DNA from: Zopfochytrium polystomum
Taxonomy: Eukaryota; Chytridiomycota; Chytridiomycetes; Chytridiales; Chytridiaceae
Direction: 5' to 3'
NCBI GenBank assembly: GCA_025765615.1
Contig: JAIVFJ010000172.1
Location: forward strand, 1 to 64,000
Length of the DNA stretch: 64,000 nt
A program made the position numbers and the translations under genes. The notes beneath the pieces were generated by a model. That model saw only the letters and a program-made list of their open reading frames with translations, searched no databases and was not told where the DNA came from. This document shows, one piece after another, positions 1-64,000 of the stretch (the stretch's first letter is position 1; every line of letters begins with the position of its first letter).

Positions 1-430
1 TCAGCGATCTTTGTCATGGGCACGTAGTACCCAATGTGCGGTCGGCCCGTTGTTGCGGTTCCCCAGTAGATCTTTACATCGCGCTCTTTCAAGACGGCTT
101 TGATGTCTTCTTCACCGAGGACCTCTTGCAGGTTTCGCGTGATCAGGTTGTACCTGAATTTTGGTGGACAAGAAGATCAGAAGATCAGAGAATGCATTCA
201 AACGGGTTTTGGTCACGGACAACTGGGCGGCCCGTCCCCGTTGAGCTCTAGTTCTGGGACCCTCCTTTCCTAAAGGCAATCTGAACGCCAGAGCGGACGC
301 TTGTATACGGCGAGGGCGCGGGCGGGTGGGTGTGGGCGGTGTATTTTGGCGGGGATGGATGGTAGGACCTCTCCGGACCATCCACACCCCCTTCCACTCT
401 TCCTCCTGCAAGCGTCTCTCTCTCCCCCAT
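1..430 (-). CDS. TYS1: tyrosyl-tRNA synthetase, cytosolic, N-terminal part (partial)
   Basis: Charges tRNA-Tyr with tyrosine in the cytosol. The window holds only the N-terminus; the gene runs off the left edge. Read on the minus strand, exon 2 (153 down to 1) encodes [14 protein letters not shown], then a segment ending [15 protein letters not shown] and VPMTKIA. This matches the start of eukaryotic TyrRS Rossmann folds, and PHIG is the class I HIGH-type ATP signature. Exon 1 is proposed at 430-369, from an ATG at 430 and ending GGAGAG before a GT. Joined to exon 2 this gives ...[10 protein letters not shown] in frame, with an intron 368-154 ending TTCAG. The donor (GTCCTA) is not canonical, so exon 1 is less certain than exon 2. 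The family is certain from exon 2. Confidence 0.85.
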
Positions 431-1316
431 CGCCTTTCATCGCGGGCGTGAGTGCATCGGGCGTCGGGCGCCGCGGTCGAGTGCTACTACTCACTTCTCG
501 TCCGGAGTCAACGAAGCCATGGTGGTGGTTTGTGGGTGTGAATTGTGCTTGCGTGTGTGATTCTGATGATTGATTCGGGTGTTTTCTGTTTCTTTTTCGC
601 TGTTGCTGCTGTCTCGTCTCTCTCTGTCTCTTCTTCCACAACCGACACACACACACACACACACCTTCGGAGGTGGTTTCTTCTCCGCACGCGCGCCACT
701 CAGTAGAAGTACATATCACCGTTCGATTCATGCTCGGCATTTGGAGCGCGCGGGCTGAGTCGAGGGCGGTGCGGCGGCGCGATAATTGTTCGCGCAAGGA
801 GCGTGCTCGCGCCAAGACAAGAAGAAGAAGTGCAAGACAGAGAAACTATGCGAATAGGAGCGCGGAGGATTGCCCCTAACAAGGACTTGTTTCGCTCGAC
901 CTGCTGAAAAAGGTTGCGCATTCAGCCACACTTTTCTCAACTCGGTGAGGGATGCATGCAGGACAGCCGCTGGAGTTTGATTGTATCCATTATTGGGCAT
1001 AAAGGATATATGTTGAATGCCGCAAGGATGGATTTGGCATCTAGAGGAGACAGCTGTTCGTCAGGCGCGCAAGCTTTCTGATGAAAGAAGGAACCGGTCT
1101 TGGTGCCAACGGCCGTCCCTTGCCGGGGCTGGAAGTAAAGCGAGCGACCATTCTTCCTCAGCAACATCGAATCTTGGCGTGTTCGACGCGAACACTCGGG
1201 CAGAGCAACTAGCACAGACGAGCCCCGCATTTTCTTTTTCTTTGGTTCCATTGTACTTACACTGCACCGCGACTTGGCTGGATGGTTAGATGGAGGATGG
1301 ATCGATTGACGCATAG
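431..1316. other. intergenic region upstream of TyrRS
   Basis: No gene recognised. It holds the likely TyrRS promoter on the minus strand, pyrimidine-rich stretches, and a short (AC)n microsatellite near 647-663. Open frames exist on both strands but none resembles a known family. Confidence 0.5.
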
Positions 1317-1813
1317 TTGAAAGCCTTGACTGACGCGGGAACTAAACGCTTCAGTGCGGGCCACTGGAGCGCTGACATTCTGATTGACACCGGCTCGCGC
1401 CTCGTGAGGCTGTTTTCGCTGCCCACGACGGCGAGCATGCTGGGACCGTCCAACGGTGCTCAGCTCCAGAGAAAAGGACAACACTTCAATTGGCGGCGAG
1501 GCTCAATTGACCCGCGGCACACAGTCTTCCATTGTGACGAACTGGGATGACATGCAAAGAATTTGTTTGGCTCAAGCATTGCAATACAACACCTTCTTCC
1601 CATTGGCGGTGGCGATATTGCCGTATTACGAAGGATAACCAGCTTATGCAGGGCCGCACCGTCCACTTCGAAAACCGCGCGAGACGTCAAAGGACAGACG
1701 GTCAGGTCATTGAAGCTGGCCGCGGCATGCGGTTCCACCCGACCGAGATGCTCTTCCGGCGTGCCAGGAGGGAGTATGATGAATGCGGCCCAGTGATTGT
1801 CCATCGGCACTGA
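1317..1813 (+). pseudogene. decayed actin-family pseudogene
   Basis: Fragments of actin are recognisable in order along the plus strand but spread over three frames. Near 1372 an ADILIDTGS segment resembles the actin N-terminal phosphate loop (VIDNGSG). Near 1480-1550 come GGEAQLTRG and SIVTNWDDMQRI (actin GDEAQSKRG and GIVTNWDDMEKI). YYEG then an in-frame TAA lies near 1630, where actin has PIYEGYALPHA. RDVKG lies near 1683, DGQVIEAG near 1695 (actin DGQVITIGN), and REYDECGPVIVHRH with a stop at 1811-1813 matches the actin C-terminus (EYDESGPSIVHRKCF). Several actin segments are missing. Frame changes plus the internal stop show it cannot make a full actin. No introns are visible, so a processed copy is possible. 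An actin-related protein ancestor cannot be excluded. Confidence 0.75.
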
Positions 1814-1830
1814 ATCTGAAGGGGCTATGG

Positions 1831-1831
<1 letters not shown>

Positions 1832-1865
<34 letters not shown>
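1832..1865 (+). repeat. poly-T tract (34 T)
   Basis: A run of 34 T just after the actin pseudogene stop. It creates a false poly-Phe start to the next open frame and may be the tail of an A-rich insertion on the other strand. Confidence 0.9.
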
Positions 1866-1866
<1 letters not shown>

Positions 1867-1989
1867 TGTGGGGGTTGGGTTTATACCAAAAGTTTCTTCT
1901 TTTATTTTTTTGTTGGAATTATATTTGCGGTGGTGTGTTGGGGGGGTGGTGGTGGTCGTTGTCACCAACATCTATCGCAAAATCCACCG

Positions 1990-3882
1990 ATGACGGGCAA
2001 TAATGGGAACAGCAGCGGCAGCCGCGGCGCCGGCTCTCCCCCGCGACAAGCCCCAGGAGGAGGGGGCGCGCTGCTACTGCAAGGCGCCGCAGCATACCGT
2101 GGAGGTGGTGGCGGTGGCGGTGGCATTCGCGCTACCAAGAGGAAGCCCGCCGCCACCTCCAGCCCCGCCGGCGGCGAGAAGCAGACAACAACAGCAGCAG
2201 CCACGAAGAGGGCGACCTCCACCACCACCACCACCACCGCACCCTTGCAAAGTCAGGGCGTCCTTCCGACCCAAACGGCCACACCTGTTGTGCTGGCAAC
2301 CAAACCTCCGTCTCTTCTCTGGGGCTCTGCCTCAGGCCCTTCCTCCTCTCCATTCCCGCCCTCCCATCGTCATCACCACCCGCATCCTCTCACCCGTCCG
2401 TCCTCGCGTTCGCCAGGCCAACGACTGTCCCCCATCTCTCCCCAACAACAACAACAACAACAACAACAACTCCAGCAATCGTCGCCATCGCTACCCCCGG
2501 CATCGTTCGTGCCCTTCCGCCCCTCTCAGCTCGTTCTCGATCTTCGCGCGCCGTCGCCATCCCTGTACTCTTCAATCATACCGTCGACGGCTTTGCCGGC
2601 GCCCCCGTCCTCTTCCCGCATGGCGGGTCTGGCTGGCGTGGACGACTCTGCGCAGCCATGTCACGTGCCGGCCAAGTCGTGCTCCCCGCCGTCGTCCGCC
2701 CTGCTGCAACAGCAACTACAACAAGTACAACAACCCGTCCTCCATACCCCGCGGCCTGCCGCCTGGCTTCCGACTCCGCCGCCGTCTCAAGCATCTGTCG
2801 CTCAGTCCCCTCACCATTACAACAATAATATCAAAACGATCGATCAACAACCCCCAACGGTCGCATCCACCACAGAGGCATGCACAAAGAGCGACGTGGG
2901 AGACAAGACCGCCGTCTTCGCCTGCGACGCGGACGTCGCCGTCCCCGACGCCGACTCGGAGGACACCCGCGATGGCGATTCTCATGCTGCTGCTGTCCGC
3001 GACGCGTGCCTGGACCATGCCGAAATCCTCCAGCTGCGTTTACCGGACACCCCGTTCCCGCGCGGCCCGCCATCACCCACGTCGACCTCGCGCTGCAGCT
3101 GCCCAGACGTCGACATGATGATTGCCGGCGGCCGCCGCCCCGACTTCAAGCGACGCGCTCTGCAGGTCGACGGCGGGGAATGCCGCGGGAGGCCGTTCCG
3201 CGACATTTCTTTCGCCGTCCCCGTCGCCCTCCCCGTCGCTGCAGCCGCCGCCGCAGCCGCCACCGAACCCCCCTGCTGCGACTGCTGTCCGCCTCTAACG
3301 CCCGCCGTGTTTTCAACAGCTCCGCCGCCGGGCGCCGTGCGACCGAAACCCGTGCGCGCGGGCGTTGTTCCAGGCCGACTCGTTGCCGCCACCCCGTTGT
3401 GGCAAACAGGCGGCGGCTCGAGGCAGGCGTCGGTTCCCCGTCGACCCGGTCAGCCGCAGCGGTTTCAGGTTGTCCCACCGCCGCCGTCGTCGATCGGAGG
3501 CGCAAGCAGCGGCTTCCGTCCCGCTTCCGGAGGCGGTGGCGACGACCGGACCACCGTCGGCGTCGGCGGCCGTGGGGATGGTGTCGCAAGCGATGCGTCC
3601 TCGTCGTCGCTGGGGTCGTTCACCACCTTGCCGTCGTCCCCGTGGAACAGCAGCACGCCGTCGGAAACGGCGGGAACGGGCTTGCCGGCAAAGTCGTCGC
3701 CGTCGTCCGGTACGACGCCGGCCGTCGTCAGATCCACGTTTTCGGCCTTTACCCCGTCGTCGTCGTCGTCATCGTCGTCGCTGTCGGCCGCGCGCGTGAG
3801 CAACGGCGGGACCCACCCGAAAGCCGAGGCCGTGGCGACCCCGGAGTTGGACGCCCCGTTTGCCGAGCTGCTGCGACTGTGA
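1990..3882 (+). CDS. hypothetical low-complexity Pro/Ser-rich protein
   Basis: A single open frame of 630 codons starting at the ATG at 1990. The frame is open further upstream only through the poly-T tract, so this first methionine after it was chosen. The product is dominated by Gly, Ser, Pro, Ala and Gln runs (poly-Q near codons 150-160, poly-Ser near the end), consistent with an intrinsically disordered protein. A less repetitive block around codons 300-400 includes RPDFKRRALQVDGGE and RGRPFRDISFAVP. No known domain, signal peptide or membrane segment was seen. Strong GC bias opens long shadow frames on both strands here, so coding status rests on frame length alone. Function unknown. Confidence 0.5.
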   Translation: MTGNNGNSSGSRGAGSPPRQAPGGGGALLLQGAAAYRGGGGGGGGIRATKRKPAATSSPAGGEKQTTTAAATKRATSTTTTTTAPLQSQGVLPTQTATPVVLATKPPSLLWGSASGPSSSPFPPSHRHHHPHPLTRPSSRSPGQRLSPISPQQQQQQQQQLQQSSPSLPPASFVPFRPSQLVLDLRAPSPSLYSSIIPSTALPAPPSSSRMAGLAGVDDSAQPCHVPAKSCSPPSSALLQQQLQQVQQPVLHTPRPAAWLPTPPPSQASVAQSPHHYNNNIKTIDQQPPTVASTTEACTKSDVGDKTAVFACDADVAVPDADSEDTRDGDSHAAAVRDACLDHAEILQLRLPDTPFPRGPPSPTSTSRCSCPDVDMMIAGGRRPDFKRRALQVDGGECRGRPFRDISFAVPVALPVAAAAAAAATEPPCCDCCPPLTPAVFSTAPPPGAVRPKPVRAGVVPGRLVAATPLWQTGGGSRQASVPRRPGQPQRFQVVPPPPSSIGGASSGFRPASGGGGDDRTTVGVGGRGDGVASDASSSSLGSFTTLPSSPWNSSTPSETAGTGLPAKSSPSSGTTPAVVRSTFSAFTPSSSSSSSSLSAARVSNGGTHPKAEAVATPELDAPFAELLRL

Positions 3883-4606
3883 ACAGGACTACATCCCGGT
3901 TCAGAACTGCGGTGGGGCTGTTTCTTGGTTTGGGAGGGACCGGAGTCCCTCTTTATTTCTGAGTGCCTTCTTTTTCTCTCTCTCTCTGGAGGAGTTGGGT
4001 TCTTTCTTTCTTTCTTTTTTTTTTTTTCTTCTTTTTCCCTCCCCTTTTTGGTTCTTGTGGCCTCTGGCCGTCTCTACGTTTCTCTTTCTCTTTACATGTG
4101 CTAATGGTTGTTCGTTGAGGTCAGGGTTCCCTCACGAGAGGACCCGGCATGAAAAAAAAAAAAAATGAGGAGTCACATGCCTGTTTGTTTCTCTCTCTCT
4201 TACACAGTGTTGAAATTTGGCACTTATATCCTTTTTTGCGTTGCGTTGGGGAAAGAATTGTGTTCGTCTTTCCGCCGAAAAACCTCCCATCCCCATCCCG
4301 CGGGTCACTAAATGAGGGCGGAGCTGGGAAGGGAGCAAATAAAACTATTTTTTGCTCGGAAAAAAATACTGAAAAAATGAGCGCCCCAAACTGCGGCCAC
4401 GTTTTTGAATCTCGTTTAATTATCTGTGGGCATGTGCGGCAAGACTATCCAATAACGAAGGGGACCCCGCGGAATAAAAGGTGAAGAAACTGGGAGTGAG
4501 AAGAAAAAAAAAGCAAATAAAGAAGAGGGGAGGTAGATTGTTTCTTCGTTTCTTTTTTTCTCTTTGGTTCTGGACAGTCTAACGGGATTAGCTCGCATCG
4601 CGCGTC
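3883..4606. other. convergent intergenic region
   Basis: The 3' flanks of two converging genes. T-rich and A-rich stretches (4010-4040, 4150-4165, 4503-4513) and AATAAA-like strings (near 4338 and 4473) fit polyadenylation signals. No gene was seen. Confidence 0.5.
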
Positions 4607-6460
4607 TCACCCAAAGAGCAGGCTCGCCGCCACGTCCGTATCGCCATTGCACTGTTCCAACGCCATTATCGCCTCGGCCCTCGACACCCCCAAGTCCATC
4701 AATCCTCGAATCGAAGCCTCTGGGAAGCGCGACGCGCCACCGCCGCCTGCAATCGCTCCGCCCGCGGCCGCGCCCGCTGCACCCGCTCCACCGACACCAC
4801 CAGCGCCTTGCACGCTCGACGCGTGCGCAGGTGATCCCGGTGAAGCTGCAGCAGCGGGCGGCGCGGCAGTGGAATCGCCAGCCCCCGCACCGGCCCCGCC
4901 GGTCCTGCTCGGAGACGAAAGCGAAGACGAGGCGTTCGCCCTGGGTGAAGCAGCCGATTCGCCGGACGAAGAAGAGCTCGCTGCCGGGAGCTCCCTCGCT
5001 TGATCGGGAAGTTCATGTTCGGGGAGGAAAGCGATTTCCTCGTTGTTGATGCGGAGGCAGTTTTTTTCCAGGTCGATGCATGCCTTAAGTGGTGACACGG
5101 CTTAGATGTTCACGTCCCTCGATGTCAGTTGATCAGGCTCCGAACTTACCAAGTGGCGCTTCAGCATGTCCAGCCCAAATAAGAGCTCGACGCCCTTGCC
5201 CTGTTAGAGTTGCGGGACGACAATAGCCAAATGAGTTCAAATTACCAAATGAACGCCCCCCCGAATTCAACCGGATGACAAAAGACAACAAACCTCCATA
5301 ATAGTGAACGAGCAGGTGAGGAACTGACTGCCCACTTGCATCTGCGCGCTATGAACACGACCCAATATCTTCGCTGTCCCAACTCCTTGAGCGATGCCAG
5401 CAAAGCGCTCGTCCAAAAGGTGCATGATTTTGCACCGCTCCGCACAATCCGGTGACATAATGGTCGCTTGGGCGCCAGAGTCGACGAATGCCTTGACGGG
5501 CGTTCCGTTGACTTTGACCGGGATGTAGAGCATCACGACGCGACCGAAGGATTCCGGGTGGTACTCCATGGCAGTCTTTGCAAATGAAAATACTCAGTTA
5601 AAGTTGCGTTGGACGGAAGCGACAACGGAAAGCGTTCTGCAGGCAAACCTCACCTCCCAATTCTTGTTAATGTTCTCCTTCTTAATGGCCTCCTCGATTT
5701 TGCGCTGCGCTTCCACATCGAACGGATCTGCGTTTGCAAGCATGCGCGCCTCTTCTTGCTCTCTTCGCCGCCGCTCCTCCTCCTCTCGCTGTCCCTGAGC
5801 CTGGATCCGCTCCATGAACCGCCGAAACGCAACAGGGTCGTTGATGACAGTCGTGATTTCGGGAAACTGGCTGCGAATATGGCGAAGCGATGCTGGGTTG
5901 CTGAGGAGAGACTGTCGGGCGTTTTCGTAGGGGTCAGCAGCTTGGGCGCTTGTGTATGTGTGTGCGCGTGTTGTGTGTTCGTGTTTTAGTTGTTCAGTTT
6001 CCAACGAACGATGCAGGATCGCCAAAATGGATGCTTACGGAGCGCCCTGAACAAGAATAATGTCGTCTTGAACAATCGACACCTCCGCAAGCCTACGACC
6101 GTGTGCAGAAAAGTGCGATTGAAATAGACACACTTGGTCAGGACAGTTGAACGAGTGATTTGGGGGGTATACTGTACGTTTTCGAGCCGTCGGCCAGGAT
6201 CACACCGTTGTGAAGAAGCGCTTGGACGGGGGCGTTGAGCTCCACCTGGGCGAGGGCCTTCAGATCGTCGACTGTCATGGACACATTGACCTCGACCAAC
6301 TTGAGGTCGCCTGTCTCGTGATTCCACGTTATTTTTGTAAGCGGCGAAGTAAAAACGCAGCAATCCTTTTCATCGGGGGTCTTTTTACGTCCGCAAAGCC
6401 GGTCAAAGAGCGCAGAATGTGTGGATGCTTACCGATGTCGTTTGTCAACGTGATACGCAT
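4607..6460 (-). CDS. DDI1: DDI1/DDI2-type retroviral-like aspartyl protease, ubiquitin shuttle
   Basis: Cytosolic proteasome shuttle and aspartyl protease that handles ubiquitinated substrates. Seven exons join in frame to 439 aa: 6460-6433, 6310-6178, 6092-6039, 5948-5654, 5575-5294, 5200-5150, 5083-4607. Residues 1-70 are a ubiquitin-like fold ([10 protein letters not shown] start). Residues about 75-165 are helical with the conserved [13 protein letters not shown] block. The RVP protease domain holds [12 protein letters not shown] with catalytic Asp about residue 202, then [10 protein letters not shown] and [16 protein letters not shown] Ser/Ala/Gly-rich linker leads to a C-terminal UBA domain ([20 protein letters not shown], ending ASLLF). 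Two acceptors end AAG, and the first exon is only 28 nt. Length and domain order match yeast Ddi1. Confidence 0.95.
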
Positions 6461-7327
6461 TCTGGGCTGTGAAGTGGGCGGGCCTTGTGTGTTTGGAGGG
6501 TTGGAGGATGGAGTTGACGAGCGGCTGTTTGGTGATCTCGCCGGGAGAGTTCTTCAGGGTGTGCTGAGAAGAATAAGGAGGGGGGAAGGAGGGGGGTGTG
6601 TGGCGCGCGCCCGGAGGGGTAGGTCTGGGGGCGTCGCTTGGATGGCGGTGGGGCCGAGCGAGTGCACACAGCGTGGGGGGGTGGGCGCTGTGGAGGCGAA
6701 GCTCGTCAACAGTTTGTTTCTTGCTGCGTTTCGTGGTTCGGTTTTGGCTCGGGGGTGGACGCGCGGTTGACTTCCTTCCTTCGTGCGTGTTCGCTTTCCT
6801 TCCATACCCCTGTTTTCTTTGAAGTTTCGGTAAGTATTAACATTTATGCGTAAAGATGTGCATACATATACTCATACTTACAAAAAGCACATTGAAACGA
6901 CGACGCTCTCGCTTCCATATGCTGCTCTGTCACACAAAGGCGCGATCCTCTTGTTGCGCTTCAACCACGAGATTCTAACACTGCGAGAAAAGGAAAAAAA
7001 GAAAAAAAAAATAATGGTGTAGCTTATGCACTGGGCACTGGGCCGACGAGGAACACACTGGGTTCTGGCCTTTCTTTTTCTTTTCTTTTTTTTTTTTTTT
7101 TGAAATGAGCTTTGCGAAACAGCCCATGAGCGAGGTACTTAGTATCAGTATGAATGCCAGATGGATGGGCGATTATTCACATGCGAGATACATACGTGTA
7201 CATCAAGGCGTGCGGAGATTGTGAGGAGTGTCTGTTTGTTTGTTTGTTTGTTTGTTTGTTTGTTTGTTTGTCTCTGTTGAAGACACAAACTTATGGCGTT
7301 TTCGCGTGCGAAAGTAGTCAGCTCAAA
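6461..7327. other. divergent promoter region between DDI1 and the C2 gene
   Basis: No gene was recognised. It should hold the 5' regions of both flanking genes. It contains a poly-T tract near 7085-7101 and a (TGTT)n tetranucleotide repeat at 7233-7271, about 55 bp before the start codon of the C2-domain gene. Confidence 0.5.
7233..7271 (+). repeat. (TGTT)n microsatellite
   Basis: About ten tandem TGTT units lying in the presumed 5' leader of the next gene. Confidence 0.9.
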
Positions 7328-9007
7328 ATGACCTTCTTCGAGCGCAAGGGCATCTGGAAGTCGCTCCTTGAGCTCGACGATCAGAAGCGTGAGAGCGGCA
7401 AGCCGCCGTCCCTGGACGACGCCGCCGCCGTCGCCCGCTTCCTTGGCGCCGAGGAGGAGGTGCGGCCCGTGCTGGTGAGGACTCTATGCATCCATCCGTT
7501 TGGAGCGAGAGATGGCCGTTGATCTTCAAACACTTACCCAGCCGGCTGCTTCAAAAACAACGCATATATGTACAATACAGCACGGGGTTCTGTCGGTCAA
7601 AATTCGAACCGCAACGCTCATCAAGTTTGACCGTAAGGCCAACGAAACAATCCATTCGGTCCTTTGAGAGATCGCCCAGAACACTGATTTCCCATTCCGG
7701 TCCCAATAAAATAAAAAATAAAATTACACAGGGTTCTCTGCGCGGCCCACTTCTTCGCAATGCCAAATCAGCATAAGAAACGTGACAAAGAAGACTCGCC
7801 TCGTCGAAGATCAACAGGGCACACTCCGATGGGATCAAATCAAGCACTTTCCCATCTGTGTGAGTTTACCTCTCCTTTGTCCAGTGACTACCAACGCTCA
7901 CCGCACATTTTGTCTGGCATTCTTTTGCCCAGGTTGTCCGGAACTTTCGGCATCCCTACAATTTGCTGAAAATCGAGCTCTCCGTCTTTGAGTCCGCTTC
8001 TTCGATGGACGGATACGTCGTTGGGTCGATATTTTTTCACCTGCACGACATCATAAAGGTTGGATCCCCGATGTTGGTACTTAAACTCTCGAATGTGCAC
8101 CTTGACCCAGTGATTGCTAATAGGCAAACCCCATTGCTGGAACGTTCGACCTGTGGGATGAAAACTTTCAAGTCGGCGACATTGGGCTGGAGCTCACTTT
8201 CACGTACGGCCACTTTGGATACGGCTACTCGCACCAAGTACGCGTTGACTCTTCGTTTTTTCTTCTCTTGAAAGAACGAATTTGTTTTGGGATCGGTTTC
8301 TCATCCCCTCACTTCTCGCCCTCTTCGCCTAAGCTGCAAGAAGACGACACGAATTCCATCGAAACCGTTCAGTACTCGCTGCTCCCGCGCATCACTCCTC
8401 GCCGCGATCAACGAGAGCCCGAGGAGTCCGTGATGGTTGTGTGCGCAACTCCTCATCCGTCCTTCCTGCCGTTCAAGGAAAAAGCGTACCTCAGCTACGG
8501 CAAGGACATTCGGAAAGCTCTCGAGGAGGCCGAGGAAGCAGCGTACGACCCCGACTACTTTCGAAAGGAGTTGGGGAGTTTTGATGCTGCTCGAGATGAA
8601 GTAAGTGTGGACAGGATCTGGATTCGACTTCAAAGATTAATATCGCTGTTTCCTAATACAGTACTATTCCACGCCTGATCGAGTTGCTCGCTTGATGTTT
8701 CTGCGCAATAGATTGAATGGAACCAATGTGAGCGAGATATGCGTTCTCCTCTTTCTTGATCGCTGACGGAGTCTTTGCGGAACGCGACTGTTCTTGTTTC
8801 CTTGTCTTTCAGCAACAAGAGTCAATGACAGGAACGACTAGATTAGGATCTGCGTCAGAAGAGCCCAACTCCCGGGCTTACACGCAGTTTGTCGCACCAA
8901 TGAGGATTCCCCGGCAAGACGCCAGGCCAGATAACAAAGGGCAGCGCATCTGGAAGCCCATCGCCGGCGGGGATACCCAGCGTCTCTCTGGGACGTGGCC
9001 ATCGTAG
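7328..9007 (+). CDS. C2-domain protein
   Basis: Eight exons join in frame to 377 aa: 7328-7474, 7542-7632, 7732-7859, 7933-8058, 8124-8237, 8334-8600, 8662-8727, 8813-9007. After a helical start (MTFFERKGIWKSLLELD) residues about 50-200 read as a C2 beta-sandwich: GVLSVKIRTATLIKFD, then LRWDQIKHFPI, then LLKIELSVFESAS...GYVVGSIFFHLHDI, then TFDLWDENFQVGDIGLELTF ending FGYGYSHQ. The tail is charged and probably disordered, with ESVMVVCATPHPSF and YLSYGKDIRKALEEAE. C2 domains usually bind membranes or phospholipid; the calcium-binding Asp loops are not obvious here, so a calcium-independent role is likely. The specific function is unknown. All splice sites are GT-AG. Confidence 0.8.
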
Positions 9008-9148
9008 TTCTCACTACTCGAGGCCTCCTCTGTTTAGAATACAAAATCGTTGTTAGTTTCCTTTCTTTTTTTTTTTTTTTGTTTGTTTTTTGTAACGGCG
9101 ACGCAAACTCCGCCGGGCGCTGGGACGAAAACTCTTCCAAGATCGGAC

Positions 9149-12100
9149 ATGCACAACAAGGCCCAGCACAATCCGAACTTGAACGGCGGCGGGGGCGGCG
9201 GCGGCGGCGTCGGGGCGCCCTCGCATGCGGCCGGCCTCATCGAGCTCGACGCCGACGAGCTAGACGATCTGGACAACTCCAACGACGAAGACAACGCTGA
9301 TGACGACGGCGAAGATGACCCCGCCAACGACGCCGCGCTGTTCGGCTCCGCGTTCCCCGTACCCCACCAGCGGCGCGATCGCCGCGCCCCGAAGCTTTCC
9401 GCCGCCACCGCACAAAGCGATCTCAACCACCACCACCAGCGTCGCCACAACCAACACCACACCGCCACCGTGGACGCCGTCGCCGCCGCCGCCACGCTAC
9501 CGCCGCACGCCGACGCCTGGGTCACTGCCGACGATTACGACGACGATTTCGACGGGATCGACGATGGCGGGGATGCCACCGGCGCCGCCGACCTGGGCGA
9601 GCCGAGCGACTTTGACCTTGCGCTGGAGGCCGTCGACGTCGGCGACGACCACGTTGGGGACGAGGCCCCCACAGTCGGCCTGTTTGGCCTGCCCGCTGCC
9701 GCCGCCGCCGTCCCGCCCCGCCGGCCACGTCCCGCGTTGCACGCGGACCAGTGGGCCGCCCGGCCGCCGACGGCGGCGGCGGCGCTGTCCGACCGCGACC
9801 TCGACCTCCTCGATGGCGACTTTGACGACGGCGACGACGACGACCACAGCGGCCGCGCGGCCGGAACGGCTTCGGCGCCGCCGCCGCTGCAGCCGTTCCG
9901 GCAGAGCGTCCGCAGCGCGCGCTCCGCGTCGCCGCTGCTGCACATCGACTCGCCGCTGTCGGCGGCAAAGAGGCCAGCGCAGCAGCCGCTGTGGGACGTC
10001 CCGATCGAGGGCGAGTCGACTGCGCCAGCGGCAGCAGGGACGCCGTTCGAAGGCGTCGCTCGGCGGCGGTGGGCGCGAGACGGCGGTGGGGGCGTGTTTG
10101 GCGCTGGGCTGGCCGGCGGCGGCGGTGGGGATGCCGGGGTGGTGGTGGATCTGGAGTTGGAGGAGGAGGAGGACGCCGACGGCGACGTTGTTGGTGGCGG
10201 CGGCGGCGGCGGCGGGCTCGAGCGGGCGTTGCTGGACGAGGAGGACGAGGAGGAGGAGGAGGGGCACGGTGACGACGGCGACGGCCTGGGGGCGCTGGTG
10301 GGGCAGTTTGGGCGGAGCGTTGGGCATGGGCAGCACGGCGGCGGTGGGCAGTTTGCGGCCGCGGGGCTGCAGCGGCGCGAGTCGCAGGCGACGCTGGAGC
10401 CGGACGCGGAGGACGAGGAGCGGCTAGTTCAGACTCTGTCGACGATGGATCTCGTTGCTGGCGACGGCGACGGTGCGGCGAAGCGCAAGGCGGACCCGCT
10501 GCACGACATGCTTGTTGAAGCAATGAACGAATGCCAGGCGTTGAGGCAAACGAATGCGCATCTCGAGTCCGAGGTGCAGCGACTATCGAGTGAATCTGGT
10601 GCGTCGCTGTGCAGCACCCTTTTGAAGGTTCAATTCGACTCATTTAGAGGCATATTTCTGTCCCTTCTCAGCTTCGCTTCAAGATACAATACAGTCCCTC
10701 ACGGCAAAACTCGAGACTGTGTCAAAGTCTAGTAGAGTAAGAGTTTATTGAATTCAACACAGGTTGCCTCTGTCTGCAAAGAATAATCCTACTTCCGGAT
10801 TCCAGGTAATCGAAAACAGCGTGAGGAAAACCCTGGAACGGCAGATCGAGGCCTTGCAGGCCGAGCTGCAGACGGCGCGCCAGTCCCAAACGCAAATCTC
10901 GGCGATCCGCGAGACACTCCAAAAGGAAAAGGAGCTCGACCTGCTCAACGCGAAAAAGGACCTCCTCGCGGAAAAGGAGCGCCAGCTGCAGGATCTGCAC
11001 GCCGAGGTCCTCCAGGAAAAGTCGGCCCTGGACCGCCAGCACAAGGACGAGCTGGCGAAAATCGAAACCAGCTGGAAGCGCCGCGCCGCAGAGGCCTGCG
11101 CCGAGCGCGACCGCGAGATCCGGCGACTCCGCGCCGAGCTGACCGCGCGCCCGCCGCCGCGTCCGGCCTGCTTTGATATTGGCGTGCAGCACGCCGCGGA
11201 CGACGGCGGCGGCGGCGGCAATGGACCGTCCGCAGTTGCCCCTCTCACCCCGACGGTTACGGCGGCGGTCGCAGCGACCTCCACCGTCACCAGCGACCAG
11301 CTCAAGCACGTGCTCCACCGGCGCGAGTGCGAGCTCGAGCAGCGCGTCTGCAGCATCCTCGGATACCCGTACACGGTGCCGCGCGGCGTCGCCGCCGTCG
11401 TCGCGCGCTACAAGCAGGAGGCCGACACCGCCGTACAGAACCTGCAGCTCGAGCTGCTCGGCAAGGACGAGATGATCTCGATGGTCCGTGCCGCGGCGCC
11501 CGCTGCCGGGCCTGCGGCGGCGCCCGCGGTGGTGACGGCGGGGAAGGGGGAGGCGGCGGCGGCGGCGGGGCCGTGCCGCCCGCTGGACCCGGACGTCAGC
11601 AGGACCGTGGTCACGGGGTGGGCTGACGACGACGACGACGACGCGGGGCGGGCCGCCGACACGTCGACGATGGAGCTCGGGGCGCTGGTGGCACGGTACC
11701 CCGAGCAGTTTGCCGAGTACCGCGAGGGCCTGATGGCCACGTTCCAGGCGGTGTTCCGCGAGCGCGTCGGCGCGATCAAGGGCGAGGTCGAGGCCGAGCG
11801 CCGACGGATGCGCGACGCGTACGAGGACGAGGTCGGCGCCGTCACGGCGCGGCTGAAGGAGCAGTGCAAGCGCGCGTACGACGATGCGATGGCGCGATTG
11901 AAGGCGGATTATGAGAGGTTGAAGCAGGGTTTGAAGGTTGGGAGGAGGGCTTTTTTTGGCTCACCCCCGCCACCCCTCGTGCGTTTTTCCTGTTGTTTCT
12001 GAGCTGACCGATTTATGTGGTAGGAGAGCAGCGAAGCAGACTTTCAGGACCTTCGAAACACAGTCTTGCAACAGCAGGTATGTTTTGTCCACCGGTTGCG

Positions 12101-12878
12101 GTCTTTCGAAGACTGAAAAGCTAGTCTGACCGTCGTCATCCGGCATGTCCCTTAACTCCACCTCATTCCCTCCCCCTTCTCCTTCCAACCCCCCCCCCAC
12201 CCCCCGTAACCCCTCAACCTTTCCACACGCGAGGCGCTCAGGCCGCAATCGACATGATGAAACTAGCGTCCGCCAAGACGAAGTCCGACTTTGAGCAGAA
12301 ACTTCGCGAGGCCGACGCGGACCGGGCGACGGCGATGGAGAGGCTGAGAGACAGCCTGAAGCGGCACTACTCGGAGCTGCTTAAGCAGGCCCTCCAAAAG
12401 ATGAAGGACCGCTACGTCGAATCGCTGCGGTCTCTCGCGCCTCCAAACGACGACGACGACGACGACGACAACTATGAAGGCGACCGTGCCACCGACGGCG
12501 CAGGCGGAGCGGCGCCGCAGAACCACGTACGGCTTCCGACACCTCCTGCACCGCCGAGGAGAGCGCCTGCAACAAGGTCGCGCTCGAACGACCGAATGTA
12601 AGAGGGGGGGGGGGGGGGGGGGCGGTCGAGTGCCTTGTAATTGAGTCGCGTTCTTTTTATGAATTCACCTGCCGCTGCCACAAAAAAAAAATAGGCCCCA
12701 GCAGCCCCAGCCGCGCACCCGGTCAAAGTCTCCGCGACGGCGGCGACGGCCGCAAAGCCCGCCGCTGGCGCAGCCGCCGCCGTCGCCCGCGCCGCTCGCA
12801 AGGCTGTCCCATAACGGCTGGAGGTCTCCCAAGAGAGGTTTGGCGTCGTCGTCGTCGTCGCTGCCGCGAAGAATGTGA
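9149..12878 (+). CDS. long coiled-coil protein with acidic N-terminus, function unknown
   Basis: Six exons join in frame to about 1,079 aa: 9149-10598, 10672-10736, 10806-11936, 12024-12077, 12242-12597, 12695-12878. The start ATG at 9149 is the first methionine in frame after a T-rich leader. Residues 1-450 are acidic and low in complexity (Asp/Glu/Gly/Ala). Heptad-rich segments follow: NECQALRQTNAHLESEVQRL, then KTLERQIEALQAELQTARQS and further helices to about residue 640, and again near LKEQCKRAYDDAMARLKADY. The C-terminus is basic and Pro/Arg/Ser-rich, ending LASSSSSLPRRM. A short conserved-looking block (ILGYPYTVPRGVAAVVARYK) sits between the coils. The layout resembles centrosomal or basal-body scaffold proteins, but no family was recognised. 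Intron 5 contains a G run (12605-12621). Confidence 0.7.
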
Positions 12879-14682
<1,804 letters not shown>

Positions 14683-14692
14683 TTTTCTTGCT

Positions 14693-14790
14693 TTTTTCTC
14701 TCTCTCTCTCTCTCTCCCTCTCTCTCTCTCTCTGTCTCTCTATCTCTCTCTCTCTCTCGCGCTCTCTCTCTGTCGGTCTGTCTGTCTGTC
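14693..14790 (+). repeat. (CT)n-rich microsatellite
   Basis: Imperfect CT/TC dinucleotide tract with TGTC interruptions immediately upstream of the adenylate kinase start codon, in its presumed promoter or leader. Confidence 0.85.
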
Positions 14791-15952
14791 TCTATCTCGC
14801 CCCCGTGTGTCTTTCGCCGGCTCCCGAAGGCACGTGCCGCCGCCGCACCCAAACATCCGACACACGAAGGGCCGCCCGTGAACCTTTCTCAACAACTTGT
14901 GTTTAATCTGAAGGAAAAAAAAAGAAAAAAAAACAACAAATCACTCTCCCTCCTCAATTGGCAGAAGCAACTTCACCGTTTCTTCCGATTATTGATTGAC
15001 TGTTCAACAAATACAGTCAGTGTTTGAAGCGTTGGAGTATAATATTTACAACTTGAAACAAAGCACCCTTGACTTTCTTGAAAAACTCTCAGAGTGCTGG
15101 TCGAAAAACACTATCTCCGAGTTGGAGGGACAAAGGGTCTGGCCGGCCGCCTTGCGTGTGCCCACTGCCCAGACATTGATTCGGCGGTTGTATTCACCAA
15201 GGTTTTCAGCAAAATACGCACCGGCTTGGAAGAAAGCTCGGCTTTGGCTCATTAACGTTGCTGGTACAAACTATCCCAACCCTTCTTAACTGAATCCTAA
15301 TCGGTGCAACTGAGATAAACTGTGACTGAGCCATAACCGCAAACATCAAAAGCAAAACTGAGCGAAATCGAACCATTTTACCATTTATGGGATGAGCAAT
15401 TTGTTGACCTTATCCTGACCATACACTAACCACACGCCGGTTGAGCAATTTTTTCCTTATCATCAACCGCACCTCAGATAGAATAATTCTGGATTGCAGT
15501 TTTATCTCCCTATCTACCAATCCTTTGTACAATCCATGTAGCTATTGGGTTATTCTATATTGGTTTCTCTTGCATAATCTTGGTCATTCAATTGTTAGTG
15601 GTTTCATTTAAATGTGCCAAAATCAACACTGCTTGCTGCTGGTGCTGCTGCTCTGAAACGTGATACACCGGGGCAGGACAAGAGCCACAAGACAGGCAAA
15701 CTACTACTATACTCCGTCTGTTTTTCTTGTAAGAGAATGGAACTCGCAGCTTTTTTGCGACGGAGGAGATCGCGAAAAAACAAATAAAGGGAGGGGGCCG
15801 GAGAGAAAGGGTGCGAAGGGTGGAAAAGTAGAGAAAAAAAAAAAGAGAAGAGAGAAAACCAAACCAAACCAAAACCAAACCAAAAAAAGTATAACAGACC
15901 CCCAATTCACAAACCAACCAACCAACCACCACGGCAACTACTACATACTGCC
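14791..15952. other. AT-rich intergenic region with an orphan open frame
   Basis: Noticeably richer in A/T than its surroundings. A plus-strand open frame ends at 15289 and runs about 95 codons without an early ATG. It includes VFEALEYNIYNLKQSTLDFL and RVWPAALRVP. It matches nothing recognised and may be a transposon remnant. The rest (15290-15952) shows no gene and ends with CCAA-rich sequence at the TRAPPC13 3' end. Confidence 0.35.
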
Positions 15953-17668
15953 CTACTGCACGCCAACAAACACGTCCGTCAGCACGTCCACGTCGCGCGA
16001 GGTGCCCGAGGTCGTCTCCGTCAGCCGCAGGCCCGTCACCTTGTGCAGGCCCGCCACCAGCGGGAAGAACTCGAGCTCAAACTCCTTGATCCCCAGCGGG
16101 CCTACCTCGCCCACTGACACCTCCGATGGGCCCCACAGCAGAACGCTGCTCATCTTGTTCTTCACCCCGCTCACCGTCACCCGCAGCGTTTCGGTCGGCA
16201 GGTTGTTGCGCAGCTGGCACCGCAGCCGGAACGGCCGCTCCGCGACAATGCCCGAGCCCATCCGCAGCGGAGTCGACGACGACAACGACCCGCCGCCCGC
16301 GCTCGGCTCCCCCGGCAGCTCCACCACCGATATCTCAAACGGCTCCGGCTGCTGCACCTTGCGCGACAGCTGCGACGTCTGCAGTCGTCCCGCCTGCCCA
16401 AACTGCGTCCGCCACACAATGTCCAGCTTGCCTAGCGTCGGCGTCGTCCGCGTCACCGGGTCGTTGCTCGTCTTTGGTCTCAGCAGGTACAGGTACTGGC
16501 GCGTGTCCATGTTGGACAGCAGCTTGGACTCGCCAAACACGCTCTCCGGGTCCTGCGCAGACGGCATGCCTGCAAACACGTCCAACGACGATGTTCTGTT
16601 ATTGCCATTGGCGGGGTGGTCGCTGCTGCTGCTGGTGCTGCTGTCGGCCGGCACGATGGTAAGGTCCGTAAAATTGAACAGCGGGGAAGACTCGAACGTG
16701 AGGCGGTCGAGAAACATGGGCGTGCCCGACACGTTCTGGACCTGCGCCTCCAAAAAGATGCGGCCGTCCTGTAGCGTATTGACCTTTGTCTTGACGGCCA
16801 GCGGGTTGAGCACCTGAAACTTGTAAAACTTGCGAAAAAACTTGCGCTCCGATCCGATCGAGTAGTGCACCGAGCAGACCAGAATGTGGATCCCGAGCTC
16901 CTTGATCTCGTGGTGGATGAGAAACTCGGCCGACTGCGTCGGCAGCAGTGACGACGAGTAGCTCGCCGCCGCGCTCACTGTGTCGGCCAACGTCAGCCGC
17001 TGCGACGCCGTCTGCAGCTCAGCTTTGATCCCGGCGTCCTGCACGCTCAAGTCCGACTCGTTGTTGATGCACAGGTAGCTGGAAAAGGTTTCACCCAGGT
17101 ATATGTTTCCAAACGACGCCGGCAGTGACAGGAACTCGGTCAGCCCAAAGTCGTCGATCCGCAACGCGTTCCCTGCCGCCGCTGCGGGGTCTTGCGGAAC
17201 CGCACCGCCTGCGCCGCTGCCTGCAGAAGACATGGCCGCCTCCGCCAGCTGGTCGAACGGATCCACCACCGCTGCGGCGGCGGTCGGGGCAGCCGCCGGC
17301 GTCGCGGAGGTTGCCTGCTCATACGACGCGTGCGGGATCGTGGCCTCGAGATCCTGGCTGAGGTGCGTCAGGCTGTTGCGCGCGTTGCGCTGCCACGCGG
17401 CGTACGTGTCGTGCGTCGACGGCTCGTGCGGGAACGGGTTGGTGAGCACAAAGCTGGGCCGCGACAGCCGCATCACCTTCAGCGAGAGTGGGTGCGCCGC
17501 GGACTGCGCCTGCTGCTGCTGCGCCTGCTGCGGTGTGCCCTGCGCGCCCTGTGGAGTCTGCGCGGCCTGCTGCTGTTGCGGCAGTGGGAGCTGCTGCTGG
17601 CTGTACCCGCCGTGATGGGTCATGGAGTCGCGCCGATCGGCGCTGCTGCGAGCCGCTGGTGACGCCAT
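15953..17668 (-). CDS. TRAPPC13: TRAPPC13 (DUF974), TRAPP-complex subunit
   Basis: Accessory subunit of the TRAPP III vesicle-tethering complex, acting in Golgi and autophagy traffic. Single exon, 571 aa from the ATG at 17668 (MASPAARSS); the frame stays open upstream but with no further ATG. After a Gln-rich disordered start, LSLKVMRLSRPSFVLTNPF begins the conserved core. The family signature FLSLPASFGNIYLGETFSSY follows, then LCINNESD and VCSVHYSIGSERKFFRKFYK, KFQVLNPLAVKTKVN, and TLGKLDIVWRTQFGQAGRLQ. The C-terminus (GIKEFELEFFPLVAGLHKV) is also typical. Ala-rich and Ser/Asn-rich inserts near residues 120-160 and 330-350 are extra. Intronless, unlike most neighbours. Head-to-head with the small gene at 17929, 260 bp away. 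Confidence 0.93.
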   Translation of the reverse strand: MASPAARSSADRRDSMTHHGGYSQQQLPLPQQQQAAQTPQGAQGTPQQAQQQQAQSAAHPLSLKVMRLSRPSFVLTNPFPHEPSTHDTYAAWQRNARNSLTHLSQDLEATIPHASYEQATSATPAAAPTAAAAVVDPFDQLAEAAMSSAGSGAGGAVPQDPAAAAGNALRIDDFGLTEFLSLPASFGNIYLGETFSSYLCINNESDLSVQDAGIKAELQTASQRLTLADTVSAAASYSSSLLPTQSAEFLIHHEIKELGIHILVCSVHYSIGSERKFFRKFYKFQVLNPLAVKTKVNTLQDGRIFLEAQVQNVSGTPMFLDRLTFESSPLFNFTDLTIVPADSSTSSSSDHPANGNNRTSSLDVFAGMPSAQDPESVFGESKLLSNMDTRQYLYLLRPKTSNDPVTRTTPTLGKLDIVWRTQFGQAGRLQTSQLSRKVQQPEPFEISVVELPGEPSAGGGSLSSSTPLRMGSGIVAERPFRLRCQLRNNLPTETLRVTVSGVKNKMSSVLLWGPSEVSVGEVGPLGIKEFELEFFPLVAGLHKVTGLRLTETTSGTSRDVDVLTDVFVGVQ

Positions 17669-17928
17669 CGCCCGCCCACGCGCGCGCACGGATCGGCTGT
17701 TCGAGTGATGGGGTTGTGGGGTAGAGAAAGAGAAAGCGCTCGACGGTGGCGGCGCTTACGACGAACGAGATGGTCCTTGGGGCAACTTGCAAAACGAAGA
17801 AACAAAAGAAAAGCTGTCGACAACTTGCCCATCCTCGACGACGAGGAGGACTACGATCGATCGGACGCTCCACGCAGCACACGCAACACGCACACCCACA
17901 GCATTCACTCCTCGCGCGCGCATAGTAG
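17669..17928. promoter_or_regulatory. probable bidirectional promoter
   Basis: 260 bp between the start codons of two divergent genes (TRAPPC13 and the small membrane protein). No specific element identified. Confidence 0.4.
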
Positions 17929-18226
17929 ATGAGCCGGCCCGCCTGGATCATCTCCGTGTGGGTCGTCACCGGCTCCTTCTCGGCCCTGTACGCCGCAAAC
18001 GCCGTCGTCGTGCACGACAAGGTTTGGTCCCCATCCCATTCAAGCCGCCGCGCTTCTCCTGCTAAGTGCATCCCGCAATATCGTCCCCGTGGTCCCCTCG
18101 CCTCTGCAGGAGCAACACGTCCTCCGGCTTTTCCACGAGCGGAACCGCCTTCGCAACATGATCAAGCAAGCGACGGAGCAGCAGCAGCAGCAGGGGAGCG
18201 GCGGCGACCGGTCCAAAAGCCAATGA
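17929..18226 (+). CDS. small predicted single-pass membrane protein
   Basis: Two exons (17929-18021, 18110-18226) encode 69 aa. Residues 4-27 (PAWIISVWVVTGSFSALYAA) form one hydrophobic segment. An amphipathic charged helix follows (EQHVLRLFHERNRLRNMIKQ) and then a Gln-rich end. The small size, an uncleaved N-terminal helix and a charged tail are seen in mitochondrial inner-membrane assembly factors such as PET117, but sequence identity is too weak to assign it. Splice sites are canonical and both exons end cleanly in frame, which supports a real gene. Function unknown. Confidence 0.6.
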
Positions 18227-18396
18227 TGTCTGTCCATTGGCCGCGTGCTTACCTCATGGCGGGCCTGGCTCTTTCTTTCCCTCTCTCTACCTCACACGCA
18301 CACTGTCCCTGTCTTGGTATCTTTCTTGCGCAAAATATATATGTATGATCAAAGTCGTATGAAGGTGGTGTTCATTGCTAATTTTTGATACATGTG

Positions 18397-21300
18397 CTAC
18401 GCTTCTTCCTGTATACTCCCAACGCCGGCCTCGGCGTCCTCCAGCTTCCGCTCCACCCTAGCCACCCCCACCTCGCTGTGCTCGTAGTACGGATTTTTCG
18501 CGTTCAGGGCCGTCTGCAGTTTCTGCAGCATTGCTCCGTCGAGCGAGTTGGAATTCTCCTGGAAGAATTTGGCGTTGGGTTAGGAGCGAACGCATTCTGC
18601 TACGCGACTCTCAAAATTGATTTTGTAGGAACTGCTCCCACTAATGAGGGGTTTGGCCCACACAAGCGTGCGCCCTACCTGAAATACAAGCCTGAAAAGA
18701 CCGACCTGGCCCTCCGGGTTGCTTTCGGCCGTCGTCTCCTGGTCCGCCAGGCAGTCCACAAAGGCCTTGAGGCCGTCGTTTGTAATGTCGTTGTGGCTGA
18801 GGTTGAGGCAGTTGAGGCCGCGGTTGCCGATGATGAACCACTGCCCGTTCTGCTCGAACATGGGCTCCACCGACTGGGCAACCTCCGTCGTCTTTCGATG
18901 GGGAATGGGTATCCGGGGGGAGGGCGGCGAGTGCGAAGCACGATTTGAGGGGTAGGAAGGGTGTTGAGGTTCGAGGGTCAGTAAAGACCTTGTGAGACTG
19001 TGTGGGAAAAGAAAAGAAAAGGGAGAAGAAAAAAAAAAGGGAAAAAAAAAAAAACGAACCTCCTCGGCCTCCTCCTTAGTCTCCTCGACCTTACCCTTCT
19101 TACCCCCCTTCCCGGCCGCAACCCCCTTCTTATCCTTTCCCCCGGCAGCCGCGGACGCTCCGCCGCCACCACCCCCACCCGCCCCGGCACCCCCCGGGCC
19201 TGCCGCCCCGCCAACTCCCTTCTTCCCTGCCGCTGCCGCCGCCCCGCCCGCTGCCCCTCCGCCGCCCGCACCGCCGCCCGCACCGCCGCCGCCCCCTCCA
19301 CCCCCGCCGCCTCCCCCGCCACCGCCCCCCGCACCTCCAGCCTCCGGCGTCTTCTTCTGCGCCCCGGCCTCCGGGCCCTTTTTCCCGCCCTTGCCTGCCG
19401 CCGCACCGCTCCCGCCTCCCCCCCCCGCCGCCCCCTCCCCCACCCGCGCCCCCCGCCCCGCCCCCGCCGCCCGCCGCGGACGCCGACGCAACGGGCGCCT
19501 TTTTCGAACCCTTGGCGGTGTCGGCGGGGTTGTCCTTTTTCGAGAGGGTGTCCTCGGGTTTTCTATTTTTGTGTTTGGGCGGTGGGGGGGTTGCGTGGCC
19601 GCCGGATTGAAAGGATGGGGAAATGGGAAGGCGAGGGAAAGCATTGAGGTTTGAATGTGTGTGTTAGTTCTTGGGGAACGTCTTCTTTTTGATAATGTTT
19701 TGAGGCAAGGAAGAAGAACGTTCTGAGCTCCTCACTTTGTGCTGGCCGAGGAGTTCCTTCCGTGTGCAGTGTTAATTCGACCCTTGACCTTCTTGATCAG
19801 TGGGTCCTGCCCCGGGTGATGGGGTTAAGTGAGAAACAGAGAGTTGAGAAATTGTGTAAAGTTGACCACGGCGAGGTATTGTCAGCATCAACGAAGCGAT
19901 AAGTGTAGCACTGGGCCAGGTCCAACCTCTTCCTGCTCTCTTCTCTGACGCTCAAGGTCCGCGAGGATCTTCCTCCGTGCTTGAATTTCTTCGTGCTGGA
20001 GAGGCCAAAACGAAAGCACCTGCTCAAGCAGCGCGGGCAGCGGCGACAAAGTCAAGGTCAGAAAAACCTCGCATACCGGCCTTCTCGCACAGAGTACGCA
20101 CCTTTGCCAAAGCAGTTGCCCCTTCATCCCCAACGCAATTGTGAGCCAGGGAGAGAGAGCTGAGAGTGGAGTTGAACTTGAACGCCTGTCCAGTGCTTGT
20201 TACTCCACCAGGAGCGCAAGGGACGACCCCTCCAAGCGGGGGGCGCAGAAGAAACCCACCTCGGCCAAATCCGCGGCACCCTCGACCCCGATCCGGTTCT
20301 TCCAGAGGTTGAGCGCCTGCAGCGTTCGGTTTGTTTTCAGTCCCGTCGCGATCAGCTTGGCGCCGTGGTCTCCAATGTTGTTCATTCGCAGCGACAGGTG
20401 CTTCAGGGCGCTCTCCTCGGAAACGAGGTACGCGAAGAGGTGTTCCGGAATGCCCGGGTTCTGATCAAGGCACAGCAAACGGATGTTGATGGACAAGACG
20501 GCCGTCAAGAGGAGCGTAAAGTGCGGCTCTTCCAGCCCGGCGTTCCAGAGGCTTTCGCGAAAACAAAGGAGAAATGAAGTTGGTGAGGCCAGCACAGGGA
20601 CGCAGAAACTGGTTCGCCGCTGATTTGCGAGTATACGAGAAGACCCGACGTATACTCTAACCCCTTGGACCCCCCCCCCCCCCCCCCCCGAAGAAAACTT
20701 ACACCAGATGCGTGATCGATGGGCAGGCCGACAGAGCGGTCGTCAGCGCCTCCAGCACTTTCACGCTCGTCTTCCACCCGCGCAGCTCGACCTTGGAGAC
20801 TTCGTCTTCCGGTGCGTACTCGCCGTCCGCAAGGTGCACGCAGATCGTCGGCGTAAACTTGTAACGCGAACGGTGCGTGAACGTCCGGTCCCCGCCTGCC
20901 GCTGCAGACGCCGCCGCTGCAGCCGTACCCACAGATGCAGCAACAGCTCCCGCCGCGTCGCTCCCGCCTAGAGCAGCGCCGGCGGCAGCGGTGGCGGCTG
21001 CTGCTGCCGCGCGCGAGTGCTCGCCGTTGACCAGGACCGTCGGAGGCGTCGACGCGGGGACTAACTGCTGCGGTGGCGGCGGTTGCTGTTGCTGCTGCTG
21101 CTGCTGCGGCGGCGGCAGTGGCAGCGCCGGTGCGGACGGCGGCTGCCCTGACTCTGCCGCCGCAGCAGCAGCCGCGGCGGCGGCAGGGGCTGGAAGAGCT
21201 CCGGCGCCGCCGCCGGCGATGGAACCTGCTGTGCCGATGCGGCTGTCGGTCGACGGGCGCGTGGACTTTGAAGAGGCTGTCGCTGCGGCAGGGGTGCCGA

Positions 21301-21463
21301 CGGCGGCGGGGGTGACGGGGATCGGCAGTGGCGGCAGTGGCGCGTGGATCAGACGCAAGGCCGGCGGGCTGGCAATGTCGAGGCGCTTGCAGAGCTCGGC
21401 AAAGTCGGACTCGATGTTGCCCGTGAGGATGGCGGCGTCGAGGCTGGCGCCCGCCTCGTCCAT
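18397..21463 (-). CDS. LRRC71: LRRC71-like leucine-rich repeat protein (axonemal)
   Basis: Eight exons: 21463-20703, 20551-20260, 20185-20102, 20019-19927, 19806-19736, 19562-19060, 18891-18679, 18558-18397; about 725 aa. The N-terminus is Ala/Pro/Gln-rich, followed by YKFTPTICVHL. The leucine-rich repeats read THLVLWNAGLEEPHFTLLL, ALKHLSLRMNNIGDHGAKLI, ALNLWKNRIGVEGAADLAE and SLSLAHNCVGDEGATALAK. HEEIQARRKILADLERQ and a Lys/Gly/Ala-rich linker follow. The C-terminus has FEQNGQWFIIGNRGLNCLNL, HNDITNDGLKAF and GLFRLVFQENSNSLDG, the arrangement recalled for vertebrate LRRC71. One frame problem exists: exon 6 has one base too many between its 5' part (DTLSKKDNPADTAK) and 3' part (KVEETKEEAEE). 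The likely site is the C9 run at 19418-19426. LRRC71 proteins are linked to cilia, fitting a zoospore-forming fungus. Confidence 0.82.
20671..20689 (+). repeat. poly-C tract (19 C)
   Basis: Run of about 19 C inside intron 1 of the LRRC71-like gene (poly-G on the coding strand). Confidence 0.9.
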
Positions 21464-21597
21464 CGATGCTGAGCGGGGTGCGGGACAGTGTGTGAGTGCG
21501 AGTGTTTCCTTTCTTATTTTTTTTTTTTATAACTCCGCGCCTGCGTGGGATTGGAATTGTCTACAAAAAAAAAAAAAAAAAAAGAACCTCTGCAGCA
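21464..21597. promoter_or_regulatory. short bidirectional promoter
   Basis: Only 134 bp separate the start codons of the LRRC71-like gene (-) and the GT8 gene (+). It includes an A-rich run of about 19 A (21565-21583) next to the GT8 start. Confidence 0.45.
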
Positions 21598-22698
21598 ATG
21601 CACCCGCTTCACGCACTCGAAGGGCTGCTCTGGGCGGGACTACTCGTCGCCGCATGGAGCGTCTGGCGGGACGCTTCTACGCTGCACCGCTCGGCTCTGC
21701 TCCCGTTTAATTACGAGGTGCGGCGTGGTGAACACCAAGACGCCGTGGAGCAGTACATTTCAACCCTCCGCGAGCCGAGCACGGACCCCTCCGACTCGTC
21801 CGCCCTCACGGCGTCCCCGTCGAGCCCCGCGCAGGCCTCCCCGCACGCCTACGCATCCCTCTGTATCGGCGACGGCATCGTCGACGGCATCCTCGTCCTC
21901 TTCCACTCCCTGCAAAAGGCCAACGCCACCGCCGACTTTGTCGCCATGGTCCACAACGTCAGCGCCTCGCACCTCGCGCGGCTCCACGCAAAGCGCATCC
22001 GCACCTACCCAGTCGACCCGCTGCGCTTCCACTCCCCTTACATGGCTGAAAAACCCGCCTCCACCCGCGCCCGCGACGCCATCCTCTGGACAAAGCTGCG
22101 CGTCTGGCTGCTCGCCGACTACGCAAAGGTCGTGCTCCTCGACGCCGACCTGTTTGTCCTCCGCAACGTCGACGACCTGTTCAGACTCCCCGAGCTCGCA
22201 GGTTGCCCCGCCGTCGACCCAGCCGAGAAAATCATGTTCTTCCGCGACGCCGCGTACGGCCTCAAACCCGGGAACAAGATCGACCGCGCCGCGAACGCGC
22301 CCCCGCACGACCCGCGCACCGGCTTGGTCGTCGGCTGGTCCGGCCTCAACAGCGGCGTCACCGTCGTTGAGCCCAGCCGCCGCACGTTTGCGTCGCTGGT
22401 GAACGAGCTGTCGATTCTTCCCAACCGTCCGTGCTGCCCGTCGCAAGAGTTTCTGTACAACTACTTTGAGGAGCGCGGCAGGTTCCACCGCATCGCGTCT
22501 GTCTACAACTCCCGGCTCGCCAACGAAGACCCTGAGGGCCCGACAAAGGTGCACCACTTTGTCGGCGCGAAGCCGTGGAAGAAGAAGGACGAGCATTCCT
22601 GGCTGCACCGGCTGTGGTGGCAGTACCGGGACGAAGTGCACAGCCAGCTGAAGGAGCTGACGGAGGGAGCGGAGAATGGTAGGAAAGGGAAGAAATAG
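21598..22698 (+). CDS. family GT8 glycosyltransferase, type II membrane protein
   Basis: Single exon, 366 aa from the ATG at 21598 (MHPLHALEGLLWAGLLVAAW). Residues 6-22 form a signal anchor, so the catalytic domain should face the Golgi or ER lumen. GT8 features: LCIGDGIVDGILVLFHSL near residue 82, DAILWTKLRVWLLADYAKVV, and the metal- and sugar-nucleotide-binding DxD in LLDADLFVLRNVDDLF about residue 182. Later come GWSGLNSGVTVVEPS and QEFLYNYFEERGRFH, and the histidine region KVHHFVGAKPWKK, all typical of glycogenin- and PGSIP-like members. It probably transfers glucose or a related sugar from a UDP-sugar; the acceptor is unknown. It is too short and membrane-anchored to be glycogenin itself. 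Confidence 0.85.
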   Translation: MHPLHALEGLLWAGLLVAAWSVWRDASTLHRSALLPFNYEVRRGEHQDAVEQYISTLREPSTDPSDSSALTASPSSPAQASPHAYASLCIGDGIVDGILVLFHSLQKANATADFVAMVHNVSASHLARLHAKRIRTYPVDPLRFHSPYMAEKPASTRARDAILWTKLRVWLLADYAKVVLLDADLFVLRNVDDLFRLPELAGCPAVDPAEKIMFFRDAAYGLKPGNKIDRAANAPPHDPRTGLVVGWSGLNSGVTVVEPSRRTFASLVNELSILPNRPCCPSQEFLYNYFEERGRFHRIASVYNSRLANEDPEGPTKVHHFVGAKPWKKKDEHSWLHRLWWQYRDEVHSQLKELTEGAENGRKGKK

Positions 22699-23122
22699 AA
22701 TTGCTTCGATCATGGACGCTTCTGAATATTCTTCCTTTGTCCGCTGAACACCGCTCATTCACGAAGCTCCGCAAATTCTATTGCGCAACCTCTCCACTAA
22801 TGATCTTCAATGACTCTGCGAAAGAGGGAAATCGGAAGAGCAGATCTTGTCTCACTCGAAGGCAGAAACCAGTTAGGAAATTCGGGGATTTCGTTTGTGA
22901 TCACTTGCGCCTGGCCAACATATTCTCAACACCTGATTCATTCCTGTGAACGAGCTTGCTGCGTCTAGTGTACTCGAAGAGACATGGCGGCTTTGGTTTT
23001 AGTGTGATGGGCTTGGAAGTCACCAATCGCCAAACCGCCAAACAAACCAATGTAGGCCCCGAACACGCTCAAAACGATTCGGACGATGTTCTTTATTTAA
23101 TTGGGGAAAATGTGGAAGTCCC
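22699..23122. other. convergent intergenic region
   Basis: 3' flanks of GT8 and NDUFV2. On the minus strand a short open stretch near 23092-22985 encodes a hydrophobic segment (NIVRIVLSVFGAYIGLFGGL) but has no ATG and a stop just upstream. It is probably not a gene. Confidence 0.4.
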
Positions 23123-24347
23123 TTAAAGGTCCGACCGGACGCCAAATCCAGGACCTGGAATTTCGCCCTTCAGGGTGGTGAGGCCCTTGATGGGTTCGCT
23201 GGTGCGACGACCGGATTGCGGACCAATCTTGGGTTTCCCGCCGCGCTTCAGCTCGTCGAGGATTTTGTTGGTTGACTCGGGGGTGAGGTCCTCCTGTTTC
23301 AACGAACGTCAGCAAAGTTCTAAATTCGCGCGGAAGAACGAATGAGGGGTGGCGGCACCCGCTTTGGGTGAACTCACGTAGTAGTCGTCGTTGACGGCAA
23401 AGACGGGCGCGTTGGAGCACGCACCCGCGCATTCGACCTCCACCAGCGTGAAGAGCTTATCGGGGGTGGTCTCGCCGACTTTGATGCCCAGATTCTCTTC
23501 CACCGTTTTCAAAATTTCCGTCGAGCCGCACAGCTGGCACGGTGTCGTCGTGCACACCTGGACGAAATACTTGCCAACGGGTTCGCTGAGTGACGGGGAG
23601 GAAGAGGTTACGACAGGCTGGACACGATTGATGCTGCTGGTAAAAGAAAGGGAAAGAGATAGAGAGAAAGAGACGGTGTGGGAGGGGGAAAAAAAAAGAA
23701 AAAGGAGAAAGAAAGAGAGTAGAAGTCTGCGCAAGGAGCCACGACAACGAACCGGTTGAACATGGTGTAGAACGTAGCGACCTCATACACACGCATCGGC
23801 GGCATCTCCAGCACTTTCGCGACGTGGTTCATCACCGAGATCGACGTCCATCCGTTCTGGCGCTGGCCGAGATCGAGGAGAGGAATGACGGCACCCTTTT
23901 TGTACTGCGGCGGGTATTTGTTGATGATCTCCTGCGCGCGCTTCTTGTTTTCGGCGTTGAACTCGAAGGGGATGGATGGGTTGTTCTCGGGGGTGTCCCG
24001 GTGCTGGTAGCGGAGAGAGAACGGCGAGGCGGGAGAGGAGGGTTGTGAGGAAGGGTGTTCATTTGGTAGACGACGGGCAGCTGGAGAAAAGGAATCGGAG
24101 GAGGAAGCGGATCGGATGATCAAGCCCGCTTGAGTGCGCCAACGTCCTTTCGGTCGCGTTGAGCTACCCGCCGCGGGGAGACAGGTCACCACCCTCGAAG
24201 CAAAGCACTTACGACGAAGATCTTGTCCGAACGGGTGACGGCAGCCTGGTGGAAGGTCCGCGGCCGCAGGCTGACGGCGGGGCGCACGGCGGCGGGGGCG
24301 GCGCCGCTTGCGGCGGTTCGCGCGCTCAAGAAGGACCTCGCGAACAT
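23123..24347 (-). CDS. NDUFV2: NADH dehydrogenase (complex I) 24 kDa subunit NDUFV2/NUO-24
   Basis: Peripheral-arm complex I subunit carrying the N1a [2Fe-2S] cluster in the mitochondrial matrix. Four exons join in frame to 254 aa: 24347-24213, 24003-23753, 23585-23378, 23293-23123. The N-terminus ([14 protein letters not shown]...) is Arg/Ala/Ser-rich, a typical mitochondrial presequence. The mature start reads [17 protein letters not shown], then [20 protein letters not shown] and [20 protein letters not shown]. Cluster ligands are visible as [12 protein letters not shown] (Cys about 140 and 145) and [11 protein letters not shown] (Cys about 181 and 185). The C-terminus ends [11 protein letters not shown]. 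Length and motifs match the family. Its start codon lies 221 bp downstream of the PRMT5 stop on the same strand. Confidence 0.97.
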
Positions 24348-24568
24348 TATTGAAATCGGTTTTTTTTTTTTTTTTTTTTTTGCTCTTTCCCCAGCTTGTT
24401 CCTTTCCTTGTCCTTTTCCGCAACACGCGGCTACCCATCCCCCTCCTGCCACTATCCCCTCGAATAAAAAGTGTGCGCATCAGAAAAGCGGAGGCCCCTA
24501 ATTCCAATAAGGGACTTGCCATCATCCAAACACAGGACCAGTCCATTCCCGTCATAACTTCGTCGTAT

Positions 24569-27500
24569 CTACAGCCCGATCCAGCTGGACCTTCCTTTGA
24601 CGTTGTGCAATCCACTGCCTCCAGTTGCGACGCACTGCCCGTTTGGATCCTTCGGGAGGCACGCCCACTCGTACCACACCTTGCGAGCGTCAGTGAGCCG
24701 CCAAAAGTGCACATCAATGCTCGAATTTTTAGGGAGTGTCATCGGAACCTGGGTTCGGCGAATCGTTACAACGGTCTGCGCGAAGAAACGCAATCGGATA
24801 CCTTAATCGGGAAATACAAGGGGAACCAGCTGAACATCCCCGGGGAGTGCGTGGCAGGGTGGATGCTGAGCATAATGTCCTTGTAGAGAACAGTTTCAAA
24901 GTAGCCCGCAAACCCGTGCTGATGGGCGCAACAAAAGGGCGAACAGCTTCAGATGTATGCAAGGGATCAAGAGGATATATCGGTCATACCAAGGTTGTTT
25001 CGTTGGCAATCTTGAACGTTGTCGCGGCGTAGCGAGTGTTATGCGCGTTGAAGTTGTGGCCTTCCAAGCGACGAATTAGCAGCTGTTCTCACAAGTTCGT
25101 ACATTCCCTCACCGAACGACTCGGTTGCTTCAGGGTTAGGATGATGGAAGTTCCAAACAGGAATCGGATCGGCTGAATTGCATGGTCAAGCATCGGCCAA
25201 GACGAACCATCGGACCAGCCATTTCTCACCTAGAACATTTACAGCTCGGAAGCGGACCACGTAGGGCGTCTCCATGTGCGCGATATCCTTGTGGCTGGAA
25301 ACATCCCCGTGCAGTTTGGATGAGGAAATAGGCGCAATGTAGGCGGTGCTGCTGGAAGGGATGGAGATACCACCGGCTGGGTGGAAAGTGCATCAGTGGA
25401 ACACGCTGATAAAATTGATCCGCGCGAACGCCTCCTCACATTTAAGGAACTTTTGGGCTCCGTCCAGGCATTCCGGTGAAAGTTCATTATCTGCCGAACA
25501 GTTACACAAGTGGACTCAATGAATACCGGGAACCAACCCCCAAAAGATCCCAGCAGTTCGCTGACTAGTATATCCGCCTTTGAATGGACGCAAGAACATC
25601 AGCCAGATCATTTGGTGGACATTAGGCAGCAGAATCTCACTTTAACAGGTGGTTTGAAGAGACGCATATCTGAGTGAAAGATTTGTACGCTGTCACCCCA
25701 TCGAGTTGCATTCTTTTCGCGGAGGCTGCAAAATTTCGAAAGAAAGCAGGGTGCTTGTGAGTATTCTATTTCGGTTTCTAGACGATTATATTACATCAAA
25801 ATGGCGTTGGGGTTTTTTTCGACGGCGTACAGAATGATCCGTCGGTTTGAGCTTTTTGCCGCTCGAAGTGCACAGTCGACAAGGGGGCCGCGTCCTGCGC
25901 CGACAACCATTACGACACTAATGATTGAATGGTTAGGGTTTCAAGCTAAAGATATAAACTCACGTTGGTGTGGTAGTGTCGATGGTACGCTCAGTTAAGG
26001 CAGCAGCGATCGCCTAAGATTTAATAATTACCCGTTTCAATACGTATGAAAAACACAAAGTTCTGTCATTACCCTCTCGTATTCCCGGTATTTGACAGGA
26101 TCCTTTTCAAAGACTTCGTACGTGGCAGACTCAAGATTGTCCATTAAAGGCTGAAGAGAAGAACTGCGTTTAATAATTCTGAACACTAGATGAAGTTCTC
26201 CAACCACACCTGCAGCGGCATTTGCAAATAACTGTTACCGCGAGAGAAGCGAGGATTAAACGCAGGTTTATAAGTTGTTCCCAGCCTTACTCATGATAGC
26301 CGACTGCGAATTTGTCTACCTCGTTTGGTTCCGGTCGCGTGTCATACAGATGCTCGAGGTACTGCCGGAACGCGGAAAGTCCGCCATATGCCTCCATAAT
26401 GTTGAGCGAGTTGGAGGAAATGACAAATTGAACTTGCAACTGCGGGGCAAATGCTCGACTCAGCACAAATTGGGAATCGGGCTGCTGAGCTCACGAACTG
26501 AAACTTACGTCGAACAACCGTCTGACGACTTGCTGGTGCCGTTTACTCAAGACCGGGAACCCCTTTCGGTTTGCAATGAACACCGTTGTCGGAATAATCA
26601 CGAGCTTGATGGGCTCGGCCATCCATTGATCGATTACCGAGTCGGGGGGTAAATCATGCAAAAGATCGACCGCTACGGTGAAGGAACATTCACCGTGGTT
26701 AATACAGCAAGATTCGCATTAGCAATCTCAAAAAACCAGGACGGAAAAGGGAGCCAGCCACAGAAATGATGACTGATGAAACTAACTCACCAAGCGATAT
26801 GTTCGCGTTGCTCTCTGTCAAAAGGCGAATGGTGTTCCATCGCTGCCACGACTCCTGCGGAGGGCGAGGGCCACCCAGCTGTGTCCGAACGAGAACCTAA
26901 TTCGTGTCATGCGGTGGGTCAGAGTGCCGCATATTTGACTTTTTCCGATTTCCGTCAAACCTGGGTGTAGCTAAGCAGTCCAGTGCAGTAGTTGACCCAA
27001 CGCGCGAAGTTGACGATGGGGCCTTCCGAGGGGCAGGGAAACATAAGATGGGACAACCCCACATAGCCCGCCCACTGGACCTGCATGCGCAGCAAGGTCT
27101 CCGAACGCTGACGAATGGCGTCATCGGACGAGTCCAGATCCAGCCAGTCGGCGACCTCGCCCACAATCGAGCTCAAGGGTTCTGATTGTGAATGCGGCCA
27201 TGCATGCATGACCCCCTGGGTGGTCAGCGACGCGTTCATCTGCATGGCTTCCAGCAGGCTTACCCGAGATCAAGACCTCCTCCGCCAGAAAGGCGTCGCC
27301 GGGGGCTGGGGTATCAGGGGCAGTGCTGGCAGAGGACCCGGAGAGTCGCTGCTCGGCGATGGATCGCCGAAGGAGGGGCTGGACGCCAAAGGAGAAGCCG
27401 CGTGCGGAAAATGCCGCCTCAAGATCGCCAGCGACAAGAACGGCGTCCGGGACGAGCTCGAGCCCCACGACCAGGCCGGATGCCCCGCTCGCAGCAGCCG

Positions 27501-27570
27501 ACGGGGCGGCGGCGACGTTGTTGCTGCCGCCGGTGCTGCTCATGTTGATTACTGCTGGAGGAGAGGCCAT
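24569..27570 (-). CDS. PRMT5: PRMT5/Skb1/Hsl7 type II protein arginine methyltransferase
   Basis: Makes symmetric dimethylarginine on histones and splicing factors using S-adenosylmethionine. Seventeen exons join in frame to 656 aa: 27570-27264, 27181-26961, 26896-26791, 26672-26509, 26439-26291, 26231-26210, 26150-26073, 26013-25964, 25917-25795, 25725-25641, 25577-25538, 25490-25440, 25376-25230, 25172-25113, 25060-24990, 24918-24802, 24748-24569. The N-terminal TIM-barrel part has [34 protein letters not shown] keeps the Phe needed for symmetric methylation. Motif I is [13 protein letters not shown] (about residue 371), then [10 protein letters not shown], the double-E loop [15 protein letters not shown] (from about residue 441), [23 protein letters not shown] and KVWYEWA near the end. 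Exon 6 is only 22 nt. Confidence 0.97.
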
Positions 27571-29300
27571 GATGATGCTGCTGTGGGGCTGGGGGTGAGT
27601 CTTTCTTTCTTCTTGTTCGGTCTTTTTTGTTTCGATCGCGAAAAAAGTCTTTCAAGGGCTGCATATAGTAGTTTGGTGCAACACCTTTTTTGAGTTATTC
27701 GGCTTCCAATTCGTTTGGGCGCCCATCCATTTCTCCCGCTGGTCTCCACGGCTGCTATGAGGAAACGGTTGATACCGTGGAGGGAAGCATCATGGGCCGA
27801 AGTCACCACAAAAGAGGTCGATTTCCAGGTCCTTGAATCAATGGGAATGAACTTAACGGCCTCACAAACGTCCAGAGAGGGAGAGAGAGAGAGAGAGAAC
27901 GGCTCCCAGGGCTTTACTTTGCTTCAGCAGTTTCGCGGCTAGCGTCGCTCTCACGACCCGCAGGAGCGTATATGCCGTCCAGTTCTTCAGCGTTCTCGGT
28001 TCGTCGTCGTTGTCAGACAGCAAAGTTGGAAAGTCCGCGCCTCGCTCCAAATGTCACTGAGCGGAGTTATACCTCCACATCGCCACTGCCCAAACTGCTG
28101 CTCCCCGCCCATGCCAAACTGATTGTCCGTGTTCATTATTCCATGAGCTTCCCGCCAGAGTCTCCGTTTCGTCCCTCAGACCCGGCTGAGGCGTTCGAGT
28201 ACGTTTTCTGCAGAACTGGATTGTTCATTGAGTGGCGACACTGCTCGATCCATGTGAAGAATAATGATTTAGTTCCAGTGCATCGGCACGGCACTCCAAC
28301 CGCCTCAAATGATTTCGAATGCTCTCCTTGTGAGGCGTTTCTAGTAAAACCAATGAAGGCATATTGACTCAAGCCACAGTACTCAACAGTCTTGGGTTCC
28401 GAAGTCGGCGTTGGCTGTTGCGCTTGGGAAGATAGATTCATCGTACAGCTCAAAATAGGTCCAGGACGGACAAAGCGCCTGAGGGGCTTGTTCCTCTTCA
28501 ACGGTTCTGAAGTTGGAGTCACCAGTTGGGCCGGGGCTCGCTCCAGAGGTGGCAATAGTTCGCGGCAATAATCCAAAGCCTGTAACAATTGTCTAACTAA
28601 GAAGAAAAGTGGCTGTCAAAGTGTCCACTCGCATCCCAAGACCTGACTGAAGAGAAAAATAACTTTGAATAGTCCAAGAGGTGAAAAGGTGGACTGGAAA
28701 AGCTTGCGGAGATTCAAGATTGCTCGTCATCCTCAATTCGAAGGTATGGGCTCACCCGAGAATCGGCTTCCCTTCCGCCCTCCACCTCCATTGAGACTGC
28801 TTATATTTCTGTTTCGAGATAAACGAGCTCTGCTGTAAGGAGAAAACGGCTTTGTTCCTAACTAAATCGGTACAGCCGAAACAGTTTGCAAAGTGGGCGG
28901 CAGCAAGCTCAATTGGGTATTCTCGCCTGCATGAACGTGTCCGTGGGAACGCCAAGATGTTTGAAGGGGTGGTGCGGCGCTCGACTTGCATCCCCACACT
29001 TTTTGCACCCTCCCATATTCACTCAGATCGGGTGTGGAGTCGGTTTCGTTTGAAGCTTGCGGATTGGCATTTCTCCGCTCGTCCGGCGCTCCATTGGAGG
29101 TCATGCTTTTCTGGCGTGGCAGTCCCGGTATCGAATGCTTACAAAAAAAAAAACTCATGCGGTGAAGAAACATGATTTATTCCAGTGCCTCGCATACTGC
29201 AGTCAAACTCTCCCCTCAGAAACCAAGGAGCCAGCGATCAAATTTGCAAAGCTCGATCATATCTGTTGGCCCCGAAGCTGCAAAATCCTTTGATGTCATT
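27571..29300. other. region upstream of PRMT5 without a confident gene
   Basis: A plus-strand frame with a true ATG runs 27972-28367 (131 codons, MPSSSSAFSVRRRC...). Minus-strand frames of similar size overlap it. None shows a known domain. Part of this stretch (28822-28950) is similar at the DNA level to sequences near 31960-32010 and 32600-32650, so at least some of it belongs to a diverged local duplication. A (GA)n tract lies near 27877-27899. Confidence 0.3.
28822..28960 (-). repeat. diverged local duplicate (copy 1)
   Basis: The stretch around 28828-28868 resembles 31964-32010 (shared GAGCT.TGCTGT, GGAGAAAA and GTTCTTAAC-like blocks). The stretch around 28914-28952 resembles 32607-32650 (TATTCTCGC, then GT.CGTGGGAACGCCAA-like). 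On the minus strand both can be read as REYPI/REYPN following a Pro-Thr-rich block. Both copies seem decayed. Confidence 0.45.
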
Positions 29301-29559
29301 AAACCTGCTATTTATCCAGGCGCGCAAGGAAGATCTGCGTGCCGGGGCTATGCCCGAATTGTAACACTGCTTTTGCCTGGAAAGTCACAACTGCGAGCCA
29401 GACTGTTGGGCACTCTTCTCGTCCAGCGTTCATCTCCAGCAGCTGCTCCAGAGAATGTTTGTTTCGTACGGCGTCACGGGCCAAATGCCGGGTGGCTGTG
29501 GGGTCCGCTGACTTCTTGCTGTACAGCATTTTTTGGGACGATGCTGGCAAGGCTGGGGC

Positions 29560-30371
29560 TAGCAGTGGCACGGACGGCACGGGTGGAGGCGGCGGCGAAG
29601 GCGGCGGCGAAGGCGGCGTCGAGGGCGGAGGGGGTGGCGGTGGCGGCGGAGACGGCCGAGCGTTACCGCAAGCCAGCGCCACAGCTGCACCAACACAGCC
29701 GCCAGAACGGCGGCCGAGAGCAGTCCGATCACCAATCGGTCGAAGAAGGCGTTGCGCTCGGCGCGCAGGGGTGAACCACACCGAAGCGGCTCCGTGCACG
29801 ACCCAGCGCGATCTCTGGGTCCGCGGAAGCCGAACATCCATCCCGCAGATGGGACGTCCGCATAGACCGGTGCGTCGACCAAAGGCACCAGTAGAGACTG
29901 GCGCTTGGCGGGGTTGGAGCCTATGGGTGGGTTGGCGGTGAGAATATTTAAAAGGGAGAGATGGAGGTGAGTTTGAGGAGGACAAGAGAGAACGGCGGAG
30001 CAGCTTTGAAGAACCTTTCGCGCGTGCTTCTTCTTGCGGCCGACAAACCGGCAATGCGGATGCCCATCAGGCCTCTTGCCGAGCAGCTCGACGTAGACGT
30101 CCTAGACGTCGTCGATTAGAATCTTGTTATCTCCGCCATCGGTCAATCGGGGCCAATGGCCGACCTTTCGGAACACGAAGGCCTTTGATGGACTAAGTCG
30201 GGAACAAAGTTGAAGAAGCAAAGCGTCAGGAGATGTCTTAATGAAACTTGAAGAGACGAGTCGTACCTCGACCGTCCTGGATGACGGTTTCTTGAGGCCT
30301 TGGCGTCCGGCGGACAACGAGAGGGTGTAAATGAAAACCTGCACAGGATGACGGGCCAGGTGGACGGGCAA
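29560..30371 (-). pseudogene. unknown tandem gene family, unit A (probably broken)
   Basis: A 168-nt exon-like block (30182 down to 30015, bounded by AAG and GTTCTT) encodes AFVFRKVGHWPRLTDGGDNK, then an in-frame TAG, then DVYVELLGKRPDGHPHCRFV and GRKKKHARK. The paralogue 1.3 kb further along (unit B) has Glu where the stop is. Upstream, 30290 down to 30266 ends SSRTVE before a GTACGA donor. Downstream, after an acceptor near 29920, a homologous block contains GPRDRAGSCTEPLRCGSPLR and a hydrophobic segment (LVIGLLSAAVLAAVLVQLW). No known family was recognised. The internal stop suggests a pseudogene. Confidence 0.5.
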
Positions 30372-30898
30372 GGTGGATGGAGGAGCAGAATGTTAGAAGG
30401 AAGGAAGATACTCATTTGCAATGAAGCCACGCGCAAGAGCGGAGCAGGTTGCGTGGTGGGCAGCGCAGCGCGGCCCGAGGCTCTCAGCGGTGTCAAAGTG
30501 TGCAAACGGGACACGACCAGCTGGGTTCCTCAGGTGAAACGAAAGGAATCACCCCTGGGCATGGGGTTCAAGGGGAGGGGGTGCCTGTGGAAAGGGGAAG
30601 TAGGTCGCACCTCACACGTGCGTTGAGCGTGGAAGGGAGCGCAAGGTGAACGAAGAAGGGGCCAACCGGAAGCCCTTGGTGCAACCAGGGCTCTTCCCTT
30701 AGAGCGCAGGGGAAGTGGGTGGACGCGTGGAAGGGCGAGCCGAGAAGAAGGGACAAGTGCGCTCACGACGGCTCGTGGGAGGGGGCACGATATCGTGGAA
30801 TGGTCGGCAGCAGTCGGAGCTGAGGGGGGCGGAGGTGTAGCGGAGTGGAGGGCAGGGAGAAGGGCACTCACCTTGAACGAGTGTTCCATCTTGCTAAT

Positions 30899-31723
30899 TC
30901 ACAGTTTCTCTTCCTCGAGGATCGATTTGGAAAACATTGATGTGAAGCGCCAAAGCTGCACCAGAACGGGCGCCGTGAAGAGTCCGAATCGGTCGGAGAA
31001 GGAGTTCCGCTCGGCGCGCAGGGGTGAATCGCACCGCGAATCTGTGCACGACCCAGCTTGATCTCTGGGTCCGCGGACTCCGAACGTCCATCCGGAAGAA
31101 GGGGCACTCGCACAGGTCTGGGTGCCGACCCATAGAGCGCCAGAACAGACAGGGCTTGGGAGAAGAGTTGGGTTGGCTGTGGAAATTGTAAAAAAGGGAG
31201 ACGCGGGAAGTGAGTTTTAAAGAGACTGGCTGAGGTGAGCTTTAAAGAGACCGACAAGAGGGTCGAGTGGCACGATTTTGAAAAAATCACGCTGGGTTCT
31301 CACCTTCCGCGCGTGCTTCCCCTTCCGGTCGACAAACCGGTAATGTGGACGTCCGTCCGGTCGCTTTCCGAGCAGTTTGACGTAAACATCCTCGTCATCG
31401 TCGATCAAGACCTTGTTGCTTCCGCCGGCGGTCAAGCGGGGCCAATGACCAACCTTTGGGAACGCGAAGGCCTTTAATGGAGTGAGTCGGGAACAAAGTG
31501 AAAGACGCAAAGCCTCAGATGTCGCACTGAAACTTGAAAAAGAGTCGTTTCTACCTCGACCGTCGCCTTCGTCTTCGGGGTCCCGCCCGCGTTTGCACCG
31601 TCGCCGCGGGGATGAGGCGGCAGCTGTCGTGGCGAGCTCAAGACGTTGAATGGGAAGTCTTGCCCGCCATTGACTCCTGCGTCGAGCCATGACCGCGTCC
31701 GCGCTGAAGACAGAGTGAACCAA
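30899..31723 (-). CDS. unknown tandem gene family, unit B
   Basis: Paralogue of unit A, with the same exon-like blocks in the same order. The central block, also exactly 168 nt (31471 down to 31304), encodes AFAFPKVGHWPRLTAGGSNK and continues with DDDEDVYVKLLGKRPDGRPH, RFVDRKGKHARK, then GTGAG. The preceding exon ends TPKTKATVE before GTAGAA at about 31554. The following block has GPRDQAGSCTDSRCDSPLRA and stops at 30899 in that frame. A start codon was not found: an ATG at 31690 lies in another frame, and the best-matching frame is closed by a stop further up. The block has no known domain. It could be a lineage-specific secreted or effector-like family; that is only a guess. Confidence 0.4.
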
Positions 31724-31959
31724 TGACTCGGTTACTCCACTGATCTCCTGGCCTTCAGCAGACTACATTGCGGTCGACAGTGCAACAGTCGTGGTTGACG
31801 ATGACGCGGTGGGGCTGCGAGCTGGAGGAGACGGCAGCGAAGATCAAGAGATACCCTCCAGTTCATGAAAAAGAGCGAATTGGGTCAATAGGCGACTGCG
31901 AAAAAGGTAAACCCATCCAATATCCGACGCGCTTGAGATGCTTATGTTCGACTCCTAAA

Positions 31960-32110
31960 AAAAGGGAGCTGTGCTTGTGCGGAGAAAAGGACCTAGTTCT
32001 TAACGAAATCTGTGACTGCTTGCCCCCTCCATCAACTTCGCAGAGCTAAACGAGCCATCACGGACGGGAAAGTTGCCGTGGGAACACAATCAAATTGTGA
32101 GCAGGGCAAA
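31960..32110 (-). repeat. diverged local duplicate (copy 2)
   Basis: 32035-32105 resembles 32712-32785 (shared AGCT.AAACGAG, CA.CACGGAC, AATTGTGAG-like blocks). The minus-strand reading SQFDCVPTATFP in one copy corresponds to SQIACAPAAGF-stop in the other, so the second copy is broken. 31964-32010 also matches 28828-28868. Confidence 0.45.
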
Positions 32111-32589
32111 AAGACCATGATTACGCCAGTCAGTGGGTGTAAGTAAGTGAGGATTCTCTTGACGTGACGTCTGCGAATCGACGCAATGTGTGATGCGATG
32201 GAGAAGACTGCTGCGTTTTGGCTTGCTGGCCGGCGAAGCTTTCTTTTTGTTTGCAGGACAGAAACCGGGCGCCACAGCAATCGCGCATATGCTCGCTGAT
32301 TGGGGGAGGGGCAAAGCGGGATGTTTCGATGCTCCGATGCTTTGATGCTTTGATGCTTTGGTGTTTTGATGCTTCGATGCCCCTTGATGCTTTGGTGCGA
32401 TTTTTTTTTTCTTTTTTTTCTGTGACGTGGCAGTGTTTTGCTTTTCAACCAGTGCCAAATCGATTCGATATGCCTCTGCTTTATTTTTAAATTGGATTAT
32501 GTTGGATGCCCGAAGAGAAGGAACAGAGCAGATGGTTGGTTTATTTGGGGTCAAACTGCTGATTTTGCTCCAACTTTGCTTGGGCGCCA

Positions 32590-32790
32590 GCAAGCACAAG
32601 AGCGGTTCGGATATTCTCGCTCGCGTATGGGCGAGTCTGTGGGCACGCCAAACTGATTAAGGGAAAGGTGAGTGTAATGCACCCATCCCCAAATCTTTTC
32701 TGCTGTCTCCAGCATTCTCGAAGCTCTAAAACGAGTCACCACGGACTAGAATCCAGCTGCAGGAGCACAAGCGATTTGTGAGGACGGGTG
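32590..32790 (-). repeat. diverged local duplicate (copy 3)
   Basis: Third member of the local duplication described for 28822-28960 and 31960-32110. Stops interrupt the readable minus-strand frame. Confidence 0.4.
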
Positions 32791-33254
32791 AGAAGCGCTA
32801 CCCCTTGATCTGGCAAGTCTTCTGCAGGCTTGCGAGCGGGACTTGCAAATAGCGGCGTGGAGTCGGTGTCGGGGATTGGAAAGGTTTCTTTTGTTCAAGG
32901 CTGCCCCTTGACCTTTAAAGCAATGGACGAGAAACGATATGAAATACAAGTACTAAGCACTAGGTTGGGTGCCCTAGCCGCTGGGGGTTTTTTGTAGCAA
33001 GGGCAGCAGCATGTAAATCGTCCATGCCTCCCTGATTGATGACGCTTTAATTCTTTGAGGCAATGGTGCTTGCTGGATTGGTTGATTGATTGTTCCGCGC
33101 GATGACCACAAACGTGGCAGCTTTGATTTGGGTTTTGCGAAAGTGGGACAATGGGGTGCCCGCATTCAGTAGAACACGGCCGCTTTCTCCTAATCAGCCC
33201 TAATCGCCCCCTTCTCCCCCTCCACTTACCCAACTCTACTGTGTGACAGAACGG
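32791..33254. other. non-coding or unrecognised stretch
   Basis: No gene, RNA or repeat recognised. Confidence 0.3.
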
Positions 33255-33830
33255 TTGCTCAAGACAATGATTTATTCAACTCAAAGCGGGCAGGCACATG
33301 CACTAAGGTAAAGGTCGGCCTTGACCGCTGTGAGGATGGCCTCGGCCATGCTATTCTGCTGGCGCTCGATACGGCTGGCCTCGTAGCGGCGCCCTCAAGT
33401 CTAGGGTATGCTTGATCTTTCTTGTTCAGCTTGCAAGTCTGCAAGTACAGTCTGGGAATTCGAATTGCGTGAGAAAAATCTGAAGACTGAATTCAGTGAG
33501 ACATACCACTTTGGAATCTCAAATAGATCCTTGGCTTGTGATGATGGCCTCGGCCATACTCTTCTACTTGCGTTCCAGACGATTGGCGTAGAGGTGGCAC
33601 CTGAAGTCAAGGGTACTTTTGATTTGTTGCGGACCAAAAACATATTGCTTCAAGCTCGCAGGTCTGCACTTCGAGGATGGCGACTTCCTGGGAATACTGT
33701 TTGGGGAATACTGTTTGGGGAATGCGTGAAAATTCTGAAGACCGTAAATCAGTGAGCAAACACCACCTTGGAAATCTCAAAAAGCCTTTGCGATGATGGC
33801 CTCGGACATACTCTCATCCAAGAGGCTGCG
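33255..33830 (-). repeat. three diverged tandem copies of a minus-strand C-terminal exon
   Basis: The plus-strand phrase GATGGCCTCGG(C/A)CAT recurs at about 33334, 33543 and 33795, with surrounding similarity over roughly 200 bp per unit. On the minus strand it reads SMAEAIL, SMAEAII and SMSEAII, preceded by an Arg-rich block (RIERQQN / RLERK / RSLLDE). The middle copy has a stop inside the block. This looks like repeated duplication of the last exon of a minus-strand gene. Confidence 0.5.
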
Positions 33831-33858
33831 CTTTCTCTGCAACCAGGAAAACAATCCA

Positions 33859-34776
33859 TTAGCCAACAGATATCGTCCCTCGAAAAAGCAAAACCGAATC
33901 CGTCAGATGATGATTACCGCCAAACAGACCGATGGCCTCAAATAGCTCTTCCTCAATGATACAGAATTTCTGTGAGTCCCAATCGAATTGTGTTGAACAT
34001 TTAAATTTCTGGAAGAGGGTGAAAAAAAAAATTTGGGTATATCGATTTATCCTCTTCTTAAAGAAAAAATTTAGACTCTGAACGGCTCCGACGTCCACAA
34101 AGGGTGGCCTTTGAGACATTCGCGTTTCAGTCCCTTTGCAGTTTTCTTCCCCAACAAAAGATTTGCTCGTCGTCGATATTCCCATAAGAGGCCGATCCCA
34201 GGTCCAATAACGCCTAGAACCATAGATAATATGTTCATAAGTCGATAGAATCGCTCACTTCCAGAGAGTCCAATAAGGCGTGAAGCTCCAGCTCCGCCTG
34301 GATGGTTCTGCGGAGAGTCACCCGCAGGGCCGGCGGGAGGGGCGTAGCCCTCCGCCTGGATCTCCTTAAGCACTTCCTCGTCGCCATAGTCCTCGGTCGA
34401 CTCAGCGACAATGGGAACGTACGGCGGGGTGAGACTCGCCGGCGTCGCTTTCGCCGTCCGAGTCCAGCTCCGCGGTCGAGGTCAGAATGGCCGCAGAAGT
34501 GACGACGGTGGAAGCTCCTGGCGAAGCACATTCGAGAAGATGATTGAAGCATATCTTACGAAGCCATTTTCGCCTGCACTTACCGGTAAGGTCAGACTGT
34601 GTAGCCAACCCGGCCACCTCCGAAGTGTGCTTAAGTTCGCTGAAGAAGAGCCCCAGTAGTTGTGAGAAGCGCAGCACGAGGTAATGCAAGCCGTCGCTAA
34701 CTCCTCCATTTGTTGCGACCACCCGCTCGCAAACTGCTCTTTTCTTTTTTTTTTTTTTTTTTGTTTGTTGGAACAT
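33859..34776 (-). CDS. unrecognised minus-strand gene, partly resolved
   Basis: One exon pair is clear. About 34740 down to 34585 encodes VCERVVATNGGVSDGLHYLV...SELKHTSEVAGLATQSDLT, with a GTAAGT donor and a CCAG acceptor at about 34521. Exon 2 continues GASTVVTSAAILTSTAELDS, in phase. A one-base frame change is then needed to reach SLTPPYVPIVAESTEDYGDE and EEVLKEIQAEGYAPPAGPAG. A further block reads FCIIEEELFEAIGLFGG near 33930. The start codon is not visible; the left part abuts a poly-A/T tract. No known family. The frame change may be a real lesion, an undetected intron or a sequence error. Confidence 0.35.
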
Positions 34777-35281
34777 CCGAGGCTGTTCCCAAATTTTTAC
34801 TGTTCAAAATTGGCATTACGTAAAACATGCCTTCCAGTTTATTGAGATTTTGGTAGACAAAGAAAGGAAGGAAAACAAGAGAGAAAAGTCTTTTGGGTGT
34901 TTGTTTGTAGTTCAATTGATTTTCTTTTCTCTTTTGTTTCAGTGGCCCAGTTTCGAAATTGCTCTCTTTCGGATTTACGAAAATTGCCAGCTCCCCGCTT
35001 CCCAAAAGAGGAATAAGATGACGCGCAAAGATGATGTGGAGCGGGCTTTGGCTTCCCGATTTGGCATCGAGACAAACAGCGGAAGACGCGCACACAGACA
35101 AACTGCGAGAATCACGACCACAGTGGCCCGCTCGACCATCGAAACATACAGCACTTTGCCTGCTGCAACGCTCCACCCCCTTCTCCAACAGCGGCACACG
35201 GTCTTCAACTTCCGTCCATTCTCGTTCCCACCAACCAACCGATCACCACCCACCACCACCACCACCGCAACACACATATAC
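34777..35281. other. upstream region of kinase gene 1
   Basis: Intergenic, with T-rich stretches. The frame of the kinase is open through part of this region (including an ATG at 35018), but similarity to the paralogue starts only at the ATG at 35282, so it is treated as leader or promoter. Confidence 0.45.
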
Positions 35282-35548
35282 ATGGACGGCATCAAAACGA
35301 TCGTCGAGACGGCCGCCGGCGCCGTGCCGGGCCTGCGCGAGGTGCTCAGCGTCGCGCTGCTGATCCACCGCACGCTCGAGGCGCGCAAATCGTCCATTCG
35401 CCACCTCGACCTGCTGCGGGACAAGGTCGAGCTCATTGCCGTCGCTCTGCACCGAAAGTACGCCCCCGGCGGCGGCAAGACCGACGCTGCCGCCGCACCG
35501 GAAGCAGCCAACTCCGGAACCACCGACGATGGCGATGGCAACGGCATG

Positions 35549-35581
<33 letters not shown>

Positions 35582-38500
35582 AATGGCAATGGCGACGGCG
35601 ACAGCGGCGGCAACGGCGATGGCAACGGCGACGGCGGCAGTGGTGGCGATGACCACATCCTGGCAGGCCTGGCCCAGTGCCTGCGCGACCTGCAGCAGTG
35701 GATCGAGAAGCAGCTTGCAAAGAACGTGCTCAAGCAGCTGGCACAAGCCGCGTCCATCAAGGAAAAGGCCCTCCTGTACGACGGCAGGCTCACGGCGTAC
35801 ATCCAGGCTCTGCAGCTGGCTGCCATGCAGCCCTCGGGTCTCACCAGACAGGCCACTCAGGTGGACCCCGACTCGTCCGTGCGCGCCATGACCGCGGCCG
35901 TCGAGGCAGACCTTTCCGACCTCCGCGCCGGCCTCGCCGAGCTCCTCCAAGAGCACGCCAACGACACGCTAGACCAGCTGCTCGCGCGGCTGGACATTTC
36001 CAACGCAAACATGATCGACTCGATCAACAACCTCCAGGATCTGCACCGCGACTCGATTGCCCAGAACGAGGCCGTCGCCCGCCACCTCCAGCGGCTCGAG
36101 TCGCGCCTGGCCAGCCGGTCGGGCTACCATCCCTCCTCGGCCGCGGCGGTGCCATGGACCGTCATCAACGAGGACGACCTGACGTACGTGCGCAAGGACG
36201 CCATCGGATCTGGGTCGTTTGGCGAGGTGTACCTCGCGCGCTGGGGGACGTCTGAGGTCGCCGTGAAAAAGGCCCTGGACGCGGTGGTGGTCGGGCGAGA
36301 GAGCCGCGAGTCGATCCACAAGGAGGTGCTGGCGTGGAGCCGGCTGCACCCGCATCCGAACGTCGTGACGCTGTTTGGCGCGTGCGTCGACACGGACCGG
36401 CCGTTCCTCGTCATGAAGTACTTCCCGCTCGGGAACCTCGCCGACCGCCTCGCCGTCGACCCGGACGTCGGCCTCGACTCGCGCGTCAAGTGGATGTTTG
36501 AGGTGTGTCTCGGCCTCATTCACATCCACGAGGCCGGCATTTTCCACGGCGACCTCAAGGCGGACAACGTGATGCTGGACGATTTGAACGGCTCCGTGAC
36601 GGCGAAAATCACAGACTTTGGACTGAGCCAGTTCAAGCGGACCGGAGCCGCGTCAAGGGAGAAATCCAAAACGCAGGACCTCACCGGCGCTGTTCGATGG
36701 AAGGCGCCCGAATCTTACCAGCGGCAGTACAAGATGACGACCTCCTTTGACGTTTATGCCTTTGGAATGACTGCCTATCAGATCCTCACGGGAAAGATCC
36801 CCTTTTATGAAGAACCAAACGCCTGGGTTGTCCGTGATTGGATCAAAGATGGGGAGCTTCCGACGAAACCGGAGCACCTTGAAGGTACCATGTTTAATTA
36901 CTGGTTCTTAAGTTGACGAAATAATTGTCGATTAGACTCTGCACCATTATGGGAGGCCATAGTCAGCTGTCTCAAGCTCAAACCTGAGCAGAGGGCAACG
37001 CTTCGCCAGGTGACTTGCACTTACACTGGTATGCCGAAGAAACTGACTCTGGCGTCGCCCGAAGGTTCGATCCTTCTTAGAAACAGAGTACGACTGCACC
37101 AGAACTGCCGTAGCTCCTCCGGCTCCACCACCCAAAGATCCGCTCGCGGACAGCGGTTACTCGTCAATGGTCAACACTCCGTCGCCGCCTGCAGCCCAAA
37201 GACAGCGATCGCCGGCTGCGTCGTCGAGTCACACGGACAAGATACTGGCCGACCTGGCGGTAAGCCATCCCGCGGCTGTGCAGTTCTGGAAGTACTGGGC
37301 GTCAGACGACGGCGGGGTCCGCAGCAAGCTTCCGTGGGGAGAGTTTGCGCATGGGTTGGAGGCGGCGCTGCTCCTTGGCGACAATTTGCGCGAGGTGGAC
37401 GTCGAGATCCTCAGGACAGCTGTGGGCAGAGGGTACCCGACGGAGTTACCGGTGCAAGCGTTTGCAGAGTTTGTAAAGAGGACTGACCCGCAGGGGGAGT
37501 TCGCCGAGAGCTTTCGTTTTGCGATTGGACCTTCCAGCCTCGAGAAGAGCAAGGCAGAGAAGGAGCGCGCGAAGCTTGAGCAGGCGCAAAAGGCGATTGA
37601 GGACAGGTTTTCGCACCGTATTGTCAAGGGAGGTTGGAACGAGGAAAAGTGCACTTTTAAAGGATTGACTGACGAGGAGAAGGAGGCCATGCATGAAGCT
37701 CTCGGAACGAACACGACGCTGAAGGAACTTGAAATACTCTGTAAGCTGGACTCTGTTCTTTCTACCCGTCGAAATCGCAACCTGCTAATGCGTCTCGCTT
37801 CTCTCGTCCAACAGCTCGTACGTATTCGTAAAGTGTTGTTAACTTCTGGCTGAACTGTTACGTTAAACATTTTGTTGAAAAACGCTCGAATTGCAGCAAG
37901 TGAGTCTTTTGCTTGTTCAGGGACGGCGAAGCCATAAAAAAGTGAACTGACGCCGTCTAACGTAAACTCCCGCGATACGCATATTCTCAGTCGGTCTGTA
38001 GACTTTCTTTAGCCCGCACTGTGCTCAACAGCCAACTGACACTTTCTTTTGGGACCCTATCTATATCCCGCTTGTTGATGGCTGCTAGCTTGTGAGTTAT
38101 CATGCGTCACGAGAGTGATGCTTCTGAAAATCTTAGTGTTGCCGTTACTCATTGTCGCCCCTTAGTTTGTAGGTGCAGAAGTGTTGAGTGACCTCATCCC
38201 GGATCGTGCGCTAAACTTGTCATTTCTGTCCATGACCATCACAAACGTGCATTACTGGAAGACAGTAAGACATTTGTGCAATTCTCCCTTCCATACGGAA
38301 ATGATCTAACATTGGATTCACTTCAGTGTGTAAGTTCTCTTTCAAGAATAATTGGAACTCGCAGTAAAATCTCTTCACATGAATCTGCACTGGCTGGTGA
38401 TGGCTCTTTGATTACAGTATGTGAGTGGACAATTGAGACTGATTTTCAATCTGCTTCACACATCTCATGAACAACATACTCCTTCATTTTCTAATATGCC

Positions 38501-39890
38501 GTCTCTCTAAACCCACTTTCCCCAAATATCGCATATTAGCTCGTAAGTACTTCTGTGCAGAAGCTTAATGTTTGCAATGCTCACAGCAGGCCGAAAATTT
38601 CTTCGTAACTGTCCTGAATATCTGTGCAACGTTCAGCCTGTAAGTTGACATGCTCTTATATTCTGAAGCGACACCTCTTTTATTGACGCAACTCTTTTTA
38701 AAGCCTGTAAGTTCATTCCAGATTCAGGAATATCTCTCTCCTGACCTTGATCCATCCATTCAACGTTGCGGCTTTTGGGATCACCAGCTTGTAAGCGCTA
38801 GATGGCTTTTGCATTAAGACTATTTGAACTCATCGAAAACATCGTCCCACTCTTCTCAAAATTGGGAATCTGTTTCTCCGAAAGTCTGTAAGTTCGCTGA
38901 TTTTCTTAGTTTCTTGCAATCAAATCTAATGCGGATCCGGCGGGTTTTACCAAGCCTGTAAGTAATCGACGCCGCAACTGCAGTCAATTGATCATCCTCT
39001 GGTTTCGGCTCCTCAACGCCAAAAATTGGTGGATTTCTTAGACTGTGAGTCCCAAAAATGCTGCCAGGAGAAAATTTGACTGTTGTCTAATTATTTCTTC
39101 TGACCTTCGTGACATTCCCCAGTCAGTAAGTAATGGTCAAATTTCCACCACTGGATTGACTGGATGCGCAATATGTTCATGCAATTGATATTTGCTTTCA
39201 AACGTCCCATCCATTCCTTCAGCTGGTGAGAATTCAAGATCTTCTTTTATTCACATTTTATGTTCCTAAATAGTTTTGGTTTACTTCCAGCCTGTAAGTT
39301 TCCAACGACACGCCAGCTTCACCACACCGTCACCTCACGCTCACCCTTCAATTATTTTCACGCGATTGGACCGTTCCTTCAGTTGGTCAGTAGCTTCCAT
39401 CTTTTCTGCCTGCCTCTGCTCAATCTCTGACACCTGCTACAAAAAAAAAATATAAAAAATAAAAAATTTGAATGGTCTGCTGACTACTCTTCCGGCGGCA
39501 AGCAGCTGGTGCGTTCACGGGGCCTCCCTATCCGTCGTTCAGGCTAACCGCAAACCCCCCTCATTCAGAGAAAGGCTTGTACGGTAGCAAGAGCTCGATC
39601 GCCACGCTGGCCGAGGCCCTCAAGAAGAACAACACACTGGAAAGTCTGAACCTGGAAAGTAAGGAAACAGAGTGTTAGGGGCGGGTGCTTCCCCATCCGT
39701 AGTTACAGTGCGTTGGTTACAAAACTTCGGGCTTTATTTTCTTCAAGGACATCGAACGTTCAGCGAGCGGGACATCCTCAAGGAGGGTGTTGCGGCAAGC
39801 AGCTCGCTCAAGAGCTTGAATATCACAGGTCTGATTGCTTTTGCGCTCGCCCTTTCACCCTCGCGGAGAGAAATAGAAACAAGAAACTGA
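35282..39890 (+). CDS. TKL-type protein kinase with N-terminal helical domain and C-terminal leucine-rich repeats (paralogue 1)
   Basis: Ordinary exons: 35282-36884, 36936-37009, 37065-37740, 39569-39658, 39748-39890. Between 37740 and 39569 lies the single-codon exon array described separately; with all 20 included the product is about 881 aa. Residues 1-60 and 115-250 are helical, like the N-terminal bundles of MLKL and mcc-type proteins, split by an Asn/Gly/Asp-rich linker. The kinase runs about 300-560: GSGSFGEVY (about 309), AVKK (Lys about 329), HGDLKADNV (about 421; Gly replaces the HRD Arg), DFGLSQF (about 445), WKAPESY. A conserved spacer follows (HPAAVQFWKYWASDDGG...LPWGEFAHGLE), then LRRs: TLKELEIL, GLYGSKSSIATLAEALKKNN, EGVAASSSLKSLNIT. 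The 3' end is uncertain; a further homologous-looking frame lies at 39925-40135. Confidence 0.88.
37741..39568 (+). other. array of 20 candidate 3-nt (single-codon) exons in kinase gene 1
   Basis: Between the donor after 37740 (phase 1) and the acceptor at 39567-39568, the pattern AG-NNN-GT recurs 20 times. Triplets start at 37815, 37897, 37991, 38089, 38166, 38262, 38327, 38418, 38540, 38637, 38704, 38788, 38885, 38955, 39042, 39123, 39223, 39291, 39383 and 39506. The 21 intervening introns are 60-120 nt, the usual size here. Donors are mostly GTAAGT or GTGAGT; exceptions are GTACGT (first), GTCTGT (third), GTCAGT (19th) and GTGCGT (20th). Most acceptors follow a pyrimidine tract. Triplets are pyrimidine-rich (CCT four times). 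Joined in phase they leave the frame open and add 20 residues (S P I A F ... A F A E). The reading as real exons is inference; the spacing is seen directly. Confidence 0.75.
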
Positions 39891-40340
39891 CTCTTTCGTT
39901 TCCCCCCCCTCATTTTTTCTGTGGCAATCGTGATGTGAAGAAAACGGCTTTCCCAAAAGAGGAGCTTCTCGCGCTGGGTGGCCCAGCCACGTTCGCATCA
40001 CGTTTTGACAAGCAAGCGACGCGCTGGAACGAGACATTTGAAGGGGTAACCGTGTGTGTCGGTCGTAAAGCAGGAATCTTGCGTCGGGAAGGAGAGGAAA
40101 AAGCAATGGGAGGGTTAGTCTTATTAGCAAACTGAAGGAAAGGATGGAAAGAAGAAGGCAGGCTCCTCGCGCCTTTACTGTTGATCGTTGTCTCATTGAT
40201 CGTGGAATGAATGCATGCTAGTGCGTGGGCTTGGTGTGACAGGATGCCGCACAGAAACATGGCGGGGTGCAAGCGAAAAGCTTGGGAGCATAGCGCAGTG
40301 CGAGTGTGGCGGAAGGAAGGGATGAGCCATAAAATGTTGT
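39891..40340 (+). other. region downstream of kinase gene 1
   Basis: A frame from about 39925 to 40135 (GNRDVKKTAFPKEELLALGG..., ending GLVLLAN) is reminiscent of the terminal GN-GFPKN exon of paralogue 2, but no AG acceptor precedes it. It may be an extra 3' exon or 3' flank. Beyond 40135 nothing was recognised. Confidence 0.3.
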
Positions 40341-40800
40341 TTGAAAGCGTTTTCAAAGTTCCATGAGCTGGGTTCAATAGTTTACATTGAGCAAGATGCT
40401 AGTTTCTTTCAAAGGATGTCTTGGAATCAAACAGTACTCCGCAAAATAGCCAATGAGGTGGGCATCAAGATATGGGTATCAGCTGATCCAGATAGTGGAT
40501 ACATTTGCAAATTTGGGGTTAAAAGTTTATTCAGATGGACATTGGATAGTGGTTCTGACTCAGGTTGAAGCGCTGGAGGACTTCTGGAAACATTATACTG
40601 TGTCTGATAGCTGGATTGGAGGGAGTTCACTGAACGGTTCTTGCAGGCAATCACTTTACAATCATAAGTTGCAAAAGAGTTGATTGTATCTGGCGGACGC
40701 ATCCTTGGCTGGAATTTATTGAAAGAGCTTACCCAATTGTGCAAAATTTGCAAAAAATGCCAAGCAGGTTGCTCACCAGTCAGAATTCTGAAGGTCATGT
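40341..40800 (+). pseudogene. piggyBac-like transposase fragment
   Basis: IVYIEQDASFFQRMSWNQ followed by EVGIKIWVSADPDSGYICKF resembles the piggyBac DDE core (SIDE-M-PFKGR...KWGIKVWVLAD...TGY). The similarity continues, after a frame change, with VVLTQVEALEDFWKHYTVSD. Stops and frame changes show it is a relic. The family call rests on these short segments from memory, so it is tentative. Confidence 0.45.
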
Positions 40801-41029
40801 CTTTTCTGACAAGAAAATCTTCCCATGACCTCTACTTATGCAGTCATATCTTTGATCGATGAAGGAACAAAGTTAAAGGAAGTTCTGGCCAAATCAGGGT
40901 GATGCAACAATGATGTCATGCCTGCCTCCTCATTCCTCAAAAGTCTAAACTCTATCTCTCAGAGCTAAAAGGCTATCACCAAAGTCTGGTTCCTGAGGAC
41001 CACCAGCAGTGTAAAAGGGGAGTTCCAGA

Positions 41030-41975
41030 ACCCTAACCCTCTCCCCTTGAGTACAACAAACAAAACATTATTGTTATCAGAGTCACCATACCCTCTTTTT
41101 TTATTTATTATCTTGTTCCAGCCCTGAAGGGCTGACAGGAAGAGAAAGTGCCATCAACGGTGAACTGTTATAGACTACGTCCAGGTATCACCTCAGCAAA
41201 CCCACCCATGCACTACGGACGTACAGGGTTGTCAGGCATCTCCACCGCACCACTCCTTGTGATTCAAGACTGTACTCTTTCTTGTTGCCTTCAACAGCTG
41301 GTCATGACTTGAGCCCTGGGCCCTTGAGTGACAGATACCCAGACCCCATGCTTTCCCAGCTAGGCTCTTGTGAGGGGAGTCACCATACCCTCTACCTTGA
41401 CCTACAAAGCTTTTCAAGTTCCACCTCAGGTCGATACCTCATTCATATAGGGCACTTCGCTCTTACAAGCAAAGGGTGTTCTGCACCCTAAACAACACCA
41501 ATCTGTCTGAGAGCACCAGCTCTCCATCTACTTTAACAAGAAAGGGACTCACGCTCTAACCAAGCTTTCTCACTCCACATCAACTCAAATCTGTTGGTGC
41601 ATTTTGACACACCAGGTGCAATCACCAACAGGTCCAGACCACATCTGCCTGCTCTCTCTCTAAACTTAAGTACAACAAGCAAAAACCATTAGTGTTATCT
41701 GACTCACCATACCCACTACCTTGACTTACAAAGAAGCTCTACCTCAGGTTGATACCTCATTTGTACAGGGTGCTTTGCTCTTACAAGCAAAGTGTGTCTT
41801 GCACTCTAAAAAACAAGACCAAACTGCCTGAGAGCACCCACCAGCTGTCAACTTTGGCAACAAAGGGCACTTCACTCTTAACAAGAAAACGGCTCACAAT
41901 CTAAACAAGCTTTCTCACTCCATGCTACCACAAGGTCTGTTGGTGCCCTTTTGACACACCAGGTGCAATCACCAG
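41030..41975. repeat. tandem direct repeats of about 330 bp
   Basis: The phrase AGTACAACAA(A/G)CAAAA followed by GTTATC and CACCATACC occurs near 41049 and 41671. The longer block CCTCAGGT..GATACCTCATT, CTCTTACAAGCAAAG, AAGCTTTCTCACTCCA, GACACACCAGGTGCAATCACC appears at about 41424-41625 and again at 41750-41973. The repeats are not identical. They are not CRISPR-like: units are long and there are no spacers. They may be part of a decayed transposon. Confidence 0.7.
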
Positions 41976-42025
41976 CGTCATCACAACACCGTCATCCTTG
42001 AGCATCTTTGATCTTTTGTGCAGAT

Positions 42026-42438
42026 TGTTAACAGTCTACTCTGAGTGAGTGAGCAGAAGGAGTGAATGAAGTGGAGATGTGTGTTTGTGGGTGGTCCTTC
42101 TCCTCAACTTGGAGAGAAAAGAAAAAAAAAACTCTGATATGAATAATTGATACATAATGATGATATGCACACTGGAATAGTTGCTAGGCAAGTGTGACCA
42201 GCACAGGGTAAAAACCTCCCCTATATTATCTGCTTGAGCAGAGGAGGAGGAAAACTGTCAACACCAGGTTTCTGTTCCACTTAATACTCAGAGTTTTTGT
42301 CAACAGCACAAGCCAGTGCCAGGTCTGCATTGGTGGTGGCTTGCTCTCCCCATGGCATTGAGAACAATAACTGACAGTCACAATAGGTTCAGGTCCGTCT
42401 TGTGCCACTTGCTGCTAACCAGTCAGTTCCACCTAACA
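42026..42438 (-). repeat. Copia LTR (left, 3' LTR of the element)
   Basis: 413 bp, TG...CA ends. It shares long blocks with the split right LTR and the solo LTR at 56850-57275, such as ATTGATACATAATGATGATA and CTTAATACTCAGAGTTTTTG. It is visibly diverged from both. Confidence 0.85.
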
Positions 42439-42664
42439 TCCCCCCGCATGATGGCCACGGGTGTAGCACCTGTTATGCAGAGCATGCGTAAGCATCTGAG
42501 GTTTTGACCGAAAGGGTGTTTGAAAGGTTGGAGTGGGGTCAGAGGCCAAGTAGTGAGGTCAGTCGCTGGCGCTGAGATGTCGAGAGTGGTTTTGTGAGAA
42601 TGTCTGCGATCTGGTTGCTGGTTGGTACGTTGCGCACAGTGATCTCTCCAGTGGCTACGCCTTG

Positions 42665-44446
42665 TCAGAGGAAATGAGCACGTATGTCAATGTGTTTTGT
42701 GCGAGCATGTGTGAGAGGGCTGAGCACTAGTGCGATTACAGATTGATTGTCCTCGAGGATTGGTAGTGGTCGCTGGGCAGGGAGTTGCAACTCTGATAAT
42801 ATGGCTAAGAGCCATTGTGCTTCTTGGAAGGCTTCAGAAAGTGAGTAGTATTCTGCTTCTGTGGACGATAGCGATAATTGATGTTGTTTGCGTGAGACCC
42901 AAGAGACAGCGGCGCCCATGAGGAAGAAGACATATCCAGTGCGCGATGTGCAGTCTCCAGGTTCGCCCCCATAGGATGCATCATCGTATGCAGCTGGTTC
43001 AAGGGTGTCATTTGTGAAGAGCCATAGCGGCTTGTGGCTTTGCCTGTAGAATAATCCGTAGTCTTTGGTGCCTTGGCATATCCAGTGCGCGATGTGCAGT
43101 CTCCAGGTTAGCCCCATAGGATGCATCAGCGTATGCAGCTGGCTCAAGGGTGCCATTTGTGAAGAGCTGTAGCAGCTTGTGGCTTTGCCTGTAGAATAAT
43201 CTGTAGTCTTTGGTGCCTTGGAGGTAACGAAGCAGGCGGCAGAGTGCATTGCAATGGCACTGGCGTGGCTTCAGTTGGAACTGGGAGAGTACATTTGTTG
43301 CAAATGCAATATCTGGTCGAGTTTGTGTTGCGAGGTATTGAATTTTCATGAGTATGGATCGATACCAGTTTGAGTTGCTCTTGCTGAGTTCGATTGACGT
43401 TTCGTCATGCATAAAGGTGATAGACATTGGAGTTGATGTGATATCCAGGTCATCTCACATTTTCTCTTCAGTGAGAATTGTCCTGGTGTATTCATCGAGG
43501 CCCATCCAAATGCCTTCAGCGTTGCGCTTGAGGTGGATGCGAATTACTTTGCTGGCAGTAGTTTCCTTGAGAGACATGCTGTACTCAGTGCAAAAAGCAT
43601 CCTCAATTTTTGTGACAAGAGCTGGGGTGTTGGCCATGACGTTGATGTTGTTGACAAAAACAAAGATGATTTCATATGTTTGCTGCTGAGGGCCTTCTCG
43701 AAAGAAGAGGCAGGGCTCAGCAAGAGATTGATTGAGGCTGAGTTTCTTGACAATGAACTTGCAAAGGTTTCGTCGAGATTGATGAAGTCCATAGAGCCTC
43801 TTGAGGAGTTTGCAGAATAATTTCTTTCCATCTGGAGTGAATCGCTTGTGGCCTTTGGTAGATGCTTGTAGATGACTTCTTTGAGGAAAGCGTACAGGTG
43901 GGCTGTGTTGACATCCATGCTGTGGTACTCAAGGTCAAAAGCAAGGCTGATTGCAATGAGCAGTTGGATGGCCTGGATCCGGACAACAGGAGAAAAGGTG
44001 TCTGTGTAGTTGATACCTTTGTGTTGGGTGTTTCCACATGCAACAAGACAGGCTTTCCATTGCTTCAGCCAGTCACAAGGGTCGAGCCTGTAGGTATAAA
44101 CCCATTTGCAGAACATTGTGCATTTGCCAGGAGGAAGAGCTGCCCATTCCCAGACCTTGTGCTCATTCATCCATGAGGGAGTGAAGTTCCTCAAGCTCAG
44201 ATGCAGTCCATTCTTCATTATAGTCTGATGCATGGGCTTCCTTGTGGGAACGTGGCACTGGTGGGAGTTGTGATTAGTGGATTGGTTCTTTGGGGAAGCA
44301 CTTTGGAAAACGTGGTTCTGTTTTGGCTGATGCAAGGTATAGTCGCAAAAGATGGTAAGTGATTGTTTGATTTGCAAGTAGCTTGTGAAGTCCACTTGGT
44401 GCATCTTTGATGTTGGCAATAACAGATGGTGGAAGTGGTGATTCAA
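42665..44446 (-). pseudogene. Copia reverse transcriptase and RNase H, broken
   Basis: Fragments in several frames. RT: WAALPPGKCTMFCKWVYTYR, then NTQHKGINYTDTFSPVV, AISLAFDLEYHSMDVNTA and EVIYKHLPK. At the catalytic box, where Copia RTs have (Y/F)VDD, the sequence reads VFVNNINVM, so both Asp are Asn. RNase H: YLATQTRPDIAFATNVLSQF, YVFFLMGAAVSWVSRKQHQL, STEAEYYSLSEAFQEAQWLL and THARTKHIDIRAHFL. A tandem duplication of about 140 bp disrupts it. It cannot be functional. Confidence 0.85.
42935..43220 (-). repeat. tandem duplication inside Copia RNase H
   Basis: Two adjacent copies of about 140 bp, starting at 42936 and 43080 with CCAGTGCGCGATGTGCAGTC and ending with TAGTCTTTGGTGCCTTGG. They differ at about a dozen positions. 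Confidence 0.85.
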
Positions 44447-45468
44447 TGACAGGTTCTGGTTCAGTGTTGATGGATACTGCTATGCAGTCTGCTGGTGGAG
44501 CTAGGCTCTCTTCAGGTTTGTCTTCATTTTTGCCTAAGACGACAGCAAATGTGTCAGGGTTCCAACCGTAGTCGTCATCGTCATTATTGTCTTCCATATC
44601 TTGGGGAAGAGTTGGAGGTTGATCTGAGGTGTTTGTTGATGATGATGGCAGCTGTCCCCCCCTGGAAGCCTGGCGCAGTTGCTGGCGAGTATGAGTGGAG
44701 GGAGCACTGTCAGGAGGAGAGTTGGATAATCGACAGTAAGAGTCAAGTGGTGGCTCGAAAGAAGGAGAGTCGTCAGGTTCAGGAAAATCTGTAAAATCAT
44801 CAGAGAGAGAAAAAATCAGAATTAAGAGATTGAAGCTTAGTGTCACTGCAGACAATGCCAGGAAAGACATGCTCATGCCAGTTATAGTGGCGTGTCCGAA
44901 GGATGGTTCGTGCAGCAAAGTTGTAGCTAAGCGCAATAGACTCGCTGTCTGTGTCGAAGAGTCCAAGTGAGGCCTGAGGAGAGAACTTGGTCTTGTGTGA
45001 GTTTGCAGGTTCTGTGTACTCATTGTTGAGTGTGACAATGAGGCAGCCAAAATTCCAAGGTGGCGTAGGTTGAGTTTTCAGCCTTGGTAATATTCAAATG
45101 GAATTCAACCAGTGCGAGTGTGTTGCACACGATTGCACAGGAATGAAGCATGGCGTATTGCGTAGGACCAGAAGAACCGTGGACGCTGGGCTTCGATCAG
45201 GAGACAGGAAGCAATGTGGGTGATGACCTTGATGGCATTTTCTGCAACACCATCACCCTCCTTCACATAAGGGACAGAAGGCTGAAAGACAATGGGAGGT
45301 TGGTGGTTGATACAGTAGGCCTCAAATTGCTGAGTGTTAAGACCGAGGTTGTCTGCCTGTACAAATAGTGTTCGGTGAGTGGGGAAGAGTTGCTCTTCAA
45401 AATCAATGCAATCAATTATCCTTTGAGTGACGCCTGCTGTGCAAGCAACAGTGTTGACCCAAGTATAG

Positions 45469-46920
45469 TGTGAGACTACACCGAGGTCTCAGTGATAAAG
45501 TCTAGGGATTTTATTCGCAAAAACAAGCGTACCTGTCATAAATCCGCAAGGATCGGGACCCCTATTATTGCTCCTGGTTCTTTAGTTTCCAAGGCGTTAT
45601 CAAAGTGTATTTGCAGCTAACCTGGCTTTATTATTGGGCCTGCTTTTACCACTTTCGTCTTAACAGTTTCTGTTGCACCAGGGTTTTCTCAACATATTTT
45701 CTTTTTTGGTGACTAACAGAGACTGCCCGACTGCCTAGGGATGGGGTGCCTGACAGGCTGTACCCCAAGCCCGCCTAATTTATTATTTATTTTTGGCACT
45801 TGTACATACACATAGGGTTGGGGGGGACTTAGAGCATTTGTGGTGGATGCTCCAAGTCAGGGGGGTTGACTTGTCAATTTTCTCTCTCTCTGTTTTTGGG
45901 CCATTTCTCTTTTTCCTTTTTTCTTCAATCTGATTTCTGTCCATTGGCACCAATACAGAGTCCCTTCAAATCCATCTGGCTCACAAAGGTGAGGGTAGTG
46001 AGAGATGGTACACACCCGGGTGTGTACATGGTCCCTTCGTGGGGCTCCTCTTAAGGGGCTGTGGGTGGGGAACGCAGCTGGCCCCACCAGCGACTGTGTG
46101 ATATTGCCAGCTCTGTGTTGGAGTGACGATCCCTGGCACTTGCCTGCCACAACGACAGTGGTGGTGGTGGCAACAACGACAGCGTCGTCGTCCCCAACCT
46201 TCCCGTCCCCATGAGGGTGTTGGTGGCTGCGCCTGGTGCAGCCCCAACACCTGAGAGTTCGATCTACAAGCACCTGCCTTGGTCCTATTGCTGTGAGGGT
46301 GAGATGTGTGAGTACGAGTGCGATGCGATAAAGCCCGTTGGTCGAGTGATTGTGCTGACGCAGCCTGGTGGGGTGTGTGTACGATTGCAGGTGTTTCTGC
46401 GTGCGAGTTCCCTGCTGGCGACCTTCCAACCCCTTCATAGTCAACTCCCTTCTCTCTCTCCCCCCTGTCGCTGGCGACGACAAGGGCTCCCGCAGCACCA
46501 TCCGCGACGAGGGGCACTAGGTCTCGCCCTGTCCGTCCTGTCGCTATTAACTGCTCCTGCTGTATTTGAGATTTGGTTCCTGAGATAAGAACCCCTGTTT
46601 CCCTCTTCTCTCTCTTTGTTCTGCGGTTGTGTTGCGCCCTCGGGAGTGCCCTTCTGTTTTCCCTCGCATCGGCCCGCGGCCACGCGAGTAATCGGTGCTC
46701 CAGCACTGATCCTTCAGAGGATGGTCCCTCTGAATGCTCATTCTTTGTGTTTGAGATCCCTGTTAGACAGATCAGTAGGGATACTTCGTGGACTAGGCAA
46801 GTAGTAGGGTTGAAACACCCCCTAGACAACAGCCCAATAAAGTTAGTTTTAGCCTATTATTTGCTTTCCCTCACTCTAGGGCCCAGATCCCAGGGTCAAA
46901 GGAGTGAGTATAGTCTCACA
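45469..46920. mobile_element. 1,452-bp element with 10-bp terminal inverted repeats, nested in Copia
   Basis: Starts TGTGAGACTA and ends TAGTCTCACA, a perfect 10-bp inverted repeat, and is flanked on both sides by ATAG, a probable 4-bp target duplication. Removing it rejoins the Copia interior. No transposase-like frame was recognised inside; T-rich and low-complexity stretches occur near 45880-45925. It could be a large solo LTR (TG...CA ends) or a non-autonomous DNA transposon. Confidence 0.7.
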
Positions 46921-47301
46921 ATAGCCTGTGGCGTAGTCGACAATAACTTCAAAGTAGTTGGAACCGTCAAGAGAACGCGTTCTGATCTTTCCAGTTTGGT
47001 CGGTACACAGCATCTGCAGCAGGGCAAAATCAAAACGAGGTTTGGCCATGAGGTGATGCTGACGCATCTTTGCCATATCACAAATGAGGCAAGGCTCGTG
47101 TGTTGTTGGTGGTGAAGCAGTAGCACCGTCAACATCACCAGACTTGAGAGTGTCGCATACTTGCTCTCAGTGGATGTGGCCAAAACATCAGTGCCATAGG
47201 TCGCATGCAGTTGCTGGTGATGCGTAGGCAATGGGCTCAACTGAAATTTTCCTCTGCAGAGCTGGGTGCTGGACTGGGATGAGATAGTAAAGGCCATCAC
47301 A

Positions 47302-49280
47302 TCATTCGCCAATCTTGATGCTGTGTTGTGATGCGAGTGTAGCAAGATCAAGAAGAAAGACAGAATCTTGAGTGAATAGCATCCCAGCAGTTGGGTCTTG
47401 GAGGACATGCGACACAGGGAGGAGCAGCTCCTTGAGTGATGGGACATGAAGCACATTGCGGAGCACCATATCAAAACCAGGAAAAGTGAGAGTGACAGAT
47501 CCAATTCCCTCAATGTGGCATTCATGGTCATCTGCTGGGCAGGCGTGGTGTTCAGTTTCAAATTGTTGGCACTCAGGGAATTGTTCCTGTTGTGGGATCA
47601 TTGTGGGTACAGCTCCAGAATCAATCATGTACAGAAGAGAGGTTATGCCTGTGTGTGACGCGCTCACTGTTGCAGTGTTCACAAAGAAGTAGAAGCGAGA
47701 GGGACCTTTTATTTGAGAAGAAGAAGAAACAGAGAGCCCTCCTGTAGCAGGTTGAGGGTGAAATCCAGAGAAAGGAACAAGAGTTGCTTGCAGTACAGCC
47801 ACAGTTGCTGAGGCTGAAGCATGGTTTGGTTGAGCTGGTGTGAAGTGCTGCGTTTGGAGCCTGGCTGAGATGGCATCGGCTCAGCGCATGTGCAGGCAGT
47901 GCTCAGACTTGTGCATGTGTGCATTGGTGGCCAAGTTTGGAATCTCCACACAGAACTCGCACCCAGTGCCTTCAACTCTTCCACGACGTCGATGGATTGA
48001 GGTAGCCTTTGGCTCCAGCCTATGGGTGACTCCTGGCTTGCAGTGGTCACGACAGTCCCTTTCCATGTGGTGAACGTATGCCTTGTGGTTACCACACCAG
48101 TAGCGTGGCCTATCCCCACGACGAGGGGAGCAAGAGCGGGAGTGGTTGTTTCATGGATGTTGTGACCCCTGTTGTCATCGTTCCTGTAGTTGCTTCCTTG
48201 GCGATAGTTTCGTTTTGCTCGCTCAAGGTCATTGCAGCCTCCTTGGATGTGGTCAATTCAGTGGCGTCTATCCTCACGATCGTCATGGTGGTTGTTGCCC
48301 ACTTGACGCCAGTTGCCGTTGTTGCGGCAGTTCCTGCAGTCTTCCTCTTCATCTGCCTCAAGGGCAGTCAAGACAGCAGTAAGCTCATCCATGATATTCT
48401 GTAGATCGTTGAAGTGCTGCCACAAATGGTCCAAAACGACTATGAGCTGAGCTGTGCGCAAGGTCTGTGCGCAGTTTGCTCTGCAGTTTGCGTACAAACT
48501 CATCAAGTCTGTTCTGGCCATGACCTTGGATGAATAGTCGCTGAAGTCGCTCAATCTCGCGCACATGAGAATTCAGATCTTGGTAACAAAAGGGGCTTTG
48601 AGTGTCTGTGCGTAGCTGCAGCCCTGACCATCCGTTTTCAAAATCATCAATCGAGCTGGATGGGCGGGCATTGTTGAATGTTCGGCAAATGGCAGCCACA
48701 CAGTCTCGATGGAGGTGAATGTTGTGGCAGAGTTCAAACAAGTGCGAGGTCTCTGGAAGCCTGATCATCAAAGCTGACTGAGCTGTTTTGTTCTCCTTGA
48801 TGAAGGTGGTGTGCATCTTCAGCACAGCATTCATGAGCTCTGATGAAGTCTGATGTGATGCTGAATCCAGCACTTGACAGTTGCTTCGACAGCTACAATT
48901 GGTCCAGCATTAGCTGACATTGCGTTGCGCATAGTGATGATTCTGTTGCAGGAGAAAACCAGCAGCTGGAAAAATTTGGAGGAGTTGCTCGACAGTGCGG
49001 TGGTACAAATAGTGACTCTGGGAGTTGTTTGATGCTGTACTTGATGGAGAAAATGGTCCAGGATAGAAGATGTGTGTTGCACACAAGGCTTGTTGCAAGC
49101 TGATTGACAGATGAAAAATTCTGGAATCGGAATAGCAAGTTGGCACTGTTGAATAGCGATTGTGTGCCAAATTTCAGGCTGAGAATCAAACTTTTGGTGG
49201 TGTTGTCCCTTGGGGAGTGTTGGAGAACAAAATGGAGAGAACTTAGAGCAATTTGGTGTCCAGCTGGAGTGACTTGTCAC
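47302..49280 (-). pseudogene. Copia gag and protease region, broken
   Basis: On the minus strand, 47802 down to 47302 includes YMIDSGAVPTMIPQQEQF, a retroelement aspartic protease motif (DSGA), followed by NVLHVPSLKELLLPVSHVL, typical of the Copia protease-integrase junction. Upstream frames (48.1-49.3 kb) encode a gag-like helical region (FVRKLQSKLRTDLAHSS) in pieces. Confidence 0.65.
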
Positions 49281-49805
49281 ACAAGAAAGGGCATAATTGT
49301 GGTTGGAGGTAGTGGTAGTTTGACTTTTTGGACCCCCTTATCAAAATCTTGTAGCTCCTGCTGTAGGCATCGCAGCACAACGCTTTAAGTATCAATCAAA
49401 ACAGCAGAAGCAGGCAAATACAGGTGTGTAAGGTCGTCCTCTGATTGCTTCTCCCCGTCGTAATGATGTCACTCAAAGTTGAGGAAGCGTTTTCAACTTC
49501 GGCGATCAATCAAATTCTGTAGGGACAAGGAGGAGAGCTCCGTGATAGCTTGTTGAAAAGAAGAGATTCAGAGCTTTGAATGCACTATAGCACGCCTGGA
49601 TTGAATGACAGAGTAGGCTGGGAGAGGGCGTCGAAAATTTTGGGCCTCCTGAACGAAATGGTTTCTAAAGTTGAGCTATGCTGATTCTGTTTTGGAGGTG
49701 GTAGAGAGTGTTGTTCTGAGCTAGAATCTGTGGTTGATACAGCCAGATAGCTGGCATGCTGTTGTGTAAACAGCCTCTCTGAGTGAGTGAGTGGAAGGAG
49801 TGAAT

Positions 49806-50158
49806 TGTCAGGAACAGGGCAGGACAGGACAAGGCAGACAAGGAACTGAGAGGAGTGATGATTGTATTGGAAACAATAATTCACTTGAGGGATGGGACAG
49901 GTCCCCCATCCCCCTTTTATACCTTTTGAGAGTGTTCCTTGTCAAGACTCCAAGAAAGTTCCAGAAAGAGCAATTAGTAATACAATGATACCAATGATAC
50001 CAATGACAACAAGACAAGTCAGGAAAGCAAAGAAGGTTCCAGAAGGTTCCACAAGGTTCCATGAAGGAATGTTCTAGAAGGTTCCAGAAGGTTCCAGAAG
50101 GTTCCATGAAGGAATGTTCTAGAAGGTTCCAGAGGTTTCCAGAGGGTGATTCATAACA
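49806..50158 (-). repeat. Gypsy 3' LTR
   Basis: 353 bp, the left copy; same features as the 5' LTR, with TATAAAAG on the minus strand at 49921-49914 and the repeated GAAGGTTCC array at about 50030-50144. Confidence 0.95.
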
Positions 50159-53100
50159 TCATCTCCCCCTTTTAGGCCTCTTCTGCAACTTGGTGGGGTA
50201 CCTGGTCTTGAACTTGAGCAGAAGGTCTTGGCAGTGAGTGAGGTTTGACTCAGGTTCCCAGGTGTTGTCAGCATCTGAGTAACCTTTCCACTTAACAAGG
50301 AACTTGAGTGTTCTTCCAAACCACTTGGCATCCAAGATTTGTTCAACCTCAAATTCCTCTTCACCTTCTACCTCAACTGGAGGAGGAGGAGGAACAACTC
50401 TGCCTGGAATGGAATTGGCCACAAACTTCTCTAAAAGGCTGACATGGAAAACTGGGTGGATCTTCATGGATGCAGGGAGATCCAGCTTGAAGGTGACTGG
50501 ATTGATTTGCTCCAAGATCTTGAAAGGACCCAACTTGAGGTTGTCTAGCTTGGGACTTGGTCTTTTGGTCTGCAAGTTCTTCCTCAGAAGCCAAACTTGC
50601 TGACCCACAGCAAGGTCATGGTCCATTCTGTGAGTGTTGGCAAATCTTGAGGCATCTTCTTGGGCTTGCTTCAGGGTGGAGTCCAGGAAGGAGTTGATGA
50701 TCTTGAGCTTATGTAAGTGTGAAGCCGCAGCAGGAGCTTGGACATTGGATAGGGTCTCTTGTCCCAGAAGATCTCCTCTTGGATTGAAGCCATAGGTTGC
50801 AAAGAAAGGAGATAGCTGGGTGCTTGAGTGGAGAGAATTGTTGAGAGCAAATTCTGCCAGTGGAAGGAGGGTGGGCCAATCATCCTGTTGATAGCTGACA
50901 TAGCACCTCAAATACTGCTCCAGAGTCTGGTTTGTTCTTTCTGTTTGTCCATCAGTCTGAGGGTGATAAGCAGTTGACAGTTGAGACTTGATTCCAAGGG
51001 CTGCTGTGAGTGCTTTCCAAAATTGAGATCTGAACTGTGGTCCTCTGTCACTGACGATTGACTGAGGCAGCCCATGGAGCCTGAATATGTGCTGCAAAAA
51101 CAGGTCTGCTGTTCCTTGTGCATCTATATTCTCAGTGCAGGGGATGAAATGGGCCAACTTTGTCCTTCTGCAGATGACAACAAGGATAGAGTCAAATCCA
51201 TGGGATGGGGGCAGTTTCACAATGAAGTCCATGGATATTGATGACCAAGGGCTGATGGCAATTGGGAGGGGCTCCAGAAGTCCATAGGGCTTGTGTCTGC
51301 TGGACTTGTTTCTTTGACAGGTTTCACAGCTGCTGACATAGTTCTTGATGTACTTCCTCATGCCTGGCCAGTAGAAGTCTCTGGAAACAAGCTCATAGGT
51401 CTTGTGCTCTCCTGGGTGTCCAGCTGTTGCTGCATCATGCCTTGTCTTGAGTATCTCAAGTTTTTCCTCTTCTTGGCTGATTTGAATCTTGTGAGGCTTG
51501 TGGTCCTTGGAAATAGCATGGGCCCACACACTGTCAGGAAGCAATGAAAGGTGTGTCTTGGATGGTGGGGTGAAACCATCTCCCCCTTCAGGTGCAAGGT
51601 CTGTTCTTCTTGACAGGGCATCAGCCACAGTGTTAAGGTGGCCAGGAGAATAGCACAGCTTAAAGTCATACTCAGAGAGCAGTTCAGCCCACCTGGCATG
51701 CCTCTGCTTGAGCAACCTCCTTGCCCTGAAGAAGGTGAGGTTCTTGTGATCAGAATAGACAGAGATGCCTTTAGAACCAGCCAAGTAGTGTCTCCAGAAT
51801 TTGAATGCTTCCACAATTGCAAGCAACTCCTTGTCATGGACTGTGTAGTTACACTCAGCACAGCTTCCTGGAGTAATATGCCACTGGATGCAGAGGAGCA
51901 GAGGGTTCCTGAGAGCTTGGCTGGGACAGAACAGCGCCAAGGGCATAGTCTGAGGCATCAGTTTCCAAGGTGAAGGGAAGCAAGGGATCCACATGCTTAA
52001 GGAGTGGTGCACTTGTGGTTGCTGTCTTAAGAGCTAGCCAGGCTTGCTCTGCTGCTGGGGTCCATTCAAACTTGGTGGTCTTCTTGGTGAGATCAGTGAG
52101 AGGCTTGGCTATGGCAGAATAGTTGGCAATGAAGGTTCTGTAGAAGTTGCAAAATCCAAGGAAGCTTTGAACATCCTTGATGGAATTTGGAGCCTTCCAT
52201 TCAAGAATAGTTTGGATCTTGTCTGGTGCCATGGAGATCCCTTTGTCAGACACAATGAACCCCAAAAACTCAATGGAGGTCTTGTGGAATTCACACTTCT
52301 CCAGCTTTGCATAGAGGTGATGCTGTCTGAGTCTCTCCAAGACAGTCTTGACATGTCCCATATGGCTTGCAGTGTCAGATGAAAATACCAGGATATCATC
52401 CAGGTAGACAATGACAAAAAGGTCCAGAATATCCCTGAAGATGTCATTCATCATGCCTTGGAAAATAGCTGGAGCATTGGTAAGTCCAAAGGGCATAACC
52501 AAGTACTCAAAGTGACCGTATTTGCATCTGAAGGCAGTCTTCCATTGATCCTGGGGCTTAATTCTGACCAAATTGTAGGCACCTCTGAGGTCAATCTTGG
52601 AAAATATCCTTGCATGGCTCAGTTTGTCCAGTAATTCAGAGATGAGAGGCAGTGGATAGCGGTTCTTGACTGTCATCTCATTGAGATCTCTGTAGTCCAC
52701 ACAGGGTCTCAGTCCCCCATCCTTCTTCTTGACAAAAAAGATGGGAGCTCCAGCTGGTGACTTGGAAGGTTGGATGAATCCCTTGTTCAGCATTTCTTCA
52801 ATGTATTCTTGGAGGGCCTTGGCTTCTGGTGGAGAGAGGTGGTACAGTGGCTTGAAAGGTGGGCTGCAAGTTTCATCCTTGAGTGGGATTTCACAGTCAT
52901 AAGGCCTCTGAGCTGGTAGCAGGTCTGCCTTGGTCTTGGAAAACACATCAGCATAAGGGAGATATTCTTTTGGTAGCTTGGATGCCAGCAAAAGGTCTGA
53001 TGGGTCCAGGTTGTCGTGCTCCTCAGCAGTGGGGCTTGAATTCTTGACTGGGAACTGTGATTCTTGAATCTTTGACTGAGAGTTCTGTTCTTGGCAAAGA

Positions 53101-53873
53101 CTGTGAGCTGTGGAACTTGAATCTTGAATGTGGACTGTGAACTGTGGTACTTGAATCTTTGACTGTGGGTTCTGTGAACAAGAGTCATGGCCATGACTGT
53201 GAGCTCTATGAGCTCTACTTGAATCTTGACTGTGAACTGTGAACTGTGGAACTTGAGTCTTGGCTGGCTGTGAATCTTGAATCAAGGGCTTGAGAGCATG
53301 AGACTTGGGGGCTTGACTTGAGTTTTGGGTGACTGTTCCGATTGGTGGAGGTTGGACTTGACCAGTGACCCAATCAATGGCAGGGTTCTGGGTTTGCAGC
53401 CATGGTAATCCCAGGATGACAGAGAATGTGGGTGAGCCAAGATCCAATACTTCCAGATTGACCATGGATGGTGGAAAGTCTTGGATGTGGAGGTTTAGCT
53501 TGGTTTCATGGCTGATTTCCTTGAACAGAGCATGATTGGCAAAGTGGACCTTGAGGGGTGTGGATTTCTTGATCGTAGGAATGGCACAAGACTTGGCAAG
53601 GGTGGCATCAATGATGTTGCAGGATGATCCAGAGTCTATAAGGGCCTTGGTTGTGATGGTTGACTTGGGTGAGAGTTGAATCTTGACATCCATGGTGAGT
53701 TGGTGGGGCTTGGAATCTGAGGTGTTTGTGGTGCTGGTGGTGGTGATGAAACAGGGGCAGCTTGGAGGAGGGTCCAGGGAATTGCCCCTCAGTGAGCCTG
53801 GACCTGGGAGTTTGGGTGCTTCTTCCTTGGGCAGTCCTTGACAGCATGCTCCTTGGAGCCACAGTAAAAACAC
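50159..53873 (-). pseudogene. pol: Gypsy Pol (protease, RT, RNase H, integrase, chromodomain), frameshifted
   Basis: First part (53873-51855): protease LIDSGSSCNII, RT with VDYRDLNEMTVKNRYPLPLI, RIFSKIDLRGAYNLVRIK, VMPFGLTNAP and the active-site YLDD in FVIVYLDDILVFSS, up to HPVAYYSRKL, where it stops. Second part (frame shifted by one base, to 50159): RNase H ECNYTVHDKELLAIVEAF, integrase zinc finger (HPGEH...CETCQ), core SMDFIVKLP, SDRGPQFRSQFW and HPQTDGQTERTNQ, and a C-terminal chromodomain FLVKWKGYSDADNTWEPESN. Chromodomains guide integration to marked chromatin. Relative to the family, bases are missing at about 51880, so this copy likely cannot make full Pol. Confidence 0.92.
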
Positions 53874-54712
53874 AGTCCCTGCTGGGCCCTCCTTGTTTTC
53901 TCCTCTTGGCTCAGAGGACCCTTAGGAAGTGTCTCAACTGCATCCACTTGCATGGGTTCAGGAACTGTAAGAGCTTGAGGAACTGGGGTAGGTCTTGATG
54001 TAGTTCCTACTTGTCTTTGCTTCAGCCTCTTGGAGTAGAGTCTGTTGTCAATCTTGATGGCAAGGAGAATGTACTCTTCCAAGGTCTCAGGGATGTGCAG
54101 AGACTGGGAGAGCATGTCTTGGATAGACTCATGGAGACCATCATGGTACAGCTCCATCAGAGCTGCATCATTGTATCCAGAGTCTCTGGCTAGTTGCTTG
54201 AATTGGTTGGTGTAGGCCACACAAGATTGCTTTCCTTGCTTGATATGCTTGAGCTTGGATCTTGCTGTCCAAGATGCGTAGGGGTCACCAAAGGTAGCTT
54301 CCAGCCCCTCCCAGAGCTCTTGCAGGGTGGTGGGTGTGCTTGGGAGAGATCTGTACCATGATTGAGCTTGACCAGACAGGAGGGTGCTTGTGAAAAGAAC
54401 CTTGACTTGCTCACTGGGAAATCTTGAAGGTTGGAGAAGGATGACATTCTCCACAGTGGCCATGAAGTTCCTAAGGTCTTTGGCCAGCCCAGTGAACTTG
54501 TCAGGGCTGGGAACCTTGGGCTCTCTTGCTTGGTTGGCTTGAGGCAGGGGAAGAGCTTGATGTTCTTGTTGGTGGAGTTGTTGTTGAAGCTGGTGCTGCT
54601 GGTGAAGGACTTGTTCTTGAAGTTGGTGTGTCTGTCTTGAGAGGGCTTGTAATTGGTCCATCAAGGCTTGGAAGGCAGTTGCATCAGGGAAGGTGTTGTT
54701 TGGGTCAGACAT
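53789..54712 (-). CDS. gag: Gypsy Gag
   Basis: 307 aa from the ATG at 54712. Gln-rich coiled-coil start (MDQLQALSRQTHQLQEQVLH), then the retrotransposon Gag core: PDKFTGLAKDLRNFMATVEN, QAQSWYRSLPSTPTTLQELW, AYTNQFKQLARDSGYNDAAL. The C-terminus has a CCHC zinc knuckle (CFYCGSKEHAVKDC) that binds the element's RNA. It overlaps the pol frame by 85 nt; the pol frame is shifted by -1, consistent with programmed frameshifting. Intact. Confidence 0.93.
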   Translation of the reverse strand: MSDPNNTFPDATAFQALMDQLQALSRQTHQLQEQVLHQQHQLQQQLHQQEHQALPLPQANQAREPKVPSPDKFTGLAKDLRNFMATVENVILLQPSRFPSEQVKVLFTSTLLSGQAQSWYRSLPSTPTTLQELWEGLEATFGDPYASWTARSKLKHIKQGKQSCVAYTNQFKQLARDSGYNDAALMELYHDGLHESIQDMLSQSLHIPETLEEYILLAIKIDNRLYSKRLKQRQVGTTSRPTPVPQALTVPEPMQVDAVETLPKGPLSQEEKTRRAQQGLCFYCGSKEHAVKDCPRKKHPNSQVQAH

Positions 54713-54752
54713 GATGGCAGAGAGTAGTGGGAGAGGGTGAAGTGAATTATGA

Positions 54753-55105
54753 TGTCAGGAACAGGGCAGGACAGGACAAGGCAGACAAGGAACTGAGAGG
54801 AGGGATGATTGTATTGGAAACAATAATTCACTTGAGGGATGGGACAGGTCCCCCATCCCCCTTTTATACCTTTTGAGAGTGTTCCTTGTCAAGACTCCAA
54901 GAAAGTTCCAGAAAGAGCAATTAGTAATACAATGATACCAATGATACCAATGACAACAAGACAAGTCAGGAAAGCAAAGAAGGTTCCAGAAGGTTCCACA
55001 AGGTTCCATGAAGGAATGTTCTAGAAGGTTCCAGAAGGTTCCAGAAGGTTCCATGAAGGAATGTTCTAGAAGGTTCCAGAGGTTTCCAGAGGGTGATTCA
55101 TAACA
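54753..55105 (-). repeat. Gypsy 5' LTR (promoter copy)
   Basis: 353 bp. In the minus-strand direction of transcription it begins with the heat-shock-element-like array, followed about 110 bp later by a TATA box (TATAAAAG, 54868-54861). Confidence 0.95.
54979..55091 (-). promoter_or_regulatory. heat-shock-element-like array in the Gypsy LTR U3
   Basis: Alternating GAA and TTC units at 5-bp spacing, for example TTCTAGAAGGTTCCAGAAGG continuing with GTTCC. This is the nGAAnnTTCn arrangement bound by heat shock factor. Two long runs occur, at about 55018-55056 and 55062-55091, plus a shorter one near 54979-54998. The array is upstream of the TATA box in the element's own direction. HSF binding is inferred from the motif. 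Confidence 0.7.
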
Positions 55106-55677
55106 TGAATGAAGTGGAGATGTGTGTTTGTGGGTGATCCTTCTTCCCAACTTGGAGAGAAAGAGAAAAAAAGTTATGAATTATTGATACATAATGATGA
55201 TATGCATGCTAAAATAGTTGCTAGGCAAGCGTGACTGCCACAGGGTAAAAACCTCTCCCATATTATCTGCTTGAGCAGAGGAGGAGGAAACTGGTAACGC
55301 CGGGTAAACTGTCAACACCAGGTTTCCGTTCCACTTAATACTCAGAGTTTTTGTCATCAGCGCAAGCCAGCGCCCAGGTCTGCATTGGCAGTAGCTTGCT
55401 CTCCCATGGGCATTGTGAGAACAATAACTGACAGTCACAATAGGTTCGGGTCCGTCTTGTGCCTCTTGCTCCTAACCAGTCAGTTCTGCCTAACACTTGT
55501 GTATGGGGCAAGGCGAAGAGGAAGCTGGGTGTGGTCACTGCATCCCTCATGGTTAAAGGGGTCACTGCCACAACCCTTTGGCGGTCAGGAAGAAAGGGCG
55601 GCCATTGTAGACATCCATCTCAAGCACCACATTTCTGTTCCCATTTAAATCCTCTCCTCCTCAATAAAAACGAGCAG

Positions 55678-56090
55678 TTCTGATAAATCTATCGATGCCG
55701 AAGACGCCACACTTTTGATGCAGATGATGACCGATGCTGGGATAAAAGTGTCAGCCAAGATCCTGCTTCCCATAAGCCCGGTGCAAGCCGACTTTGACAT
55801 CTATTCAAAGTCCTTGGTGGCTGCTGATGCAAGGTGACTTGGATCGTAGAGCCGACGATGACTCACTGTAACACTGCCTCGGTTCAACAAAAGATACTCT
55901 GTCCTTCTGATTGACGACACCTTCGCACCGTCGTGCTACAAGTACTTGAACAATACCGGCATGGTTGGTCCGAAATATGTTTGGATAATAACAAGCCACC
56001 CTCGCATTTTCGCACACCTCGTGGCAGAAGCCAACACTGTCCCTCAAGCGCGGGCCAGAACCTCGTTGGTGTTTTTGAAGCGGAGATGTA
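55678..56090 (+). pseudogene. fragment of a class C GPCR / ANF-receptor-type ligand-binding domain
   Basis: Two exons: 55678-55833 and 55894 to about 56090. They encode SDKSIDAEDATLLMQMMTDA, GIKVSAKILLPISPVQADFD, then YSVLLIDDTFAPSCYKYLNN and GMVGPKYVWIITSHP. This is the central part of a periplasmic-binding-protein type I domain, as in GABA-B-like receptors of zoosporic fungi. The phase across the intron is correct. Nothing upstream continues it: the sequence to the left is unrelated and then the Copia LTR starts. No transmembrane helices follow. Probably a truncated remnant left after transposon insertion. Confidence 0.6.
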
Positions 56091-56230
56091 TGCATTACAG
56101 AATTGTCAATGTGAGCAGTCGAAGCTCATGCGGCGGTGTGCGGAGGCCCGGATGAGCTGGCGGGATGACGGGCAGATGCTGCTAAGGTTCTCATTTGGAT
56201 ATTCACATTACAGGCAAGTCCCTCTTCGAT

Positions 56231-56264
<34 letters not shown>

Positions 56265-56439
56265 CTCTTTCTTTGCTTGGAAGAGCGTTTGTTTGGAAGA
56301 GGGCACGGCCAGGCACGGCTCTGTGATTATGTGAATGCCACATCCATCCATGGGTGGTGCTGCTTGCTGGCTGCTGAACCGCTGGCCGTGCAACCCAAAG
56401 GCAAAGGTGTGTTGTTTAGGACCGCAAGACTCTTAAACC

Positions 56440-56796
56440 GCTAAAGGGGAAATGGTTGAGCGGTCAAAGGCACTACTTTCGGGTCGTAGTCTCGTGAGGG
56501 GTGTGGGTTCGAATCGCACTATACAGCCCTGACACCTCTGTGCTGAGGAGTGTCTGTCAGCTGCAGGTTCCAGATCCTCACTCTTAGCAACAGTACTGTG
56601 CAGCTGAGGGGTGAAGACGGTACGTGGGAACGCTGTTGGGGGACCCACGGCTTCGTTTTTCTCTGTGGGAACGCTGATGAGAGGGACTCTGTGGGACGCA
56701 GTCAGGCTTCATTAGCACTGCTTGGCGGCTGGATGGATATGTCCAGGTTGCCTAAGCCCAGGGAATAAGAAAAACAAAAGAAAAAAGGAAAGAAGA
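56440..56796 (+). mobile_element. tRNA-derived SINE-like element
   Basis: A head with RNA polymerase III box A (TGGTTGAGCGG, 56453-56463) and box B (GGTTCGAATC, 56506-56515) at tRNA spacing, and an anticodon-stem-like hairpin (ACTAC...GTAGT) between them. The acceptor stem does not pair, so it is not a tRNA gene. About 240 bp of unrelated body follows and the unit ends in an A-rich tail (56767-56795), as in SINEs. Confidence 0.6.
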
Positions 56797-56848
56797 TGTA
56801 AACAGTCTACTCTGAGTGAGTGAGTGGAAGGAGTGAATGAAGTGGAAG
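56797..56848 (-). repeat. inverted partial Copia LTR end
   Basis: TGTAAACAGTCTACTCTGAG and following bases repeat, in inverted orientation, the 3' end of the adjacent solo LTR. It matches the start of the Copia LTRs at 42026 and 49766. Confidence 0.7.
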
Positions 56849-56849
56849 G

Positions 56850-57275
56850 TGTTAGGCAAAATTGACTGGTTAGCAGCACACAAGGCGGACCCGAACCTAT
56901 TGTGACTGTCAGTTATTGTTCTCACAATGCCCATGGGAGAGCAAGCTACCGCCAATGCAGACCTGGGCGCTGGCTTGCGCTGATGACAAAAACTCTGAGT
57001 ATTAAGTGGAACAGAAACCTGGTGTTGACAGTTTACCCAGCGTTACCAGTTTTCCTCCTCCTCTGCTCAAGCAGATAATATGGGAGAGGTTTTTACCCCG
57101 TGGCAGTCACGCTTGCCTAGCAACTATTTTAGCATGCATATCATCATTATGTATCAATAATTCATAACAAGTTTTTTTCTCTTTCTCTCCAAGTTGGGAA
57201 GAAGGATCACTCACAAACACACATCTCCACTTCATTCACTTCTTCAACTCACTCACTCAGATTAGACTGTTTACA
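56850..57275 (+). mobile_element. solo Copia LTR
   Basis: 426 bp from TGTTAGGCA to CTGTTTACA, in opposite orientation to the large Copia element. Closely similar to the split right LTR. No matching target duplication seen, probably because of the inverted LTR fragment abutting it. Confidence 0.8.
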
Positions 57276-58131
57276 ACAAGTGCCAGGGGCAGACCGTGGA
57301 CATGGCTATTGTTGACATTGGCAAATATTGAAAAACCCCAGGGCTGGCCTTTGCCGTCTTGAGCAGGGTGTGCCATGTTTCTGGCTTGATGCTCAAGGCC
57401 TTTTCTTACGACAGAGTGGAACAGCTATCAAGCTCTGAAGGAGTGAGACGAAGAATTGCCCTCGATCATAGGCTGGATCAGTTGTCCATTCTTTCATGAA
57501 TCTTTCTTCCTGCTTAGTGTTTTTTTCTAATCTGGCATTGCGTGCTGGATTATAAATACACATGTGGGGCGAGTTGCAAGGCTCTGCCTTAAGATATCTT
57601 ATTCATTAATTGAATGACAGTGCCTATGTATTCTAAAAATTCCGCAGTCTCGATGAAGGACTCCTTGATCAGTTTTGTTGCAAAGTCCGCCCCGCCACAG
57701 ACTGAACAATCAAATGAGGTCAAAAAACATTGGATAAAGAGCAGCAATAGGGATGCTCAAAGATTTTCGACGAAAGGACAAACAATTTTTGTCCATTGCG
57801 TTTGAGCTTCAGTATGCCATATGGTGAAACAAGCACGACGGGACCTCCATTTTCGGGGTTCTTTTCCGACAAAAATCCAAAGTAAGTTGTTTTCTGATTG
57901 GTTCTCGCCGGAAACCAACGTGTGTCTGCTTCTTCTCTCTTTGTCTGTCTGCTCTTTTCCAGGAATTCGCCTGCCAAACGCGGAAAGTGTGACGAAGTTG
58001 GAAAATGCCAGGCGGTGCGCAGCACAGACACGCTATGAATTCGACAGATTTGTTCTTGCTGCCAACCCCAGACAACGAACTAACACCACAGAAGTGCAAC
58101 CCCAGCAGCGAGCAGCGTCAACGGTTATCCA
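57276..58131. other. region upstream of kinase gene 2
   Basis: No gene confidently recognised. A plus-strand frame at about 57821-58130 is open but is unlike the upstream region of paralogue 1; treated as promoter and leader. Confidence 0.4.
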
Positions 58132-58398
58132 ATGGACGCCATCAAAACGATCGTCGAGACGGCCGCCGGCGCCGTGCCGGGCCTGCGCGAGGTGCTCAGC
58201 GTCGCGCTGCTGATCCACCGCACGCTCGAGGCGCGCAAATCGTCCATTCGCCACCTCGACCTGCTGCGGGACAAGGTCGAGCTCATTGCCGTCGCTCTGC
58301 ACCGAAAGTACGCCCCCGGCGGCGGCAAGACCGACGCTGCCGCCGCACCGGAAGCAGCCAACTCCGGAACCACCGACGATGGCGATGGCAACGGCATG

Positions 58399-58431
<33 letters not shown>

Positions 58432-61400
58432 AATGGCAATGGCGACGGCGACAGCGGCGGCAACGGCGATGGCAACGGCGACGGCGGCAGTGGTGGCGAT
58501 GACCACATCCTGGCAGGCCTGGCCCAGTGCCTGCGCGACCTGCAGCAGTGGATCGAGAAGCAGCTTGCAAAGAACGTGCTCAAGCAGCTGGCACAAGCCG
58601 CGTCCATCAAGGAAAAGGCCCTCCTGTACGACGGCAGGCTCACGGCGTACATCCAGGCTCTGCAGCTGGCTGCCATGCAGCCCTCGGGTCTCACCAGACA
58701 GGCCACTCAGGTGGACCCCGACTCGTCCGTGCGCGCCATGACCGCGGCCGTCGAGGCAGACCTTTCCGACCTCCGCGCCGGCCTCGCCGAGCTCCTCCAA
58801 GAGCACGCCAACGACACGCTAGACCAGCTGCTCGCGCGGCTGGACATTTCCAACGCAAACATGATCGACTCGATCAACAACCTCCAGGATCTGCACCGCG
58901 ACTCGATTGCCCAGAACGAGGCCGTCGCCCGCCACCTCCAGCGGCTCGAGTCGCGCCTGGCCAGCCGGTCGGGCTACCATCCCTCCTCGGCCGCGGCGGT
59001 GCCATGGACCGTCATCAACGAGGACGACCTGACGTACGTGCGCAAGGACGCCATCGGATCTGGGTCGTTTGGCGAGGTGTACCTCGCGCGCTGGGGGACG
59101 TCTGAGGTCGCCGTGAAAAAGGCCCTGGACGCGGTGGTGGTCGGGCGAGAGAGCCGCGAGTCGATCCACAAGGAGGTGCTGGCGTGGAGCCGGCTGCACC
59201 CGCATCCGAACGTCGTGACGCTGTTTGGCGCGTGCGTCGACACGGACCGGCCGTTCCTCGTCATGAAGTACTTCCCGCTCGGGAACCTCGCCGACCGCCT
59301 CGCCGTCGACCCGGACGTCGGCCTCGACTCGCGCGTCAAGTGGATGTTTGAGGTGTGTCTCGGCCTCATTCACATCCACGAGGCCGGCATTTTCCACGGC
59401 GACCTCAAGGCGGACAACGTGATGCTGGACGATTTGAACGGCTCCGTGACGGCGAAAATCACAGACTTTGGACTGAGCCAGTTCAAGCGGACCGGAGCCG
59501 CGTCAAGGGAGAAATCCAAAACGCAGGACCTCACCGGCGCTGTTCGATGGAAGGCGCCCGAATCTTACCAGCGGCAGTACAAGATGACGACCTCCTTTGA
59601 CGTTTATGCCTTTGGAATGACTGCCTATCAGATCCTCACGGGAAAGATCCCCTTTTATGAAGAACCAAACGCCTGGGTTGTCCGTGATTGGATCAAAGAT
59701 GGGGAGCTTCCGACTAAACCGGAAAACGTTGAAGGTAAAAATATGAGACTGGACGCCAGAAGAAGATTAAATGTAGTTTATGGCAGAGACAGGCACGCTG
59801 TGGCATTGCATTACCGCCTGCTTGAAGGTCAATCCAGAGCAACGGTCAACGGCTTATCAGGTGTGCGCTGTTTTCCCTTTCTCTCCCATCTTACGACGTT
59901 GAAGACGCGATCCGTCTTGGAGGTAGAATTTCTCAAATTGAAGGCTCCTCTTCCCACTCGACCAGTACCCTCAGTTGCACTTGAGCGAGGTGCCGAGTCC
60001 ATTGGTGAGAGCAATAGCAGCGCACTCTCATCAGCAGACACACGCCTCAACAGTGGACCTTCATCTCTGAATAAGCCGTTGCCACCGACTGCTGGCAGCA
60101 GCCACGTTCCTACAAACAACACACCGCGGCTCTTGGTCAATCTGGGTACGACTCACCCTGACGCCGCTCGATTCTGGTCGAAATGTGCCTCTGATGGCAT
60201 AAGCATTCGCGAACGGCTGCCGTGGAATGATTTTGTTCGCGGATTGGAGCAGGAGCTGTTCAAAGGTGGCTCGAATCAATCAGTCGATGTTTCCATCTTG
60301 AAGATGATGTTTGGAGAAGGCCAGAGCGCCGACATCTCTCTGTCGGCGTTTTCTCGTTTTATCAAAGCAACAGCTGTGGGGTCCAGTGTGCGAGACATTT
60401 TTCTGCTCGCTGTGAGCCAAGTTTCATCAGGGGAGAATTGGAGACATGTAAGTCGCCTGAGATGAATAAGCAGTGAGTTAATCATCCGTAGGAGTCGAGA
60501 AGAACGTTCCAACGTCGAATAGTCCAAGGGGGTTGGGATGAGGAGTACTGCGTCTTCAGAGGGCTGAGCGAGGATGAAAAAGCAGCCATGCACGAAGCGC
60601 TTGCGACCAATCGAACTGTGAAATGCTTGGAAATAATTTGTGAGTGGCATTTCGTTCAACCAGCTTTCTAGTCGAATTTAGCAAATCTTGTTTCAATTAC
60701 ACAGCACGTGAGAAAGCACGCCTTCTTGCTGGATAAATAGTTCTAACCGAATCCTGCACCATGAACATTTACTGAAAGCATGTGAGCTTTCTTTATCAAC
60801 ATTGCGTAGGGTTGACGAATGCGAGCACCTCTTACATAACAAAAATCGTCGTTCATCTATCTTACCTGCCTGCGGCATCAGTGCGTAAGTACACTTGTTT
60901 ACTCAACAATTCAAAAGCACCCTCTCATGACGTTCTTTCGTAAGCTTGTGAGTAATCTGTAGTGAGATTACCCTTGCCTCTAATTAAACTATTACGAAAA
61001 ATCTCTCGTTCATGCGCGGAAACCAAGCCGGTAAGTACTATGCGCATCCTCTTCTGCATTAGAGCTTCCATGCTGATTGAAGCGAACCAATCAACTCTAT
61101 ATTCCGACCTGTCCATGAAAAGAAAGTGCGTAACACATAAAATAGAGAAGCATTTTCGCTAATTATTTTTCCAGTTCGTGAGTCCGCTTCGACACAACTT
61201 CCTTTCTCTAACAGATCCATAAATTGGCTGTACTTGTCCACTGAAAGCTCGTGAGTAAGACGTTTCAAAAAGTGGAGTTTCCGATTAACGATCCGTCGTT
61301 TACAATCTGTTGGATCGTTGCTTGAAATCTTAAGCTGGTGAGCAACGCACTAACTTTTGTCTTGAATCTCATTCAATGCCTTATCTCCCAGGCCGTGAGT

Positions 61401-62970
61401 ATCTGTGATTCATTGCTTGGTGCATTGTCCCGAGTCTTTGGTCTGACTTCCGGAAATTGGACCCGCGCCCGGCCTGTCGTGACAAATCAGCATGTGAGTG
61501 TAAGGGCTTATTCAACATTGTCAGGGTACTGAAGCCAGTTCTTTTCACATTCGTTGTCAGTCGGTAAGTGACCGCGCGTCGGCTCTTTCGTTAAAGGGCA
61601 AACTGATCCAACACCTTCAACCCTGCACACTGGATGCTACTAGTGCGTAAGTAGATTTGTATTCCTCCCATTTTGGGCGGCAGTCACTATTTTCTGTTCG
61701 TGTTTTGCGAGCTAATCTAGCACAATAGTTTGTAAGTAGAGGTGTCGATTTCTTTGTCCTGTTATGCTCATCGATCGTGATGTCAACCTGTTTCTCCGGT
61801 CTTACTCGAACACTTTGAAGATAGTAAGTTTTTTGTTCAAAACTTCTGAGAAATACGGACAATCTCACCCGTCTTTCCAGCTCGTAGGTCCTTTAGTGGC
61901 TGTGCAGATTGAAGAGCGCTAACGCAGCATGCCGTAACTATTAACTGAAACACGTTGACTCTCGCCCAGCCGGTAAATTTTGCTACACAAGATACATTCG
62001 AAGCCTACTCACAGATTTTCTCCCTTTTTTCAGGCTGTAAGAAATGCCACAGTCCTTGTTATCTATTCCTAAATCATTTCTTCGTCATTTCACATGACCG
62101 GCGTAATTTGGGATGTCGGAGCAGCCGGTGAGTGATTTGATAGGACTCTAACAATTCTGTTTCTAATTGCCTCCGCGCAAAATGGACTTCAGTTGGTAAC
62201 GTTGCTCAATAAAATCAACAAATCAGCCATCTCACCTGCTGTCTCAATGGCACTTTTTGCATTTTGGTCTTTAGTTTGTAGGTGTTGTATTTTGAATGTT
62301 CGAGGATTGGCCGCTCACTTCGCGCTCTTCTCTCCTTCCCCCCATTAAATTATGAAGCTGGTGAGTCGTGCATTTTGTTTTGAGGCTATGGGTTTTGATG
62401 TTGTATTACACCCCAAGCCTGTAGGAAATAATTCTCTCGGAAATTGCTTTGAACTGACTTCATTCATTTTTACGGCGTGGCACATGTGCATCCACTGGTC
62501 TTCGACAGTCGGTGAGTAGTTGGATTGAAAAAGAATTGCTCTCACACTGACCATCGCTTCCCAACAGCCGGTGAGACTTCTTCAGATGTAGACTAAGAAA
62601 TTTGAAAATTCAAATGCTTAGATAATGGGCTGTACGGAACGAAACGCTCTATTGCGACCCTAAGCCAAGCTCTCAAGTTGAACAACACTTTGGAGGAGCT
62701 CCACTTGGAAAGTAAGTTCAACAGCGGAAAATTTCTGCACGGACGTTGAGCCACGTGTCCCCACGAAGACCATCGAGTCCGAAACGAACGCAAGGTTCTT
62801 GCGGCAGGAGCTAGCGGAAGCAAATCACTTCGATACGTGAACCTGAAAGGTGCGGTGCGGAAATGCATTGGGACAAGCGAGGCATCTGACCATTGCTGAA
62901 AGGTAATGGGTTCCCCAAGAACACTGGAGCCAAGGACGGATGGCCGAAACAACTGCAATTGTCTATTTGA
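58132..62970 (+). CDS. TKL-type protein kinase with N-terminal helical domain and C-terminal leucine-rich repeats (paralogue 2)
   Basis: Ordinary exons: 58132-59734, 59787-59860, 59905-60447, 60492-60639, 62622-62711, 62769-62849, 62903-62970. The array between 60639 and 62622 is described separately; with 25 codons included the product is about 893 aa. Exon 1 (helical N-terminus, Asn/Gly linker, kinase to WIKDGELPTKPE) is identical to paralogue 1 over nearly its whole length, including the HGD (non-RD) catalytic loop. Exon 2 has the same 74-nt length as in paralogue 1 but different sequence (TGTLWHCITACLKVNPEQRS). The spacer domain (HPDAARFWSKCASDGISIRE) and LRRs (TVKCLEII, NGLYGTKRSIATLSQALKLN, KSLRYVNLK) are only moderately similar. 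A terminal exon encodes GNGFPKNTGAKDGWPKQLQL and stops. Likely a soluble signalling receptor kinase. Confidence 0.9.
60640..62621 (+). other. array of 25 candidate 3-nt (single-codon) exons in kinase gene 2
   Basis: Same position and phase as in paralogue 1. AG-NNN-GT triplets start at 60705, 60779, 60882, 60945, 61028, 61127, 61175, 61248, 61335, 61392, 61491, 61561, 61644, 61729, 61821, 61881, 61970, 62034, 62125, 62193, 62275, 62358, 62418, 62509 and 62568. Introns are 45-100 nt. The sixth is ambiguous (TGC at 61127 or AAA at 61123) and leaves the shortest intron (45 or 49 nt). Joined in phase the frame stays open. The encoded loop begins S P L and ends S A F A D before NGLYG, as in paralogue 1 (S P I ... 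A F A E before KGLYG). The last four triplets, CTG CCT TCG CCG, parallel CTG CCT TTG CTG of paralogue 1. Confidence 0.75.
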
Positions 62971-63015
62971 GAAAAGGGAAAAGCGCAATGTCGCTTTTGA
63001 GACACGCGAAATAAA

Positions 63016-64000
63016 ATGAGCCATCTTCGTGAAGAAGAAAACGTTCTCCAGCTACCCTTCGCACTCGCAAGCGCGATCCGGTCGGCAGCGGCAGCCGACC
63101 AGTCCGCGGAGGGAGACTCGCCACCGCCATCACGCCCGGCCCCCCAGAACATCGCCGGAAAGCGCCGACGGCAGTTCAAGAGCACCGAAAACGTCTCGCG
63201 AGGATTTACGGACGACAACACAAGCCGAGACAATCTCAGGGTCTCTGGCGTCCCCTCGTTTTGGCCTCTTTCTGATCCAGTGCACTGCCGCTTTTGTTTC
63301 TGACTCTGTTGTTCATCAGTTCTCAGGTGAAGCCGACAACGATGTGGACGACTCTCGGACTGGTCCGCGAGGGAGGCCGCAAACGGCTTCCAAGAGCGGA
63401 TGGGACGAAGAAAGCGGAGCGTCCAACGAGATCATGTCCAGGGGTTCAAGATCTGGCCGGAGGAGTATGGGAAGCAGCCAAGATATGTCGCAAGGCCGGT
63501 CCAATGAGGATGTGGACGACGACCCCGATTCGAAGAGGGGATCGCGGAGGCAAGCGACACTTCTACTTCGTGAAGGAAACTAACACTCCGACCCTCGAAG
63601 TCGCTTTGCAAAGCAGCAAGATGGAGGTAGCGATCACCGAGAGATGTCGGCAGAAGCGCTAACGACAATTGGTAGTAATGATCATAATTCCTGATCTGAA
63701 TGACGCCGAGGAGGAAGAGATGGCGACGAGCATCGCTGCCCCACCGTCGCTGAAAGTCAACAAAGTGCGGACGATGCGAGAGCTCGACGCAGATCTATCA
63801 GCGTCGACCGGCCTCCTGAATGAGGTACGCAACAGGACAGGCCCCCTCTCGTTTTGAAGCCAAGCCTTACTAAACAGTGCGTGTCGCCTTGTTGTTGCAG
63901 AACATGATGCATGGCGTGGACTTCTCTTACTTGTCGGGGATCGCGCTTTGCCCGCCCGAGCAAGTGTACGAAGAGGACAAGCACTGGGACTGGGACGTAG
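63016..64000 (+). CDS. IFT43: intraflagellar transport protein 43 (partial at 3' end)
   Basis: IFT-A subunit needed for retrograde transport in cilia and flagella. The conserved C-terminal half is clear. Exon 63676-63824 encodes VMIIIPDLNDAEEEE, then TSIAAPPSLKVNKVRTMREL and DADLSASTGLLNE. Exon 63901-63996 encodes NMMHGVDFSYLSGIALCPPE and VYEEDKHWDWD, followed by GTAG at the window edge. IFT43 proteins share IPDLE-, AAPPS-, RELD-DL and HWDWD(H)LF. The N-terminal half is low in complexity and its exons are unresolved. An ATG at 63016 (MSHLREEENVLQLPF) and the frame with RPQTASKSGWDEE (about 63377) are the best candidates, but they do not join cleanly. A conserved last exon (HLFTEV-like) should lie beyond 64000. 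The start was not fixed. Confidence 0.85.

Follow-up and report, generated by a model that had tools for sequence, protein, structure and literature searches.

An apparent 1.8-kb intron of a kinase gene (gene A) in Zopfochytrium polystomum (Chytridiomycota) contig JAIVFJ010000172.1 very probably encodes, as far as its sequence indicates, a hypervariable protein loop that is written one codon per exon and inserted in the LRR-like region of the kinase. This intron (array A) contains 20 AG-NNN-GT sites, which cut it into 21 introns of 60–120 nt each; the three bases that separate each acceptor AG from the donor GT after it would be an exon, and if all the triplets of an array are spliced in order, 15–27 residues would be inserted in the LRR-like region. 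The original prediction, that one-codon exons follow each other in a row, is strongly supported at the sequence level by the spacing, the frame, the conserved ends, the hypervariability and the branch motifs. What it lacked was a likely purpose: since the triplets are the most variable part of the tandem copies, the array seems to serve for composing a protein loop and making it vary, more than to be a splicing curiosity. It had also missed a second array (array B) in the window, that is, the whole 64-kb stretch of DNA that was analysed, and 13 further arrays elsewhere in the genome. The parts of gene A are as follows.

35282..36884, + strand: exon 1, N-terminal region and most of the kinase domain
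36936..37028, + strand: exon 2, end of the kinase domain (own exon model)
37081..37740, + strand: exon 3, family-specific domain and first LRR-like strand, ending in phase 1 (after T)
37741..39568, + strand: array A, 21 introns (60–120 nt) and 20 predicted three-nt exons
39569..39658, + strand: exon after the array, LRR-like, AG then AAAGGC..., KGLYGSKSS...
39748..39828, + strand: LRR-like exon
39941..40008, + strand: last coding exon

By our own reading, the NCBI protein of gene A instead fits an exon 2 end at 37009 and an exon 3 start at 37065; the NCBI model (P0121) leaves the triplets unused and has one 1.55-kb intron, followed by an exon that contains intron 19. The kinase domain is recognised in P0121 (PF07714, E 1.2e-43), and together with the motifs GSGSFGEV, VAVKK, HGDLKADN, DFG and APE it predicts a kinase of the active type. 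In the Pfam search only protein-kinase families reached the cut-off, and NACHT or NB-ARC was not found; the identity of the LRR is weak (LRR_6, 12.6 bits, E 0.15, cut-off 23.4), so that "LRR-like" is a designation by eye only. The gene A model has no clear signal or membrane segment in the hydropathy scan, where no 19-residue segment rises above 1.46 and the peak of about 1.45 lies at residues 10–28. Nothing convincing was found by Pfam at E up to 10 in the N-terminal region and exon 3, and a structure prediction of exon 3 made without alignment (mean pLDDT 47.7) was not used. The 231-aa domain alone gave no homologues elsewhere in a search whose length filter left out full-length kinases, and when residues 590–884 of the full-length model were scored, a single protein among 7995 candidates was obtained, namely the NCBI entry of gene A itself. 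A single plasmid DNA match of 54 nt was taken as chance.

Three-base spacing and splice signals

The predicted exons of array A, all on the + strand, are listed below.

37815..37817, +, A1 CTC
37897..37899, +, A2 CAA
37991..37993, +, A3 TCG (weak donor GTCTGT)
38089..38091, +, A4 CTT
38166..38168, +, A5 TTT
38262..38264, +, A6 ACA
38327..38329, +, A7 TGT
38418..38420, +, A8 TAT
38540..38542, +, A9 CTC
38637..38639, +, A10 CCT
38704..38706, +, A11 CCT
38788..38790, +, A12 CTT
38885..38887, +, A13 TCT
38955..38957, +, A14 CCT
39042..39044, +, A15 ACT
39123..39125, +, A16 TCA
39223..39225, +, A17 CTG
39291..39293, +, A18 CCT
39383..39385, +, A19 TTG
39506..39508, +, A20 CTG (donor GTGCGT)

The 20 sites and their three-base spacing stood as originally described, while the donor rule GT(A/G)AG proved slightly too strict: GTRAG follows 15 of the 20 triplets, and the other five donors are GTACGT, GTCTGT, GTAGGT, GTCAGT and GTGCGT. 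In both A and B, the triplets with a donor other than GTRAG were picked by eye.

Array B is located at the matching position and phase in a paralogue of gene A.

60640..62621, + strand: array B, 25 introns and 24 predicted three-nt exons, paralogous kinase gene
60705..60707, +, B1 CAC
60779..60781, +, B2 CAT
60882..60884, +, B3 TGC
60945..60947, +, B4 CTT
61028..61030, +, B5 CCG
61175..61177, +, B6 TTC
61248..61250, +, B7 CTC
61335..61337, +, B8 CTG
61392..61394, +, B9 GCC
61491..61493, +, B10 CAT
61561..61563, +, B11 TCG
61644..61646, +, B12 TGC
61729..61731, +, B13 TTT
61821..61823, +, B14 ATA
61881..61883, +, B15 CTC
61970..61972, +, B16 CCG
62034..62036, +, B17 GCT
62125..62127, +, B18 CCG
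62193..62195, +, B19 TTG
62275..62277, +, B20 TTT
62358..62360, +, B21 CTG
62418..62420, +, B22 CCT
62509..62511, +, B23 TCG
62568..62570, +, B24 CCG
62622..62711, + strand: gene B exon after the array, AT then AATGGG..., NGLYGTKRS... (direct reading)

A possible 25th triplet, AAA, is present near 61125 within a 144-nt intron of array B. Because of this possible extra triplet and the weak donor GTCTGT at A3, the exact triplet counts are uncertain.

When the distance k in AG-N(k)-GTRAG is left free, array A gives 15 matches at k=3, none at any of the remaining distances between 0 and 19, and one at k=20, and array B gives 19 at k=3 and 0–2 at each other k up to 30. The whole window contains 52 AGNNNGTRAG against 14.0 ± 3.5 in dinucleotide shuffles, while twelve other 4-kb stretches of the genome, searched on both strands, show no excess at k=3 (12 matches, against 5–15 at the other k from 0 to 12). 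Chance, already considered unable to fix the spacing in the original prediction, is thus rejected as the origin of the sites by the spacing counts, the shuffles and the other genome stretches together; zero-nt recursive splicing is rejected as well, since k=0 gives 0 matches in A and B.

The branch motif CTRAY is found 12–45 nt upstream of 18 of the 46 acceptors of A and B (circular-shift mean 11.0, P 0.0075) and upstream of only 4 of 81 unused AGs; with the looser motif YTRAY the P value is 0.095. Since two spliceosomes would hardly fit on a three-nt exon at the same time, splicing is likely to proceed by intron definition with the introns removed one by one, and a stepwise, codon-depositing mode, in whichever order and direction, is plausible.

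The end triplets of A and B are identical at 19 of 27 nt (shuffled mean 9.4, P 0.0001). The introns of A and B have no mutual similarity at E<0.01, on which ground a common intron origin within the two arrays was rejected, and one 231-bp tandem unit of the other arrays has no match to them at E<1. A and B may be old arrays whose introns have diverged by drift.

The array family and its variable triplets

Fifteen gene copies with the upstream exon were found in the genome, and all fifteen, spread over seven contigs, possess an array of 12 to 24 three-base stretches, each flanked by two splice-site sequences. Thirteen of the 15 copies have introns that repeat in tandem, at about 230 bp per repeat. 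With the exon length of the unit left free (0 to 30), it is 3 nt in 163 of the 165 units scored in 14 stretches, the two exceptions being AAT in a shifted register and, in an indel-rich copy, CCCT with 4 nt. The mean flank distance among units is 3.7–5.7% in L063, L064 and L066 and 13–25% in the other 9 of the 12 arrays measured. L062 and L063 are 97.5% identical over 3342 bp, yet differ by two units, a gain or loss of units. Some copies look damaged: L055 has a TAA in the post-array exon, L059 and L066 have a frameshift in it, and L066 also has a stop in the upstream exon and one 2-nt unit. The script that checked this exon missed L057, L060 and L065; other matches there show no stop. L062, the indel-rich near-copy of L063, and L068, a broken copy with two scored units only, were excluded from the 14-array reading and the pooled diversity; for L065 the reading omits CAT at 807 as well as a unit with GCG near 1918, and the L066 unit with 2 nt before GTCAG was treated as a complete triplet, as the adjacent units were.

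In the pooled alignment (152 units of 12 tandem arrays, 100 nt on each side, columns with more than 30% gaps dropped), the variability of the triplet columns is 0.74, 0.68 and 0.70, while the 199 other columns average 0.19 and reach at most 0.56; that is to say, the three triplet columns are the most variable of the 203 nt aligned. In L063 alone the values are 0.80, 0.56 and 0.70 against a mean of 0.036. Seven of the 12 arrays were also viewed one at a time; between 0 and 39 of their other columns are at least as variable as the lowest triplet column, the highest numbers belonging to older arrays (39 of 200 in L055, 39 of 198 in L059). Between L063 and L064, the last 76 nt of the upstream exon are identical and the following exon differs by 1.1%, while the triplets differ in 14 of 14 cases. 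The vocabulary of triplets is skewed, with 10 triplets accounting for 131 of 175.

The loop is, on sequence grounds, likely to be under diversifying selection and to have been grown and shuffled by unit duplication. The arrays would grow by unequal exchange of the unit "three-nt exon plus intron", and since such an exchange adds or removes one codon, the frame would not be broken; homogenisation of the introns together with diversifying selection on the triplets could then leave the introns alike and the codons different. A loop rich in Tyr and Asp, on a kinase with no evident membrane segment, might serve as a recognition surface, for example in self/non-self or parasite sensing.

Comparison with known systems

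In lamprey VLR, Dscam and diversity-generating retroelements, the receptor or ligand-binding loops are diversified in a conserved scaffold, and the variation stems from the assembly of LRR cassettes, the use of whole alternative exons and adenine mutagenesis during reverse transcription, respectively. Unlike the chytrid arrays, none of them is known to use codon-sized exons. An antibody-like repertoire of a unicellular fungus, produced by splicing, in which codon cassettes are gained, lost and rewritten in DNA (perhaps in a targeted way) and serially spliced into the hypervariable recognition loop of a signalling kinase, is a speculative reading and on balance a doubtful one; its cassette would be one three-nt exon plus one repeated intron, with the triplet replaced and the intron untouched.

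According to the available text, the MEGs of Schistosoma mansoni have 10–20 exons of 6–81 bp (3–81 in the abstract), mostly 15 bp, and introns of 0.1–5 kb, and encode secreted proteins; as in the chytrid arrays, runs of very short exons, mostly in multiples of three, are difficult for automatic annotation (PMC10526429). Consecutive tiny exons in multiples of three are likewise predicted here, in 163 of 165 units and as 20 and 24 triplets in A and B. Unlike in MEGs, the variable part consists entirely of predicted three-nt exons, the introns are mostly tandem repeats, and what varies is the triplet, within a gene for a kinase.

Single tiny exons, such as those of plant APC11 and VPS55 (1 nt), human RPS24 and Drosophila homothorax (3 bp), show that exons of 1–3 nt can be spliced, and for APC11 intron definition with successive removal of both introns has been proposed (PMC4674806, PMC8831610, PMC11162997, PMC7392893). 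These cases are isolated, unlike the arrays (in RPS24, microexons of 3, 18 and 22 bp lie next to one another), and the available portions of these papers describe neither arrays of three-nt exons nor hypervariability. Among the matches listed from the open-access subset of PubMed Central, there was no array of one-codon exons.

In the fungal NLRs with high internal repeat conservation, which are recognition proteins (HET-D, HET-E and HET-R with WD40 repeats; TPR, ANK), near-identical tandem repeats with polymorphic repeat number undergo concerted evolution, and positive selection acts on a few codons in each repeat (PMC4986451, available text). The tandem arrays resemble them, as far as that text goes, in having highly similar units within a gene and few hypervariable positions per unit; A and B, with their unrelated introns, lack this tandem similarity. 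In the NLRs the repeat is protein, WD40 for instance, and the variable codons lie inside it, whereas in the chytrid arrays it is the intron that repeats, and the variable triplet would make up the entire exon; moreover, no NACHT/NB-ARC match was obtained here, and the region is LRR-like, not WD, ANK or TPR.

If the reading of a codon-by-codon loop is true, protein diversity would here be encoded in a novel manner: introns would form the repeated scaffold, single codons would serve as exchangeable cassettes, and recombination could change the length and sequence of the loop without frameshifts. The successive tiny exons would place an extreme load on the spliceosome and offer a natural test of removing introns three bases apart. 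An early-diverging fungus would gain a candidate family of variable recognition kinases; fungi were described in 2010, in the portion of the source available, as being without LRR pattern-recognition receptors (PMC2939053).

Reading frame and competing explanations

Read in order, the triplets give 0 stops in 14 of 14 arrays, and the claim that the frame is open through all the triplets of array A was confirmed to the end of the gene, giving 884 aa with our own exon choice. When the triplet order is shuffled with the ends fixed, the mean is 3.3 stops and 1.1% of shuffles are stop-free (1.3–1.6% over five sets of arrays; the repeats dropped L066, L065 together with L066, or these two plus L055 and L059). 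The joined triplets are also stop-free in phase 0, and in phase 2 stops occur in 3 of 14 arrays only (L056, L058, L067), so an open frame does not by itself single out phase 1; the phase-0 reading (no stops, 3.4% aromatic) was dropped on the ground that phase 1 is dictated by the flanking exons. The predicted loops all begin with SP in the 14 arrays, differ in every gene read and are rich in Tyr and Asp. Triplet order accounts for a modest excess of aromatic residues, 27.2% against 23.7% (P 0.013; 0.010–0.030 in three smaller sets keeping A and B; 0.16 in the strictest set of 8 tandem arrays; 0.0012 in an earlier version with the last triplet free). A retro-copy of the spliced loop, as an independent witness, was sought in the genome, and no unspliced or retro-copied loop was found: a 150-nt spliced query matched its own two exons only, and two spliced-peptide queries matched exon pieces only among the best candidates scored.

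It is rather unlikely that the exons are real but used combinatorially, with subsets of them skipped to give many loops per gene. Any subset would keep the frame, and triplets starting with AA, AG or GA, which would form a stop after T, are under-represented (9 of 175, with 18.2 expected, P 0.010); against this, consecutive joins give 0 stops in 217 codons and skips of 1–5 exons 15 in 875, a modest difference, and joins running to the final exon can yield TAA or TAG. Some exon skipping may still occur.

That the triplets are rewritten by targeted mutation or replacement at the DNA level, not by selection on ordinary mutations, is unlikely. It would account for units of L063, L064 and L066 whose flanks are at most 1.5% apart over 200 nt and whose triplets differ (17 of 34 pairs, in certain of which no triplet base is shared and the flanks have a single change in 200 bases), and for the absence of triplet–flank association between arrays (0.188 v 0.190). 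However, recombination among units with few segregating intron sites could give near-identical flanks by chance, and the skewed vocabulary fits the reuse of units, as does the clustering within arrays, where units that share a triplet have nearer flanks than units that do not (0.120 v 0.163, a difference more extreme than in 60 of 60 shuffles). Variability is highest in the triplet, but rate and mechanism are here inseparable from selection.

Very unlikely is the view that the 1.8-kb stretch is one intron, or is removed stepwise at non-exonic ratchet points, so that the triplets never enter the mRNA. Recursive splice sites are known to divide long introns, a precedent with which the arrays share serial AG...GT sites in one apparent long intron that is likely removed stepwise, and the NCBI gene model also spans most of array A with one long intron. 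Ratchet points, however, leave no bases, while each chytrid site holds three, and zero-length sites are absent from A and B; joining directly across the array creates TAA or TAG in 11 of 14 arrays, and intronic triplets should neither be the most variable columns nor keep the conserved ends of A and B. Finally, an artefact of assembly or repeats is scarcely credible: tandem repeats are prone to misassembly, and the indels of L062 and L066 could reflect a poor consensus, but A and B are non-repetitive and have the identical architecture, and the family occupies seven contigs.

Spacing and splice sites in the two kinase genes

The two kinase genes of the window, gene A and its paralogue gene B, and the retroelement-like frames lying between them are arranged as follows.

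35282-36884, kinase half of gene A
37741-39568, array A, inside gene A
42665-45077, minus strand, gag-pol-like retroelement reading frame, recognised by eye
50159-54754, minus strand, gag-pol-like retroelement reading frame, recognised by eye
about 58132-59730, kinase half of gene B
60640-62621, array B, inside gene B; place and phase of the start as in array A; 24 triplets, a 25th being possible in an intron of 144 nt; introns of about 50-144 nt

As first noticed, array A contains 20 AG-NNN-GT sites; the 21 segments between them measure 60-120 nt each, and the three bases between each acceptor and donor (a triplet, or with its intron a unit) are read as a putative one-codon exon. A GT(A/G)AG donor had been claimed for all the sites; it is present as GTRAG at 15 of the 20 and absent from the other five. 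The constancy of the spacing was confirmed: when the number of bases (k) between AG and GTRAG was varied, 15 cases occurred at k = 3, none at every other k from 0 to 19 and one at k = 20, and this spacing is the strong point of the observation. An equal density elsewhere, which would have spoken against the array, was not seen, the window holding 52 AGNNNGTRAG against 14.0 ± 3.5 in shuffles; in the remaining window and in twelve other 4-kb genome stretches, k = 3 was no commoner than other spacings. In arrays A and B together, 18 of 46 acceptors have a CTRAY branch-site motif 12-45 nt before them, where circular shifts give a mean of 11.0 (P 0.0075); of the unused AGs, 4 of 81 have one. The tighter CTRAC gives P 0.023 and the looser YTRAY P 0.095.

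Scanning the window revealed the sites of array B, at 60703-62566. The kinase stretch of gene B is 99% identical to that of gene A (138 aa), whereas in the family-specific domain identity is 35% for the first hundred residues and 60% for the last 47. Kinase halves so alike, next to a domain whose start is only 35% identical, would fit a recent copying of the first half alone, by gene conversion or duplication. No similarity was detectable between the introns of A and those of B. Of the 27 bases in the four opening and five closing triplets, 19 are alike (9.4 in shuffles, P 0.0001), and the peptide ends are related, SPIA...TAFAEKGLYG in A and SPLP...SAFADNGLYG in B, where KGLYG and NGLYG belong to the ordinary exon after the array and not to the triplets.

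Copies of the family in the genome

At least 15 copies with the upstream exon are present in the 80-Mb genome, and an array lies downstream in 15 of 15. Thirteen copies have introns built as tandem repeats, each about 230 bp long and enclosing the triplet; one 231-bp unit has at least 200 matches in the genome, the matches listed falling on seven contigs. When the exon length was left free (0 to 30), exactly 3 nt remained in 163 of 165 scored units from 14 stretches, the two exceptions being a register shift and a unit of L062, a copy rich in indels, that reads as 4 nt. The 12 tandem arrays that were read have a common leader, T/CAC/, a 9-nt exon (for example CAATACCAG) and CAT, followed by the variable triplets; TTG or CTG comes next in nine of the 12, and then the GLY exon.

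Six tandem-array copies are clustered within about 100 kb, on both strands, at about 36-136 kb of contig C39. A broken array end occurs at 120000-127000 of contig C109 (L068), with two scored units, unrelated sequence and a final exon of disrupted frame. In five copies (L061, L062, L063, L064 and L066) the last intron carries a telomere-like TAACCCTAACCC just before the final exon, a possible recombination signal. In addition, the final acceptor TTTGCAG/AA can be read in frame as FAEKGLYG in L055 (near 2666) and FAEMGLYG in L058 (near 2957), in the reading direction, similar to the AFAEKG that array A spells by separate triplets; the final splice site of these two copies may derive from sequence that once was coding.

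Hypervariable triplets between repeated introns

Pooling 152 units of 12 arrays, aligned with flanks of 100 nt each, gave diversities of 0.74, 0.68 and 0.70 for the triplet columns; the other 199 columns with sufficient letters have a mean of 0.19, and none comes up to the triplet level. L063, with 14 units, is the most uniform array; its triplet values are 0.80, 0.56 and 0.70, against a mean of 0.036 for the other 200 columns. Seven arrays were compared column by column, and the non-triplet columns reaching the lowest triplet column number 0 in L063, 0 in L061, 1 in L066, 3 in L064, 5 in L067 and 39 in both L055 and L059; since these counts range from 0 to 39, young arrays show the contrast sharply and old arrays in blurred form. 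Between L063 and L064 the upstream exon end is identical (76 nt) and the following exon 1.1% different, with all 14 of 14 triplets differing.

Arrays also vary in length: over 3342 bp L062 matches L063 at 97.5% identity, yet the two are two units apart in number, and triplet blocks recur, such as ATG TTG AGC in L067. Within arrays, units sharing a triplet have closer flanks than units with different triplets (0.120 versus 0.163), which is what unit duplication predicts; between arrays this link is absent (0.188 versus 0.190). Among the 34 unit pairs of L063, L064 and L066 whose flanks differ by 1.5% or less, 17 have different triplets. Concerted evolution of the introns and diversifying selection on the triplets, both known processes, could together account for this pattern; that a targeted mechanism rewrites the triplets appears improbable.

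Reading frame, predicted loops and splicing

The open frame first noticed in array A extends to every array that was read, 14 in number (A, B and 12 of the tandem kind): with the triplets joined in order, phase 1 has 0 stops. Phase 0 is also open and phase 2 is interrupted by stops in 3 of the 14, therefore the frame is set by the flanking exons and not by openness alone. Shuffling the triplet order with the ends fixed gives 3.3 expected stops, 1.1% of shuffles being stop-free (1.3-1.6% in five array sets). Consecutive joins contain stops in 0 of 217 codons and skips of 1-5 exons in 15 of 875; when the whole array is skipped, 11 of 14 run into a stop codon.

The predicted loops start with SP and continue into the GLY exon; in the tandem arrays their variable residues number 10 to 22. 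In these 12 arrays Phe, Trp and Tyr make up 28.6% of the variable residues (Tyr 13.1%; Asp is 10.3%). Position-wise shuffling lowers the aromatic share to 13.5%, and intron composition would give 16%. Triplet order by itself adds only a little (27.2% versus 23.7%, P 0.013; P 0.16 in the strictest set). Antibody loops are likewise rich in Tyr.

Intron lengths of about 50-230 nt would suit intron definition. Simultaneous recognition of two introns with 3 bases between them is unlikely, and they are therefore likely removed one after another, in whichever order or direction. Sequential intron removal of this kind was proposed for the 1-nt exon of APC11 (PMC4674806). Precedents exist for tiny exons, micro-exon genes, recursive splicing and hypervariable fungal recognition repeats; in open-access papers, no report was found of a one-codon exon array or of repeated introns carrying hypervariable codons.

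With all triplets included, the model of gene A has 884 aa. Its N-terminal region gives no Pfam family above cut-off; the kinase domain, which retains its catalytic motifs, is followed by a domain that matches nothing in Pfam and by a short LRR-like region (LRR_6 stays below cut-off) bearing the variable loop. No membrane segment stands out. Hypervariability and this architecture suggest a recognition role for the kinase family. As to the source of the DNA, the TRAPPC13 of the window has its nearest named entries in chytrids. Among 7995 candidates scored, the full-length model of gene A matched one protein, the NCBI 'kinase-like domain-containing protein' of Zopfochytrium polystomum. By our reading, the NCBI model omits the triplets, having one intron to 39290, an exon at 39291-39385 that includes intron 19, and then 39571 onwards.
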